IMG/VR virus record: IMGVR_UViG_3300014913_000023
Span: 1-45,393 of that record
Length of the DNA: 45,393 nt
Source of the DNA: a virus
Direction: 5' to 3' (one strand)
A program made the position numbers and the translations under genes. Below the pieces are notes generated by a model that did no database searches, was not told the origin of the DNA, and saw only the letters and a list, made by a program, of their open reading frames with translations. Of the stretch, positions 1 through 45,393 are shown piece after piece. Positions within the stretch are counted from its first letter, which is position 1; each line of letters opens with the position of its first letter.

Positions 1-1
1 C

Positions 2-397
2 AAAAAAACAGAAAAAAGATACTTTACAACATCTGACGAAGAGTATATACAGAAAAAAAGGGCGTTGGATTTGAAGCAAGCCCAGAATAGAGTTAAGCTT
101 GATGAGCTGAAAATAAAGAAAATAGAGGGATCATTAATTCCTTTTGATGCTGTTAAGTCTGTGTTCATGTATGCTGTTGAGACATTTAGAAGTACATATA
201 TGCAGGAAGTTGATGCATTGACAAATATATATATAAAAATTTTAGGAGGTGATCAGGTGCAGTATGCAGAATTACAGAAGGATTTGCAAGAGAAAATTAA
301 TGCAATTCAAAAACAAGTAAAATCTGATTTGTTGCAAGGAATAGATAGTATTCAGAAAGAATATTCTGAGGTACGGAGTAGGGGTGAGCGAAAATAA
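2..397 (+). CDS. Terminase small subunit, Nu1-like (5' end missing)
   Basis: Probable DNA-recognition subunit of the packaging terminase. The frame is open to the left edge of the window, so the start lies outside; an internal TTG at 65 is possible but there is no reason to prefer it. The visible part is highly charged and helical: a KKRALDLKQAQNRVKLDELK stretch followed by a segment ending EGSLIPFDAVK, which is the usual layout of the middle of Nu1-type small subunits, where a charged helix precedes a 'G-x-L-V/I-P' motif. The N-terminal winged helix expected for this family would lie in the missing part. The assignment leans on the gene directly downstream, a gpA-type large subunit, because Nu1-A is the standard order in lambda-like heads. 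The product is probably 150 residues or more when complete. Confidence 0.6.
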   Translation, partial: KKTEKRYFTTSDEEYIQKKRALDLKQAQNRVKLDELKIKKIEGSLIPFDAVKSVFMYAVETFRSTYMQEVDALTNIYIKILGGDQVQYAELQKDLQEKINAIQKQVKSDLLQGIDSIQKEYSEVRSRGERK

Positions 398-425
398 AAT
401 ATATTAAAAAAATATATAGCAGTAC

Positions 426-3398
426 ATGAAAAAAAATATAAAAAATTTAGTATTAGAATTATTTGAGGGTATAAAAACAAAAAGGATGCAGTATTCTCCC
501 TCGAAATATGCTGAGAGATACAGAACGCTGACAAGTGATGTTAGTAGTGTTCAGGGGAAATTTAAGTACGATATGACCCCTTATTTGCGTGAAATTGTGG
601 ATACCCTTTCGCCTTACCATCCTGCAAAAATTACGGCAATTATAAAGGGGGCACAGATTGGTTTTGCTTTAGACTTAAATACGAAGATACCAACTACTTA
701 TGGATGGACAACAATGGGCAAAATAAAAGTCGGAGATAAAATATTTGATGAAAAAGGTAATGTTTGCAATGTTACTTTTGCAACAGATGTAATGTATAAT
801 AGACAATGCTTTAATGTATTTTTTTCAGACGGTACAAAAATTATTGCAGATGCAGATCACAAATGGGCTGTTACAGATGAAAAAAATTATGATTATAAAA
901 AAGAAAAAATTATAAATACTTTAGAAATATCAAAAACATTTAAGCATAGAAAAAACAGAAATAGATATGCAATTAATAATGCAAAACCTTTAATATTAGA
1001 AGAAAAAAATCTACCTATAAATCCTTATGTATTAGGATATTGGCTTGGGGACGGTAATAGAACAAGCAACAGAATAGTATGTGATAATAATATAGTTGAA
1101 GAAATAACATCTTATTTTAAAGAATTTGGAGAGCGTGCAGAAAAATTAAATATATATAAAAACAAGCATATACCTGACATATATTTACGTGCAAGTATTC
1201 AGCAACGATTAGAATTATTGCAAGGCTTAATGGATTCTGACGGAAGTATCACAAAATCAGGTGGTTGTGAATTTTACAATACAGATAAAAAATTAATAGA
1301 ACAAGTATATGAGTTAATTGCATCTTTTGGTTATAAACCTGTGTTGAAGAAGAAAAGTGAACCGGGTACGTGTGAAATTATAAAAGGAAAAATTTACAAA
1401 ACAAAATCTTTATATCGAATTACATTTAAAGCATTTAAAGAATTTCCTGTTTTTAAATTAAAGAAAAAATTTAACAGATTGCCACTTCGTAAAAATACAA
1501 GATTTTCGGAAATAGAACGTCGGCGTATAGTGAATGTTGAAAAATGCGAATCAGTTCCGGTACGCTGTATATCAGTCGATAGTGAATCACATTTATATTT
1601 AGCAGGCAAAAATATGATTCCAACTCACAATACGGAGGGGGTCTTAGTGAACGGAATTTTATGGATAATAGCAAACAATCCCGGCAATATTATGTCCTTG
1701 GCGGCAAATGATGACCTTTCAAAGGAAATGATAGAAAGTAGATTAGATCAGGGAATTGAAAGCTGTGGAATAACAGATTTAATCCGACCTAATACGATAA
1801 GAAAAAGGAATCAGAGAACAGGAGACACAAGCAAATATAAGGAGTTCGCAGGGGGTCGGTTGTTCGCAGGCGGTCTTAATAGCATAGATAAAATTGGTCG
1901 TCAAAGGTCAATTAAATTTGGTTTTTTTGATGACTGGGATGTTGCGGTAATTTCTGACAAAAAGCAAGGCAATATTTATGAATTATTGCAACAAAGATTT
2001 TCTACGAACGCACAAGGAATGAAACAATATTTTATTTCGACACCTCAAAACCGACCTTCTAATATCGAGCAAGTTTACTTGAAAGGCGATCAGCGAAAGT
2101 GGCATGTACCTTGTCCACTTTGCGGTAAATATACAGAAATAATTTGGCAAAGTAATGACCGAAAGTCAGGTATAGTTTACAAAAAAGATTCTGACGGGCG
2201 TTTAATTGAAAACTCAGTAGGGTATCAATGCCCTGAGTGTGGCGGCATTTGGAAAGAAAAGCATAAATATAAAGTGAATTTAAAAGGCAAATGGATTGCT
2301 ACTCAAAAACCTGACCGACCGGGCATGTATAGCTATCATATAAATTGTCTGACAGCCGCCCCGAATATGTACGATTGGACGCATTATGTAAGGCAATATT
2401 TAGATTGTTTTAATGCACAAGGTAAAATAATACAGAGTAAATTAAAGGTTTTTAAAAACGTTGTTTTAGGCGAAGTTTGGGAGGAGAAAAAAACAACAAT
2501 TAAAAAGAATCAATTAGCACAGAATATTAGAAATTACGATATAAATATAGTGCCACACGAGTTGAGTAATTTAGATGGCAATGGTGATATAATTTTATTA
2601 ACTTGCAGTTGTGATTTGAATGGAACTTTGGACGATGCCCGGCTTGATTGGGAGGTAGTTGGGCATTCAGAAAGTGGGAGTGTATATAGTATAAATCACG
2701 GAAGTATAGGAACTTACAAGAGTGATAGGAGAAAAGAAGATCCGAAACGTAAGAAATTTACGTATCGGAATAATGAACCTGAAAATGTTTGGGATTTATA
2801 TTATAATGAAGTGATAAATATTGATTACCCTACTGAAAATAATGATAGCATGCGAATTATGATGACAGCTGTGGATACAGGTTATTATACGCACTATGCG
2901 TATGATTTTATTGATAGCTATCCGGGTCAAGTTGTCGGAGTGAAAGGAGAAGTAAAGAAAAGTATGCAAAAAGTAGGCATTGACATACCAAAATTCAAGC
3001 CGGCAAGGGAACGTCCGAACTTGTATATACTTGCAGTAGAATTGCTTAAGGATGAATTAGCGGATATGATTAGTTTAAAATGGTCTGAAAAATCTGAACA
3101 GCCGCAGCCATCAGGATTTATAAATTTTCCTATGCCGAATTATAAATTTAAAAAATACGACAATAATTATTTCGTGCAATATGAAGCTGAGGAAAAAAAG
3201 ATTGAAACAGACGATGACGGAGAGCCGATCGGCTGGAAGTGGGTAAGGCGACATAGTTCAGCCCCGAACCACTTTTTCGATTGTGCTGTATATAATTTAG
3301 CCCTTAGAAAAATAATTTCTAAGAATATTATGAAAGAACTCGGCAAACGTCATAGTACGTGGACCGAGTTCGTTGGGGTTGTTAAGGGTATGATGTGA
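426..3398 (+). CDS. Terminase large subunit (gpA family) containing an intein
   Basis: ATP-driven motor and nuclease that packages DNA into the prohead. The precursor is 990 residues; removing the 322-residue intein (81-402) leaves a 668-residue gpA-like protein, close to the lambda gpA size. The spliced ATP-binding loop reads KGAQIGF/TEG, similar to the deviant Walker A of lambda gpA (KSARVGYSK), with the conserved lysine early in the loop. Walker B is FFDDWD at precursor 500-505. A zinc-ribbon follows with C563/C566 and C602/C605. The nuclease part contains VDTGYYTHYAYDF from 816, as in gpA nucleases. The start at 426 gives the usual N-terminal SPSKYAERYRTL region. A strong terminator overlaps the stop. 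It follows the small-subunit gene by 28 bp. Confidence 0.93.
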   Translation: MKKNIKNLVLELFEGIKTKRMQYSPSKYAERYRTLTSDVSSVQGKFKYDMTPYLREIVDTLSPYHPAKITAIIKGAQIGFALDLNTKIPTTYGWTTMGKIKVGDKIFDEKGNVCNVTFATDVMYNRQCFNVFFSDGTKIIADADHKWAVTDEKNYDYKKEKIINTLEISKTFKHRKNRNRYAINNAKPLILEEKNLPINPYVLGYWLGDGNRTSNRIVCDNNIVEEITSYFKEFGERAEKLNIYKNKHIPDIYLRASIQQRLELLQGLMDSDGSITKSGGCEFYNTDKKLIEQVYELIASFGYKPVLKKKSEPGTCEIIKGKIYKTKSLYRITFKAFKEFPVFKLKKKFNRLPLRKNTRFSEIERRRIVNVEKCESVPVRCISVDSESHLYLAGKNMIPTHNTEGVLVNGILWIIANNPGNIMSLAANDDLSKEMIESRLDQGIESCGITDLIRPNTIRKRNQRTGDTSKYKEFAGGRLFAGGLNSIDKIGRQRSIKFGFFDDWDVAVISDKKQGNIYELLQQRFSTNAQGMKQYFISTPQNRPSNIEQVYLKGDQRKWHVPCPLCGKYTEIIWQSNDRKSGIVYKKDSDGRLIENSVGYQCPECGGIWKEKHKYKVNLKGKWIATQKPDRPGMYSYHINCLTAAPNMYDWTHYVRQYLDCFNAQGKIIQSKLKVFKNVVLGEVWEEKKTTIKKNQLAQNIRNYDINIVPHELSNLDGNGDIILLTCSCDLNGTLDDARLDWEVVGHSESGSVYSINHGSIGTYKSDRRKEDPKRKKFTYRNNEPENVWDLYYNEVINIDYPTENNDSMRIMMTAVDTGYYTHYAYDFIDSYPGQVVGVKGEVKKSMQKVGIDIPKFKPARERPNLYILAVELLKDELADMISLKWSEKSEQPQPSGFINFPMPNYKFKKYDNNYFVQYEAEEKKIETDDDGEPIGWKWVRRHSSAPNHFFDCAVYNLALRKIISKNIMKELGKRHSTWTEFVGVVKGMM
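666..1631 (+). mobile_element. Class 3 intein with LAGLIDADG homing endonuclease
   Basis: In-frame protein intron of 322 residues inside the terminase ATP-binding loop, between F80 and T403. It begins ALDLNTKIPTTYGWTTMG, so residue 1 is Ala, not Cys or Ser, and ends MIPTHN before an extein Thr. The class 3 signature is visible: Trp in block B (ADADHKW, W147), Cys in block F (VRCISVDS, C381) and Thr in block G (PTHN, T400), which is the known WCT motif used instead of a nucleophile at position 1. Two LAGLIDADG helices of the homing endonuclease are present: VLGYWLGDG at 202-210 and LLQGLMDSDG at 264-273, both with acidic residues kept. Splicing is therefore likely functional, and the element probably mobile. 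Confidence 0.92.
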
Positions 3399-3416
3399 TC
3401 CTTAACAACCCTTTAT
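3376..3416 (+). terminator. Intrinsic terminator overlapping the terminase stop
   Basis: A perfect 12-bp stem, GGGTTGTTAAGG (3376-3387) and CCTTAACAACCC (3400-3411), with a 12-nt loop that contains the terminase TGA, followed by TTTATTTTA. It should end transcription from the packaging genes before the opposing gene at 3418-3666. Confidence 0.75.
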
Positions 3417-3417
3417 T

Positions 3418-3666
3418 TTAATTATTAAGAAAATCTATAAATTTTCTCTTACTTACCATTGTGAGAAACCCCCTTGTATGGTTTTCATTAAATAAATTCG
3501 AATATTGTTTAATTTCTTTGCGAGGATTCAACCCATGTCGAATCCAAATTGCTTTTTTGGATACTGACACTTGTATGATGTCAGTACCTAATTTTTCACT
3601 TAGCATTTCCATGCTAAAATTATTCTTTTTTAATTCTGTTTCGAAATTAAATAGTGTGTTTTTCAT
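3418..3666 (-). CDS. Unknown small protein, reverse gene within the late block
   Basis: An 82-residue, basic protein of unknown function (MKNTLFNFETELKKNNFSME...), the only minus-strand gene among the virion genes. Its reading frame is supported by a clear promoter just upstream (3706-3736) and an A-rich leader. The N-terminal half (SMEMLSEKLGTD) could form a helix-turn-helix-like pair of helices, but no family is recognised. Sitting alone between terminase and the fibre gene with its own promoter, it has the look of a moron or an early-expressed regulator. Its promoter is nearly identical to that of the 41445 gene in the early region, so the two are probably expressed together. Confidence 0.6.
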   Translation of the reverse strand: MKNTLFNFETELKKNNFSMEMLSEKLGTDIIQVSVSKKAIWIRHGLNPRKEIKQYSNLFNENHTRGFLTMVSKRKFIDFLNN

Positions 3667-3705
3667 AATTGTATATTTTTAAAAGTTTAAATCTTAAATC
3701 TGGTA

Positions 3706-3736
3706 CAAATATAAAGCTTATTTTTGTATTACCAAA
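3706..3736 (-). promoter_or_regulatory. Bacteroidota-type promoter for the 3666 gene
   Basis: On the minus strand, TTTG (3733-3736), exactly 19 bp, then TATATTTG (3706-3713), matching the TTTG/TAnnTTTG consensus of Bacteroidota primary sigma factors. The surrounding ~70 bp (3672-3741) is nearly identical to 41451-41520 upstream of another minus-strand gene. Confidence 0.75.
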
Positions 3737-3758
3737 AAAAACTTTATAATTCTTACAT

Positions 3759-3779
3759 GTTGTATAACATATTTTATGT
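3759..3779 (+). repeat. Dispersed copy of the TGTTGyATAACATATTTT element
   Basis: This stretch upstream of the fibre-like gene matches, with one change (TGTTGT for TGTTGC), the 22-bp unit tandemly repeated at 21814-21892. Both places precede a plus-strand late gene. Role unknown. Confidence 0.5.
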
Positions 3780-3794
3780 ATATTCGTCAGCAAT

Positions 3795-5738
3795 ATGGCA
3801 ACAAAATTCTATAAATCAGGTGATTACTATTATATAGGGAATGAATTATTTCCTACAAAAAAATGCACAATTTTATTTTCTGCAGATGATTCAGGTGCCG
3901 AAATTAGAATTTTGGACACCCGTGCTGCTGTTATTCAGATGCAATCTATACAAGAATATACAGATGAAGCGGGCACACCTTATATAGATAAAGCGGCATT
4001 ATTGACCGCTACAGGAGAGTTTTTCTCAGCTATAGAAATACCGTCATCAAGCCCACAAAATCCTTTGCCGGTAAGCTTTTCGCCTTTAACGTATGCGGCA
4101 AATGTGCGAAATTTTGAAACAGATGGAAATTGGTCAGGTGATTTATTTACATTATTTTCAGGGTCAGAAGGTGATGCGATTCAGAATACAAATTCGGTAA
4201 ATCCTAAATATATAAAAATTAACCTAAAACAGCCTACGCCGTCAAATATGATCGGCTTATTTTCGCCAATTGGAACCTTTTCAAATGTAAAGGTAATTAT
4301 ATATTTAGCAGGCGTTGCACAGGTTGTTTATGATGAGAGCACAGATGCTACACCGCTTAATGTACTTGAGGTACCGCTACCTGACGACATCGGATACGAT
4401 GCAGTAAAATTTGAATTTTTAACATCCGGAAATGTCGAATTAAAAGCAGTTTCATTAACAACTAATATATTTACTTCTTCAATAATTCGAGGTGTAAAGC
4501 CAAATGGAGATTATGTCAACTTTAACGCAACACAGAAAGGCAATTTTAAAGTAGCACTGGAGGAATATCAAGGTGATGCATTTGGTAGATTAAGGGTGTC
4601 AAATCCTTTTACAATTTTCGATAATTCTTTAAATAATCAAAAATACCCATTATTTTGGTCAAGTTTACTTAACGGTTCAGGCTCAATTTCACATGATGAA
4701 AGTAAAGCAAAATTTACTTTAAAGGTTGGAGCAGTAAATGGTGATTATGCAATTTCACAAACGAAAATGAGATTTCATTATCAGTCAGGCAAGTCTCATG
4801 AAGCATTGATAACAGGGCTTTTCAACACAGAAACAGATGTTTTAAAGAGAGTAGGGTTATTTGATGTTGATAATTACAATGCACCTGTTATCACCACGAC
4901 ACCCCAGAATGGCATTGCTTTTGTGAACGATTCAGGAGATTTATATTTTGAAATTTGGAATAATGGCGTAAAGATAGAATCAGTTTTACAAGAAAATTGG
5001 AATATTGATGATTTGACGGGTAAAAATGGTGGCTTTTTGCTTGATATTGAATCTACAAATATTTTATTTATAGATCTTGAATGGTTAGGAGTTGGATCAG
5101 TAAGATGCGGATTTGTTAGTGATAGAGGAGAGATAGTAGTAGCACATCAATTCAGGCATGTAAGTAACGGATTTACAGATGTTTATATGCAGAATGCAAA
5201 ATTACCTGTAAATTATACTTTACTTAGTAGAGGTGGATCCGGTACGATGTCTCAAATTTGCAGTTCTATAATTTCGGAAGGTGGGCATAATCCTGCGGGG
5301 TTGCTTTATTCTACCGTTGCGTCTGATAATGTCGCAATTGGAAATAATGACATTGAGGTCCTTGCAGGTATTAGATTAAAGGAAAATTCGTTTAATTCTA
5401 CAGTTAAAATTATAAGTGCTTCAATTATGTCAGCTTCAGGAGCGAATGCGAGGTGGATTGTGTGCTTAAACCCTATATATACAGGTTCTGTAACGTGGAC
5501 TGACGTTGATAATATGGGCATCCAAGAGTCAATAAATAATAATAACGAAGTAACAGATGAAGGACATGTGATAATGTCAGGTTTTATATCGAATAATATA
5601 GATATGATGTATTCAGAAATTGAAAATTCGTTGTATATCGGCAAAGATTTAGCCGGCAATTATGATGAAATTTGGCTTTGTGTACAGTCTTATGGTTCAG
5701 AGAGTTATAGGGGTTCATTAAACATTAGAGAGTTATGA
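3795..5738 (+). CDS. Fibre-like virion structural protein
   Basis: A 647-residue protein, rich in beta-type sequence, Asn, Ser and Thr, without signal peptide. Around residue 260 it carries DAFGRLRVSNPFTIFDNSL followed by a beta-rich segment containing RFHYQSGKSHEALIT; this pairing recurs in structural proteins of many large tailed phages, where it is usually annotated as virion or fibre protein. Its place between terminase and the gpW/portal genes is unusual for lambda-like heads and suggests a head fibre or a capsid-associated receptor-binding protein rather than a tail component. Its stop overlaps the next start (ATGATGA). Exact function is unknown; a virion location is an inference. Confidence 0.6.
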   Translation: MATKFYKSGDYYYIGNELFPTKKCTILFSADDSGAEIRILDTRAAVIQMQSIQEYTDEAGTPYIDKAALLTATGEFFSAIEIPSSSPQNPLPVSFSPLTYAANVRNFETDGNWSGDLFTLFSGSEGDAIQNTNSVNPKYIKINLKQPTPSNMIGLFSPIGTFSNVKVIIYLAGVAQVVYDESTDATPLNVLEVPLPDDIGYDAVKFEFLTSGNVELKAVSLTTNIFTSSIIRGVKPNGDYVNFNATQKGNFKVALEEYQGDAFGRLRVSNPFTIFDNSLNNQKYPLFWSSLLNGSGSISHDESKAKFTLKVGAVNGDYAISQTKMRFHYQSGKSHEALITGLFNTETDVLKRVGLFDVDNYNAPVITTTPQNGIAFVNDSGDLYFEIWNNGVKIESVLQENWNIDDLTGKNGGFLLDIESTNILFIDLEWLGVGSVRCGFVSDRGEIVVAHQFRHVSNGFTDVYMQNAKLPVNYTLLSRGGSGTMSQICSSIISEGGHNPAGLLYSTVASDNVAIGNNDIEVLAGIRLKENSFNSTVKIISASIMSASGANARWIVCLNPIYTGSVTWTDVDNMGIQESINNNNEVTDEGHVIMSGFISNNIDMMYSEIENSLYIGKDLAGNYDEIWLCVQSYGSESYRGSLNIREL

Positions 5739-5929
5739 TGAAAAAAATAAAAAAGTATTATATAATAAAAAAGTTAGAAAAATATGTTATAAAACATAGA
5801 TTTAAAATAATGAATTTGATTTATATAATTATGTCAAGTTTTATTTACTTTATTGATATAAAATTAATGATATTAGCTTTTGTATTATATTTTTACAATA
5901 AATTACTTATACGGAAAAATAAAATATGA
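5735..5929 (+). CDS. Small two-helix membrane protein
   Basis: A 64-residue basic protein. After a Lys-rich N-terminus there are two hydrophobic segments, roughly residues 27-40 (NLIYIIMSSFIYFI) and 42-56 (IKLMILAFVLYFYNK), separated by an Asp, and a basic C-terminus (RKNKI), so it probably forms a membrane hairpin. The start overlaps the upstream stop and its stop overlaps the next start (ATGA), placing it firmly in the head operon. A holin or antiholin role would be compatible with size and topology, but nothing in the sequence proves it. Confidence 0.5.
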   Translation: MMKKIKKYYIIKKLEKYVIKHRFKIMNLIYIIMSSFIYFIDIKLMILAFVLYFYNKLLIRKNKI

Positions 5930-6210
5930 ATGAGACTTTATATATTGAAGGTGCAACTACCTTAGAAGCAAGACTTTTGAGAATTACTCAAATTATTGAA
6001 GCATTAGAACTTCGAGCAGTTGAAGCTGTTGCTAATGAGGATGTTGAGGAATATAGTATTGATGACGGTCAAATTAAAATTAAGACAGCTTATCGGGGGC
6101 TTGAAAACATTGCAAAAGCAATACAGGCTTATGAAATCATTAAACAGAGAATTTTAAATAAATTAAATGGTCGAAGCATGGTTTTACGCCCGTGGAGAGG
6201 ACTTTATTAA
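5926..6210 (+). CDS. gpW-like head completion protein
   Basis: A 94-residue protein at the lambda W position, directly before the portal gene. The segment YSIDDGQIKIKTAYRGLENI resembles the beta-hairpin of gpW (a charged turn followed by a T-x-S/Y-x-S/R 'SV-DL' helix start) and the C-terminus RPWRGLY parallels the Gly/Arg-rich tail of gpW. The N-terminal helix (TTLEARLLRITQIIEALELR) also fits. gpW closes the portal channel and creates the site where tail-joining proteins bind. The protein is longer than lambda gpW (68 residues). The call rests on position plus these short similarities. Confidence 0.5.
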   Translation: MNETLYIEGATTLEARLLRITQIIEALELRAVEAVANEDVEEYSIDDGQIKIKTAYRGLENIAKAIQAYEIIKQRILNKLNGRSMVLRPWRGLY

Positions 6211-6219
6211 TATAAAAAT

Positions 6220-7773
6220 ATGAGATTTAATTTTTTTAATTTTTTTGATAAAAAAATATTAGAACCGAAAGCAAATTTTTCATTTTGGTCAGGTGATAAT
6301 ATGATACCATTTGACGGCGAAAAAACACCTTACGAGTTAGGTAATCCTGTAGGTTATTATCTTGATTATTATGCAATTAGATTAAGGTCATGGGAGGCTT
6401 ATTTAAAATCTGACATTTTACAAAATGCTATAAAAAAATATTTACTTTGGATAGTTGGATCGGGATTAAAATTACAATCAACACCGGAATCTGTAATATT
6501 AGAAAATGAGAAAATAAATTTTAATGAAAAACAGTTCAATTCCTTAACAGAGGCTTATTTTAGGCTGTTTGCGAAACAAAAAGAATCTTCTTATAGCGAT
6601 GAAAGTAATTTACACGATATAGCAAAAGAAGCACTTAAAAATGCTATAATTTCAGGTGATGTTTTGATAATTCAAAGGCTTGTGGACGGCATCCCCAAAA
6701 TTCAAATAATTGATGGTTATCATGTTCAGAATCCTTTGAGCAACAATCTTTTAAAAGAAATTGAAAAGCGAGGTAACAGGCTTGATGATGGTGTAGAATT
6801 AAATAAAAAAGGCACACATATTGCATATTATGTAAATAATAAAAAAATATTAGCTCGAAAAAAAGGGCAAAGATACGCTTGGTTGATGTATGGGCTTAAT
6901 TATAAGCAAGATACAGTACGAGGAATGTCATTATTGACAGCAATTTTGGAAACAGCATCAAAAATGGATCGCTATAAGGATGCAACGATCGGAAATGCAG
7001 AAGAAAATAGCAAAATACCTTATACGATTAATCATAATCAATTTAGTACAGGTGAAAACCCTATGATTCAGCAACTTGCACAAAGTATGAGTAAAAAAAA
7101 GGGAGTTGCACCTGAAACAGATTCTTATACAGAAAGTGAGGAACAAAATTTAGCTTCAAAAATTGCACAAACTACAAGTAAACAGACATATAACATGCCG
7201 ATTGGCTCGGAATTAAAAAGAAATGACTTTGAAACTGACATGAATTTCAAAGACTTTTTTATGACGAACGCCGATATTGTGTACTCTACTTTTGGAATAC
7301 CGCCCGAAGTTGCACTTGATAAGTTTGGGGGGTCATATTCAGGCAGTAGGGCGGCTTTAAAGTCATGGGAATATAAGATGTTGGTTGATAGAGAGTTACT
7401 ATTAACAGAACAATTTTATAAACCTTTTTATAATTTTTGGTTAGATATTCAAGTTTTGAAAAACAAAATTAAAGAAAGTGGTTATCTAAGTGCCTATTAT
7501 TCAAAAAATTATATTATATTAGCTGCGTATAGGAATTGTAGATTTATTGGATCAACAGTACCGCATATCGACCCTTATAAAGAGGTCAATGCAGAGAGAT
7601 TGAAGCTTGGTAATGTATTGAGTGATATACCTTTAACAACAGCTGAGCAGAGTTGTGAAAATTTAAATACAGGTGATTATTTGACAATTTTAAAGAAAGC
7701 TGAAACGGAAAAAGAATTATCAGGCGAATTTATTATAAATAATGACACGGAAATAGAAACAGAAACAAAATGA
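6220..7773 (+). CDS. Portal protein, lambda gpB family
   Basis: A 517-residue portal protein (lambda gpB is 533) that forms the dodecameric DNA entry ring. Family-typical stretches are visible: the N-terminal SWEAYLKSDILQNAIKKYL followed by IVGSGLKLQS, the central SGDVLIIQRLV with DGYHVQNP, RGMSLLTAILETASKMDRY (helix before the clip), and the C-terminal STFGIPPEVALDKFGGSYSG followed by SRAALKSWEYKML. The stop overlaps the next start (ATGA), as for B and C in lambda-like heads. No truncation is seen. Confidence 0.92.
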   Translation: MRFNFFNFFDKKILEPKANFSFWSGDNMIPFDGEKTPYELGNPVGYYLDYYAIRLRSWEAYLKSDILQNAIKKYLLWIVGSGLKLQSTPESVILENEKINFNEKQFNSLTEAYFRLFAKQKESSYSDESNLHDIAKEALKNAIISGDVLIIQRLVDGIPKIQIIDGYHVQNPLSNNLLKEIEKRGNRLDDGVELNKKGTHIAYYVNNKKILARKKGQRYAWLMYGLNYKQDTVRGMSLLTAILETASKMDRYKDATIGNAEENSKIPYTINHNQFSTGENPMIQQLAQSMSKKKGVAPETDSYTESEEQNLASKIAQTTSKQTYNMPIGSELKRNDFETDMNFKDFFMTNADIVYSTFGIPPEVALDKFGGSYSGSRAALKSWEYKMLVDRELLLTEQFYKPFYNFWLDIQVLKNKIKESGYLSAYYSKNYIILAAYRNCRFIGSTVPHIDPYKEVNAERLKLGNVLSDIPLTTAEQSCENLNTGDYLTILKKAETEKELSGEFIINNDTEIETETK

Positions 7774-8771
7774 AACAAATATTACTATATTCAGCAATTT
7801 ACGATTTTACAGCAGCGGATTTTATAGAAAGAATAAATGAAGTTGAAAATGAAGATATTACAGTAAGATTAAATAGTCCCGGAGGCTCTGTGTTTGCCGG
7901 CTGGGGCATGGTTTCAGCTATTGCAGAACATAAAGGGAAAACTACCTTAAAAGTAGACGGAAATGCGTCGAGTATGGCTTTTTTCTTATCACTATTTTTC
8001 GATAAAGTAGAAGCGTTAGACGTTACTTCGTTTATGATTCATCGAGCAACAGGATATGTTGAGAATGAAGAAGATCAAAAATTATTAAATACGATAAATT
8101 CTATATTACGTTCAAAATTGGAGCAACGAATTGACAGTAAGTTGTTTAAAGATGTTACAGGTTCATCAATTAAAGATATTTTTGAGGCTGAAAAACGTAA
8201 AGATGTGTGGTTGACGGCAAAGGATGCTCAGAAAATCGGATTAGTAGATAAAGTAACACGCTTACAACCTCGTGAAATTGAGGCAATTAGAAATAACTTA
8301 GTAGCTTTTTCAGAATTTTCGCAGGGAAGTGAAAATGAAATAAAATCAAACTTACAAGGAAGTAAAGTTATTGATTTAAAAGGAGTTACAAAAACAAATA
8401 ATAATTTAATAAAAAAGAACATGACAATAGCAAAATTTAAAGAAGAACATGCTGATATTTATGCTCAAATCTTGGCTTTAGGTGCTGAGAATGAGAAAGA
8501 TAGAGTACAAGCATGGTTAGCGTTTTCGGATATTGATATTGAAGAAGTAACATCAGGTATTAAAAGTGATAAATTAGTATCACAAAAAGTAATAGCAGAA
8601 ATGTCTCGAAAAGCAATATCGAATTTGACGATTAAAGAACTTGAAGCAGAAAGTCCGGAAGTAGTTGAAAAAGAAAAGGAAACTGAGCCTAAAGCACAGG
8701 ACACAAAGGAATTAGATAATTTTAAAGCCGAAGTTTTTGCAGCGGCAGGTATTAACAACGAAAAATCATAA
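7770..8771 (+). CDS. Prohead protease (ClpP/S49-type) fused to scaffold
   Basis: Capsid maturation protease with a C-terminal scaffolding region, 333 residues. The serine-protease fold is clear: RLNSPGGSVFAGWGM (34-48) is the oxyanion-loop region, GNASSMAFF contains the nucleophile S68, and MIHRATGY contains H91. The region after about residue 190 is charged and helical and reads as scaffold. An in-frame ATG at 8421 (MTIAKFKEEH, residue 218) would give a free scaffold of 116 residues, as Nu3 is nested in lambda C. The upstream overlap (ATGA) couples it to the portal gene, and the decoration gene follows after 3 bp. Confidence 0.88.
   Translation: MKQILLYSAIYDFTAADFIERINEVENEDITVRLNSPGGSVFAGWGMVSAIAEHKGKTTLKVDGNASSMAFFLSLFFDKVEALDVTSFMIHRATGYVENEEDQKLLNTINSILRSKLEQRIDSKLFKDVTGSSIKDIFEAEKRKDVWLTAKDAQKIGLVDKVTRLQPREIEAIRNNLVAFSEFSQGSENEIKSNLQGSKVIDLKGVTKTNNNLIKKNMTIAKFKEEHADIYAQILALGAENEKDRVQAWLAFSDIDIEEVTSGIKSDKLVSQKVIAEMSRKAISNLTIKELEAESPEVVEKEKETEPKAQDTKELDNFKAEVFAAAGINNEKS
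8421..8771 (+). CDS. Possible nested scaffold protein (internal start)
   Basis: In-frame internal ATG within the protease gene, preceded by AATTTAATAAAAAAGAAC, the A-rich type of leader used by other starts in this window. The product would be 116 residues (MTIAKFKEEHADIYAQI...), acidic and helical, ending in a Glu/Lys-rich stretch, equivalent to lambda Nu3. Supported by analogy and leader only. Confidence 0.4.
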   Translation: MTIAKFKEEHADIYAQILALGAENEKDRVQAWLAFSDIDIEEVTSGIKSDKLVSQKVIAEMSRKAISNLTIKELEAESPEVVEKEKETEPKAQDTKELDNFKAEVFAAAGINNEKS

Positions 8772-8774
8772 AAA

Positions 8775-9209
8775 ATGAGCACAATAACAAAAAAAGTACA
8801 GACTAATAATCAATTGTTTCAGGAATATGATACTTCTAAATTTTTATTAGGTTTCAATTCTTTTATCAATGCAGATTTAACGGCATCCGGTGCGGATGTA
8901 GCAACTTTACAAGGTCTTGTCATGGGTAGAATTTCAGCTACTCAAAAAATTGTAGCACTTGACAAAGATGCCACAGACGGCAGTCAATACCCTGTTGGAG
9001 TGTGTGTAATTGATAAGATAGTTGCAGACGGCACCACTGAAAATTTAACTTTAGTGAATAAAGGACGTATAGCAGAAAGTAAAATAAACTTTGCAGATGT
9101 TGAAACATTAAATACTGTCGTAGGTACTAAAATTCTAAGAGATTGGCTTAATGACTTAGGCTTAATTTTAGAAACAGGAACAGAATTAACAAAAGTAGAT
9201 AACTCATAA
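8775..9209 (+). CDS. Head decoration protein, gpD-like
   Basis: A 144-residue capsid-stabilising protein. The line LQGLVMGRISATQKIVALDK followed by DATDGSQYPVGVCV is the hallmark of lambda gpD-type decoration proteins (G-x-V-[LM]-G-x-[IV]-[ST] ... DGSQ-x-P-x-G). The gene lies between the protease/scaffold and the major capsid gene, exactly as D lies in lambda. It presumably trimerises on the expanded capsid. No oddity seen. Confidence 0.8.
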   Translation: MSTITKKVQTNNQLFQEYDTSKFLLGFNSFINADLTASGADVATLQGLVMGRISATQKIVALDKDATDGSQYPVGVCVIDKIVADGTTENLTLVNKGRIAESKINFADVETLNTVVGTKILRDWLNDLGLILETGTELTKVDNS

Positions 9210-9221
9210 AAATATATAACA

Positions 9222-10301
9222 ATGTCAATACCGGTAGAACAAAGTAAAGGAATCTTTACACAGGCATATTTGAAAGCGTGGAAAGATAATATTCCTGCAC
9301 AATCATTTTTGAAAAGTTTTTTTGATGTAAAAACTTTTGCGACTAAATACGTTGGAATCGAAGTACAGCGTGGTACAGAGCGAATGGCAGTAGATGTAAT
9401 TCGTGGTGTAAATGGAAACAGAAATACTTTTTCAAAAAGTTCTGAAAAAGTATATTTACCTCCATTTTTCAATGAAAATTTTGACGCAACAGACTTAGAT
9501 CGTTACGACCGTGTATTCGGTTCTGATGTGTCCAAAACCCCTGCAACAATAGGGTATTTAGCATCTGATGTAGCTGCAAAATATTTGGCTTTGCAGGACA
9601 AAATTGAGCGGGCAAAAGAAAAGCAAGCGGCAGAAGTATTCCACACAGGAATTGTAACAATTAAAAACGGTGATAACGTAGATTATAAGCGTAAATCAGA
9701 TTCAAAAGTTGATCTTACAGGAGCAGGTGGATATTGGACTACAACCACTACAGACATTGAATCACAGCTCATTGCAGGTGCTGAATTTGTAAGAAATAAC
9801 GGAAAAAATGCAACGGCTGAATTTAATCTCGTAATGTCAGGTGCGTCATGGGTAAGTATGAAGAAAAATGATTACTTTAAAAATAATGCAAATTATAATC
9901 AAGTATCACTTTTGGACATTAATTTTCCTCAAGCAAAATCAACCGGAGCTTCTTATCATGGAAAGATTACGGCTGGGGCTTATATATTTAATATTTGGAC
10001 TTACGATGGAGTTTACGAAAATGCAAGCGGTACAATTACTCGTTATTTGCCGGCTAATATTTCGTTTATGACACCTGTACAAGGCACACGATTTGACATG
10101 GTACATGCGGGAGTTCCTGCAATTATAAGGGATACGAAAAGAGCAGAATTTGGCAGTATGATTGTTCAAAAAGCATCAGAATATTATTTGAATAATTATA
10201 TTGATCAAATCGGGAAAGCTCATATTTTTGAGATTTATTCAGCACCTTTAGCGGTGCCGGTGTCGGTAGATATGATCTATACTATGCAAGTTTCTGCATA
10301 A
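9222..10301 (+). CDS. Major capsid protein, gpE family
   Basis: A 359-residue capsid protein of the lambda E type (E is 341 residues). Typical stretches are the N-terminal ...FLKSFFDVKTFATKYVGIEV, where proteins of this family have a conserved F-x-T-x-x-I/V-x-I/V-E segment, the middle YLPPFFNENFDATDLDRYDR, and the C-terminal PVQGTRFDMVHAGVPAIIRD with a final APLAVPVSVDMIYTMQV strand. A strong terminator follows, as expected for the most highly expressed virion gene. Confidence 0.88.
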   Translation: MSIPVEQSKGIFTQAYLKAWKDNIPAQSFLKSFFDVKTFATKYVGIEVQRGTERMAVDVIRGVNGNRNTFSKSSEKVYLPPFFNENFDATDLDRYDRVFGSDVSKTPATIGYLASDVAAKYLALQDKIERAKEKQAAEVFHTGIVTIKNGDNVDYKRKSDSKVDLTGAGGYWTTTTTDIESQLIAGAEFVRNNGKNATAEFNLVMSGASWVSMKKNDYFKNNANYNQVSLLDINFPQAKSTGASYHGKITAGAYIFNIWTYDGVYENASGTITRYLPANISFMTPVQGTRFDMVHAGVPAIIRDTKRAEFGSMIVQKASEYYLNNYIDQIGKAHIFEIYSAPLAVPVSVDMIYTMQVSA

Positions 10302-10340
10302 TTTTTTATTACATTAAGTAATAGTTTTTTCATTTAGGAT

Positions 10341-10370
10341 AAAGGCGGGTTCAAACGCTCGCCTTTTTTT
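10341..10370 (+). terminator. Intrinsic terminator after the capsid gene
   Basis: AAAGGCG (10341-10347) pairs with CGCCTTT (10360-10366) around a GGTTCAAACGCT-type loop and runs into TTTTTTT. It lies 40 bp after the capsid stop. Confidence 0.8.
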
Positions 10371-10395
10371 CAAAAAACAATAAAATTTTATCAAA

Positions 10396-10596
10396 ATGGC
10401 AAAATATAAATTAAAATCTTTGAGCGTAAATCTTAGCGGTGTAGTTCATCATAAAAGTGAGGGTACAATTTTCGATACAGAAGGAAAATATAAACCTTTA
10501 AAATCTGAAATTGAAGCATGTGAAAAATCGGGTTTTTTTGTTAAAATTCGCGATGTTCAAAAAGAGACTAAAAATTCTAAAAAATCTAAAAAATAG
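10396..10596 (+). CDS. Small basic protein of the head-tail region, unknown
   Basis: A 66-residue protein, MAKYKLKSLSVNLSGVVHHK..., with a short beta-like N-terminal half, an acidic helix (KSEIEACEKSGFFVKI) and a Lys/Ser-rich tail (KNSKKSKK). It sits between the capsid terminator and the connector genes, where other phages have small head-tail joining or neck proteins. No family is recognised. The next gene begins 2 bp after its stop. Confidence 0.5.
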   Translation: MAKYKLKSLSVNLSGVVHHKSEGTIFDTEGKYKPLKSEIEACEKSGFFVKIRDVQKETKNSKKSKK

Positions 10597-10598
10597 AA

Positions 10599-10976
10599 AT
10601 GGATTTACTTGCACAGTCTCGTATAGATTTAAAAAGATTTTCACAGTCAGAATGGTCAACAGATTTGACTTTTCAGAATGTAGATAAGTCTGTAATTGTT
10701 ACTATTAAAGGCTTTGCAAGTTCACATCATTTAAGTATAGATCCGTCAACCGGACTGCCGGTAAATGTAAGAAATACACATATTTCTGTAAGTGAAACTT
10801 TACTTTCAGATGCAGGATATACTGTAAGAAATTCAGACGGAGAAGTAAACTTAATAAGACATTTTGTAACATATACTAATAGTGCAGGTCAAGAAAAAAC
10901 ATTCAGAATAAATGAAACATTTCCGGATGAAACATTAGGGCTAATTGTTTGTATATTAGGAGATTATACAGCATAA
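10599..10976 (+). CDS. Probable head-tail connector protein
   Basis: A 125-residue protein of mainly beta character. The C-terminal part, INETFPDETLGLIVCILGDY, and the central SVIVTIKGFASSHHLSID with NVRNTHISVSE, are compatible with a stopper-type connector. Position (capsid, small gene, this gene, tail terminator, sheath) is where head-closure proteins are encoded. No catalytic motif and no clear family match by eye; function is inferred from order. Confidence 0.5.
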   Translation: MDLLAQSRIDLKRFSQSEWSTDLTFQNVDKSVIVTIKGFASSHHLSIDPSTGLPVNVRNTHISVSETLLSDAGYTVRNSDGEVNLIRHFVTYTNSAGQEKTFRINETFPDETLGLIVCILGDYTA

Positions 10977-10977
10977 T

Positions 10978-11580
10978 ATGGCATATATAGATTATGAAAT
11001 AACAGAACAAAGATTTGAAAGCATACGTAATCGTATAGCTTTTATTTTAGCTGATGAACTTTCTGAACAATCTATTATTACAGGTAACACTTTATTTGAT
11101 GCCATTGTATGGATTGAAAGATTTATACCTTTTGATAAAATAGAATTGCCCGCAATAAATGTATATTTTAAAAATGTAAATTACGATGAAAACACGCCGA
11201 TAACAAGCAAAGGTACTAACTTTTACAATATTGATGTGATTGTTTCCGGCAAAGATTCTGACACATCAGGTGGCGATAAAATTGCAGTTTTAAAGCTTCA
11301 AAAGTTATTAGGAGTGTTACGTTTTATATTAGAAAATCCAAATTATTTAACATTAGATTTTTCGGAAAATTTTATTTATACAACAAAAGTTTCTGATATA
11401 AATATATCACAACCGAGCAGCAATCAAGACGGCACACATACAGTTTCAGGACAATTGACTTTTGAAGTAACAGCGGAGGAGTTAAACGGTGATATTCAGC
11501 CTATTGCAGGCGAAATATATACAAGTCAGCAAAAAATCGGTACTTCCGAAAAGGGGTATTTTATACAAATTAATAATTAA
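10978..11580 (+). CDS. Probable tail terminator/completion protein
   Basis: A 200-residue protein placed immediately before the sheath gene, where contractile-tail phages encode the tail terminator. The N-terminal helix (EQRFESIRNRIAFILADELS) followed by FDAIVWIERFIPFDKIELPA and INVYFKNV resembles the helix plus 'P-x-I-x-V-Y' strand pattern of gpU-like/tail completion proteins; the C-terminal half has further strands (HTVSGQLTFEVTAEELNG). It starts one base after the upstream stop (TAAT-ATG). Assigned from order and fold-like pattern. Confidence 0.5.
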   Translation: MAYIDYEITEQRFESIRNRIAFILADELSEQSIITGNTLFDAIVWIERFIPFDKIELPAINVYFKNVNYDENTPITSKGTNFYNIDVIVSGKDSDTSGGDKIAVLKLQKLLGVLRFILENPNYLTLDFSENFIYTTKVSDINISQPSSNQDGTHTVSGQLTFEVTAEELNGDIQPIAGEIYTSQQKIGTSEKGYFIQINN

Positions 11581-11592
11581 AACTTATAAAAA

Positions 11593-13125
11593 ATGAGCAC
11601 AAGTACAGCAATATCTTTAGACAGGATAAGCAGGATTGTGGGGTATAAAATAAAGCCCGGCAATTTCGGTTTAAATTTGCAAAATTTACCGCAAAGAATA
11701 GCAATTTTGGGTGAAGCAAATACAGCAAATCAAAGTAGCTTAACGACTGAACCTTACGAGTTTACGACTGCAAAACAAGTTGGTGATAAGTATGGATATG
11801 GTTCTCCTTTGCATCATATAGCACGAATTTTAAGACCTCGTACTTCACAACTTTTAGGTGGAATTGTAACAGAAATATATCCGCAAATTTCGGATGTTGG
11901 TGCGACCGCCGGCGTATATAAATTAGGGGTTGCAATAGCTACATCGGTAACAGAAAATGCAACGCATTATATTAAAATAAATGGCAGAGATAATATTGAC
12001 GGCAAAAAATACGCATTTTCAGTAGAAGAAGGTGATGACGTTGCGACAGTAGAAGCTTCAATTGTTGATGCAATAAGTAATGTCCTTGATGCCCCTGTAA
12101 TAGCTGTCATTGCAGGATCAGATGTGGATATAACAAGTAAATGGAAAGGTGCAACAGCAATTTTAGATATTGAAATAGAAACAAACGGAAAGTCAGCAGG
12201 AATAGTCTATTCAGAAATTTCAAATATAGATGGGACAGGATCAGTTGATGTCGCAACATCTTTAGCAATTTTTGGTGAAAAATGGAATACAATTGTTATC
12301 AATCCTTACGGAGTTACGGCTTTCAGTGATTTAGAAGCGGTAAATGGAATACCTGATCCGGACACCCCTACCGGGCGTTATGCAGCAACATTATTTAAGC
12401 CTTTTGTAGCATTATTTGGTTCAAAATTAGACACAGTTACAGGAATTGAAGCAATAACAGATATATCTGCACGTAAAGACCAAGTTACTAATGTTTTATG
12501 CCCGTCTCCAAACTCAAAAGGTTTTGATTTTGAAGCGGCGGCAAATATGGCAGTAACAACAGCTTTATTATCTCAAAATAGTCCACACTTAGGTAATGGC
12601 GGCAAATCTTATAATGATATGCCAACTCCTGCAAATGGTGATGCGGGCGACTTTGCAGAGTATAATAATAGAGATTTAATTGCAAAAGCAGGTAGTTCAA
12701 CAGTCATTTTACTAAATAATAAATATACTGTACAAGATTTTCAAACGACATATCACCCAGACGGTGAAAATCCCGCAAAATATCGTAAAGTTCGGGACTT
12801 GATGCTACATTGGAATATTGAATTTATGTGGCGTGTGATAATGCTTAGAGACATTCTGGATAAGGCGATTACGGACGGAGAAAGTGCTGTACGTGTCGCA
12901 GATACAATTTCGCCTAAGCAGGTTAAACAGTTGTTGTTCAGTTTTTTAGAGCAACTTGGAGAAATTGCATTAATTGCAGATGTTTCTTTTGCTCAGGATT
13001 CTGTTCAAGTAAATATAAACGAAAATAATCCGGCACGATTGGATATATATTTTCGTTACAAAAATACAAGTACAGCAGACATTGTTAGTACAGATGCTGA
13101 ATTTGATTTTTATTATTCATTATAA
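11593..13125 (+). CDS. Contractile tail sheath protein, Mu gpL-like
   Basis: A 510-residue sheath subunit that polymerises around the tail tube and contracts on infection. Visible family traits: N-terminal SRIVGYKIKPGNFGLNLQNL followed by PQRIAILGEA; the mid-domain GEKWNTIVINPYGV and APSPNSKG-like segment CPSPNSKGFDFEAAANMAVT; and the C-terminal core domain with YRKVRDLMLHWNIEFMWRV and RLDIYFRYKNTSTADIVSTD. Size is in the usual range (Mu gpL is 495). The tube gene follows directly, as in Mu. Confidence 0.85.
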   Translation: MSTSTAISLDRISRIVGYKIKPGNFGLNLQNLPQRIAILGEANTANQSSLTTEPYEFTTAKQVGDKYGYGSPLHHIARILRPRTSQLLGGIVTEIYPQISDVGATAGVYKLGVAIATSVTENATHYIKINGRDNIDGKKYAFSVEEGDDVATVEASIVDAISNVLDAPVIAVIAGSDVDITSKWKGATAILDIEIETNGKSAGIVYSEISNIDGTGSVDVATSLAIFGEKWNTIVINPYGVTAFSDLEAVNGIPDPDTPTGRYAATLFKPFVALFGSKLDTVTGIEAITDISARKDQVTNVLCPSPNSKGFDFEAAANMAVTTALLSQNSPHLGNGGKSYNDMPTPANGDAGDFAEYNNRDLIAKAGSSTVILLNNKYTVQDFQTTYHPDGENPAKYRKVRDLMLHWNIEFMWRVIMLRDILDKAITDGESAVRVADTISPKQVKQLLFSFLEQLGEIALIADVSFAQDSVQVNINENNPARLDIYFRYKNTSTADIVSTDAEFDFYYSL

Positions 13126-13146
13126 ACTATAAAAAAATATAATATT

Positions 13147-13557
13147 ATGTACGTAGGTGGAGACATTAAAGAGATCACATATAATCATCCGACAATCGGT
13201 TCGGGTACATTATTTTGCAAAGCGAATGAGGACGGAACCCTTGATACAGGCGGTTTTCGGACAAATGACGATGCAAATAATGTAACGGCTGACGGTCAAA
13301 TGATTGTACAATTAAATAGAACATTAGGAAGCTTTGAAACCCCGCCGATCGCGTGGGATCAGACAGACAAAGACGAGCTTGATAAACTTTCGCAATTGTC
13401 AGAAAGTCCCTTAAATGCGGACTGGACAATATCAGTTGTGAGCGGTGCAATTTGGGGGGGCAAAGGTCGCCCGGTTGGTGATATTCAGGGCAATACGAAT
13501 GCTTCGACAATAGGATTAAAGATTGCATTTTCGGGTAAAATTAAACGAATATCTTAA
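13147..13557 (+). CDS. Tail tube protein, Mu gpM-like
   Basis: A 136-residue protein directly after the sheath. The pattern of beta strands, with IKEITYNHPTIGSGTLFCKA at the N-terminus, TDDANNVTADGQMIVQLNRT-like strands and the C-terminal STIGLKIAFSGKIKRI, fits the tube fold of contractile and siphophage tails. Mu gpM (118 residues) occupies the same position. A terminator follows, which fits the high copy number required for tubes. Confidence 0.7.
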   Translation: MYVGGDIKEITYNHPTIGSGTLFCKANEDGTLDTGGFRTNDDANNVTADGQMIVQLNRTLGSFETPPIAWDQTDKDELDKLSQLSESPLNADWTISVVSGAIWGGKGRPVGDIQGNTNASTIGLKIAFSGKIKRIS

Positions 13558-13560
13558 AGT

Positions 13561-13613
13561 AAAAAGGGTTCCAAAGTGTATGTTTCGGCTGACTTCATGC
13601 ACTCCCTTTTTTT
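13561..13613 (+). terminator. Intrinsic terminator after the tube gene
   Basis: AAAAAGGG (13561-13568) pairs with CCCTTTTT (13604-13611), and within it AGTGTATG with CATGCACT, separated by a short one-sided bulge; a T-run follows. It may let tube transcripts exceed those of the chaperone and tape measure genes. Confidence 0.65.
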
Positions 13614-13666
13614 ATAATTTTTTATAAGTCAGCTGTGTATTTTAATTTAAAAAAAAAGTCAGAAAA

Positions 13667-14071
13667 ATGAAAGTAGAAAGAAAGTTTGCAGAAGAACAAA
13701 TTGAAAAATGGATAGATTTTAAACGAGTAAAAAAATCAATTCGTAAAAGAAATGAAGAACAAGAAAAAATCTTAATCGAAGCAATCGAATATGGAGATTT
13801 GAATGTTGAGGACGATATGTCATTGACATACACACTTTTAGAGCCTGTAAAAACAAAAGATGGTGAAATAATGCTTGATAAACTTGTCTTTATGCCACGT
13901 ATAAGAAAAGAGCAGTTAAATCGCAAATACTCAGGAATTAAGACAACAGATGCAGACGGAAGATTGTTAGCGACAATAGCTGCATTGACAGAAAAAAATA
14001 CAGGATTAATAGGTAAATTATATACAGAAGATATTTCAGTTTGTGAATCAATTGCAGTATATTTTTTGTAG
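13667..14071 (+). CDS. Tail assembly chaperone G (Mu gp41/P2 E type)
   Basis: A 134-residue charged, helical protein that would bind the tape measure during tail assembly. It lies between tube and tape measure genes, where almost all long-tailed phages encode the chaperone pair. The C-terminal half (KTTDADGRLLATIAALTEKN) has the 'D-x-x-R-L-x-A-x-I-A-x-L' core typical of these chaperones. The last codons read TAT TTT TTG TAG, forming a slippery heptamer for a longer product. On most translations the ribosome should stop here and release G alone. Confidence 0.7.
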   Translation: MKVERKFAEEQIEKWIDFKRVKKSIRKRNEEQEKILIEAIEYGDLNVEDDMSLTYTLLEPVKTKDGEIMLDKLVFMPRIRKEQLNRKYSGIKTTDADGRLLATIAALTEKNTGLIGKLYTEDISVCESIAVYFL

Positions 14072-14235
14072 GAGACCTTGCTAACGTAATTAAGTCATTA
14101 GCAAGGCTTTATAAGTGGACACCTTTTGAAATAAATAAGTTATATTTAGACAGAATTGATGAATATGGGTTATTTTTTTGGTATGATGATGCAATTGACT
14201 ATAACAATCAGATTAAGAGTACTTTAAATGATTAA
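13667..14235 (+). CDS. Tail assembly chaperone GT, made by -1 frameshift
   Basis: Frameshift product of 189 residues. The slippery heptamer T_TTT_TTG lies at 14062-14068; slipping back one base continues in the frame GTA GGA GAC ... to the TAA at 14233. The 55 added residues (VGDLANVIKSLARLYKWTPF, then EINKLYLDRIDEYGLFFWYD) match the T/E' type: a helix, W-x-P-x-E-[IL] and L-x-L-x-x-[IL]-x-x-Y/W. T TTT TTG is the heptamer known from P2 E/E'. The open frame begins without any ATG and fills the gap up to the tape measure start at 14241. Confidence 0.8.
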
Positions 14236-14240
14236 CGAAA

Positions 14241-16028
14241 ATGGCAACAGCTCTCGACATAGCAACAAGATTTACGGCAATAGATAAGTTTTCGTCTGTT
14301 GTAAAAAAAATGACACGAAGCACGCAAATCTTTAGTGATAAAGCTGTTAAGTCGTTTACAAGAGTACAAAGAGCTGAAAGAAAAATGCGACGTGGATTTT
14401 CAAAAAGCATAGGAATTGTTGGTCAGTTAGGTATAGGATTTGGAGCGTTAGAAATTGGACGTACTATTTTAAACGCTAATGTAGAATTAGAGTCATCTTT
14501 AAAGTCATTGTTAGCAGTAACAGGTGTATCAACAGATTCTTTTAAAGGATATGAAAGTGAAATTGATAAAGTTGCAAAATCACAACGAAAATTCGCCGGA
14601 GATGTTGCTTCGGCTTTTGAAGTTGTGGGTTCTGCACAGCCACAATTACTTGAAAATGCTAAAGCTTTAAGTCAAGTAACTGATGCAAGTATCACATTAT
14701 CAAAGGCAAGCGGTGATGAATTAGCACCGTCAGCACAATATTTGACAGGTGTTATGAATCAGTTTTCTCTTGAAGCAACAGAAGCTACAAGAACTATGAA
14801 TGTACTTGCAGCCGCTACGGTTGCAGGTGATACAAAGATAGGGCAAACGGCTGAGGCTTTTAAAGTTGCAGGCTCTGAGGCAAAAATGTCAGGATTGAAT
14901 ATTGAACAGTTATCTGGGTCAATTGCTTTAATTTCAAAATTTGGTTATAAAGGAGCAGAAGCGGGAACTAAATTGCGAGCTGTTTTTTCAAAAATGTCGC
15001 TTGGAGATGCTTTACCGAAAGAAGCTTTAACACGTTTAAAATCAGCGGGTGTAGATATTAAAATTATATCAGACAAGACAGTACCTTATATTGACAGATT
15101 AAAAGAATTAAGTAAAATTCAAAATGATTCAGCGACTTTAGCAAAAATGTTTGGTTCTGAAAATAAAGGTGTTGCAGCAATTATGTTACAAAACATACCG
15201 ACTCTTGAAAAAACAATTGACAAAGTTACGGGAACATCGGCAGCTACTGACATGGCAGCAATTAAAACAAATACATTAGCGAATAAATGGAAAGAATTAA
15301 CAGATAAATTTAAAAATTCTATTACTTCAACAGATCAAAGTAATAAAAAATTACAAGTTTTACATAAAATTTTAGATTTTGTAATTCGTAATTTGGATAC
15401 TATTTTGATTGTAATAGGCTCACTGATAGCGGCTTTGGTAGTGTTTAAAGCTGTAATGTTTGCGGTAAATTTGGTTATGGCAGCTAATCCGATCGGGTTA
15501 ATTGTTGTTGCAATAATGGTTATGATAGCTGCAATTTACTTAGCAATAAATAATTGGGAAAAGTGGGGTGCATCAATGGTTATGGCTTTAGGTCCTTTGG
15601 GCTTGATTATAAGTATGATACAGATGTTACGAAAACACTGGGAAGGCATACAATCTGCATTTCAAAATGAGGGTATAATTGCAGGTTTGCGAGCGATAGG
15701 AATAGCTATAATTGATATGGTTTTAACACCTGTACAACAACTTTTAGAATTACTGTCAAATATTCCTATGATTGGAGATACAATCGGCATAGGTGCTACA
15801 AAAATAAAAGATTTTAGAAAAGGCTTAGGAATTGACACGGGAGACAGCGAGCCTACATCGGTGGGAAAAGAAGCAATAAATGCAGATGCAACACAAACGC
15901 AGGTTAATAAAATGTTATTAGAAAATAAAGGCAATGCAACACTAAATATAAATGATAAAAGTGGGCTTGCTAAATTAGTTGAAAATAATGGACTTGATAT
16001 AAATTTATCACAAACGGGACAATATTAA
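14241..16028 (+). CDS. Tail tape measure protein
   Basis: A 595-residue tape measure protein that sets tail length and is ejected with the DNA. N-terminal Arg/Lys-rich helical region (FTRVQRAERKMRRGFSKSIG), a TP901-like core (ANVELESSLKSLLAVTGVST, QTAEAFKVAGSEAKMSGLNI, RAVFSKMSLGDALPKEALTR) and a hydrophobic region at about 385-455 with membrane-like stretches (ILIVIGSLIAALVVF, NPIGLIVVAIMVMIAAIYL). The short length predicts a short contractile tail by the usual length rule of about 1.5 A per residue. The stop is directly followed by the next ATG. Confidence 0.88.
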   Translation: MATALDIATRFTAIDKFSSVVKKMTRSTQIFSDKAVKSFTRVQRAERKMRRGFSKSIGIVGQLGIGFGALEIGRTILNANVELESSLKSLLAVTGVSTDSFKGYESEIDKVAKSQRKFAGDVASAFEVVGSAQPQLLENAKALSQVTDASITLSKASGDELAPSAQYLTGVMNQFSLEATEATRTMNVLAAATVAGDTKIGQTAEAFKVAGSEAKMSGLNIEQLSGSIALISKFGYKGAEAGTKLRAVFSKMSLGDALPKEALTRLKSAGVDIKIISDKTVPYIDRLKELSKIQNDSATLAKMFGSENKGVAAIMLQNIPTLEKTIDKVTGTSAATDMAAIKTNTLANKWKELTDKFKNSITSTDQSNKKLQVLHKILDFVIRNLDTILIVIGSLIAALVVFKAVMFAVNLVMAANPIGLIVVAIMVMIAAIYLAINNWEKWGASMVMALGPLGLIISMIQMLRKHWEGIQSAFQNEGIIAGLRAIGIAIIDMVLTPVQQLLELLSNIPMIGDTIGIGATKIKDFRKGLGIDTGDSEPTSVGKEAINADATQTQVNKMLLENKGNATLNINDKSGLAKLVENNGLDINLSQTGQY

Positions 16029-18365
16029 ATGCAAGATATATATATATATGAAAGTAAAGATGGCGGTGAATTTTGCTTATTAAATCGAGATTTACGTACA
16101 GTCGAAGGACTTGCTAATCAAGTATATTTAGCATTATTTGCCGGTAATTTATCAAAAGATTGGTGGGGTAATGAGATAATTGAATTAGAAGAGGAAAAAT
16201 TTAATGGTACTTTTGAACAAAAATTAAAAGAAAACAATTTAACATTACAAGGAATTAGAGATTTAGAAAATAGTGCTGAGCACGATTTAAAATATTTAAA
16301 AAAATATGCAATTGTAAAAGTAGAGATTACTTTACAAAATTATAATAGAATACGTATAAATGTAAAAATCGGACAAGAAAATGTTAATTTTCTTTGGTTT
16401 GGCACGCAGCACGACTTAGAGTCAGCAATTATAGGGCGTTGTGATTCAGTTATGCCGCCTCCGCAGATTGATATTACAACAAATTTTTTACAAATTTATA
16501 AAGCATGTAATAATGTTATAATTAATTGGGATACAAAAGGTTATGTGCCTTTTGTAAAAATTGAAATATATAGAAAAATAACAGATAGTTGGGATGTAAT
16601 AGAAAATAGATTAACGAATGCGGGTACTTATAATTATATTTTTCAAACAGTATCTGAAAATGCAAAAATTAGAGTTTCAGATACTTATAATTCAATTATT
16701 TATGATGAATCGACAGAATTTAATATTTTAGGTATAGATATTGAATTTGAAACACAAAGAAATGCGGGACAATCAGTAGATGTTATTGCTGTAAATGGGG
16801 GTGTTTGTGCGATTTGCTGGGGTGATGGGACAAAAGACGATTACGTTGCAGGCATATCAGATTCACATACTTATATTTCAACTGACGATTATAGTGTAAA
16901 AATATTAACAGAAATATATATATTATCACAATTATATTTACATTCAAATAATATAACAGAAATTATTTTTAATAAAATATATGAACTTGGGAAATTATAT
17001 TTACATTCTAATAATTTGACGGGTATACTTGATTTAAGTAATGTAAAATTAACTACAGAGTTGGTATGTTATTTGAATCCAAATTTGACAGGAATCACGC
17101 ACAGCACCGTTGCTGGGCAAGAAGTAAGGTCATATCAAGCATATAGCTGTAATTTGACAGGAACACTTGATTTAAGTAATATAAAATTGACATACAAATT
17201 ATATGTTTATAATAATCAAAACTTGACAGGAATCACACACAGCACGATTGCAGGGCAAGAAGTAAGTAATTATTATGTATATGATTGTGATTTGACAGGA
17301 ACACTTGATTTAAGTAACATAAAATTGACAAATATTTTTATTAGTTATAATAATCCAAATTTGATAGGAATCACACACAGCACGATTTCGGGACAAATTA
17401 TTTCTGAGTATTATGTATATGATTGTGATTTGACAGGTACACATGATTTAAGTAATATAAAATTGACAAACAAATTTGAAGCTTTTAGTAATCCAAATTT
17501 GACAGGAATCACACACAGTACGATTTCGGGGCAAGAAATTAGTGTATACAAAGCATATAGTTGCGATTTGACAGGAACACTTGATTTAAGTAATGTAAAA
17601 TTAACAGCTAAATTATATTTGTGGATAAATCCAAATTTGACAGGAATCACGCACAGCACCGTTGCTGGGCAAGAAGTTGATAGTTATAGAGCAAATAATT
17701 GCGATTTGACAGGAACACTTGATTTAAGTAACATAAAATTGACAAATATTTTTTATTTGTGGACAAATCCAAATTTGACAGGAATCACGCACAGCACCGT
17801 TGCTGGGCAAGAAGTAAGTGGTTATAATGTAAATAGTTGCAATTTGACAGGCACATTAGATTTAAGTAACATAAAATTGACAAACGGTATAGCATGTTAT
17901 TTGAATCCAAATTTGACACAAATCACACACAGTACGATTTCGGGGCAAGAAGTAAGGTCATATCAAGCATATAGCTGTAATTTGACAGGAACACTTGATT
18001 TAAGTAATATAAAATTGACATACAAATTTGAAGCTTTTAGTAATCCAAATTTGACAGGAATCACACACAGTACGATTTCGGGGCAAGAAATTAGTGTATA
18101 TAATGTACATAATTGTAATTTAAACGTATTAGAATTTGAAAAATTAACATTACAAAATAATTGTATTATAAATTTTTCTGATAATAATATGACAACCGCA
18201 GAAATCAATGAAAATTTAACAAAAATAGATTCTAACGGAGCGATAAACGGAACTTTAACGGCAAACGGTACGAATGCCGCACCAGACACCACAAGCGGAG
18301 GTTTTAACGGCACAGCAGCGGTTACGAGTTTGCAAAGTAAAGGATGGACAGTAGTAACTAATTAA
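16029..18365 (+). CDS. Baseplate gp46-like protein fused to repeat adhesin
   Basis: A 778-residue fusion. Residues 1-140 look like the Mu gp46 baseplate protein: DIYIYESKDGGEFCLLNRDL near the start, LFAGN.. .DWWGNE and an EITLQNYNRIRINVKIGQE ending. Then comes an Ig/FN3-like part (150-235), a PKD-like domain (about 237-297, with CWGDGTKDD and SHTY), and seven complete copies plus a partial copy of a 46-residue repeat (352-701) built from two half-units, NLTGITHSTVAGQEV... and NLTGTLDLSNIKLT..., resembling leucine-rich repeats. The C-terminal NGTAAVTSLQSKGWTVVTN is a typical end for Bacteroidota surface proteins. It probably anchors in the baseplate and binds the host surface. The fusion replaces a separate fibre for gp46. 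Confidence 0.75.
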   Translation: MQDIYIYESKDGGEFCLLNRDLRTVEGLANQVYLALFAGNLSKDWWGNEIIELEEEKFNGTFEQKLKENNLTLQGIRDLENSAEHDLKYLKKYAIVKVEITLQNYNRIRINVKIGQENVNFLWFGTQHDLESAIIGRCDSVMPPPQIDITTNFLQIYKACNNVIINWDTKGYVPFVKIEIYRKITDSWDVIENRLTNAGTYNYIFQTVSENAKIRVSDTYNSIIYDESTEFNILGIDIEFETQRNAGQSVDVIAVNGGVCAICWGDGTKDDYVAGISDSHTYISTDDYSVKILTEIYILSQLYLHSNNITEIIFNKIYELGKLYLHSNNLTGILDLSNVKLTTELVCYLNPNLTGITHSTVAGQEVRSYQAYSCNLTGTLDLSNIKLTYKLYVYNNQNLTGITHSTIAGQEVSNYYVYDCDLTGTLDLSNIKLTNIFISYNNPNLIGITHSTISGQIISEYYVYDCDLTGTHDLSNIKLTNKFEAFSNPNLTGITHSTISGQEISVYKAYSCDLTGTLDLSNVKLTAKLYLWINPNLTGITHSTVAGQEVDSYRANNCDLTGTLDLSNIKLTNIFYLWTNPNLTGITHSTVAGQEVSGYNVNSCNLTGTLDLSNIKLTNGIACYLNPNLTQITHSTISGQEVRSYQAYSCNLTGTLDLSNIKLTYKFEAFSNPNLTGITHSTISGQEISVYNVHNCNLNVLEFEKLTLQNNCIINFSDNNMTTAEINENLTKIDSNGAINGTLTANGTNAAPDTTSGGFNGTAAVTSLQSKGWTVVTN
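17082..18120 (+). repeat. 138-bp coding tandem repeats, 7 full copies plus partial
   Basis: Units start at 17082, 17220, 17358, 17496, 17634, 17772, 17910 and 18048 with exact 138-bp spacing. Two patches of about six codons vary in each unit while the framework stays nearly constant. An 86-bp block (17115-17200) recurs identically at 17943-18028, and a 79-bp block (17470-17548) recurs at 18022-18100, so the last units are chimeras of earlier ones. Confidence 0.95.
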
Positions 18366-18372
18366 AAAAATT

Positions 18373-18786
18373 ATGGAATATATAGAAATTAGTAATAAAT
18401 ACGTTTTAGTACATGATTCTGAGAATGTTATATCAAAATTTTTCTTAAAATATGGTAAACTTTTTCAATCTGAGACAGGGAATAGAGAATATGTTATTAA
18501 AGATTCTCAAGAAGAAATTGATGATTATGTTATAGAACATAATTTATTGCCAGTTTGGGAGGAAAAATTAACATGGGATTTTGATACTAATTTCCGTTTT
18601 AAAATTTCGCAAAAAGATTTAATTGCTGATAATGATTTATTTGCATTATTGCAATATGCGAAAACACAAAACGATATACAGCATGTTTTTTATGCAAATC
18701 TAATAATTATTTATGTGAATTTTTTTGCAAAAGGGCATAGAGAATTATTAGAATCAAAAAATATTTTAATAGAAGAAAAATTATAA
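18373..18786 (+). CDS. Unknown protein in the baseplate cluster
   Basis: A 137-residue acidic protein without recognised family (MEYIEISNKYVLVHDSENVI...). The C-terminal half is helical (LFALLQYAKTQNDIQHVFYA). It sits between the gp46-adhesin gene and the baseplate J gene with 7 bp and 4 bp gaps, so it is co-translated with baseplate proteins. A chaperone for the adhesin, similar to tail fibre assembly proteins that often follow fibre genes, is one possibility; there is no sequence proof. Confidence 0.5.
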   Translation: MEYIEISNKYVLVHDSENVISKFFLKYGKLFQSETGNREYVIKDSQEEIDDYVIEHNLLPVWEEKLTWDFDTNFRFKISQKDLIADNDLFALLQYAKTQNDIQHVFYANLIIIYVNFFAKGHRELLESKNILIEEKL

Positions 18787-18790
18787 AAAA

Positions 18791-19960
18791 ATGACAATAC
18801 CATCTTTAAATGACTTATATACAAGCATTAAGCAAGATTTAAAAAATAAACTCGGAATAACATCATTTGTCGGCAAAACTGTACTAAATGCAATATCTTT
18901 AGTACAAGCGGCAAAATTAAAAATATATTACTTATCGTTAAGTTTTGTTTATAAAAATATTTTTGTAGATCAGGCTGTTTCTGTTCAAAAAGGTGGTAGT
19001 TTAGAACGTTTTGGAAAAGTAAAGCTTAATAGACTTCCGTATCCGGCTACAGCAGGAGAATATAAATTAGCAATAACCGGGTCAGTAGGGGCTACAATCC
19101 GTGCCGGCACTACGTTTAAGTCATTAGATTCAAGTACAAATCCTGATAAATTATTTATTACAAACATAAATACTACGTTAATTGCTTCTCCTGAAACGAT
19201 TGAAATAAGAGCGTTAGAATTAGGTTCAACTGCACAACTCGAAAGTGGTGATGAATTGCAAGTTACAGCACCGATTGAAAATATTGATAGTTTTGCAAAT
19301 ATTACAGCTGTAACAACTATTGCTGCAGATGCTGAAAGTTTTGAAGAGTATAGAGAAAAAGTAATAGAATCTTATCAGACTGAGCCTCAAGGAGGTTCAA
19401 AAACTGATTATAGATTATGGAGTGCAGATGTAAGTACTGTAAGATATGTATATCCTTATGTTAGAGATAGTTATGCAGGTGAAATTAATTTATATATTGA
19501 AGCTTACGAAGATGATTCTACAGATGGACACGGCACGCCTACAGCAGCAACGCTTTCAGACGTAGAAACAGTTTGTAATTTTGATCCTGACACATCAAAA
19601 CCTTTGAACGAAAGAGGGCGTATGCCGATGGGAGTTTTTAATGTTAATTACTTAGTTATTAGCCCATTACCTGTAGATGTTACAATTACAGGATTAAGTG
19701 ATGTAAGCTATTTAACTGAAATTGAAGCACAAATAAAGGAATTTTTAAAAGATATAAGACCATTTGTAGGAGGTGCAGACAATCCAAATGATATTAATAA
19801 AGATAAGCTTTATCTGACTGATATACAAGGCATTGTAAGAGATATTATTGGTTTTAATGCTACATTTTCGGCAGTAGAAATGACTGTTGATAGTGTTAAT
19901 TATACTATATATCAATTTGAAAATGGAGATATACCTTATATTAATAGTGTTACTGCTTAA
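18791..19960 (+). CDS. Baseplate wedge protein, baseplate J family (Mu gp47)
   Basis: A 389-residue baseplate J-type protein, which links wedges around the hub. The N-terminal helices (PSLNDLYTSIKQDLKNKLG...) are followed by GGSLERFGKVKLNRLPYPAT and AGEYKLAITGSVGATIRAGT, the conserved T-G-x-x-G-x-x-I-x-x-G-T/T-x-F entry to the beta domain, then ESFEEYREKVIESYQTEPQG-G-S-K-T-DY with W-S-A-D-V-S-T-V-R-Y-V-P/Y. Both blocks are diagnostic of this family. The gene order 46-47-48 follows Mu. Confidence 0.88.
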   Translation: MTIPSLNDLYTSIKQDLKNKLGITSFVGKTVLNAISLVQAAKLKIYYLSLSFVYKNIFVDQAVSVQKGGSLERFGKVKLNRLPYPATAGEYKLAITGSVGATIRAGTTFKSLDSSTNPDKLFITNINTTLIASPETIEIRALELGSTAQLESGDELQVTAPIENIDSFANITAVTTIAADAESFEEYREKVIESYQTEPQGGSKTDYRLWSADVSTVRYVYPYVRDSYAGEINLYIEAYEDDSTDGHGTPTAATLSDVETVCNFDPDTSKPLNERGRMPMGVFNVNYLVISPLPVDVTITGLSDVSYLTEIEAQIKEFLKDIRPFVGGADNPNDINKDKLYLTDIQGIVRDIIGFNATFSAVEMTVDSVNYTIYQFENGDIPYINSVTA

Positions 19961-19971
19961 TATACAATGAT

Positions 19972-20631
19972 ATGCAAGAAAAACTATTAAAATTAACAAA
20001 ACAATTATTTCCAGCAGGGCGTGCGTGGTGGCTTTATAAATATGGAATTTTTACACAATTTTTAGAAGCTCTTACAATTTCTGAACAAAATGCTTTAGAA
20101 ACGTGTTATAATATATTAGATTCTTGTTTACCTGATAATGATGATTTTTCTAATGAAGATGCTACAAACTGGGAGTCTTCTTTAGGTTTAATGGATTTAT
20201 CACATTTAACATTATCAGAACGAAAAATTGCAATTAAAGAAAAAATTAAATATCCCGGAGAAATACCTGCTCGACAACATTATTTATATTTACAAGGTAG
20301 GCTTAGAAATGTAGGATTTGATGTTTATGTACACTTAAATACAATACCAATTCCTTATAATGCAGCACTTTATGGCAAAACAAGGTACGGAACATTAAAT
20401 TATGGTGCGGCGGCTGTAAGTGGCGAAATTATAGCAAATTATATTGACAGTTCAAAAGATTCTAATTTTGTGTTTGGAGGCATTGATAATATGAAAGCAA
20501 CATTTTTAATTGGCAATGTTTCAGGTGGTTATGCGAATATTTCTGCAATTAGAAAACAGGAATTTAGAGAATTAATATTAAAAGTTAAACCTGCTCAAAC
20601 GGCAGGAATTTTAAAAATAAATTATATTTAA
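19972..20631 (+). CDS. Mu gp48-like baseplate/tail protein (YmfQ/DUF2313 family)
   Basis: A 219-residue protein. The N-terminus LLKLTKQLFPAGRAWWLYK matches the 'L-x-x-L-[FL]-P-x-G-x-A-W' signature of this family; later ATNWESSLGL...TLSERKIAIKEKIKYPGEIP.. is the usual 'W-E-x-x-L-G-L-x3-L-x5-R' block. It lies directly after baseplate J, as gp48 does in Mu. It likely links the wedge to the fibre. Confidence 0.8.
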   Translation: MQEKLLKLTKQLFPAGRAWWLYKYGIFTQFLEALTISEQNALETCYNILDSCLPDNDDFSNEDATNWESSLGLMDLSHLTLSERKIAIKEKIKYPGEIPARQHYLYLQGRLRNVGFDVYVHLNTIPIPYNAALYGKTRYGTLNYGAAAVSGEIIANYIDSSKDSNFVFGGIDNMKATFLIGNVSGGYANISAIRKQEFRELILKVKPAQTAGILKINYI

Positions 20632-20640
20632 TAATAACAC

Positions 20641-21270
20641 ATGTCTGTAGAAATTAGCGAAATTACACAATTAGTAGGAGCAGTAGGTTCTGTCGCTCTT
20701 TTATTTGTGAAAAATTTAAGGGATCGATTTAAAGATAAGAAATTACAAGAAAAAGCACACAATAGAAGAAATCGATATGAAAAAAAGCTTGATGATGTTG
20801 CTCATAATTTGCAAGAACATATTGATACAGATAAAGCTCTGTATAGTTTACCTGTCGTACTTCGAGCAGAGGCACAAGATATAATAGAGAAAAGAATTGT
20901 CGGTAATCTGGAAATGAAAAACGCAATTATACAGGCGGTTACTTTAATATCAGAAGCAGCTCACAGAGTTATCAAAGATGACTTTTCAGAAATGAGTATA
21001 AAACTGTTAAAATCTGATTTGATAAGCAATGCTAAATTAGTACGTAAATCATTAACAGATAATAATTTACCTTTTGAAAATTCGGTAGAGATAAAAAAAT
21101 ATTTTGAAAGTGTGAAAAAAGAAGCTGTATATCCTGCTATAAAAATTTATATTAAAAATATACATGGAATTAAGTATTTGAAAAATGGAAATAGATTAAA
21201 TGAATACAAAAATATATCAAAAGACTTTGTTAAGTCTCTAATTCATAAGGTTTTAAATTTACAAAAATAA
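20641..21270 (+). CDS. Unknown protein with N-terminal hydrophobic helix
   Basis: A 209-residue basic protein. A hydrophobic N-terminal segment (EITQLVGAVGSVALLFVKNL) is followed by a long Lys/Arg/Glu-rich helix (RDRFKDKKLQEKAHNRRNRY) suggesting a coiled coil, then helical regions to the end. The layout is that of a one-pass membrane protein with a large soluble part. It is placed among tail genes, between gp48 and a fibre gene, so it could be a structural or lysis-related protein; there is no family match by eye. A start at 20641 (9 bp after the previous stop) is the only sensible one. Confidence 0.55.
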   Translation: MSVEISEITQLVGAVGSVALLFVKNLRDRFKDKKLQEKAHNRRNRYEKKLDDVAHNLQEHIDTDKALYSLPVVLRAEAQDIIEKRIVGNLEMKNAIIQAVTLISEAAHRVIKDDFSEMSIKLLKSDLISNAKLVRKSLTDNNLPFENSVEIKKYFESVKKEAVYPAIKIYIKNIHGIKYLKNGNRLNEYKNISKDFVKSLIHKVLNLQK

Positions 21271-21274
21271 AAAA

Positions 21275-21823
21275 ATGGCTAAAGATTTAAGTTTGCAAAC
21301 AGGAATCGATAATTCAGATGCTAATTATTTGAATGGCAAAATAGTTGATAATCAGACACTTATAGGAGAAGGAATTAATCAAGACATTGTTCAGTTTTTT
21401 CAAAAATTAATGCATGATTCTCTTTTAGTTGTTAATGATGATTTTGATAACGAAAATAATGGTTATCAGTTCATTAGTGCATTGCGATTATATATAGACA
21501 AACGGATTCAAGTTAAAAAAGGATATTCAAAATTTCTTGATATTGGAAATTGGAATATGAACTCTTCGGGTACGGGAATTACATCTATATCGGTACCTCA
21601 TGGCTTATCTGATCATGAAAAAATACGTAATATATCTGTAATTATAAGAAATGATGCAGGAACTAAAGTTTATCCACTTGCGATGGAGGACGGCGTAGGT
21701 ATAAGTGAAATAAATGCAACAAATGTAGATTTAACAGCAAGTACAGGTAAATATTTTGATACTGCAAATTTTAGTGCAACATCTTATAATAGAGGTTTTG
21801 TGAAAATTGATTATGTTGCATAA
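21275..21823 (+). CDS. Probable tail fibre or short tail protein
   Basis: A 182-residue protein. After a polar N-terminus (SLQTGIDNSDANYLNGKIVD and NQTLIGEGINQDIVQFFQKL) comes a beta-rich region (TSISVPHGLSDHEKIRNISV with DGVGISEINATNVDLTAS). The N-terminal 'NG-x-[IL]-x-[DN]-x-T-x-x-G-x-x-I-N-x-D-x-x-Q-F' pattern is common at the start of tail fibre proteins in Bacteroidota phages. Its final codons GTT GCA TAA start the 22-bp tandem repeat that follows. Confidence 0.5.
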   Translation: MAKDLSLQTGIDNSDANYLNGKIVDNQTLIGEGINQDIVQFFQKLMHDSLLVVNDDFDNENNGYQFISALRLYIDKRIQVKKGYSKFLDIGNWNMNSSGTGITSISVPHGLSDHEKIRNISVIIRNDAGTKVYPLAMEDGVGISEINATNVDLTASTGKYFDTANFSATSYNRGFVKIDYVA

Positions 21824-21892
21824 CATATTTTTACCTGTTGCATAACATATTTTTAACTGTTGCATAACATATTTTTACCTGTTGCATAACAT
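21814..21892 (+). repeat. 22-bp tandem repeat, 3.6 copies, across a stop codon
   Basis: Units start at 21814, 21836, 21858 and (partial) 21880, each TGTTGCATAACATATTTTTA plus two bases, with one base change in unit 2. The first unit includes the last codons and TAA of the fibre-like gene; the last unit runs into AAAAAAATG of the next gene. A single related copy lies at 3759-3779. The unit contains the imperfect palindrome GTTGCATAAC. Confidence 0.9.
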
Positions 21893-21898
21893 AAAAAA

Positions 21899-22618
21899 AT
21901 GAAAAAAACATTTGATATAAATGCAGATGAATTTGTTGAGCTTATTAATAAATTAGAAAAGCTCAACAAGTCTGCAATGCCTATTACAGTAAGAGGTACG
22001 TTAAATGATTTAGCATTTGATATGAAAAAAAATGAACTATTTAAGTCTTTTGATAATCAATTTATTATAAGAAAAAAATCTTTTATAAGGAGTCAAACAG
22101 GAATTAATAAGTGTAAAAATACTTTTGATATTCAACAAATGACTGCAAAAGTGGGCGTTTTGTCTTCAAGTAAATCAAAAGCTGGATTGAGAGCACAAGA
22201 AATCGGCGGTAACGCCACAAGAACGGACTATTTGCCTTATCAAAATAATAAAGGAAAAACACCTGCACGCATATCAAGTTTGCATGAAAAACGAATTTCA
22301 AAAAATAAAAAAGTTAGTGAATTAACGGATGTTATAAAAATTACAGGCGGTCGCAACCCCTTTAAAAATAAGAAGTTCAGGCGTGCGGCTTTTAAAGGCG
22401 GTAAGGGAACTTATATAAATTATAACGGATTTGTCGGACAAATTAAAAAAGTTAAAACAAGACCTTTAGATATTGATTTTGAAGTATTATATAAACTTGA
22501 TAAAAATAAAAAAGTACAGATTGATAAATCACCTTTTTTATATCCCGCAGCAACAAAAAGTCATAAAAAAGTATTAAAGTTATTTAAAGAACGTGCAAAA
22601 AGAAAAATGAAATTATGA
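21899..22618 (+). CDS. Unknown basic virion-region protein
   Basis: A 239-residue, strongly basic protein. The N-terminal part (FVELINKLEKLNKSAMPITV, RGTLNDLAFDMKK) and the C-terminal YPAATKSHKKVLKLFKERAK resemble the two ends of minor tail/tail-completion proteins of the HK97 gp10 kind, where an 'L-x-x-L-x-x-x-x' helix start and a 'P-x-x-P-A-x-x-x-x-K' end are seen. The middle is Gly/Lys-rich. The start lies after the 22-bp repeats, and the stop overlaps the next ATG (ATGA). Function unproven. Confidence 0.5.
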   Translation: MKKTFDINADEFVELINKLEKLNKSAMPITVRGTLNDLAFDMKKNELFKSFDNQFIIRKKSFIRSQTGINKCKNTFDIQQMTAKVGVLSSSKSKAGLRAQEIGGNATRTDYLPYQNNKGKTPARISSLHEKRISKNKKVSELTDVIKITGGRNPFKNKKFRRAAFKGGKGTYINYNGFVGQIKKVKTRPLDIDFEVLYKLDKNKKVQIDKSPFLYPAATKSHKKVLKLFKERAKRKMKL

Positions 22619-23802
22619 ACTGGTTAGACAGAATAGAAAATATAAATCTTGAAATAATTACAGGCGATGGAGAGTCATATTTTCCGTTGTGGAAACAAGC
22701 TGAAAAGCAAGTTGCATATAACGTACAGACTTATGACTTCGCAGGAGTTGAAGGTTCGTATGTTGATAGAAAATTAAGAAAAGCATATAAGTATCCTTTA
22801 GTTTTATGGTTTCAAGGTGAAAATCATATTGATGAAGCTAATAAATTTTTATTAAGTTCTGAAAATCCTAAAGAATGGACAATTAAGCACCCTATTTATG
22901 ACAATTTATATGTGCAACCTCTTGAATTTACGATTGATAATTCTTTGATGAATGTAACAAAAATTACCGGTACAGTTGTTGAAACTTTAACAAGTAAATA
23001 TCCGCAAGCGAAAGTAAATAATGTTCATAAAATTAAAACCGCAAAAAAGGATATTGATGAAAAAACAAAGGTTTATTTTGATGAAAATTTAAGTACGTTA
23101 TCAATAAAATCGGCTGAGAATACTGTACAAAATATTTCTGATAACTATACTAAACACATTGAAAATGAGAAAGATGTAGAAAAGTATAAAAATTTTTTAC
23201 GTGTCGCTTCGCAGTCAGCACAGGGAGTAGCAAATGATATTATAAGTTATATAAATGATATTCAAAATTTAATAAATTTTCCTTTTCAAATTTGGCAATC
23301 TGTACAGGGTAGAGTACAATCTGTAATAGATTCTGTAAATAATTTGCAAATAAATATTTTTGATTCAAAAGATGATAAAAAATTATTTGAAATAAATCAA
23401 ACATGCTTATTATCAATTGCTTGCAATTGTGCTGTAAATCCGACACAAGATTCTGATTATAAAACAAGGAATCAAGTATATGATATTGTAAATAAAATAA
23501 TTGATGCTTATAGTTATATTTTAAAAATGTTTGATGATTCTGAACATGAGCAAAATTCTGATTTGGCTCAAAGGCTTGATTTTATTGTAAATTTAACAAT
23601 TGGAGAATTATATCAGATTGCATTAAAATCAAAACAGGAAAGAAATATTATTTTAGAAAATGATAATAATATAATAAATTTAACTCAAAAATTTTATAGT
23701 TTTTCGGATAGTAATTTAGATGATTTTATTATTCAAAATGATATTTCTTTAGATGAATATATTTGTATAAAAAAAGGTCGTAAAATTAAATATTATGTAT
23801 AA
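22615..23802 (+). CDS. Mu gpN-like (DNA circularisation N-domain) baseplate protein
   Basis: A 395-residue protein. The N-terminal 115 residues (NWLDRIENINLEIITGDGES ... FAGVEGSYVDRKLRKAYKYP ... FLLSSENPKEWTIKHPIYDN) have the layout of the 'DNA circularisation protein N-terminal' domain, now known to be a tail-tube-like baseplate/hub part. The remainder is helical and Asn-rich and ends with DEYICIKKGRKIKYYV, which resembles the start of a LysM-like or gpX-like segment. It is followed by the gpP-like gene as N is followed by P in Mu. Confidence 0.7.
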   Translation: MNWLDRIENINLEIITGDGESYFPLWKQAEKQVAYNVQTYDFAGVEGSYVDRKLRKAYKYPLVLWFQGENHIDEANKFLLSSENPKEWTIKHPIYDNLYVQPLEFTIDNSLMNVTKITGTVVETLTSKYPQAKVNNVHKIKTAKKDIDEKTKVYFDENLSTLSIKSAENTVQNISDNYTKHIENEKDVEKYKNFLRVASQSAQGVANDIISYINDIQNLINFPFQIWQSVQGRVQSVIDSVNNLQINIFDSKDDKKLFEINQTCLLSIACNCAVNPTQDSDYKTRNQVYDIVNKIIDAYSYILKMFDDSEHEQNSDLAQRLDFIVNLTIGELYQIALKSKQERNIILENDNNIINLTQKFYSFSDSNLDDFIIQNDISLDEYICIKKGRKIKYYV

Positions 23803-23814
23803 TTATGTATATTT

Positions 23815-24816
23815 ATGAAACTAACAATAAACGATAAAGATTTTACTCATTTTGTAAGTTTTGATATAACTTTAACTCACAACGCCGTTGCAAGCTCGTT
23901 TACGTTTACTGGGCTTAACAGAATGATTCCTGACTATTTAACATATCCTAAATGTGAAATTTTTGATGAAAACGATCAACTATTGTTAAGTGGTATAATT
24001 ATATCACAACAGCAAAAATTAAGCTCAACTTCTGAACTTTTTTCAGTATCCGGATATTCGAAAGCAGGCATACTTGAAGATTGTAATTTACCTAAAGAAT
24101 TATATCCTTTACAAAATAATAATTTGAGCTTAAAGGAAATTTCTGATAAAATATTATCATTTTATGATATTGAATTTTCTTATACTGAAAATGTTGCAAT
24201 TGATTTTACTAAAAATTATAATCAAACTACTATAAAAATTGATGAAACTATTAAGCAATATCTTGACAGGCTTGCAACACAGCGAAATATTATACTTACA
24301 AATACGAGGCACGGAGACCTTCTTTTTACACGATTTAATTCAGACGATTTATATACAGAGTTAGAGATTGAAGAAGGTCGCACGGGATTTATAAGTGCAG
24401 AATTGACGGTAAATGGGCAAGAAATGTACGCAGAAACTACTATTTTAAAACAAGCAGGCGAAAATCCTGATTCAGGACAATATACTATAAAAAATCCGTA
24501 TGCAGCTGATACTCAAAGAACTAAAACTAAAATATTAAGAAATGGAAATATATTTGATGTAAAAAATGCGGCTCTCTCTGAACTTCATAATCAATTAAGA
24601 CATATTAAGATAAGAATTGAAGTTACAGAATACGCTGCAACAGGCAGTATAGTTGAGTTTAAGGCTGCAAGCTTAGGGATTAAGGACTGGGTATATTTAT
24701 TTGTTGAACAAGTGAAAATCGTGGGTACTGCAAAAAATATTAAATATGAATTAATATGCGTCCCTCTTGATGTATATACTGAGAATGAGAATGTTGAAAA
24801 TATATTTGATAAATAA
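23815..24816 (+). CDS. Baseplate hub protein, Mu gpP / gpD-like
   Basis: A 333-residue hub protein (late control D family in the broad sense), forming the trimeric hub above the spike. N-terminal FVSFDITLTHNAVASSFTFT followed by FDENDQLLLSGIIISQQQKL and FSVSGYSKAGILEDCNLPKE are typical for gpP, where the segment ends in 'G-x-S-x-x-x-x-L-x-D-[CS]'. The C-terminal half (VTEYAATGSIVEFKAASLGI) carries the second beta domain. It precedes the gp45-like spike gene, as in Mu. Confidence 0.82.
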   Translation: MKLTINDKDFTHFVSFDITLTHNAVASSFTFTGLNRMIPDYLTYPKCEIFDENDQLLLSGIIISQQQKLSSTSELFSVSGYSKAGILEDCNLPKELYPLQNNNLSLKEISDKILSFYDIEFSYTENVAIDFTKNYNQTTIKIDETIKQYLDRLATQRNIILTNTRHGDLLFTRFNSDDLYTELEIEEGRTGFISAELTVNGQEMYAETTILKQAGENPDSGQYTIKNPYAADTQRTKTKILRNGNIFDVKNAALSELHNQLRHIKIRIEVTEYAATGSIVEFKAASLGIKDWVYLFVEQVKIVGTAKNIKYELICVPLDVYTENENVENIFDK

Positions 24817-24819
24817 AAT

Positions 24820-25290
24820 ATGATTACAATAAGTCGTGTAAAAAAATCAACGTCAGAATTTATAAAAATTCTTAGGTTTGGAAAAAATGATATTCAAACA
24901 GCCGACAATGTGCAGCCGTTTGGTGTTGACAGTAAGCCTGTTATGGACTTGCAAGCAGTACACAGCACAACTCAGAATGATGAAAAAAGTGTGATTTTAG
25001 GGTATATTCAAAAATCTGAAAAAACAGATGAAGGTGAGATTCGGATATATTCAACTGATGAAAATAATATCGAAAAATTTTATATTATTCTGAAAAAAAA
25101 CGGTACTGCTGAAATTGGTGGCAGTGTAGATTTTATGGTAAGATATAACGCCTTAAATTCAGGTTTACAGGCGTTTGTAAATACTTTGAATGCAAATCTT
25201 ACAACCGCATTTACATCAGTTGGCGGCACATGGGTTCCTGCTACTTTAGATATTTCAAATGGCAAGATTGATGAAGTTAAGGTTTTGTGA
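24820..25290 (+). CDS. Baseplate spike protein, Mu gp45-like
   Basis: A 156-residue protein that would form the membrane-piercing spike under the hub. OB-fold-like N-terminus (DIQTADNVQPFGVDSKPVMD with VILGYIQKSEKTDEGEIRIY) followed by a short repetitive beta part (YIILKKNGTAEIGGSVDFMV) and a tail VRYNALNSGLQAFVNTLNAN, which is the usual layout of Mu gp45/P2 gpV proteins. Last gene of the late operon; it converges on the prim-pol gene 30 bp away. Confidence 0.72.
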   Translation: MITISRVKKSTSEFIKILRFGKNDIQTADNVQPFGVDSKPVMDLQAVHSTTQNDEKSVILGYIQKSEKTDEGEIRIYSTDENNIEKFYIILKKNGTAEIGGSVDFMVRYNALNSGLQAFVNTLNANLTTAFTSVGGTWVPATLDISNGKIDEVKVL

Positions 25291-25320
25291 TTTTTAAATG
25301 CAGGTGTTTTTTTAATTAAT

Positions 25321-27435
25321 CTAAAAAGGTAATTCTTCTTCATCTGCCCCACTTTCAATTAAAAAATCCGGATGTGCCTGAATTTCTGCACCTGCAAAAT
25401 AATAAGAAAACATATAGTAACGTCCTGATTTGCCGTTAATTGTACGTCTTACAGGCTCTCCGTGTAGGCGGTGCAATTCTCTTGTAAGTTGGTACATATT
25501 AATTTTTGTCGGAAATAAATGTTTTTCTATCAATAGCTTAATTTCAGTAGCTGTCAGACCTCCTGAATCTTTTTGTATTGTAAAATGTTTTACTAAAATT
25601 TCGTGTTCAATGCTTGTTTCAAGAAATAATTTACTATTTCGAGAATCTCTAATTAATTTTTCACTTGATAAAAGGTCTCCGCTTTTGTTGTCTTTTTTAT
25701 ATAATTCTAAAACCTGAGCCCAAATTTGTAAAGGATTAATTTTTTTAGTGTAATTTTGCCAGTCAAAACTTTTTACTTTCAAAATTAACCATCTTGTATT
25801 TGTTGTATCTGTCAGTATATCAGACTTGTTAGTACTTGCCACAAGAGAAGCTACTCTATCAAATTTTTCATCATGATGACCGTAAGGTAGCCTTTTTGTA
25901 ATCTCTCCTTTACTTATAAATGCCTTTAATTTGCTTACATTTTTTTTGCTCAGACTGTCTAATTCATCAATATTTATGATTAAATATCGCGCTAATGCTA
26001 AAACTGAATCCTTATCGGACGGGTCAATGTTTTCTTCATAATATAATTCATCTCCTACTAACCACCTGAATATCTCTGTTTTACCGATTTCTTGATCTCC
26101 GTGCAAGACAAAGACTATTCTATTTGTATATTTTGTCTCTAATGCACATCTGACAGTCCGAATAAGATGTTTTTTAAACATTTCATTAAAGTATTCTCTT
26201 TTTTCATCAAAAGCTAATATAATATGCTCGCAAAGTTCTGATAATGAGTCTTTACCGTCCCATTTTGGTAAGTTTTCAAAAAAGTCCTGAATAGGATTGT
26301 ACATTTTACAAACATTACTATTTTGTAACATTTCTGAAAGTTTATTTTTTGAGATATTTTTAATATCTCTATTTACTTCCATTTCTCTAATTATATCACC
26401 ATACAACAATTTCATACTTTCGTAATGCTCTGATTCTTTGTGTTTTACCTCAAAAACTTTTGTTATCAAATTAAACCTGAATTTCAAACCCCATTCTGTG
26501 ATAATATTATATAATGCTTGCCATTTTTTTGGTAGTTTTTCTTGTGTTGTTTCTTGTTCCGGTTTTGTTTTTTTTACTTTTTTAATATTATATTTTTCAG
26601 CCAAACTTTTAGCTGCCAAAGAATAGTCTCCGCTATGTTCTAATTCTGCATAAACGCCTAACATTGAGTAAGATGTGTCAGGTTTAAAGGGTGCTGCATT
26701 TGATGAAAAAACGTAAAATTTATTAACTCCGACCTTTCCGAATGTTGCAGAAATTCCTGTTTTTGCATCTTTACCGGGTCGTCTGAAATATTTATCTTTT
26801 ATTTGAGTCCAACCTTTTGATAATAAAAGGTTTATAGTCGCTTGGGGTGTCGCAGAATCGTTGTTGTAAACATCTCCGGGTCTTTCAAAATATGTTTTAG
26901 TCTTATTTTTAACAATCTCATTTTTGTCAATTTTAGCCACCTCATTGAGACTTTTACAAATTTCTAATATATCCAACCTTTCTTTTTTTAAAATCTTAGG
27001 AACATCAAATATATTGCCGTTTATAACATTATCATAAAAGACTACCTGCCCGCCGTTGCCTCTTGTTTCAATCAATGTTTCTGATTTGCCTTTTTTATTT
27101 ATTCTACTTGCTAATTTTTTATTACCTTCAATACCGTCAGCACACTTATAATATATATGATAACCACCACCACCGGTTGCGATTATAGGATATTTACTTA
27201 AATCAAAATTATCTTTTAAAAATGATAACAATTTATCAGCATCGTCAAAATGATTATCAATATCAATTACTTCTAAGTTTTCAAATCCGCAAACAATTCC
27301 TATATTGTCATCATGAAATTGTACTTTATTCCATGATATTTTTTTATCAGCATAGCTTGTCCATCCCTTTGTGAATGGGGCTTTTCCTATCAATGGGATG
27401 ATTGAAAAATTATTATAAAGTTTTTGTAAATTCAT
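25321..27435 (-). CDS. Primase-polymerase / VirE-type helicase fusion
   Basis: A 704-residue phage replication protein. The N-terminal prim-pol domain has VIDIDNH (D58, D60) as the catalytic acidic pair, GGGGYHIYYK (H93) and ETRGNGGQVV (123-132). The C-terminal part is a VirE superfamily helicase: Walker A GDQEIGKT (446-453), Walker B LIINIDELD (D490, E491), KGEITKRLPYG and VASTNKSDILTDTTNTRW. It would start DNA synthesis and open the fork. It is the last gene of the early transcript, and its leader carries a short ORF, a hairpin and a terminator-like stem (27465-27555). Confidence 0.9.
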   Translation of the reverse strand: MNLQKLYNNFSIIPLIGKAPFTKGWTSYADKKISWNKVQFHDDNIGIVCGFENLEVIDIDNHFDDADKLLSFLKDNFDLSKYPIIATGGGGYHIYYKCADGIEGNKKLASRINKKGKSETLIETRGNGGQVVFYDNVINGNIFDVPKILKKERLDILEICKSLNEVAKIDKNEIVKNKTKTYFERPGDVYNNDSATPQATINLLLSKGWTQIKDKYFRRPGKDAKTGISATFGKVGVNKFYVFSSNAAPFKPDTSYSMLGVYAELEHSGDYSLAAKSLAEKYNIKKVKKTKPEQETTQEKLPKKWQALYNIITEWGLKFRFNLITKVFEVKHKESEHYESMKLLYGDIIREMEVNRDIKNISKNKLSEMLQNSNVCKMYNPIQDFFENLPKWDGKDSLSELCEHIILAFDEKREYFNEMFKKHLIRTVRCALETKYTNRIVFVLHGDQEIGKTEIFRWLVGDELYYEENIDPSDKDSVLALARYLIINIDELDSLSKKNVSKLKAFISKGEITKRLPYGHHDEKFDRVASLVASTNKSDILTDTTNTRWLILKVKSFDWQNYTKKINPLQIWAQVLELYKKDNKSGDLLSSEKLIRDSRNSKLFLETSIEHEILVKHFTIQKDSGGLTATEIKLLIEKHLFPTKINMYQLTRELHRLHGEPVRRTINGKSGRYYMFSYYFAGAEIQAHPDFLIESGADEEELPF

Positions 27436-27464
27436 TTTTTTTAGTGATTAAATATTAAAAAAAT

Positions 27465-27487
27465 AGGACGTTTAAAAGGCACGTCCT
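27465..27487 (-). terminator. Terminator/attenuator upstream of the prim-pol gene
   Basis: On the minus strand AGGACGT (27487-27481) pairs with ACGTCCT (27471-27465) and is followed by ATTTTTTTAA. It lies between the 27578 promoter and the prim-pol start, so it would end a ~110-nt leader RNA unless read through. Confidence 0.6.
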
Positions 27488-27492
27488 AAGCC

Positions 27493-27521
27493 AGCTGCAA
27501 GAACTTCAAAAACTTGCAGCT
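27493..27521 (-). promoter_or_regulatory. Leader hairpin upstream of the prim-pol gene
   Basis: AGCTGCAAG (27493-27501) and CTTGCAGCT (27513-27521) form a perfect 9-bp stem with an 11-nt A-rich loop. It begins within the stop codon of the short leader ORF (27520-27555) and precedes the terminator stem. Confidence 0.6.
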
Positions 27522-27555
27522 AAGTGGGTACAATATTGAAATATTTTTTTATCAT
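27520..27555 (-). CDS. Possible 11-residue leader peptide
   Basis: Reads MIKKYFNIVPT followed by TAG. The ATG is preceded by AAAAACTTCAAAA, the same leader that precedes several real genes here (for example those starting at 29564 and 41445). Its stop codon overlaps the first base pairs of the leader hairpin, so translation could influence hairpin formation, as in attenuators. Could also be chance. Confidence 0.35.
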   Translation of the reverse strand: MIKKYFNIVPT

Positions 27556-27577
27556 TTTTTGAAGTTTTTGGGGATTG

Positions 27578-27608
27578 CAAATATATAATTTAATTTTTAA
27601 TTCTTAAA
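27578..27608 (-). promoter_or_regulatory. Promoter for the prim-pol leader RNA
   Basis: TATATTTG on the minus strand (27578-27585) matches the -7 consensus; TTTA at 27605-27608, 19 bp away, is a one-base variant of the -33 TTTG. Confidence 0.55.
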
Positions 27609-27940
27609 TATAATAAATGTTTCTCAAAATCATTTAAAGTAAAATTAAATCCTGTTTTTCTTTCAAAATCAAATCTTAGTTTACAGTATGTTTTAAAGTT
27701 GTATGTTGATTTTTTATGATATTCTAAATTAAAATCGTACCAATTAAGCAACCAGTTTAAATTTATTTTGTTTTCAATGCAAAAAATTATTTCTGATAAA
27801 TTAAAAAAGAAATCTCCAAATGTGGCGACTTCTCCGTGTACGCCAGCTACCCATCCATCAAAATCAATTTCATAAATTTCTGCAAATTTTTCACAGTAAT
27901 CATTTACAGCTTTTTCGTAATTCTTTTTTAAATTTTTCAT
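27590..27940 (-). CDS. Unknown early protein
   Basis: A 116-residue protein starting MKNLKKNYEKAVNDYCEKFA. I chose the ATG at 27940, after an A-rich leader (ATTAATAAAAAAAAAC), rather than the far upstream ATG at 28018, whose extra codons overlap a repeat-like intergenic stretch. The protein is aromatic-rich (FGDFFFNLSEIIFCIENKIN, NLNWLLNWYDFNLEYHKKST). The WVAGVHGEVATFGDFFFN segment resembles short phage proteins from Bacteroidota of unknown role. No function proposed. Confidence 0.5.
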   Translation of the reverse strand: MKNLKKNYEKAVNDYCEKFAEIYEIDFDGWVAGVHGEVATFGDFFFNLSEIIFCIENKINLNWLLNWYDFNLEYHKKSTYNFKTYCKLRFDFERKTGFNFTLNDFEKHLLYLRIKN

Positions 27941-28018
27941 GTTTTTTTTTATTAATACCATACTACCGCTAACAATATATAACAGCAAACGTCCTGTTTT
28001 ACTTACTGTTGGCAACAA

Positions 28019-28300
28019 TTACAACACAACATCAACACAAATATCTTGTTGATTTGTCCGAATTGGAAAATCTAAACTATTTAGAAAATCTGATAGTTTA
28101 GAAAATTTTGTTTTTGCTACTATTTTTTTTGCTACTCTGCACATATTTCGTGCTTTTTCTGACGAATACTGTTCAGGTTCGTATAGATTTGCATTTACAA
28201 AATCCCAATAACCGTTTTGGTCTGTTCTGAAAATTAATTCATCAGAATTATTATATATTAATATTCCATCTCGTAGAGTATTTACTATATGTAATTTCAT
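28019..28300 (-). CDS. Unknown early protein
   Basis: A 93-residue protein (MKLHIVNTLRDGILIYNNSD...). N-terminal half beta-like, C-terminal half helical with a basic stretch (KARNMCRVAKKIVAKTKFSK). No family recognised. It lies 10 bp after the VRR-NUC gene stop in the same direction, so it is part of the early operon. Confidence 0.5.
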   Translation of the reverse strand: MKLHIVNTLRDGILIYNNSDELIFRTDQNGYWDFVNANLYEPEQYSSEKARNMCRVAKKIVAKTKFSKLSDFLNSLDFPIRTNQQDICVDVVL

Positions 28301-28310
28301 TTTATATTTA

Positions 28311-28748
28311 TTAAAATTTTACAATACTTTTATCTAATTTAAAATTAATACTTTTTAATAGAGTTCCTTGCATTTCTTTTGCTTCGTAATTCATATCCTG
28401 AATCAAAAAATTTATAAAAGTTTTAATTACTGTTGTGTGTGATGACATAATGTAAAAACCGCCAGCCTGCATTATAATACGACCCCATTCTAACTGATTT
28501 TTTATGTGGTCTTTCTTGTGATTGCTACCCTCTGCTTTAATTTCTATTCCTGCAATTTTTCCACTACCGGGAACTATAAATATTAAATCCGAAACGCCGC
28601 TAATCATACCCATTGCACGTCTTCTCATTGCATGATTACGGCTATAGGTGTCATTGTTTATCTCAAATAATAAACCTCTGTATTGTGGGTATTTCTGACT
28701 GAACCACGTTACTATTTCGTATTGTATTTTGTTTTCTGTTTTTTTCAT
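28311..28748 (-). CDS. VRR-NUC domain nuclease
   Basis: A 145-residue stand-alone VRR-NUC (PD-(D/E)XK) nuclease, a family common in phages and thought to resolve or cut branched DNA. Key features: IQYEIVTWFSQKYPQ at the N-terminus, FEINNDTYS, RRRAMGMISGVSDLIFIV with catalytic D54, GIEIKAEG with E69 and K71 (the E-x-K signature) and Q85 in NQLEWGRIIMQAGGFYIMSS. All expected positions are present. It overlaps the upstream gene by one base. Confidence 0.85.
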   Translation of the reverse strand: MKKTENKIQYEIVTWFSQKYPQYRGLLFEINNDTYSRNHAMRRRAMGMISGVSDLIFIVPGSGKIAGIEIKAEGSNHKKDHIKNQLEWGRIIMQAGGFYIMSSHTTVIKTFINFLIQDMNYEAKEMQGTLLKSINFKLDKSIVKF

Positions 28749-29020
28749 TATTTTTGCTTTTCTACAATAAGTAAATACACACCAGTTGATCGAGGATATG
28801 CACTATATAAAACTTTTGAATCAATATATTTACCGGTTGCAAGCATTATCAAAGATGCAGGAAATACACCTTTTTTAGGATAAAAAAAGTAATCTTGAAT
28901 CATATATATATTTCCTTTTTCATCGTTAATTTCTGAACCTATTACAGGTTTTTCAATCATTTTTTCATTTGGAACTACTATAATTTTATAATTATGTTCA
29001 GGGGGTATCTTAATTGTCAT
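28748..29020 (-). CDS. Unknown early protein
   Basis: A 90-residue protein, MTIKIPPEHNYKIIVVPNEK..., mostly beta strands by pattern, no family recognised. It overlaps the end of the 29010-29564 gene by 11 bp and abuts the VRR-NUC gene, so all three are translationally linked. Confidence 0.5.
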   Translation of the reverse strand: MTIKIPPEHNYKIIVVPNEKMIEKPVIGSEINDEKGNIYMIQDYFFYPKKGVFPASLIMLATGKYIDSKVLYSAYPRSTGVYLLIVEKQK

Positions 29021-29564
29021 TAGTCTGAAATTTAAGGTTAAAGAAATCTGATAGGTAATTATAAAATCGATCTATTTGAATATATGTTAAATAATTTTGT
29101 GGTTGCATATTATTATATGTCAAATAATTATCAAATTGTATTTGTTTATTTTTCATATCATTATTTTTTTTTGCAAGATCTGATGATGTTATTATATTAT
29201 GTGTAAGCATATTAGAATATCGACTAATAATAACAAAATATTGTTTCATGTTCAGGTTAAAGTCTTGACGTTCATGCAAAATACGGTCTATAATAAACGA
29301 ACATATTTTTATGATATATTTGTCTGGCATGCCTTTTAAATGCTCTGAAAGTATCATTTCTTGATATTTATCAAAGTCGGTCAAGTCGGTATTTCCGAAA
29401 GCAATTTTTTCAATCTCTGAAACTGCTTTTATTATAATTTTTTGTGCTTTTTTTTCGGAATATTTATACTTTTTATTCATTACTATATCTTGAATAATTT
29501 CTGACATTAGTAATAATATGCCAAAATTTTTTGCGTTCATTTTTTTGCGTGGAACTGTTATCAT
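29010..29564 (-). CDS. Unknown early protein
   Basis: A 184-residue helical protein (MITVPRKKMNAKNFGILLLM...). Its C-terminal third is Asn/Gln/Tyr-rich (FDNYLTYNNMQPQNYLTYIQ). No known motif. The leader AAAAAACTTCAAA directly before the ATG supports the start. A preceding 10-bp hairpin separates it from the SSB-like gene. Confidence 0.55.
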   Translation of the reverse strand: MITVPRKKMNAKNFGILLLMSEIIQDIVMNKKYKYSEKKAQKIIIKAVSEIEKIAFGNTDLTDFDKYQEMILSEHLKGMPDKYIIKICSFIIDRILHERQDFNLNMKQYFVIISRYSNMLTHNIITSSDLAKKNNDMKNKQIQFDNYLTYNNMQPQNYLTYIQIDRFYNYLSDFFNLKFQTNDN

Positions 29565-29580
29565 TTTGAAGTTTTTTAAA

Positions 29581-29615
29581 GCATCTTTCTATTTTATAAT
29601 ATAACAGAAAGATGC
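29581..29615 (-). terminator. Hairpin after the SSB-like gene
   Basis: GCATCTTTCT (29581-29590) and AGAAAGATGC (29606-29615) form a perfect 10-bp stem with a 15-nt loop, 16 bp after the SSB-like stop. On the minus strand it is followed by only TTT and then A-rich sequence, so it is a weak terminator or an RNA-processing/stability element. Confidence 0.5.
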
Positions 29616-29630
29616 ATGGTTTTAGAAATA

Positions 29631-29999
29631 TTAAAACGGTAAGTCATCACTTTCTTCTGTGAAAGTTTTACCATCTGCGGCATTGTTAACAGTCTCACTT
29701 GGAGTGTTATCAATGTTCAAATTACCCAAAATTGGCATACTTTTTTGATCTTCTTCACTCATCTTTGAGCGTTCTTCTTTTGACAAAGATTGTTTGACAA
29801 TGTGAGTACCCCAATCTTTTTTTTCTTTCATTTCAAAAGCTACAAGATTCAAGTATATGCCGCCTTTTTCTGTTTCTGTAATTCTATTAGCCGACAACGG
29901 CACGAAAATACCTTTTACTTTGTCTCCTGACTTGCCTTTAACTTCCATTTTTACATGGACTAAGGCACTTAGATTTAATGATCCTTTTGCTATGCTCAT
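29631..29999 (-). CDS. Probable single-stranded DNA-binding protein
   Basis: A 122-residue protein with a beta-rich N-terminal two-thirds (SALVHVKMEVKGKSGDKVKG; IYLNLVAFEMKEKKDWGTHI), a flexible Asn/Thr/Ser linker and the C-terminal tip EESDDLPF, which copies the acidic D-D-x-x-P-F tip with which SSBs recruit partners. The body lacks an obvious bacterial-SSB signature, so it may be a divergent OB-fold as in other phages. Its place beside helicase, primase and nuclease genes supports the role. Confidence 0.6.
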   Translation of the reverse strand: MSIAKGSLNLSALVHVKMEVKGKSGDKVKGIFVPLSANRITETEKGGIYLNLVAFEMKEKKDWGTHIVKQSLSKEERSKMSEEDQKSMPILGNLNIDNTPSETVNNAADGKTFTEESDDLPF

Positions 30000-30005
30000 A
30001 ATTTT

Positions 30006-30167
30006 TTAGTTTAAACTGTGAATAATATACTTAACTGGTTTTGATTTAATATTTTTTACATACCGATTTTTCATTTGCCCGCTTTTTGTCATGTAAGATT
30101 CTTTTAAAATCTTAGCCGGTGCCGATTTTACTATTTGCAAACGCTTGTCTGATCCAAATTTTTTCAT
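30006..30167 (-). CDS. Small basic protein (53 residues)
   Basis: MKKFGSDKRLQIVKSAPAKI followed by LKESYMTKSGQMKNRYVKNI and KSKPVKYIIHSLN. Strongly basic, no acidic cluster, with a 'K-S-x-P-A-K' stretch; possibly nucleic-acid binding. The ATG is 1 bp from the upstream stop (30169) and the stop is 6 bp from the SSB-like start, so it fills the gap between them exactly. No family recognised. Confidence 0.55.
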   Translation of the reverse strand: MKKFGSDKRLQIVKSAPAKILKESYMTKSGQMKNRYVKNIKSKPVKYIIHSLN

Positions 30168-30168
30168 G

Positions 30169-30360
30169 TCATTTTATTTTAAATTTCAAAAAAAGATAAT
30201 TATGTCCGTTAATTATTTTAAAAAACGGAAATTTATATTTTTCTCTCCGATATAATTCATGTTTCGGAAAGTTTTTATTGTCTTCGCAAAGCTTTACCAG
30301 CGAAGTATAAGCTTTTGTTTTTCGTATATCAAATATTGGTACTAATATTATTATGTTCAT
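30169..30360 (-). CDS. Small unknown protein, first gene after a promoter
   Basis: A 63-residue basic protein (MNIIILVPIFDIRKTKAYTS...) directly after a well-formed promoter (30386-30416). The segment SLVKLCEDNKNFPKHELYRR resembles a short helix-turn-helix-like region seen in small phage proteins of this phylum; it may be a regulator. Tight spacing to the following small basic gene. Confidence 0.5.
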   Translation of the reverse strand: MNIIILVPIFDIRKTKAYTSLVKLCEDNKNFPKHELYRREKYKFPFFKIINGHNYLFLKFKIK

Positions 30361-30385
30361 TTTTATTTATTTATTTAAAAGAATA

Positions 30386-30416
30386 CAAAAATAAACTAAG
30401 TTTTTGTATTTGCAAA
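30386..30416 (-). promoter_or_regulatory. Bacteroidota-type early promoter
   Basis: Minus strand TTTG (30413-30416), 19 bp, TATTTTTG (30386-30393). Drives the 30360 gene and the genes downstream of it (SSB-like and others). Confidence 0.72.
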
Positions 30417-30424
30417 TGTTTTAT

Positions 30425-32011
30425 TTAAAATCTCTCACAAAATTTTACTGCTGATATTATAGTAGAATTTTGCCAACCGTATTTTTTAGCAAAATTTTCT
30501 ATTGCTTTTTTTTTGCCTCTATACCACAACTGTCGCCACAACCAAGCTATTTTATGACCTTTTAATTTCCAATAATCGTGCAATTCGTCAAAATTCATAT
30601 CAGAAACCCTTTTATGATTTATAATTTCGCCATCTTTATATAGACTACTATATAATTTTATGACTTTAGCCGTTTTCTTTTCAGGATATTTAAAACCGCA
30701 AAAAGGACATATTTTATATGATGCTAATATGAGTCTCCGACAACCGCCTTTTTCGATAGGTTTTCCAACGCTGTCAAAACCGCATTCTTTCAATGGTGGT
30801 AAGCCTTTGCCGTCTTTTGATTCATGCCACAATGACCAGTTTCGGTCTTCACTATAATAGCCTAACCGCTCACAATTACCACCGAAATCAAATATATTAA
30901 AATGTGTTTTTTTGTCAAAAATTCGACTGCCTCTACCTATCATTTGTAATAATAAAGTAACAGATATTGTCGCACGATTTAATATTATAGTTTCGATTGA
31001 TGGACAATCATACCCAGTTGTCGCAATCCCGGCATTTATAAGGATTTGAAACTTATTATTTTGAAAATCATTAAATATATCTGTTCTTTTTCCGCTGTAA
31101 AGTTCATAATACTTTTTGTAAAGCTCATAAACTCTCATTCTTTCGTTGTACCTTGCTGCTTGCCCTTTATTTTCAGGGTCTTTCGGGTATTTTGGCTTAT
31201 TCATCGAACTAACAACAAAATTAGCTGTAAATCCTGCATCTCTGAGCAGTATAGTACTTTTAATGCAATGTTCTATATTTACACAAAAAATTAATGTTTT
31301 GCTTTTTGGTGCTATTTTTTTATAATTTTCTACTAATCCTGAATACAGTTTAGGACTGTCGAATTTTTCAAACATTTCTTTTGGCTTATAATCGCCTTGT
31401 AGCCTATCTATTTTGACATTACTCATGTCTGGACTTGATATTCCATAATAGTCATCATTTACCAAAAATCCTTTTTCTATTAATTTTTTAACAGAAATTG
31501 TAGATATTATTTTGTCGTAATCTAATGCTAATTGTCTCATTTTTCCTGACCTGTGCGGCGTTGCCGTAAATCCAATTACATATTTATCGTTAAATATCTG
31601 ACTTTCAAATAAATAGTTAAATTCTTGTTTATGACATTCATCAATTATCAGTAAATCAATTCCTGATAAAAATTTAATCCAATATTCCAAATCTATTCTA
31701 CGTCTAAGTGTCTGAGACATAGCAATATATACGTTAAAGTCATTTGATACGTATTTTTGTCCAGCTTGAATGAAAAAAGCATTTAATCCGGTCCGGTTAA
31801 TTGCACCGCCTGTCTGCATTAATAATTCATCTCTATCTGTCATTATTAATACTTTTTTATGCTTTTCTGCGGTTTTTTTTGCCAATACAGAGAATATTAT
31901 TGTCTTGCCCGATCCTGTCGGAGCTTGTAATATACAATGATTACCGCCTTTTCCAAAGAAAGTTCGTATGTCCGAAATTGCTTTAGTTTGATATTCTCTT
32001 AATCTTAACAT
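30425..32011 (-). CDS. Superfamily 2 DNA/RNA helicase (SSL2/UvsW-like)
   Basis: A 528-residue helicase with all SF2 motifs: Q-motif REYQTKA (5-11), Walker A APTGSGKT (30-37), DECH box IDECHKQ (D124-H127), motif III GFTATPHRSG, the second RecA domain with TLIFCVNIEHCIKS and motif VI LLQMIGRGSRIFD. A C-terminal zinc finger is likely (GGCRRLILASYKICPFCGFK). Such helicases in phages act in recombination-dependent replication and fork repair (compare T4 UvsW). It overlaps the upstream gene stop by one base. It is not a DinG family protein: there is no Fe-S cysteine cluster between motifs I and II. Confidence 0.88.
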   Translation of the reverse strand: MLRLREYQTKAISDIRTFFGKGGNHCILQAPTGSGKTIIFSVLAKKTAEKHKKVLIMTDRDELLMQTGGAINRTGLNAFFIQAGQKYVSNDFNVYIAMSQTLRRRIDLEYWIKFLSGIDLLIIDECHKQEFNYLFESQIFNDKYVIGFTATPHRSGKMRQLALDYDKIISTISVKKLIEKGFLVNDDYYGISSPDMSNVKIDRLQGDYKPKEMFEKFDSPKLYSGLVENYKKIAPKSKTLIFCVNIEHCIKSTILLRDAGFTANFVVSSMNKPKYPKDPENKGQAARYNERMRVYELYKKYYELYSGKRTDIFNDFQNNKFQILINAGIATTGYDCPSIETIILNRATISVTLLLQMIGRGSRIFDKKTHFNIFDFGGNCERLGYYSEDRNWSLWHESKDGKGLPPLKECGFDSVGKPIEKGGCRRLILASYKICPFCGFKYPEKKTAKVIKLYSSLYKDGEIINHKRVSDMNFDELHDYWKLKGHKIAWLWRQLWYRGKKKAIENFAKKYGWQNSTIISAVKFCERF

Positions 32012-32148
32012 TAAAGTAATATATATTTAAGAGACGATCCGACAAATGTCGACGCATAAGTCTGAAAATTGCAAGCATCTTGATAGTTTGATGTAACTAT
32101 TTCTAATCCTGTTTCTGAATCTATTATTATATGTAGTTTTGTTTTCAT
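32011..32148 (-). CDS. Small unknown protein (45 residues)
   Basis: MKTKLHIIIDSETGLEIVTS followed by NYQDACNFQTYASTFVGSSL and KYILL. I chose the ATG at 32148, after AAAAAAAGGAAAG and downstream of a TACCTTTG promoter, rather than the ATG at 32223, which would lie upstream of that promoter. Stop and the helicase ATG overlap. No family known. Confidence 0.5.
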   Translation of the reverse strand: MKTKLHIIIDSETGLEIVTSNYQDACNFQTYASTFVGSSLKYILL

Positions 32149-32191
32149 CTTTCCTTTTTTTAAAAAAGTTCCGTTTGTAATGTTTGTTGTA

Positions 32192-32224
32192 CAAAGGTAA
32201 CTTATTATACACGTTATACGCAAC
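32192..32224 (-). promoter_or_regulatory. Promoter for the small gene and helicase
   Basis: TACCTTTG on the minus strand (32192-32199) fits TAnnTTTG. A GTTG (32221-32224) 21 bp away is a weak -33. It overlaps the conserved 15-bp sequence GTTATACGCAACGCA (32213-32227). Confidence 0.5.
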
Positions 32225-32438
32225 GCAAATACTCGGTAATTGCATCGTTTTGAACTTTCAGAAATATATTTAATTTTTCTATTTCCAAAGGTTCAAAATT
32301 TACTTTTTTAGTCAATCTGCGATGTATTTTCGCCCTATATTTATTCATGTTTCCGGGTGCAATTTCGCCCCAAACAACACGAATAAGAAAAGCCCCCGAA
32401 TATGGTTCGAGAGCTTTTAATAGGTTTCTATTTTTCAT
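32214..32438 (-). CDS. Unknown protein, second gene of cassette A
   Basis: A 74-residue basic protein (MKNRNLLKALEPYSGAFLIR...). The part PGNMNKYRAKIHRRLTKKVN followed by FEPLEIEKLNIFLKV has the spacing of a helix-turn-helix, so it may bind DNA. It overlaps the preceding gene by 11 bp. Its last residues LRCV and TAA fall in the 15-bp sequence shared with the XRE gene at 43028. A stable RNA hairpin (32388-32418) lies at codons 7-17. In layout it parallels the XRE gene of cassette B. Confidence 0.5.
   Translation of the reverse strand: MKNRNLLKALEPYSGAFLIRVVWGEIAPGNMNKYRAKIHRRLTKKVNFEPLEIEKLNIFLKVQNDAITEYLRCV
32388..32418 (-). terminator. 13-bp RNA stem within the start of the cassette A second gene
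   Basis: On the minus strand AAAAGCTCTCGAA (32418-32406) can pair with TTCGGGGGCTTTT (32400-32388), all 13 positions as RNA with two G-U pairs, with a 5-nt loop, ending in TTTT. It looks like an intrinsic terminator of the first cassette gene although it lies inside the second. Confidence 0.5.
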
Positions 32439-32646
32439 TATGTTCTTTTATTATTTTTTTTGCAAATTCAATAACCTCTTTATCAGATGTAAATACATCT
32501 AATTCTACTTCTCCGTCAAAAAAACTAGAAGCGACTTTAATAGCTTCTATGTTCTTTTTAGTTCCAGTAGCCATTGTGCTACCCTCATTTATTTGTCTTC
32601 CTTCTTCAGACAATCCTACTTTTGACCCCCAAATAATTAATTTCAT
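32428..32646 (-). CDS. Unknown protein, first gene of cassette A
   Basis: A 72-residue protein (MKLIIWGSKVGLSEEGRQIN...) with an alpha/beta pattern: strand, polar loop, helix, VELDVFTSDKEVIEFAKKII helix. No family recognised. It follows a well-formed promoter (32691-32722) whose flanks are homologous to those of the acidic-protein gene at 43242. Overlap with the next gene is 11 bp, the same as in that second cassette. Confidence 0.5.
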   Translation of the reverse strand: MKLIIWGSKVGLSEEGRQINEGSTMATGTKKNIEAIKVASSFFDGEVELDVFTSDKEVIEFAKKIIKEHNEK

Positions 32647-32690
32647 AATTTTCTATTTTTTACATCTCAGCTTTATTGCTTTTGATACAT

Positions 32691-32722
32691 CAAAGATAAG
32701 AAATATTATCTTATAAAACAAA
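32691..32722 (-). promoter_or_regulatory. Cassette A promoter
   Basis: Minus strand TTTG (32719-32722), 20 bp, TATCTTTG (32691-32698). The box and the following TATCAAAAGC..TAAAG.TGAGAT leader recur at 43698-43729. Confidence 0.72.
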
Positions 32723-32784
32723 TATTACTGCAATTATTTTTAATTTATTTTTTTTAAATAATGCTATATGTCTGAAAATAAAGC

Positions 32785-32862
32785 GTATAACATGGCATTG
32801 GTAAACATAAAATTTTTAAGAAAAATAAAAATTTGACTGTTTCCAATATTTATTCGTTATAT
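32785..32862 (-). other. attC-like recombination site after the csf3-like gene
   Basis: On the minus strand, ATATAAC (R''-like, 32862-32856, containing the csf3-like TAA) is followed by ATTGGAAACA (32847-32838), an inner AAATTTTT/AAAAATTT stem (32834-32810), TGTTTACCAAT (32807-32797) and GTTATAC (R'-like, 32791-32785). The outer and middle arms are complementary with unpaired bases on one side, as in integron attC hairpins. No integrase is present. It could alternatively be a structured terminator. Confidence 0.45.
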
Positions 32863-33516
32863 GTCATCTAAAATACACTCTTCTAAATTATTCACATCCC
32901 AATAAGGTGGTTTCCACGCACAGAAATTAAATATGACTTTTTGTGAATTTAAAAGCATTTCTGGGGTTGCGTATTTTTTAGGAATCGGTCGAAAAATTGA
33001 GTTAAAATTAAAATCACTTTCTTTTATTTCAAAATCTTTGATTATACCATTCCCGTAATTTACTTTTTTCCCAATTCCTGCAAGATGCTCTGAAATTAGA
33101 TATTTTACTTTAGCTATATTCTCCGACTGTACAAAAAACCAAACTCTTGTGATTGCAGACAAAGGATATGGCATATCGTAACTTTTAAATTCTGCTTTTG
33201 TTATCTGAACTTTTCTCAACCTTTTACCAAAATCAGCTTTAAAATCATTTCTATTATCCCAACGTTTTCGCCATCGCTCTGTAAATTCTTCTGATTCTTT
33301 AAAAAACATACTACTTGCCATAAAATAGCCATTTTTGTGAATGTTTAAAGGCATTCCAGAAAAATCTATCTGTTCTTTTTTGTCATAACTCAGTTTTTGC
33401 GAAAATTTATCTTGCAATAATTCTTTTGCGTAACAAAAAGCAAGCAATCCGTCAAAAGTCGGACGTTCTAAAAAACTGATAGGTGTTTGCAAATTAAATG
33501 TTATTTTATAATTCAT
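32857..33516 (-). CDS. Csf3-like (Cas5-type) RAMP protein
   Basis: A 219-residue protein similar in layout to Csf3, the Cas5-like subunit that caps the 5' end of the guide in type IV complexes. It opens with a RAMP strand (NYKITFNLQTPISF) and the PTFDGLLAFCYAKELL motif (19-34), close to the 'LDGLLA' of Csf3. The glycine-rich loop AGIGKKVNYGNGI (146-158) has the Csf3-type 'IGKK-x-x-x-G-x-G' pattern. I chose ATG 33516 over 33525 because it overlaps the stop of the preceding small ORF (ATGA). The TAA lies in an attC-like site. Type IV origin is seen; activity is not known. Confidence 0.72.
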   Translation of the reverse strand: MNYKITFNLQTPISFLERPTFDGLLAFCYAKELLQDKFSQKLSYDKKEQIDFSGMPLNIHKNGYFMASSMFFKESEEFTERWRKRWDNRNDFKADFGKRLRKVQITKAEFKSYDMPYPLSAITRVWFFVQSENIAKVKYLISEHLAGIGKKVNYGNGIIKDFEIKESDFNFNSIFRPIPKKYATPEMLLNSQKVIFNFCAWKPPYWDVNNLEECILDDI

Positions 33517-33599
33517 TTTGTGCATATTTTGAAATCAGAATTTAATTGACTTAAAGCGTTATTAAAATCTAAAATTCTTTGTTTATTCTTAGTTTTCAT
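33513..33599 (-). CDS. 28-residue ORF between the TGT-like and csf3-like genes
   Basis: MKTKNKQRILDFNNALSQLN followed by SDFKICTK. Its ATG overlaps the stop region of the TGT-like gene (ATGAAAACTAA) and its TGA overlaps the csf3-like start (ATGA), so it would chain translation through the 63-bp gap. Basic and helical. It may be a real micropeptide or only a coupling ORF. Confidence 0.4.
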   Translation of the reverse strand: MKTKNKQRILDFNNALSQLNSDFKICTK

Positions 33600-34296
33600 G
33601 TGATGTCATTATTTTATTTGCGATAAAAGCATTTTTTTGAGCCTTTAAAACTTTAGTTCCTGACGCACGCATCCAGTTGCCATCTACTGAATCAACAGCA
33701 TTGTAATAAGCAATAGTATCTATACTATTAACGTTAGTTTGCGACCATGCTTTTACATCTTGTAAATTCCAACCTGCCCCTAAGTTATGTATCCAATCAA
33801 CTGCGTATAAGTCATGTATCCTTTTAAAAAGATTTTTCGGATATTCAATTTGTCGGCAAAAAGGATTTGAAAAAAATAAAAAGTCAATGTTTCCTTGAAA
33901 AAAATCACTGTAATAATCTAATTGATATTTTATAATATTCCAATCAAAATTTTTAGCCTTTGACATTTGAATAACAGGCTTAACTTCGTGATAATCATTA
34001 CTATGCCATTTTTCAAATTTTTCAATTGTTTCTTTAAAATTCAAAAAAGTGTCCGGTGCAACGCAATAAATATTTTTTCCTGAAAATTTATGGTAATGTA
34101 TATTCAGATTTTCTAAATATTCATCATTCATTTTACGATTAGACAATGAAAGCCCGTAAGCTCCACTATCTAATATTTGAAATTCTGCATTTCGTAACGA
34201 TTCCGGTATAATAGGAAATGCGTAAAGTCTATTATATTCAAGTAGTTTGCCTCGCAACCAGTTCGGAACAGGACAAACAAATCTATTTTTATACAT
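33589..34296 (-). CDS. TIM-barrel protein resembling TGT/DpdA enzymes
   Basis: A 235-residue protein with strand-turn motifs like those of tRNA-guanine transglycosylase-type TIM barrels: ILDSGAYGLS (41-50; compare DSGGF with the catalytic Asp in TGT), CVAPDTFLNFKETIEKFEKW (78-97), EVKPVIQMS (104-112), DFLFFSNPF, DWIHNLGAGW (167-176) and VNSIDTIAYY (189-198). In TGT and DpdA these barrels exchange a base for a 7-deazaguanine in tRNA or DNA. The TGT zinc site (C-x-C-x2-C) is absent, more like the DpdA side. It starts inside the end of the csf2-like gene (8-bp overlap), so it is co-translated with the Csf-like subunits. No preQ0 synthesis gene is visible. Substrate unknown. Confidence 0.5.
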   Translation of the reverse strand: MYKNRFVCPVPNWLRGKLLEYNRLYAFPIIPESLRNAEFQILDSGAYGLSLSNRKMNDEYLENLNIHYHKFSGKNIYCVAPDTFLNFKETIEKFEKWHSNDYHEVKPVIQMSKAKNFDWNIIKYQLDYYSDFFQGNIDFLFFSNPFCRQIEYPKNLFKRIHDLYAVDWIHNLGAGWNLQDVKAWSQTNVNSIDTIAYYNAVDSVDGNWMRASGTKVLKAQKNAFIANKIMTSHEN

Positions 34297-35551
34297 TAAA
34301 ATATTTTTTTATTTTATCTTTATTCTCAGTCAAATAATCAATGTATAATTTATCTGCATTTTTAGGTATATCAAAATCAAGTTCAATCATTCCCATATCT
34401 CTTGCAGAATTACCTCCGATGAATGGCTCTTTTTTCCACAAAATCAGCATTCTATAAAAACAAGAAACAATTAAATCATAATCTTTTCGTTGTTTCGATG
34501 TTCGCAAAATGAACATGCTATCGAATTTTGACCCTTTACAAAATGTTTCCGTTTCAAATATCATTTGATCAGCAGCTCGCTCTTTTTTGCTTTCTTTTTT
34601 TACTATTTCAATATTTTTTTCTATCTTAGACGTGTCGTGCCTAGTCATAAAAATATTACTTAAAAATTCCCAATAACTCAAATTCCCGGAATTATTTTCA
34701 ATACATCTTAATCTTGCACCTACATTGCTTAAATCAGAATGAATTGTCATGTTTCCGATTGCACTGCCAAAAAGTGAAATTGCAGGACAATTTGATATAT
34801 ATTCATCTCTTTTTGCAATATCCTCAAATTCAGTGCTATCACTAATATTGCCTCCTGTGTGTAATTGATGATATAGACTTTTTTCAATACTCTCAATTCC
34901 TACAATCTGCTCAAAATCAGACATTACCAACCTACGTAAATATCCTCTAATTGAATTTCCGTTAAAATAAGGTACAGTTTCAAATGATTTTTTAAACTCA
35001 ATATCTTCAATTTTTACACTTTCGGGTTCGTATAATTCAGAAAATAAAGTAGGTTCATTTTCAAATCCAGCATTTGCAACTTTATTTTTATCTTTAAAAA
35101 AAGCAACATATTCACGCAATAAAATCATTAAATAAGCATGTTCATTGCGAATTGTTATGATTAACTCATTATCATTGAATTTATTTAATGAATGCAATAT
35201 CATTTTAGAATTACCTCCACTCATACTTTTTATATCAAGACTTTCGGTAAGCTTCGTTAAAAATTCCTGTTTTGTTTTTACATATGTTGCATTTTTTACT
35301 TTATTTGCATACGCATCGTAAAATCCATAATTATCTGATTTTAATTTTAAATCAATTTCCGAATAAACAGAATAGATAATATCCATAACTGCTTGAGTTC
35401 TTTCATTTTTAGATTTAAAACTACTTTTAATAATTTCGGGTTTTGGCAATAAAACTTTTTCTCTTCTTAAAGTCCTGACTGTTCCTTTATTTTCGTTACT
35501 GCCTGTAAATAAAGGAGTAACGGCTTTAAATGTGTAATTTACTTTCAACAT
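34289..35551 (-). CDS. Csf2-like (Cas7-type backbone) RAMP protein
   Basis: A 420-residue protein resembling Csf2, the Cas7-like backbone that multimerises along the guide RNA in type IV complexes. Recognisable: the first RAMP strand FKAVTPLFTGSNENKGTVRT (8-27), VPYFNGNSIRGYLRRLVMSD (193-212), YHQLHTGGNISD (227-238), CPAISLFGSAIGN (255-267, the 'P-x-x-S-L-F-G-x-A' block) and PFIGGNSARDMG (376-387). It is longer than usual Csf2 (about 330-360) because of extra sequence at about 40-130. It starts 2 bp after the csf1-like stop and overlaps the TGT-like gene. Confidence 0.72.
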   Translation of the reverse strand: MLKVNYTFKAVTPLFTGSNENKGTVRTLRREKVLLPKPEIIKSSFKSKNERTQAVMDIIYSVYSEIDLKLKSDNYGFYDAYANKVKNATYVKTKQEFLTKLTESLDIKSMSGGNSKMILHSLNKFNDNELIITIRNEHAYLMILLREYVAFFKDKNKVANAGFENEPTLFSELYEPESVKIEDIEFKKSFETVPYFNGNSIRGYLRRLVMSDFEQIVGIESIEKSLYHQLHTGGNISDSTEFEDIAKRDEYISNCPAISLFGSAIGNMTIHSDLSNVGARLRCIENNSGNLSYWEFLSNIFMTRHDTSKIEKNIEIVKKESKKERAADQMIFETETFCKGSKFDSMFILRTSKQRKDYDLIVSCFYRMLILWKKEPFIGGNSARDMGMIELDFDIPKNADKLYIDYLTENKDKIKKYFNV

Positions 35552-35553
35552 AA

Positions 35554-36240
35554 TTAATTTTTTTTATTTAAAATATGAATCAATAATTTAAAATATAATG
35601 TATTTCTATAATTTTCTAAGAATCTTGTCTCTTCAAAATATTTAGCAACTCCGTAATTTTTTATCTTTTTAAAATTTGGAATTGTTGTTCCTAAAATGTC
35701 CGATTTAGTAAAATAAGTAGGTTCTTGCTTGCTTTTATTTCCTTCAACAATTTTATACCAATTTTGAATTATTAGTAAAATATGCTTTGTTTTTTTTACG
35801 TCAAAAACACAATTCCCAATATCCGTCGTAATTGTGAAAATCTGATTATTAATCTGCATTTTACTTTTGTAAGCAATATGTTTTTTGTTACTAAAAGTTA
35901 TGCAGATTTGAAATTTACTATCTTTTAAATTCAACAACAAATCTAATATTTCATCTCTCATTAACGTTTTAAATCCATCCTTGTTTGCAAAAAATGAGTA
36001 ATTTCGCAAAGAAGTCATGTTGCCTTTTGTATTTTTTATAACGTTGCTCAATAACAATGCAATATCTACACTCACATAATCAGATTTATATTTTATTAAT
36101 TCAAAATCTGTAAAAGTTTTTGAAATTAATTTTGATTTTAAAACTCCTTCTGTTATTTTTTTTCCTGTAAATGCACATATAGAATTGCATTTTACAGGCG
36201 GAGATTTTAAATATTCTCTGTTTAAATATTTTTCTATCAT
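35554..36240 (-). CDS. Csf1-like (type IV Cas8-type) protein
   Basis: A 228-residue protein resembling Csf1, the small Cas8-like subunit of type IV complexes. The segment CNSICAFTGKKITEGVLKSK followed by LISKTFTDFELI (18-49) parallels the Csf1 zinc-finger opening 'C-A-x-C-G-x-x-I-x-x-G-V...FTD'; C18 and C22 are present but the second Cys of the knuckle is Thr and no downstream C-x2-C is seen, so the finger is degenerate. The later NKKHIAYKSKMQINNQIFTI (118-137) corresponds to the 'KKH' region of Csf1. I chose ATG 36240 because the longer frame overlaps the upstream gene. First gene of the Csf-like cluster. Confidence 0.6.
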   Translation of the reverse strand: MIEKYLNREYLKSPPVKCNSICAFTGKKITEGVLKSKLISKTFTDFELIKYKSDYVSVDIALLLSNVIKNTKGNMTSLRNYSFFANKDGFKTLMRDEILDLLLNLKDSKFQICITFSNKKHIAYKSKMQINNQIFTITTDIGNCVFDVKKTKHILLIIQNWYKIVEGNKSKQEPTYFTKSDILGTTIPNFKKIKNYGVAKYFEETRFLENYRNTLYFKLLIHILNKKN

Positions 36241-36304
36241 TGTATATAAATTATGAATAAAGTGTAGTGCGATTATATTATTTATTGCAACTAAATTTAT
36301 TTTT

Positions 36305-36760
36305 TTATAATAAATTAAATTTAACATTCTCAAACTTCAAACAGGCACGTGCAAAATCTTTTCTCAATTCAGGTACGTTTGCAACTTGCTGTAAACTATG
36401 GTTTACATTATATCTCTTTTGCCCTGTTATCGAAAATAAAACGTCATAAAATTTAGATTTATGATTATAAGAAGTTACTATATATTTATCACACATTGCA
36501 TAAAAAATTTGACGTGCCGAAACAACTTCTCGAAGTCTATTTTTTTCTGTAATTCTACTTATTTTAATTTCAAAAAATTCTGATACAAAAAGTAAAATCT
36601 TTGTCATTTCATCGTGCATATCATGTGTGTTTACACAAAAAATACAATTACTTTTTGCTAATTCTCTAAGATCATCAAGTGTCGTAAATCCGTTTATTTT
36701 GCTTCCCGGATTTCTGTCGATTAAGCCCTGATAATATGCTTTTTTGTTTATTTTTGTCAT
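36305..36760 (-). CDS. DnaA domain IV-like protein
   Basis: A 151-residue protein. Residues 53-130 resemble DnaA domain IV, the double-stranded DnaA-box-binding HTH: KILLFVSEFFEIKISRITEK leads into NRLREVVSARQIFYAM (74-89; compare R-K-R-E-I-V-x-A-R-Q-I-A-M-Y), and NVNHSLQQV (118-126) corresponds to the 'HTTVLHA' helix. No ATPase domain is present. It may bind a phage origin or act as a replication/transcription regulator. An N-terminal stretch of about 50 residues (with CIFCVNTHDMHDEM) is unassigned. Upstream neighbour of the csf1-like gene. Confidence 0.55.
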   Translation of the reverse strand: MTKINKKAYYQGLIDRNPGSKINGFTTLDDLRELAKSNCIFCVNTHDMHDEMTKILLFVSEFFEIKISRITEKNRLREVVSARQIFYAMCDKYIVTSYNHKSKFYDVLFSITGQKRYNVNHSLQQVANVPELRKDFARACLKFENVKFNLL

Positions 36761-36769
36761 AATTTTTTA

Positions 36770-37357
36770 TTATTTTATCAAATCCCAAATTTTAGTAAAT
36801 AATTCAGTATTTTCTGTCTGTAATTTTTCATCTAAAGAATTATATATTTCTGTTAACTTTGCTCTAAGAGGATTTTTCATATTAATATAACTCGTTAAAT
36901 CTGCACCTGTCATTAATGCAATTCCGTCATCTGTTGCTGCATATATTTTGCCGTTTTTCTTTACTTTTTTAAGGCTAATAGGTTGCATTTCATATAGATA
37001 TGCACCGACACCGAATTTTACAGCAGCTCTCTTTAACGCATCACTTGACATGCCTTTTTCAGATGCATAAGTAGAAGGTACTCCAACGTCTGACCTTGTA
37101 ATGCGTTCATTATCAATTATTAATGTCAGTTCACATATTAAAGAATCTCTATTTGTCTCTATTAATGTATTTTCCCAGCCTTTAAGCCCTAAAACATCGT
37201 TAAGTCGCTCTGAAACTTGCCGAGCATCAACGTAAGGAACACACATTGCAAACTCCCCTTTTGTCGTTTCTACTTTCCATTTGTGAGCAGGATATATTTT
37301 TCCGTCCGATCCCTGTACCGTAAATTCTGATTTTAAATCTTGTAATTTATTTTTCAT
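36770..37357 (-). CDS. Rad52/Rad22-like single-strand annealing protein
   Basis: A 195-residue recombination mediator. VPYVDARQVSERLNDVLGLKGWEN (40-63, given here as landmarks V40, Y42, R46 and W61) and KGMSSDALKRAAVKFGVGAY (101-120) are the two conserved blocks of the Rad52 annealing core in phages. Together with the YqaJ exonuclease in the same operon it should form a two-component recombinase like lambda Red (exonuclease plus annealing protein). It lies 5 bp after the ATPase gene. Confidence 0.82.
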   Translation of the reverse strand: MKNKLQDLKSEFTVQGSDGKIYPAHKWKVETTKGEFAMCVPYVDARQVSERLNDVLGLKGWENTLIETNRDSLICELTLIIDNERITRSDVGVPSTYASEKGMSSDALKRAAVKFGVGAYLYEMQPISLKKVKKNGKIYAATDDGIALMTGADLTSYINMKNPLRAKLTEIYNSLDEKLQTENTELFTKIWDLIK

Positions 37358-37361
37358 TTTT

Positions 37362-39047
37362 TTATATTTTTAATTCATTAAAAAATACTTCACCGCCTGA
37401 AATTAAATATTCGCCGTCATTAAGTGTTTGAGCTTCAAAGTCTCCTGTAATATTTAAGAATACAGTCAAGTCAAGTTCTTTACCCATTTTGTCAAGTAGG
37501 CTTGTAGTTTTTCTATCCATAGGTACATTGTCTATGTACATGTATCTCAATGCTTTAGGTTTCTGATTAAGCAAATAAGACTGAATCAAAAGACATATCA
37601 CAGGCTTTTGTGTTCCGGAATAACTGCTCAATTTTCGATATTCTTTTTTACGATTTGAAAAATATTCAACATCATAATGTCCATTATACATCAAAAATAA
37701 ATTATCATTTTCAGACATAATTTTTAAGCCATCAACTCCTGTGTCAATATTCGTAAGCATAGTTTCATATTCTCCTTTTAGCTTAACTACCAGTTCATTA
37801 GCCGCTTGCCAATCAAAAAATGTTTCAACTGCTTTACATATTTTATTTATATTTTCTGACTTTATTTTTTCTTTACGCAAAATATCTATTTTTGCTGTCA
37901 ATTCTGACGTGTCAATGCCTTCTTCACTTATGTTTTTAAACATATTACGTAAATTATTCACTTTGCTTACAATGTCATATTTAAGTGTTTTGTGTGTCGG
38001 CTGAATCTTATTGTTTTTTATAATAATATACTCAGGTTCAGGAATTAATTCAAAAAACTTATCATATTTTTGCGGCATATTTTTAATAAATTCTTTTACT
38101 TCATTACCTCTATATCCTAACGTCTGTAACGATTCATAAGCATTTTCTGCAATTTCAAGATTTAAAAGTATCTGATTTATATCATTGTGGTATTCCTGTC
38201 TTTTTTCTTCAATTTCAGATACTTTTTTATCATACTCTACTTTCAAGTCGTTATTGAAATTAATTGCTTTATCAGTCAAATTTTCTGCTTGTACTTTTAA
38301 TTTATCAAGCTGACTTGTCTTTGTGTTTTCTTTTACAGCAATTTCCTTTTGTAAATCTAATATTTTATTATCAATATCAGATATATTTACAGCTTTCGGT
38401 AATGATTCAGGTCTGTTTACATCAAAGCCCTTTTCTTTTAAATCGTCTGCTATGCCGCCATACTGCTTTCTAATCATATCACAGGTTGAGCGGTTATTTT
38501 CTGCCTGCTCAATTTGATGCAAAATAGAACCTTTATATGCTTGTTTTGACTTGTCAAAAATAACACCCTGATCGGTTAATTTATGTTGATATAATTTTAA
38601 TAGTATTTTTTTCTGAACAGTTGGATTTTCTGATGTAAGCTCATCCATTTTCCAAGTCAGTTCAGTCTGCAAAAGATTCAAATACGTTGATGGTGTAGCT
38701 TTTATGCCGTCAATTACGGGGTTTTTCTCTATTTTACCGGCTGCATTTTTTGTATATAAAGTATGTATAAGTCCGCCCTTTTCGTTGCTCCGGCAACCGA
38801 CAAATAAAGGTATATCTCCATCAAGTAACTGAGTTTCAACGTCTATATTTCCGTACAGGGCTGAATCTTGTAAGGCTTTTTTACCCTGTGTTGTCAATTG
38901 TAAGGCTTTTTGCAGCGAAGTTTTCCCTGCACCAACTTCTCCTTTTACGACTATTAAATTATTATCAGCATCAAATTCAAGCTGAGAAGCTTGTAATATG
39001 CCGAATTTCTGATTGATATTCAATCCAATTATTTTTACTTTTTTCAT
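37362..39047 (-). CDS. SbcC/Rad50-like recombination ATPase
   Basis: A 561-residue ABC/SMC-type ATPase. N-terminal GLNINQKFGILQASQLEFDA leads to Walker A GEVGAGKT (36-43). Central coiled-coil stretches (LQKEIAVKENTKTSQLDKLK) are short, and there is no C-x2-C zinc hook. The C-terminal part has the signature-like YRKLSSYSGTQKPVICLLIQ and Walker B YMYIDNVPM, with an Asn rather than the usual Glu after the Asp. Such proteins accompany Rad52-like and YqaJ proteins in many phages. The Walker B change may mean slow or absent ATP hydrolysis. Confidence 0.72.
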   Translation of the reverse strand: MKKVKIIGLNINQKFGILQASQLEFDADNNLIVVKGEVGAGKTSLQKALQLTTQGKKALQDSALYGNIDVETQLLDGDIPLFVGCRSNEKGGLIHTLYTKNAAGKIEKNPVIDGIKATPSTYLNLLQTELTWKMDELTSENPTVQKKILLKLYQHKLTDQGVIFDKSKQAYKGSILHQIEQAENNRSTCDMIRKQYGGIADDLKEKGFDVNRPESLPKAVNISDIDNKILDLQKEIAVKENTKTSQLDKLKVQAENLTDKAINFNNDLKVEYDKKVSEIEEKRQEYHNDINQILLNLEIAENAYESLQTLGYRGNEVKEFIKNMPQKYDKFFELIPEPEYIIIKNNKIQPTHKTLKYDIVSKVNNLRNMFKNISEEGIDTSELTAKIDILRKEKIKSENINKICKAVETFFDWQAANELVVKLKGEYETMLTNIDTGVDGLKIMSENDNLFLMYNGHYDVEYFSNRKKEYRKLSSYSGTQKPVICLLIQSYLLNQKPKALRYMYIDNVPMDRKTTSLLDKMGKELDLTVFLNITGDFEAQTLNDGEYLISGGEVFFNELKI

Positions 39048-39052
39048 GTTTT

Positions 39053-39979
39053 TTATTTTATATTTTGTAATATTATATCTCTTTTTTTAACTACAATTAA
39101 ATAATTATCAGCGATACCTTTTAATTTTAATTTCATATTTAAAGACAATCTTGAACGTGGATAAAAAGTTATCACTTTCCGTGAATGTTCTTCTACGACA
39201 AGTGTATATGTCCTTTTAATTCCATATCTATTCCGAATATTTGAATGAAAAATCTTATAACCGCTCCGGGTTTCGATTTTAATAATATTTCCTGAATTTA
39301 TTTTTTTCATAAGCCCGGAAATGTAAGAAATTTCAGACTTTAAAAATAAATGTGTACCGATATTTGGAAACTTATTCCTTGATATATAGGCTTTTGGAGA
39401 ATGCCTTTTAATGATATGCTTCATACCCCACTTATCATTTCCGTGCTTGACTTTAAAAAAATCTGTACCGATTTTTATATTAAAATTACTAAAATTTTTA
39501 TATGAATGTTTTGCTATTTTTTTGGCTGCACGGTAACCGGTATTTGTTGTCTTATATTTTTGCACAGATGGCATCTTGACAGCCGACAAAGGTGCAAATA
39601 ATATACAATTATATACTATTCCATTTAACGTCTTATCAGGATCTTTTAAAACATCTTTTAAGTGCATCTGATTTACCGTATCAGGCAAAAAATTTGAACC
39701 ATAAATCAATTTTAAATCCTGCAAATATTTTAATCTCTCAATTCTCTGATGAGAATCAGGATAACGTGATAATGATTCGGTTGCAAGCTTTATTTCAAAA
39801 TCTATATCATAAAAATTCTGAATTAAGCTGTACTTTTCTGCTACGAAAAGTGGGTCGTCTATAAAGTTGTTTGCTTCATTAACTATGTCTGCATGAGTAT
39901 AATATAATTCATCTGTCACACATGATGACAGATTTATTATTAATATTATTATTATTAAAAAAATTGCTGACTTTTTCAT
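39053..39979 (-). CDS. Lipoprotein with C-terminal BECR/EndoU-like domain
   Basis: A 308-residue protein. MKKSAIFLIIIILIINLSSC is a lipoprotein signal with lipobox Cys at 20, so it should be membrane-anchored. After a helical middle part, residues about 160-275 look like phage-associated Barnase-EndoU-ColicinE5-RelE-like (BECR) nuclease domains: KWGMKHIIKRHSP (H188, H193), GNIIKIETRSGYKIF, then RTYTLVVEEHSRKVITFYPR. I chose ATG 39979 because it gives the intact signal peptide and lies next to the stop of the 45-residue membrane gene. A surface-exposed toxin or a superinfection exclusion protein are possible roles. Confidence 0.55.
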   Translation of the reverse strand: MKKSAIFLIIIILIINLSSCVTDELYYTHADIVNEANNFIDDPLFVAEKYSLIQNFYDIDFEIKLATESLSRYPDSHQRIERLKYLQDLKLIYGSNFLPDTVNQMHLKDVLKDPDKTLNGIVYNCILFAPLSAVKMPSVQKYKTTNTGYRAAKKIAKHSYKNFSNFNIKIGTDFFKVKHGNDKWGMKHIIKRHSPKAYISRNKFPNIGTHLFLKSEISYISGLMKKINSGNIIKIETRSGYKIFHSNIRNRYGIKRTYTLVVEEHSRKVITFYPRSRLSLNMKLKLKGIADNYLIVVKKRDIILQNIK

Positions 39980-39980
39980 G

Positions 39981-40118
39981 TTATAAATTTTGATTACTAA
40001 TTCCATCACGCCAATTGTCAAACTGATTTTTCCATCCGTTGCGGCGTTTTATTTTAGTTATAATTATAGCAATCATAACTAAAATTAATAATCCTGTCAA
40101 GAATAATATTTCATTCAT
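39981..40118 (-). CDS. Small single-pass membrane protein (45 residues)
   Basis: MNEILFLTGLLILVMIAIII followed by TKIKRRNGWKNQFDNWRDGI and SNQNL. One N-terminal membrane helix (about 4-21) and a basic cytoplasmic tail. Its start overlaps the upstream stop (ATGA), and its stop is one base before the lipoprotein ATG, so the pair is coupled. Perhaps a partner or immunity-type protein of the lipoprotein. Confidence 0.55.
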   Translation of the reverse strand: MNEILFLTGLLILVMIAIIITKIKRRNGWKNQFDNWRDGISNQNL

Positions 40119-40417
40119 GTTTTTAAGTTTTTAATTAATTCAACTATTCTCTTTATTTCTGATAAATTCTCAATATTCACAAAATCTTGATTGTGTATAT
40201 ATCTGAATTTTATTTCCTCTGAGCTGCTATTAAAATTCAAATCATTTAATAGCAGCTCATTAGGGCATTGTTTTTCAAGTAACGCAAAGTAGTACGGAAG
40301 TTCGTAATCCTTTACATTAACTGTTACGTTTTTTATTTTTAAGACAAAACCATAACTTTTTTGCCTTTTTCTTAGATTTGAGATAAACTCATCTCGCATC
40401 CACTTTGGGTTTTTCAT
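40115..40417 (-). CDS. Unknown early protein
   Basis: A 100-residue protein, MKNPKWMRDEFISNLRKRQK..., with basic N-terminus and mixed alpha/beta pattern. The ATG at 40417 follows CTTTAAAA; the longer frame (to 40456) crosses an inverted repeat and is less likely. Function unknown. The stop overlaps the next start. Confidence 0.5.
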   Translation of the reverse strand: MKNPKWMRDEFISNLRKRQKSYGFVLKIKNVTVNVKDYELPYYFALLEKQCPNELLLNDLNFNSSSEEIKFRYIHNQDFVNIENLSEIKRIVELIKNLKT

Positions 40418-40431
40418 TTTTAAAGTTTTTA

Positions 40432-40454
40432 GCCCGAGATGGTGTGTCTCGGGC
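40432..40454. repeat. 8-bp inverted repeat between early genes
   Basis: GCCCGAGA (40432-40439) and TCTCGGGC (40447-40454) with a 7-nt loop, lying just upstream of the 40417 start. No T-run follows on the minus strand, so it may be a translational or stability hairpin rather than a terminator. Confidence 0.6.
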
Positions 40455-40460
40455 ATTAAA

Positions 40461-40862
40461 TTACAAATCAGCTAAAACTATTTTTATTTCTTTGATTTGC
40501 TCCCACTTATCAAAAATAAATGTAGCTTTCCCAGTATCGTCAATTTGCCTTAAATTTTTTGCTTGAAGCAACCTTTTTGCAGAAACAAAAGGCAATAACT
40601 GTTGCAACATACCTATCGGCAATACAACTGCTACTTCATCATATTCTTTAACCAACTCTTTTAAATGCGGCTGCATACCGATTAATACTTTATCAGCATT
40701 AACACCGCCGTCATCATCAGTCGGATTCCCTTCAAACGGCACATGCACGTTTGGGACCGTACCGCTTAACTGTGTTATTTCAACTTGCCCTAATTTTTCT
40801 ATTAAGGTACTTTTTTGTTCGATAGTCATTTTATGGCGACTAAACCATAATACTTTTTTCAT
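40461..40862 (-). CDS. Unknown early protein
   Basis: A 133-residue protein starting MKKVLWFSRHKMTIEQKSTL. The pattern VLWFSRH-x-M-T-x-E-Q is seen in small proteins of Bacteroidota and Firmicutes mobile elements whose function is unknown. An Asp-rich segment (NPTDDDGGVNADK) follows. The ATG at 40862 has a clean A-rich leader (AAAAAAAAACACAA); the longer frame overlaps the 41445 gene. Confidence 0.5.
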   Translation of the reverse strand: MKKVLWFSRHKMTIEQKSTLIEKLGQVEITQLSGTVPNVHVPFEGNPTDDDGGVNADKVLIGMQPHLKELVKEYDEVAVVLPIGMLQQLLPFVSAKRLLQAKNLRQIDDTGKATFIFDKWEQIKEIKIVLADL

Positions 40863-40875
40863 TTGTGTTTTTTTT

Positions 40876-41445
40876 TTATTTAATGAATCGAAAATCAATC
40901 CATTCATTTGATTTATTAAGAGCCTGAACAAATAAAGCATTAGATACTCTTAAATAGTGTTCTACATTACTATATCTACTGTTTAACAAATACAAACGAC
41001 CTGCATTTGTTACTTTGTACGTTATTTCGACGTACCGTCTTGATGTATATGTTTTTGTTTTTTTCAGAAATGGACTTTTAAAGTCCATTTGTCTTGCCAT
41101 TCCACTTCCTAATGTCCCAGATACTTTCACCCTTTCTGGGATGAATTTTTTTGTGAGATATCGTTCAAGATCTTCTTCTTTTTTTGATATTAAAGCAAAA
41201 GACCAATTGCCTTTTGTTTTAATTTTTTCTGATAATATATTTCTGAATTCTTCTTTAATGGATTCAGGAATATTAATCCCAAATTCTGTATATTTTGAAT
41301 TGTCTCTATATACTGAAGACCTCGTATCCTCATTAGTATACCCAAATCCAATATACCCGTTTGGAATATTGGATAAAATTTCTTCGCGACCTATACGCCC
41401 TTGATGGTCTGCACTATCATAAACAAAAATATTTTGATTTGTCAT
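40876..41445 (-). CDS. Unknown early protein behind a strong promoter
   Basis: A 189-residue protein (MTNQNIFVYDSADHQGRIGR...). A central basic region (FLKKTKTYTSRRYVEITYKV) and a short N-terminal acid/His stretch are visible, but no family. The leader AAAAACTTCAAGACA and the promoter 41487-41517 make it a certain transcription unit start. The promoter is shared with the 3666 gene. Confidence 0.6.
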   Translation of the reverse strand: MTNQNIFVYDSADHQGRIGREEILSNIPNGYIGFGYTNEDTRSSVYRDNSKYTEFGINIPESIKEEFRNILSEKIKTKGNWSFALISKKEEDLERYLTKKFIPERVKVSGTLGSGMARQMDFKSPFLKKTKTYTSRRYVEITYKVTNAGRLYLLNSRYSNVEHYLRVSNALFVQALNKSNEWIDFRFIK

Positions 41446-41486
41446 TGTCTTGAAGTTTTTAAAAAGTTTAAATCTTAAATTCTATG

Positions 41487-41517
41487 CAAATATAAATCTT
41501 ATTTTTGAATTATCAAA
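41487..41517 (-). promoter_or_regulatory. Bacteroidota-type early promoter
   Basis: Minus strand TTTG (41514-41517), 19 bp, TATATTTG (41487-41494). Nearly identical in flanks to 3706-3736. It probably drives the operon that runs to the csf3-like gene. Confidence 0.75.
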
Positions 41518-41529
41518 ACTTTTTTTGAT

Positions 41530-42330
41530 TTATTTTAATTTATATTCTGAAATAGCATATTCCAAAGCCACATCAATATTCTCCCCTTTTAGAAAATATT
41601 GAATTGCCGAATGACCTATACGACAACGATCTATCATAGCCTTTTGGTGTGTTTTTGATGCTTCTACAACAGTATCAAAAACGTCTGTAATATTTGGCTC
41701 AAAAATATTTTCGGACGGCTCAGCAACTGTATATATGCATTTTTCTGTTTTCAAACTTAACATTTCAGCTTGCAACTGCCAAAAATCAATATGTTTTTCG
41801 TCAACATCCGAAATTCTATCGTAAAATGTACCCCACGATGTTGCACATTTATTTTCATAAGCGTAAACCTCGCCTGTTATCTTATCAACTATCTGACCGT
41901 CAGGGCTTGCCCCTGCTATACCGCGCAGAAATTCTAAAAATCCTACTTCTTTGTGAACTAAATTTGAATGTTTAGATAAGAATATTTTTAATGCAATGTC
42001 TTCATTTTCGGTGCCATAACGCATTGCAGCGGATGAACTCAAATGAATTACTTTATTCCTTTTTATTTCCATTGCTTTTTCAAAAATATATTTTAATGCC
42101 GAAGCACCAAAATCAATAGTTTTTTCAGCACGTCCCCATTCTTGCCGGGCTGTGGCTCGTGAGGTTTTCATTAGGTTTTTGATTCCTGAACCTGTAAACT
42201 TTCCTTTACGTTGCTGAAACCATTCTTCTGTTCGTTGTAGATCAGTTGTAACCCCTATATCGTATCCTTTTTCTTCGAGAAACTTAATTGCTTCGAGTTC
42301 TGATATTTTTAATTTTTCTTTGAAGTTCAT
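41530..42330 (-). CDS. YqaJ-type recombination exonuclease
   Basis: A 266-residue nuclease of the YqaJ/lambda exonuclease fold. Catalytic residues are visible: E108 in MRYGTENEDIAL, D144 in AGASPDGQIV, E159 and K161 in YAYENKC, and Q185 in FWQLQAEML. It also has the N-terminal EEWFQQRKGKFTGSGIKNLM, with W and R as in lambda exonuclease 'W-x-x-x-R-x-G-x-x-T-[GA]-S'. It would resect 5' ends and hand single strands to the Rad52-like protein. It overlaps the upstream small gene by 4 bp (ATGA). Confidence 0.87.
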   Translation of the reverse strand: MNFKEKLKISELEAIKFLEEKGYDIGVTTDLQRTEEWFQQRKGKFTGSGIKNLMKTSRATARQEWGRAEKTIDFGASALKYIFEKAMEIKRNKVIHLSSSAAMRYGTENEDIALKIFLSKHSNLVHKEVGFLEFLRGIAGASPDGQIVDKITGEVYAYENKCATSWGTFYDRISDVDEKHIDFWQLQAEMLSLKTEKCIYTVAEPSENIFEPNITDVFDTVVEASKTHQKAMIDRCRIGHSAIQYFLKGENIDVALEYAISEYKLK

Positions 42331-42521
42331 TTTTTTTGTTTTTCTTTTTTATTAAAAAATACCAAAACATCATTAATAGTCATATATTCACCCTCAATTC
42401 CGTCTGCACCCATTATATCATAGTACCTGCCATCGTTAAGCCCAACAATACTACCTAAATTTGACGTGCTGTAATATACTGTATACTTGTCTATTTTTAG
42501 CGTATTATTTACTTTACTCAT
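42327..42521 (-). CDS. Small unknown protein
   Basis: A 64-residue protein starting MSKVNNTLKIDKYTVYYSTS. It has a beta-like pattern ending DVLVFFNKKEKQKK. I chose ATG 42521, preceded by TTAAAAAAAATGAG; an upstream ATG at 42542 is possible. It overlaps the exonuclease start. Confidence 0.5.
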   Translation of the reverse strand: MSKVNNTLKIDKYTVYYSTSNLGSIVGLNDGRYYDIMGADGIEGEYMTINDVLVFFNKKEKQKK

Positions 42522-42584
42522 TTTTTTTAATTTGTCTTTCATTTTTTTTTAAGGGTTCCAATCCGCACGTTATGTATAACAAAA

Positions 42585-42629
42585 AATAACAAGGAGTTTA
42601 TAGCAATTTAGTTGCATCTCCTTGTTATT
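42585..42629 (-). terminator. 12-bp hairpin, terminator or attC-like end
   Basis: AATAACAAGGAG (42585-42596) pairs with CTCCTTGTTATT (42618-42629). The loop holds a smaller GCAA/TTGC stem. On the minus strand it is followed by TTTTTTGTTATAC, so it can terminate transcription; the AATAAC/GTTATT ends also resemble integron attC R boxes. Confidence 0.65.
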
Positions 42630-42892
42630 TCACTTGTATTTTTGTTTTAACATTTTCAATAAGTTGCTTATTGCCCAAAAATACTCACCCGATAATGATA
42701 GCTTTATCTCATTATCTCCACGAATATCTATAAAGATAATAACGATGCAAAAAACTTATTGATTTTATTTCTACTCTAATGAACGGCATCGGGATTGCTA
42801 TAACATTCAAAATGATAACTATCAATGATATAAGATAGTGTAGAAATATTGATATTTTTATTATCATTGTTTTTAAAAAATATACATAACAT
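42630..42892 (-). pseudogene. Possible decayed cassette gene
   Basis: The 485-bp stretch between 42543 and 43027 has no intact gene. On the minus strand a 38-codon frame (42892-42776, MLCIFFKNNDNKNINISTLS...) is followed after a frame change by an open frame ending at TGA 42630-42632 that reads FIDIRGDNEIKLSLSGEYFW and then AISNLLKMLKQKYK, which looks like genuine coding sequence. It is probably one gene broken by a frameshift and stops, sitting between two attC-like hairpins. Confidence 0.35.
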
Positions 42893-42963
42893 TTGCTTGA
42901 ATTTCACAGGCTTACATTTGTATTTATTTTTTCAGGATAGATATAACCGATTAAAAATAAGAA

Positions 42964-43041
42964 ACATAACATTAAATTTGTAATCATAAAAATTTGAAGG
43001 AAATTTTTCCGCTTCAAATTCTTACCGTTATACGCAACGCA
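42964..43041 (-). other. attC-like structure after the XRE gene
   Basis: On the minus strand the XRE stop codon lies in GCGTATAAC; then AATTTGAAG (43020-43012) and CTTCAAATT (42999-42991) form a stem whose extension GGAAA/TTTCC needs two extra unpaired bases on one side; a GTTATGT box (42970-42964) follows. The start GTTATACGCAACGCA (43027-43041, plus-strand reading) is identical to 32213-32227. Confidence 0.4.
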
Positions 43042-43252
43042 AAACACACGAATAACCAAGGTTGTCAGCTATAAATTGAAGTGTTTCAAGTTCGGTATAA
43101 CCTAATGAGATACATATTTTAGAATATACTTCAATACTTGCATTTCGTTTGCCAGTTTCTAGGTTTGAAATGTATTGGAAATCTTTGTTTAAACGATTCG
43201 CAAGCTCTTTTTGTGTAATTCCTTTTTGTTTTCTAAGGTGTTTAATCTTCAT
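43028..43252 (-). CDS. XRE-family HTH regulator
   Basis: A 74-residue protein that is almost only a helix-turn-helix: LRKQKGITQKELANRLNKDF (6-25) followed by QYISNLETGKRNASIEVYSK and an ending ICISLGYTELETLQFIADNL. This is the XRE/Cro pattern with Q14, the turn and S29-L31 in the recognition helix. It overlaps the acidic protein gene by 11 bp, the arrangement of a two-gene module (toxin-antitoxin or repressor-partner). It may be the phage repressor or a cassette-borne antitoxin; the C-terminal SCVLRCV is shared in its last codons with the unrelated 32214 gene. Confidence 0.82.
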   Translation of the reverse strand: MKIKHLRKQKGITQKELANRLNKDFQYISNLETGKRNASIEVYSKICISLGYTELETLQFIADNLGYSCVLRCV

Positions 43253-43655
43253 ATTGAAAAATATGAAGATCGTTAATTGTTTTTACTAATTTATATTCTG
43301 TTGCATCAAAACTTTCACCATCACCAGAATAATCGCTATTTTTCGCTGTCTCAATTGCTGTTTCTAAATCTTCGCAATCTAAATCAATACAACTTAAACC
43401 ATCCTCTGCATTAACATTATCAACAAGAACCCAGTAGTTAGAGTATAATTCTCTAATATCTGCATTGTCAATTTCATTTTCCCAAAGCTCGAAACCTGAA
43501 ATATCAAAAGAAGTTTTATTTTCTTTTGCTTCTTCTTTTGCTTCATTTAATTCTGATAATGTACCTTCAAAACCTAATTCACCAAAATTCCATGATGACC
43601 AATTTCTTTTTACATCTTTTGAAATATGATTTGACTTTCTTGCTATAAATTCCAT
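43242..43655 (-). CDS. Acidic protein of unknown function, first gene of cassette B
   Basis: A 137-residue, markedly acidic protein (for example AEDGLSCIDLDCEDLETAIE and NSDYSGDGESFDATEYKLVK). The charge and absence of a known fold are reminiscent of DNA-mimic antirestriction proteins, but there is no ArdA motif, so that is only a suggestion. Paired with the XRE gene it could also be the partner in a toxin-antitoxin-type module. The promoter 43698-43729 gives a clear start after AAAACTCAAAACG. Confidence 0.55.
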   Translation of the reverse strand: MEFIARKSNHISKDVKRNWSSWNFGELGFEGTLSELNEAKEEAKENKTSFDISGFELWENEIDNADIRELYSNYWVLVDNVNAEDGLSCIDLDCEDLETAIETAKNSDYSGDGESFDATEYKLVKTINDLHIFQYED

Positions 43656-43697
43656 CGTTTTGAGTTTTGTATCTCAACTTTAGTGCTTTTGATACCT

Positions 43698-43729
43698 CAA
43701 AGATAAAACAATTTATTTAATATATCAAA
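43698..43729 (-). promoter_or_regulatory. Cassette B promoter
   Basis: Minus strand TTTG (43726-43729), 20 bp, TATCTTTG (43698-43705). The leader and upstream sequence to about 43808 align with 32647-32791 of cassette A. Confidence 0.72.
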
Positions 43730-43862
43730 TGTTTTAGTATTTATTTTTGAATTATTTTTCATTTATTTATTTTGATAATGCTATACGATTGAAAAAGAGA
43801 AACATAACATTGCTTTGAAATAGTGAACTACCCCACAACGCATTGCTTAATCTCTTTTTGTT

Positions 43863-44333
43863 TTAACTCCCTTTTTGTTTAAAGTTTAATTCCCTTTTTG
43901 CCCTTTTAATACCGAATTTTAATGCATCTCGATTATTGGACACACTAAGCAATATAGCTATATGCTTATAATATACGTCCTTGTTCATGCCACCCGAAAC
44001 TTTATCAATATATTTAATAACTTGTTTTATTTTTTCCCTAAATCTTGACTTGTTCGTTTCATTGTCATAAAATCCGCCAATCATTGCAGTCCGATAACTT
44101 ACTGCGCCGTCATAATTTTGCAGTAAAAACACGTTTTCTTTCGATTTAAAGTCGCTTTCTTTGTTTCGCATGTATTCGTGCCAAACGAAAAAATTAAGCT
44201 TTATATCGCCATTTTTCTGCACTTCTTTAATTTTTATATGGTCAGGGAATTTTGCCACAAATCTCTTTGTAGCTTTTTTTCTCCAAAACGAATAAAAATC
44301 GTTTCGGTCTTCTTTTTTTATTAATTTATCCAC
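43863..44333 (-). CDS. Unknown protein next to the palindrome region
   Basis: A 156-residue basic protein (MDKLIKKEDRNDFYSFWRKK...). The central FFVWHEYMRNKESDFKSKEN and the C-terminal FGIKRAKRELNFKQKG are rich in Arg/Lys and aromatics. No family recognised. It is the first minus-strand gene after the large palindrome and may be its binding protein (initiator or regulator). A TACATTTG promoter box lies only 5 bp before the ATG, so the mRNA may be leaderless. Confidence 0.5.
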   Translation of the reverse strand: MDKLIKKEDRNDFYSFWRKKATKRFVAKFPDHIKIKEVQKNGDIKLNFFVWHEYMRNKESDFKSKENVFLLQNYDGAVSYRTAMIGGFYDNETNKSRFREKIKQVIKYIDKVSGGMNKDVYYKHIAILLSVSNNRDALKFGIKRAKRELNFKQKGS

Positions 44334-44337
44334 GATG

Positions 44338-44385
44338 CAAATGTAAAAATAAAAATTCGATAAAACTGCAAATTATTTGCAGTTT
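44338..44385 (-). promoter_or_regulatory. Promoter with palindromic operator
   Basis: TACATTTG (44338-44345, minus strand) fits TAnnTTTG; the -33 partner is poorly placed (TTTG at 44369-44372, 23 bp). It overlaps the perfect palindrome AAACTGCAAA-TTA-TTTGCAGTTT (44363-44385), a likely operator, which in the plus direction is followed by T-rich sequence and could also terminate. Confidence 0.5.
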
Positions 44386-44473
44386 TTTTAAAAAAACATT
44401 TTAAGCATGAAAAAACACTGTTTTTTAGTGATTTTTACCGTTTTTTATCATTTTTTTTGGTCAAAAATTGGCT

Positions 44474-44978
44474 TATTTGCAGATTTAAGCGAAAAACCGC
44501 TAATCTATGACAGCAGTTTTTTTTTGCTGTCACCAGCATCAAAGCCTTTACTGGTATACAATAGCTCTATTTCCCATGACAGGCAGGTGACGGCAAATTT
44601 AGGAGTTCTGACAAGGCTAACTTATTGATACTCACTATCTACACACCTGTCTATGACAGCAAAGTTAATATAAATATTTATAGTTTAATAGTATATAGTA
44701 GTATATAGTATAGGATACTGTACACAGAGGAGGCAATATAGGGCATAAAAATGCTATATAGGAAGAAGTTTTTTTTTATTTTTCAGCCGTTTGCTGTCAC
44801 CAAATCACCGCAAAGCCTTATACGATAAGGGTTCAGCCTTGCCGGTACTCTTTTTTTTGCCGTCACCTGCCTGTCACCACATTTCGAGCTATTCCACAAC
44901 CACAAAGGGATACAGCCCATGACAGCAAAATATATTTGCTGTCATAGATTAGCGGTTTTTCGCTTAAATCTGCAAATA
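44474..44978. repeat. 505-bp imperfect palindrome with TGACAGCA sites
   Basis: Outer arms of 42 bp (44474-44515 and 44937-44978) are perfectly complementary. Inside, a 19-bp pair (44577-44595 and 44858-44876, TGACAGGCAGGTGACGGCA and complement) and the 8-bp sites TGACAGCA or complement at 44508, 44525, 44654, 44792, 44920 and 44937 lie at mirror positions around about 44726. The centre is low complexity (repeated AGTATAT). No gene is seen here. Candidates: replication origin with initiator sites, or terminase-binding (cos/pac) region. Confidence 0.8.
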
Positions 44979-45011
44979 CAAAATCCATTTGCAGATTATT
45001 AAGAAAAAAAA

Positions 45012-45049
45012 TGTACAAAATACCATACATTTGTACATAATACTGTACA
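45012..45049. promoter_or_regulatory. Cluster of three TGTACA palindromes
   Basis: TGTACA at 45012-45017, 45032-45037 and 45044-45049, within A/T-rich flanks. A fourth copy lies at 44719-44724 in the centre of the large palindrome. Spacing of 20 and 12 bp suggests operator sites for a dimeric regulator. Confidence 0.45.
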
Positions 45050-45393
45050 TTTCTTCATTTTCTTACTTTTCGTAAAAAAAAACGCAAAAAACAGCAAATG
45101 AGAATTTAGCCTGATAGTCAATTATTTTATATATATTGTATATAATACTTTACAATATCATGCTCGTATTATGCCAATTAGATTATAAAATCAAAATGCG
45201 AACCAATGTGTGTTGCAAGCATAATGTATTAGTAAGATAGTACACTAATAAAACATTTTTAAAATATTTTAAATGACTCATAATCAATATGTTAGAGTTC
45301 TGTAAAAGTGCCGTGCCAAACTTTTTTAAGATATAAAATTTATATATTAATAAGTAGTGTAAGTTATTAACGGATAGGTACTTAGGGTGTTAG
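45050..45393. other. Gene-free AT-rich right end
   Basis: No open frame with coding character on either strand, no tRNA and no strong repeat were recognised. TATA-type tracts (TATATATATTGTATATAATA) lie at about 45129-45150. It may be the upstream region of the terminase small-subunit gene if the molecule is circular, but the junction cannot be proven here. Confidence 0.5.

What the first reader, a model, noticed from the sequence alone, without database searches (positions are those of the whole stretch)
32857..36240. Phage-encoded type IV CRISPR-like core complex with a TGT/DpdA-like enzyme and no array
Seen: three consecutive proteins with Csf1-, Csf2- and Csf3-like landmarks (degenerate C18/C22 finger with ITEGV and FTD; NGNSIRGYLRR, GG, CPAISLFG; FDGLLA and IGKKVNYGNG), with a TIM-barrel protein showing DSGAY and NSIDTIAYY motifs inserted by gene overlap between csf2 and csf3. 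Known: type IV loci carry Csf1-3, those of subtype IV-B lack CRISPR arrays and often carry a CysH-like gene, and DpdA enzymes place 7-deazaguanine in DNA. Inference: here a base-exchange enzyme may take the place of the CysH-like partner, giving a nucleic-acid-binding complex that targets or protects DNA modification. No Cas6, DinG, Cas1/2 or array is visible, so any guide would come from elsewhere.
Basis: partly seen in the sequence, partly recalled or inferred. Interest (0 to 1): 0.93.

Follow-up and report, generated by a model that had tools for sequence, protein, structure and literature searches.

The report
Viral CRISPR complex with base-swapping enzyme
A bacteria-infecting virus, and at least 14 other viruses, carry a stripped-down type IV CRISPR complex whose usual unexplained helper enzyme (CysH-like) is replaced by a predicted nucleobase-exchanging enzyme, which suggests that these complexes guide chemical modification of DNA or RNA instead of cutting it.

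Summary
The window is a myovirus record related to Bacteroidota phages. It encodes Csf1, Csf2 and Csf3, confirmed by profile, and a 235-residue protein between csf2 and csf3. That protein models as an 8-stranded TIM barrel (pLDDT 90.7). It is related to phage DpdA/queuine transglycosylases (hhalign E 9e-9; top viral Foldseek hits).

Scans with motifs of the barrel protein alone found 15 further virus records. All carry csf2 and csf3 beside it. None of the 16 has a PAPS-reductase (CysH) gene, whereas 35 of 37 other type IV-B virus contigs do. The two exceptions carry an RNA-methyltransferase-like protein in the csf2-csf3 slot. On the Csf2 tree the barrel label needs at least 7 changes. The window nests among CysH-bearing loci with the same gene order, so the enzymes are repeatedly exchanged. 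Some barrel loci add Cas6.

Best reading: a type IV-B-like variant in which the Csf RNP positions an interchangeable nucleobase-modifying enzyme. The association and fold class are well supported; RNA-guided base exchange is inference. Substrate, target and guide source are unknown.

The parts
35554..36240 (-). csf1 (Cas8-like large subunit); first CxxxC pair kept (CNSICAFTGK), second Cys pair of the finger lost
   Evidence: PADLOC Csf1_0_IV E 2.4e-15; TIGR03114 E 3e-5; alignment A4. ATG start at 36240; the mechanical ORF starts at TTG 36333
34289..35551 (-). csf2 (Cas7) with Cas11 inserted: Cas7-Cas11 fusion, 420 aa
   Evidence: Csf2_0_IV E 3.3e-39 and Cas11_1_IV E 3.2e-11 on one ORF; aligned to unfused Csf2 in A1; fused relatives 33-53% identical; fused clade 100/99 on the tree
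35108..35392 (-). Cas11 domain inside Csf2 (residues 54-148), between the Cas7 segments ending LRREKV and starting VPYFNGNSIRGYLRR
   Evidence: PADLOC typeIV_Cas11 hit, residues 54-148; same in L024, L036, L020; stand-alone Cas11 of L023 and L029 hit this stretch by BLASTP
33589..34296 (-). DpdA/TGT-like TIM-barrel enzyme in the CysH slot; invariant D43-S44-G45-A46, A80-P81-D82, H170-x-L-G, S191-x-D193
   Evidence: AF2 pLDDT 90.7, pTM 0.89, 8 strands; hhalign to phage DpdA prob 95.7, E 9.3e-9 against 60 shuffles scoring at most 21 versus 65; BFVD Foldseek top hits are queuine tRNA-ribosyltransferases, E 6e-6; family alignment A11
34289..34296 (-). 8-nt overlap of csf2 and the TIM gene, consistent with one operon
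   Evidence: ORF coordinates
32857..33525 (-). csf3 (Cas5-like)
   Evidence: PADLOC Csf3_0_IV E 1.1e-35; TIGR03116 E 9e-14; 49-50% identical to L024 and L032 Csf3

Best explanation
This is a virus-borne type IV-B-like Csf ribonucleoprotein: Csf1, a Cas7-Cas11 fusion and Csf3 assembling on a short RNA. Its enzymatic partner is a DpdA/TGT-type nucleobase transglycosylase in place of CasCysH. The RNP most likely brings the enzyme to a nucleic acid paired with the bound RNA (or to the bound RNA itself), and the enzyme swaps a guanine-type base for another base there. The same slot elsewhere holds a CysH-like PP-loop ATPase or a methyltransferase-like protein, so the general function of type IV-B complexes would be RNP-directed nucleobase modification with an interchangeable enzyme. 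Shown: gene content, fusion, DpdA homology, predicted TIM fold, csf linkage in every member found, mutual exclusion with CysH, repeated exchange. Inferred: physical association, catalysis, guide-dependent targeting, and whether DNA or RNA is modified.
For: Profile identification of Csf1-3 and Cas11. DpdA homology with motif positions kept. Scans on TIM motifs only returned csf-linked loci only: 6 of 6 true homologs and all loci. PF01507 in 0 of 16 TIM contigs and 35 of 37 others (Fisher 1e-11; rows are related, so this overstates independence). TIM in 0 of 37 CysH-type contigs with positive control 15 of 15. The two contigs with neither carry an RNA-methyltransferase-like protein in the slot. 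Csf2 tree: at least 7 forced changes of partner, window nested among CysH loci at 100/99. Cas6 or Cas6f beside the TIM gene in L100 and L105 and an 11-repeat array beside a fused CysH locus, L044, argue for CRISPR-type guides in at least part of the radiation. Literature: CasCysH lacks the catalytic Cys and was proposed to modify RNP-bound nucleic acid (PMC8175902); the IV-B RNP presents RNA ready for pairing (PMC7937560); DpdA normally works with a ParB-like partner DpdB that can be dispensable (PMC12839542).
Against: No array or Cas6 in the window, so guide identity is unknown; a recombinant IV-B RNP bound heterogeneous RNA (PMC7937560). No direct evidence that the TIM protein binds the RNP or is active. 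No QueC or QueD-type gene in any TIM contig, so the incoming base would have to come from the host. PDB Foldseek gave only generic TIM barrels among the 50 listed, none below E 1e-3. hhalign places the invariant His two columns off the DpdA His. CysH-like and DpdA-like chemistries differ, so equal position need not mean equal role.
Confidence: 0.55

Rival explanations
1. RNA sponge or decoy: the Csf filament soaks up host guide RNAs or tRNA fragments, and the TGT-like enzyme modifies those captured RNAs (or tRNA) to inactivate host RNA-guided or RNA-based defence. The enzyme acts on bound RNA, not on a paired target.
For: IV-B RNP binds heterogeneous RNA of about 55-60 nt (PMC7937560); TGT acts on tRNA (established knowledge); slot methyltransferases match RNA methyltransferase families RrnaAD, TRM5, TRM; 97.8% of IV-B operons lack arrays (PMC7937560)
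Against: Cas6/Cas6f beside TIM in L100 and L105 and an array in L044 point to dedicated guides in some members; closest profile relatives tested are DNA-acting phage DpdA, though tRNA TGT profiles were not compared
Confidence: 0.2
2. Independent DpdA: the enzyme simply modifies phage genomic DNA against restriction and merely shares an operon with the Csf complex.
For: Phage DpdA does this (PMC6884629); singleton DpdAs without preQ0 genes exist in phages (same paper)
Against: All 16 TIM records are csf-linked, none has CysH, repeated swaps in one slot, no preQ0 genes; the family is separate from known DpdA by BLAST (no significant hits in isolated phages)
Confidence: 0.12
3. Binding-only or different chemistry: the barrel is a structural or regulatory subunit, or acts on a small molecule.
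For: 235 aa, shorter than most DpdA; no Zn-Cys motif of bacterial TGT (sequence); PDB Foldseek ambiguous
Against: Putative catalytic Asp motifs invariant in all 15 aligned members; DpdA-specific profile and viral structure matches
Confidence: 0.13

Closest known systems
Type IV-B CRISPR-Cas (csf1-cas11-csf2-csf3-cysH; e.g. Mycobacterium sp. JS623, Thermococcus nautili plasmid L002, Fuxiviridae PMC10848311)
   Same: Csf1, Csf2, Csf3 and Cas11 homologs, no array, mobile element; window Csf2 nests among CysH-bearing virus loci
   Different: No CysH-like gene; DpdA/TGT-like TIM barrel in its slot; Cas11 inserted into Cas7
Phage DpdA (9g, phiSM) and TGT
   Same: TIM barrel, DSGA...SxDS motifs, profile and viral-structure match
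   Different: No BLAST similarity to known phage DpdA; no preQ0 genes; found only beside csf genes; activity untested
Cas7-11 fusions of type III-E and III-I
   Same: A Cas7-type and a Cas11 domain in one chain (PMC12669027)
   Different: One Cas7 with Cas11 inserted inside it, type IV, with separate Csf1 and Csf3; separate origin inferred
Bacterial Dpd system (DpdA with ParB-like DpdB)
   Same: A TGT-type enzyme that works with a DNA-handling partner (PMC12839542)
   Different: Here the partner would be a Csf RNP; no Dpd restriction genes noted

Membership tests
Type IV CRISPR-Cas (any subtype) | csf2 (Cas7) and csf3 (Cas5) of type IV | tested here: met
   PADLOC E 3e-39 and 1e-35
Type IV CRISPR-Cas (any subtype) | csf1 large subunit | tested here: met
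   PADLOC E 2.4e-15; second Cys pair lost
Canonical subtype IV-B | cas11 present | tested here: met
   Present as a domain inside Csf2, not as a gene
Canonical subtype IV-B | CysH-like gene | tested here: not met
   PF01507 absent from the whole record; so described as an IV-B-like variant, not canonical IV-B
Canonical subtype IV-B | no CRISPR array, no Cas6 | tested here: met
   No array; no Cas6 among scanned ORFs
Subtypes IV-A / IV-C | DinG helicase, or Cas10-like with HD | tested here: not met
   Neighbouring helicase 30425-32011 matches ResIII/phrog_16, not DinG; no Cas10 hit
TGT/DpdA superfamily | TIM barrel | tested here: met
   AF2 model pLDDT 90.7; TIM barrels dominate Foldseek
TGT/DpdA superfamily | Catalytic Asp motifs DSGx and SxDx | tested here: met
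   Invariant in 15 of 15 and aligned to DpdA
Functional DpdA | Conserved His (9g H196) | tested here: inconclusive
   H170-x-L-G invariant, but hhalign places it two columns off
Functional DpdA | preQ0 pathway genes in the phage | tested here: not met
   No QueC or PTPS hit in 16 contigs; singleton DpdAs are known, so not exclusive
Functional DpdA | Inserts 7-deazaguanine in DNA | not testable with these tools
   Needs nucleoside mass spectrometry

The most novel reading that the evidence does not exclude
Type IV-B-like complexes are RNA-guided nucleobase modifiers: a Csf RNP pairs with a target and delivers an interchangeable enzyme (transglycosylase, PP-loop ATPase or methyltransferase) that exchanges or chemically edits bases at the target. 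To my knowledge this would be the first natural CRISPR system whose effector is base modification instead of cleavage or blocking.
Probability: 0.35. Interest if true: 0.97.

Novelty: new variant of a known kind. Interest (0 to 1): 0.88.

Why it matters
The role of the CysH-like protein has been called the key to type IV-B function (PMC8175902, PMC7937560). Finding that its slot is filled by a DpdA/TGT-like enzyme through at least seven changes on the tree, and in two viruses by a methyltransferase-like protein, narrows the possible function to something these enzyme classes share: nucleobase chemistry. It gives small, testable operons, a fused Cas7-Cas11 subunit suited to structural work, and relatives with Cas6 that could supply defined guides. 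No paper held in the library was found that links Csf2 with a TGT or names the Cas7-Cas11 insertion in type IV.

Tried and rejected
Single-protein scans for relatives failed; clade alignments and motif patterns worked. tblastn in isolated phages and plasmids found no significant TIM homolog. AF2 with 2 sequences gave pLDDT 47 and an uninformative PDB search; repeated with 15. PDB Foldseek could not separate TGT from other TIM barrels among the hits listed; even a DpdA profile reaches the DpdA crystal sequence 7ui4 only at E 0.16, so that silence carries little weight. Bacteroidota genomes: 3 of 395 weak partial hits (E 0.005-0.009), judged background. Arrays in TIM loci: none; repeats in L102/L103, L107 and the window are coding or simple repeats. 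Rfam: nothing in the window. Rejected: chance ORF, CysH remnant (no PP-loop), DinG reading of the adjacent helicase.
Full report
What is there. The window is a 45,393-base IMG/VR virus record with terminase, portal, tail-sheath, tape-measure and baseplate genes, i.e. a myovirus. Its terminase is closest to Cellulophaga phiSM and Flavobacterium FCL-2 phages, so a Bacteroidota host is likely but not proved. On the minus strand, inside the replication/recombination module (Prim-Pol/VapE, ResIII helicase, Rad52-like annealing protein, YqaJ), lie csf1, csf2, the barrel gene and csf3 in that order.

Csf identity. PADLOC models give Csf1 E 2.4e-15, Csf2 E 3.3e-39 and Csf3 E 1.1e-35. The NCBIfam type IV models hit below their curated cut-offs, as expected for divergent members. 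The Csf2 ORF is 420 aa because residues 54-148 are a Cas11 domain (E 3.2e-11), inserted between the first Cas7 segment and the GNSIRGYLRR segment. The same insertion occurs in L036 (E 3.5e-17), L020 and L024. Stand-alone Cas11 proteins of L023 and L029 hit it by BLASTP. Loci with the insertion form one supported clade of 19 rows (100/99).

Barrel protein. It has no significant match to any family model, alone or as a family in Pfam. With 15 sequences (A11), AF2 gives pLDDT 90.7, pTM 0.89 and eight strands. Its profile aligns to eight phage DpdA proteins over 154 columns (prob 95.7, E 9e-9) with DSGA on DSGAF and SIDT on SVDS. Sixty column shuffles scored at most 21 against 65, the reversed profile 18, and csf and CysH alignments under 15. 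Foldseek against viral structures ranks queuine tRNA-ribosyltransferases first (E 6e-6, prob 1.00). The PDB search lists generic TIM barrels only. I place it in the TGT/DpdA superfamily; activity is not shown.

The association is real. A motif scan with the barrel's IHxLGAGW signature, blind to csf genes, returned 23 stretches. Six encode homologs, and all six contigs carry csf2 and csf3. A second scan with the family alignment added nine records, all csf-linked. In all there are 16 records including the window; L102 and L103 are near copies, and L080 starts inside csf2 so its csf1 is not seen. Gene order varies: barrel between csf2 and csf3 (window, L036, L068, L080, L059 with an extra ORF), after csf3 (L060, L070, L097, L098, L100, L107) or upstream of csf2 (L101, L102, L105, L106). 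The queries came from csf-linked members, so distant homologs elsewhere may have been missed.

It replaces CysH. The nearest relatives by Csf2 (L024, L032, L051) have a CysH-like protein exactly where the window has the barrel. PF01507 is absent from all 16 barrel records but present in 35 of 37 other type IV-B virus records; the barrel is absent from those 37 (positive control 15 of 15). The two exceptions, L013 and L040, have related methyltransferase-like proteins between csf2 and csf3, the L013 copy matching RrnaAD and TRM5 families. L107 carries the barrel plus a similar methyltransferase-like protein. On the Csf2 tree the barrel label needs 10 changes, at least 7 forced by well-supported branches. 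Some long branches (L097, L006, L049, L050) are uncertain, but the window's nesting is well supported.

Mechanism. CasCysH proteins keep a PP-loop but lack the catalytic Cys and were proposed to modify nucleic acid held by the RNP (PMC8175902). The IV-B RNP holds RNA in a pairing-ready form (PMC7937560). DpdA-type enzymes usually need a partner (DpdB, ParB-like) that is sometimes dispensable (PMC12839542). The simplest account of three unrelated enzyme classes of nucleic-acid chemistry sharing one slot is that the Csf RNP is the targeting partner and the slot enzyme does nucleobase chemistry. Cas6 or Cas6f next to the barrel in L100 and L105, Cas6 in L042 and an array in L044 favour CRISPR-type guides in part of the group. 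The window itself has neither, so its guide would come from elsewhere. Absence of preQ0 genes means the incoming base would be host-derived. DNA versus RNA as target is undecided.

Verdict. Observation confirmed and extended; interpretation supported at the level of replacement; function inferred. Filed as type IV, IV-B-like variant: the CysH feature of canonical IV-B was tested and not met.

Noticed in passing
L044:10416-11106: 11-repeat CRISPR array (GTTTCAATCCACGC..., 34-nt spacers; repeat looks I-C-like from memory) about 1 kb from a fused csf locus with CysH, on a contig with phage head genes.
   Followed up: partly
L042:6683-7375; L100:8639-9286; L105:8690-9172: Cas6, Cas6 and Cas6f/Csy4 genes inside or beside IV-B-like operons that are usually said to lack Cas6; no array found nearby.
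   Followed up: partly
L090:6329-7249; L105:7102-8028; L106:944-1894: A shared ~306-316-aa ORF directly upstream of the barrel gene; one copy weakly matches Glyco_trans_1_2 (E 0.0012). Could be a hypermodifying glycosyltransferase.
   Followed up: partly
L128:4167-4649; L040:9238-9738; L107:4575-5384: Methyltransferase-like proteins in csf operons, two in the CysH slot.
   Followed up: partly
L003, L004, L005, L045, L046: DUF3440/PAPS-reductase plus ParB-like pairs near type IV-B loci on haloarchaeal plasmids and in viruses; phage DpdA genes (L112, L113, L114) also sit beside ParB-like genes.
   Followed up: no
window 36305-36760: DnaA C-terminal-like HTH protein (PF08299 E 8.5e-8) just upstream of csf1.
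   Followed up: no
window 39053-40021: Lipoprotein-like protein of 322 aa, no family, between the AAA ATPase and a run of unknown small genes.
   Followed up: no
window 17497-17783: Five copies of a 69-bp coding repeat within the baseplate-linked ORF 16029-18365.
   Followed up: no
L106:5280-5456: C4 antisense RNA and isrK family matches downstream of the csf/barrel operon, suggesting a prophage immunity region.
   Followed up: no
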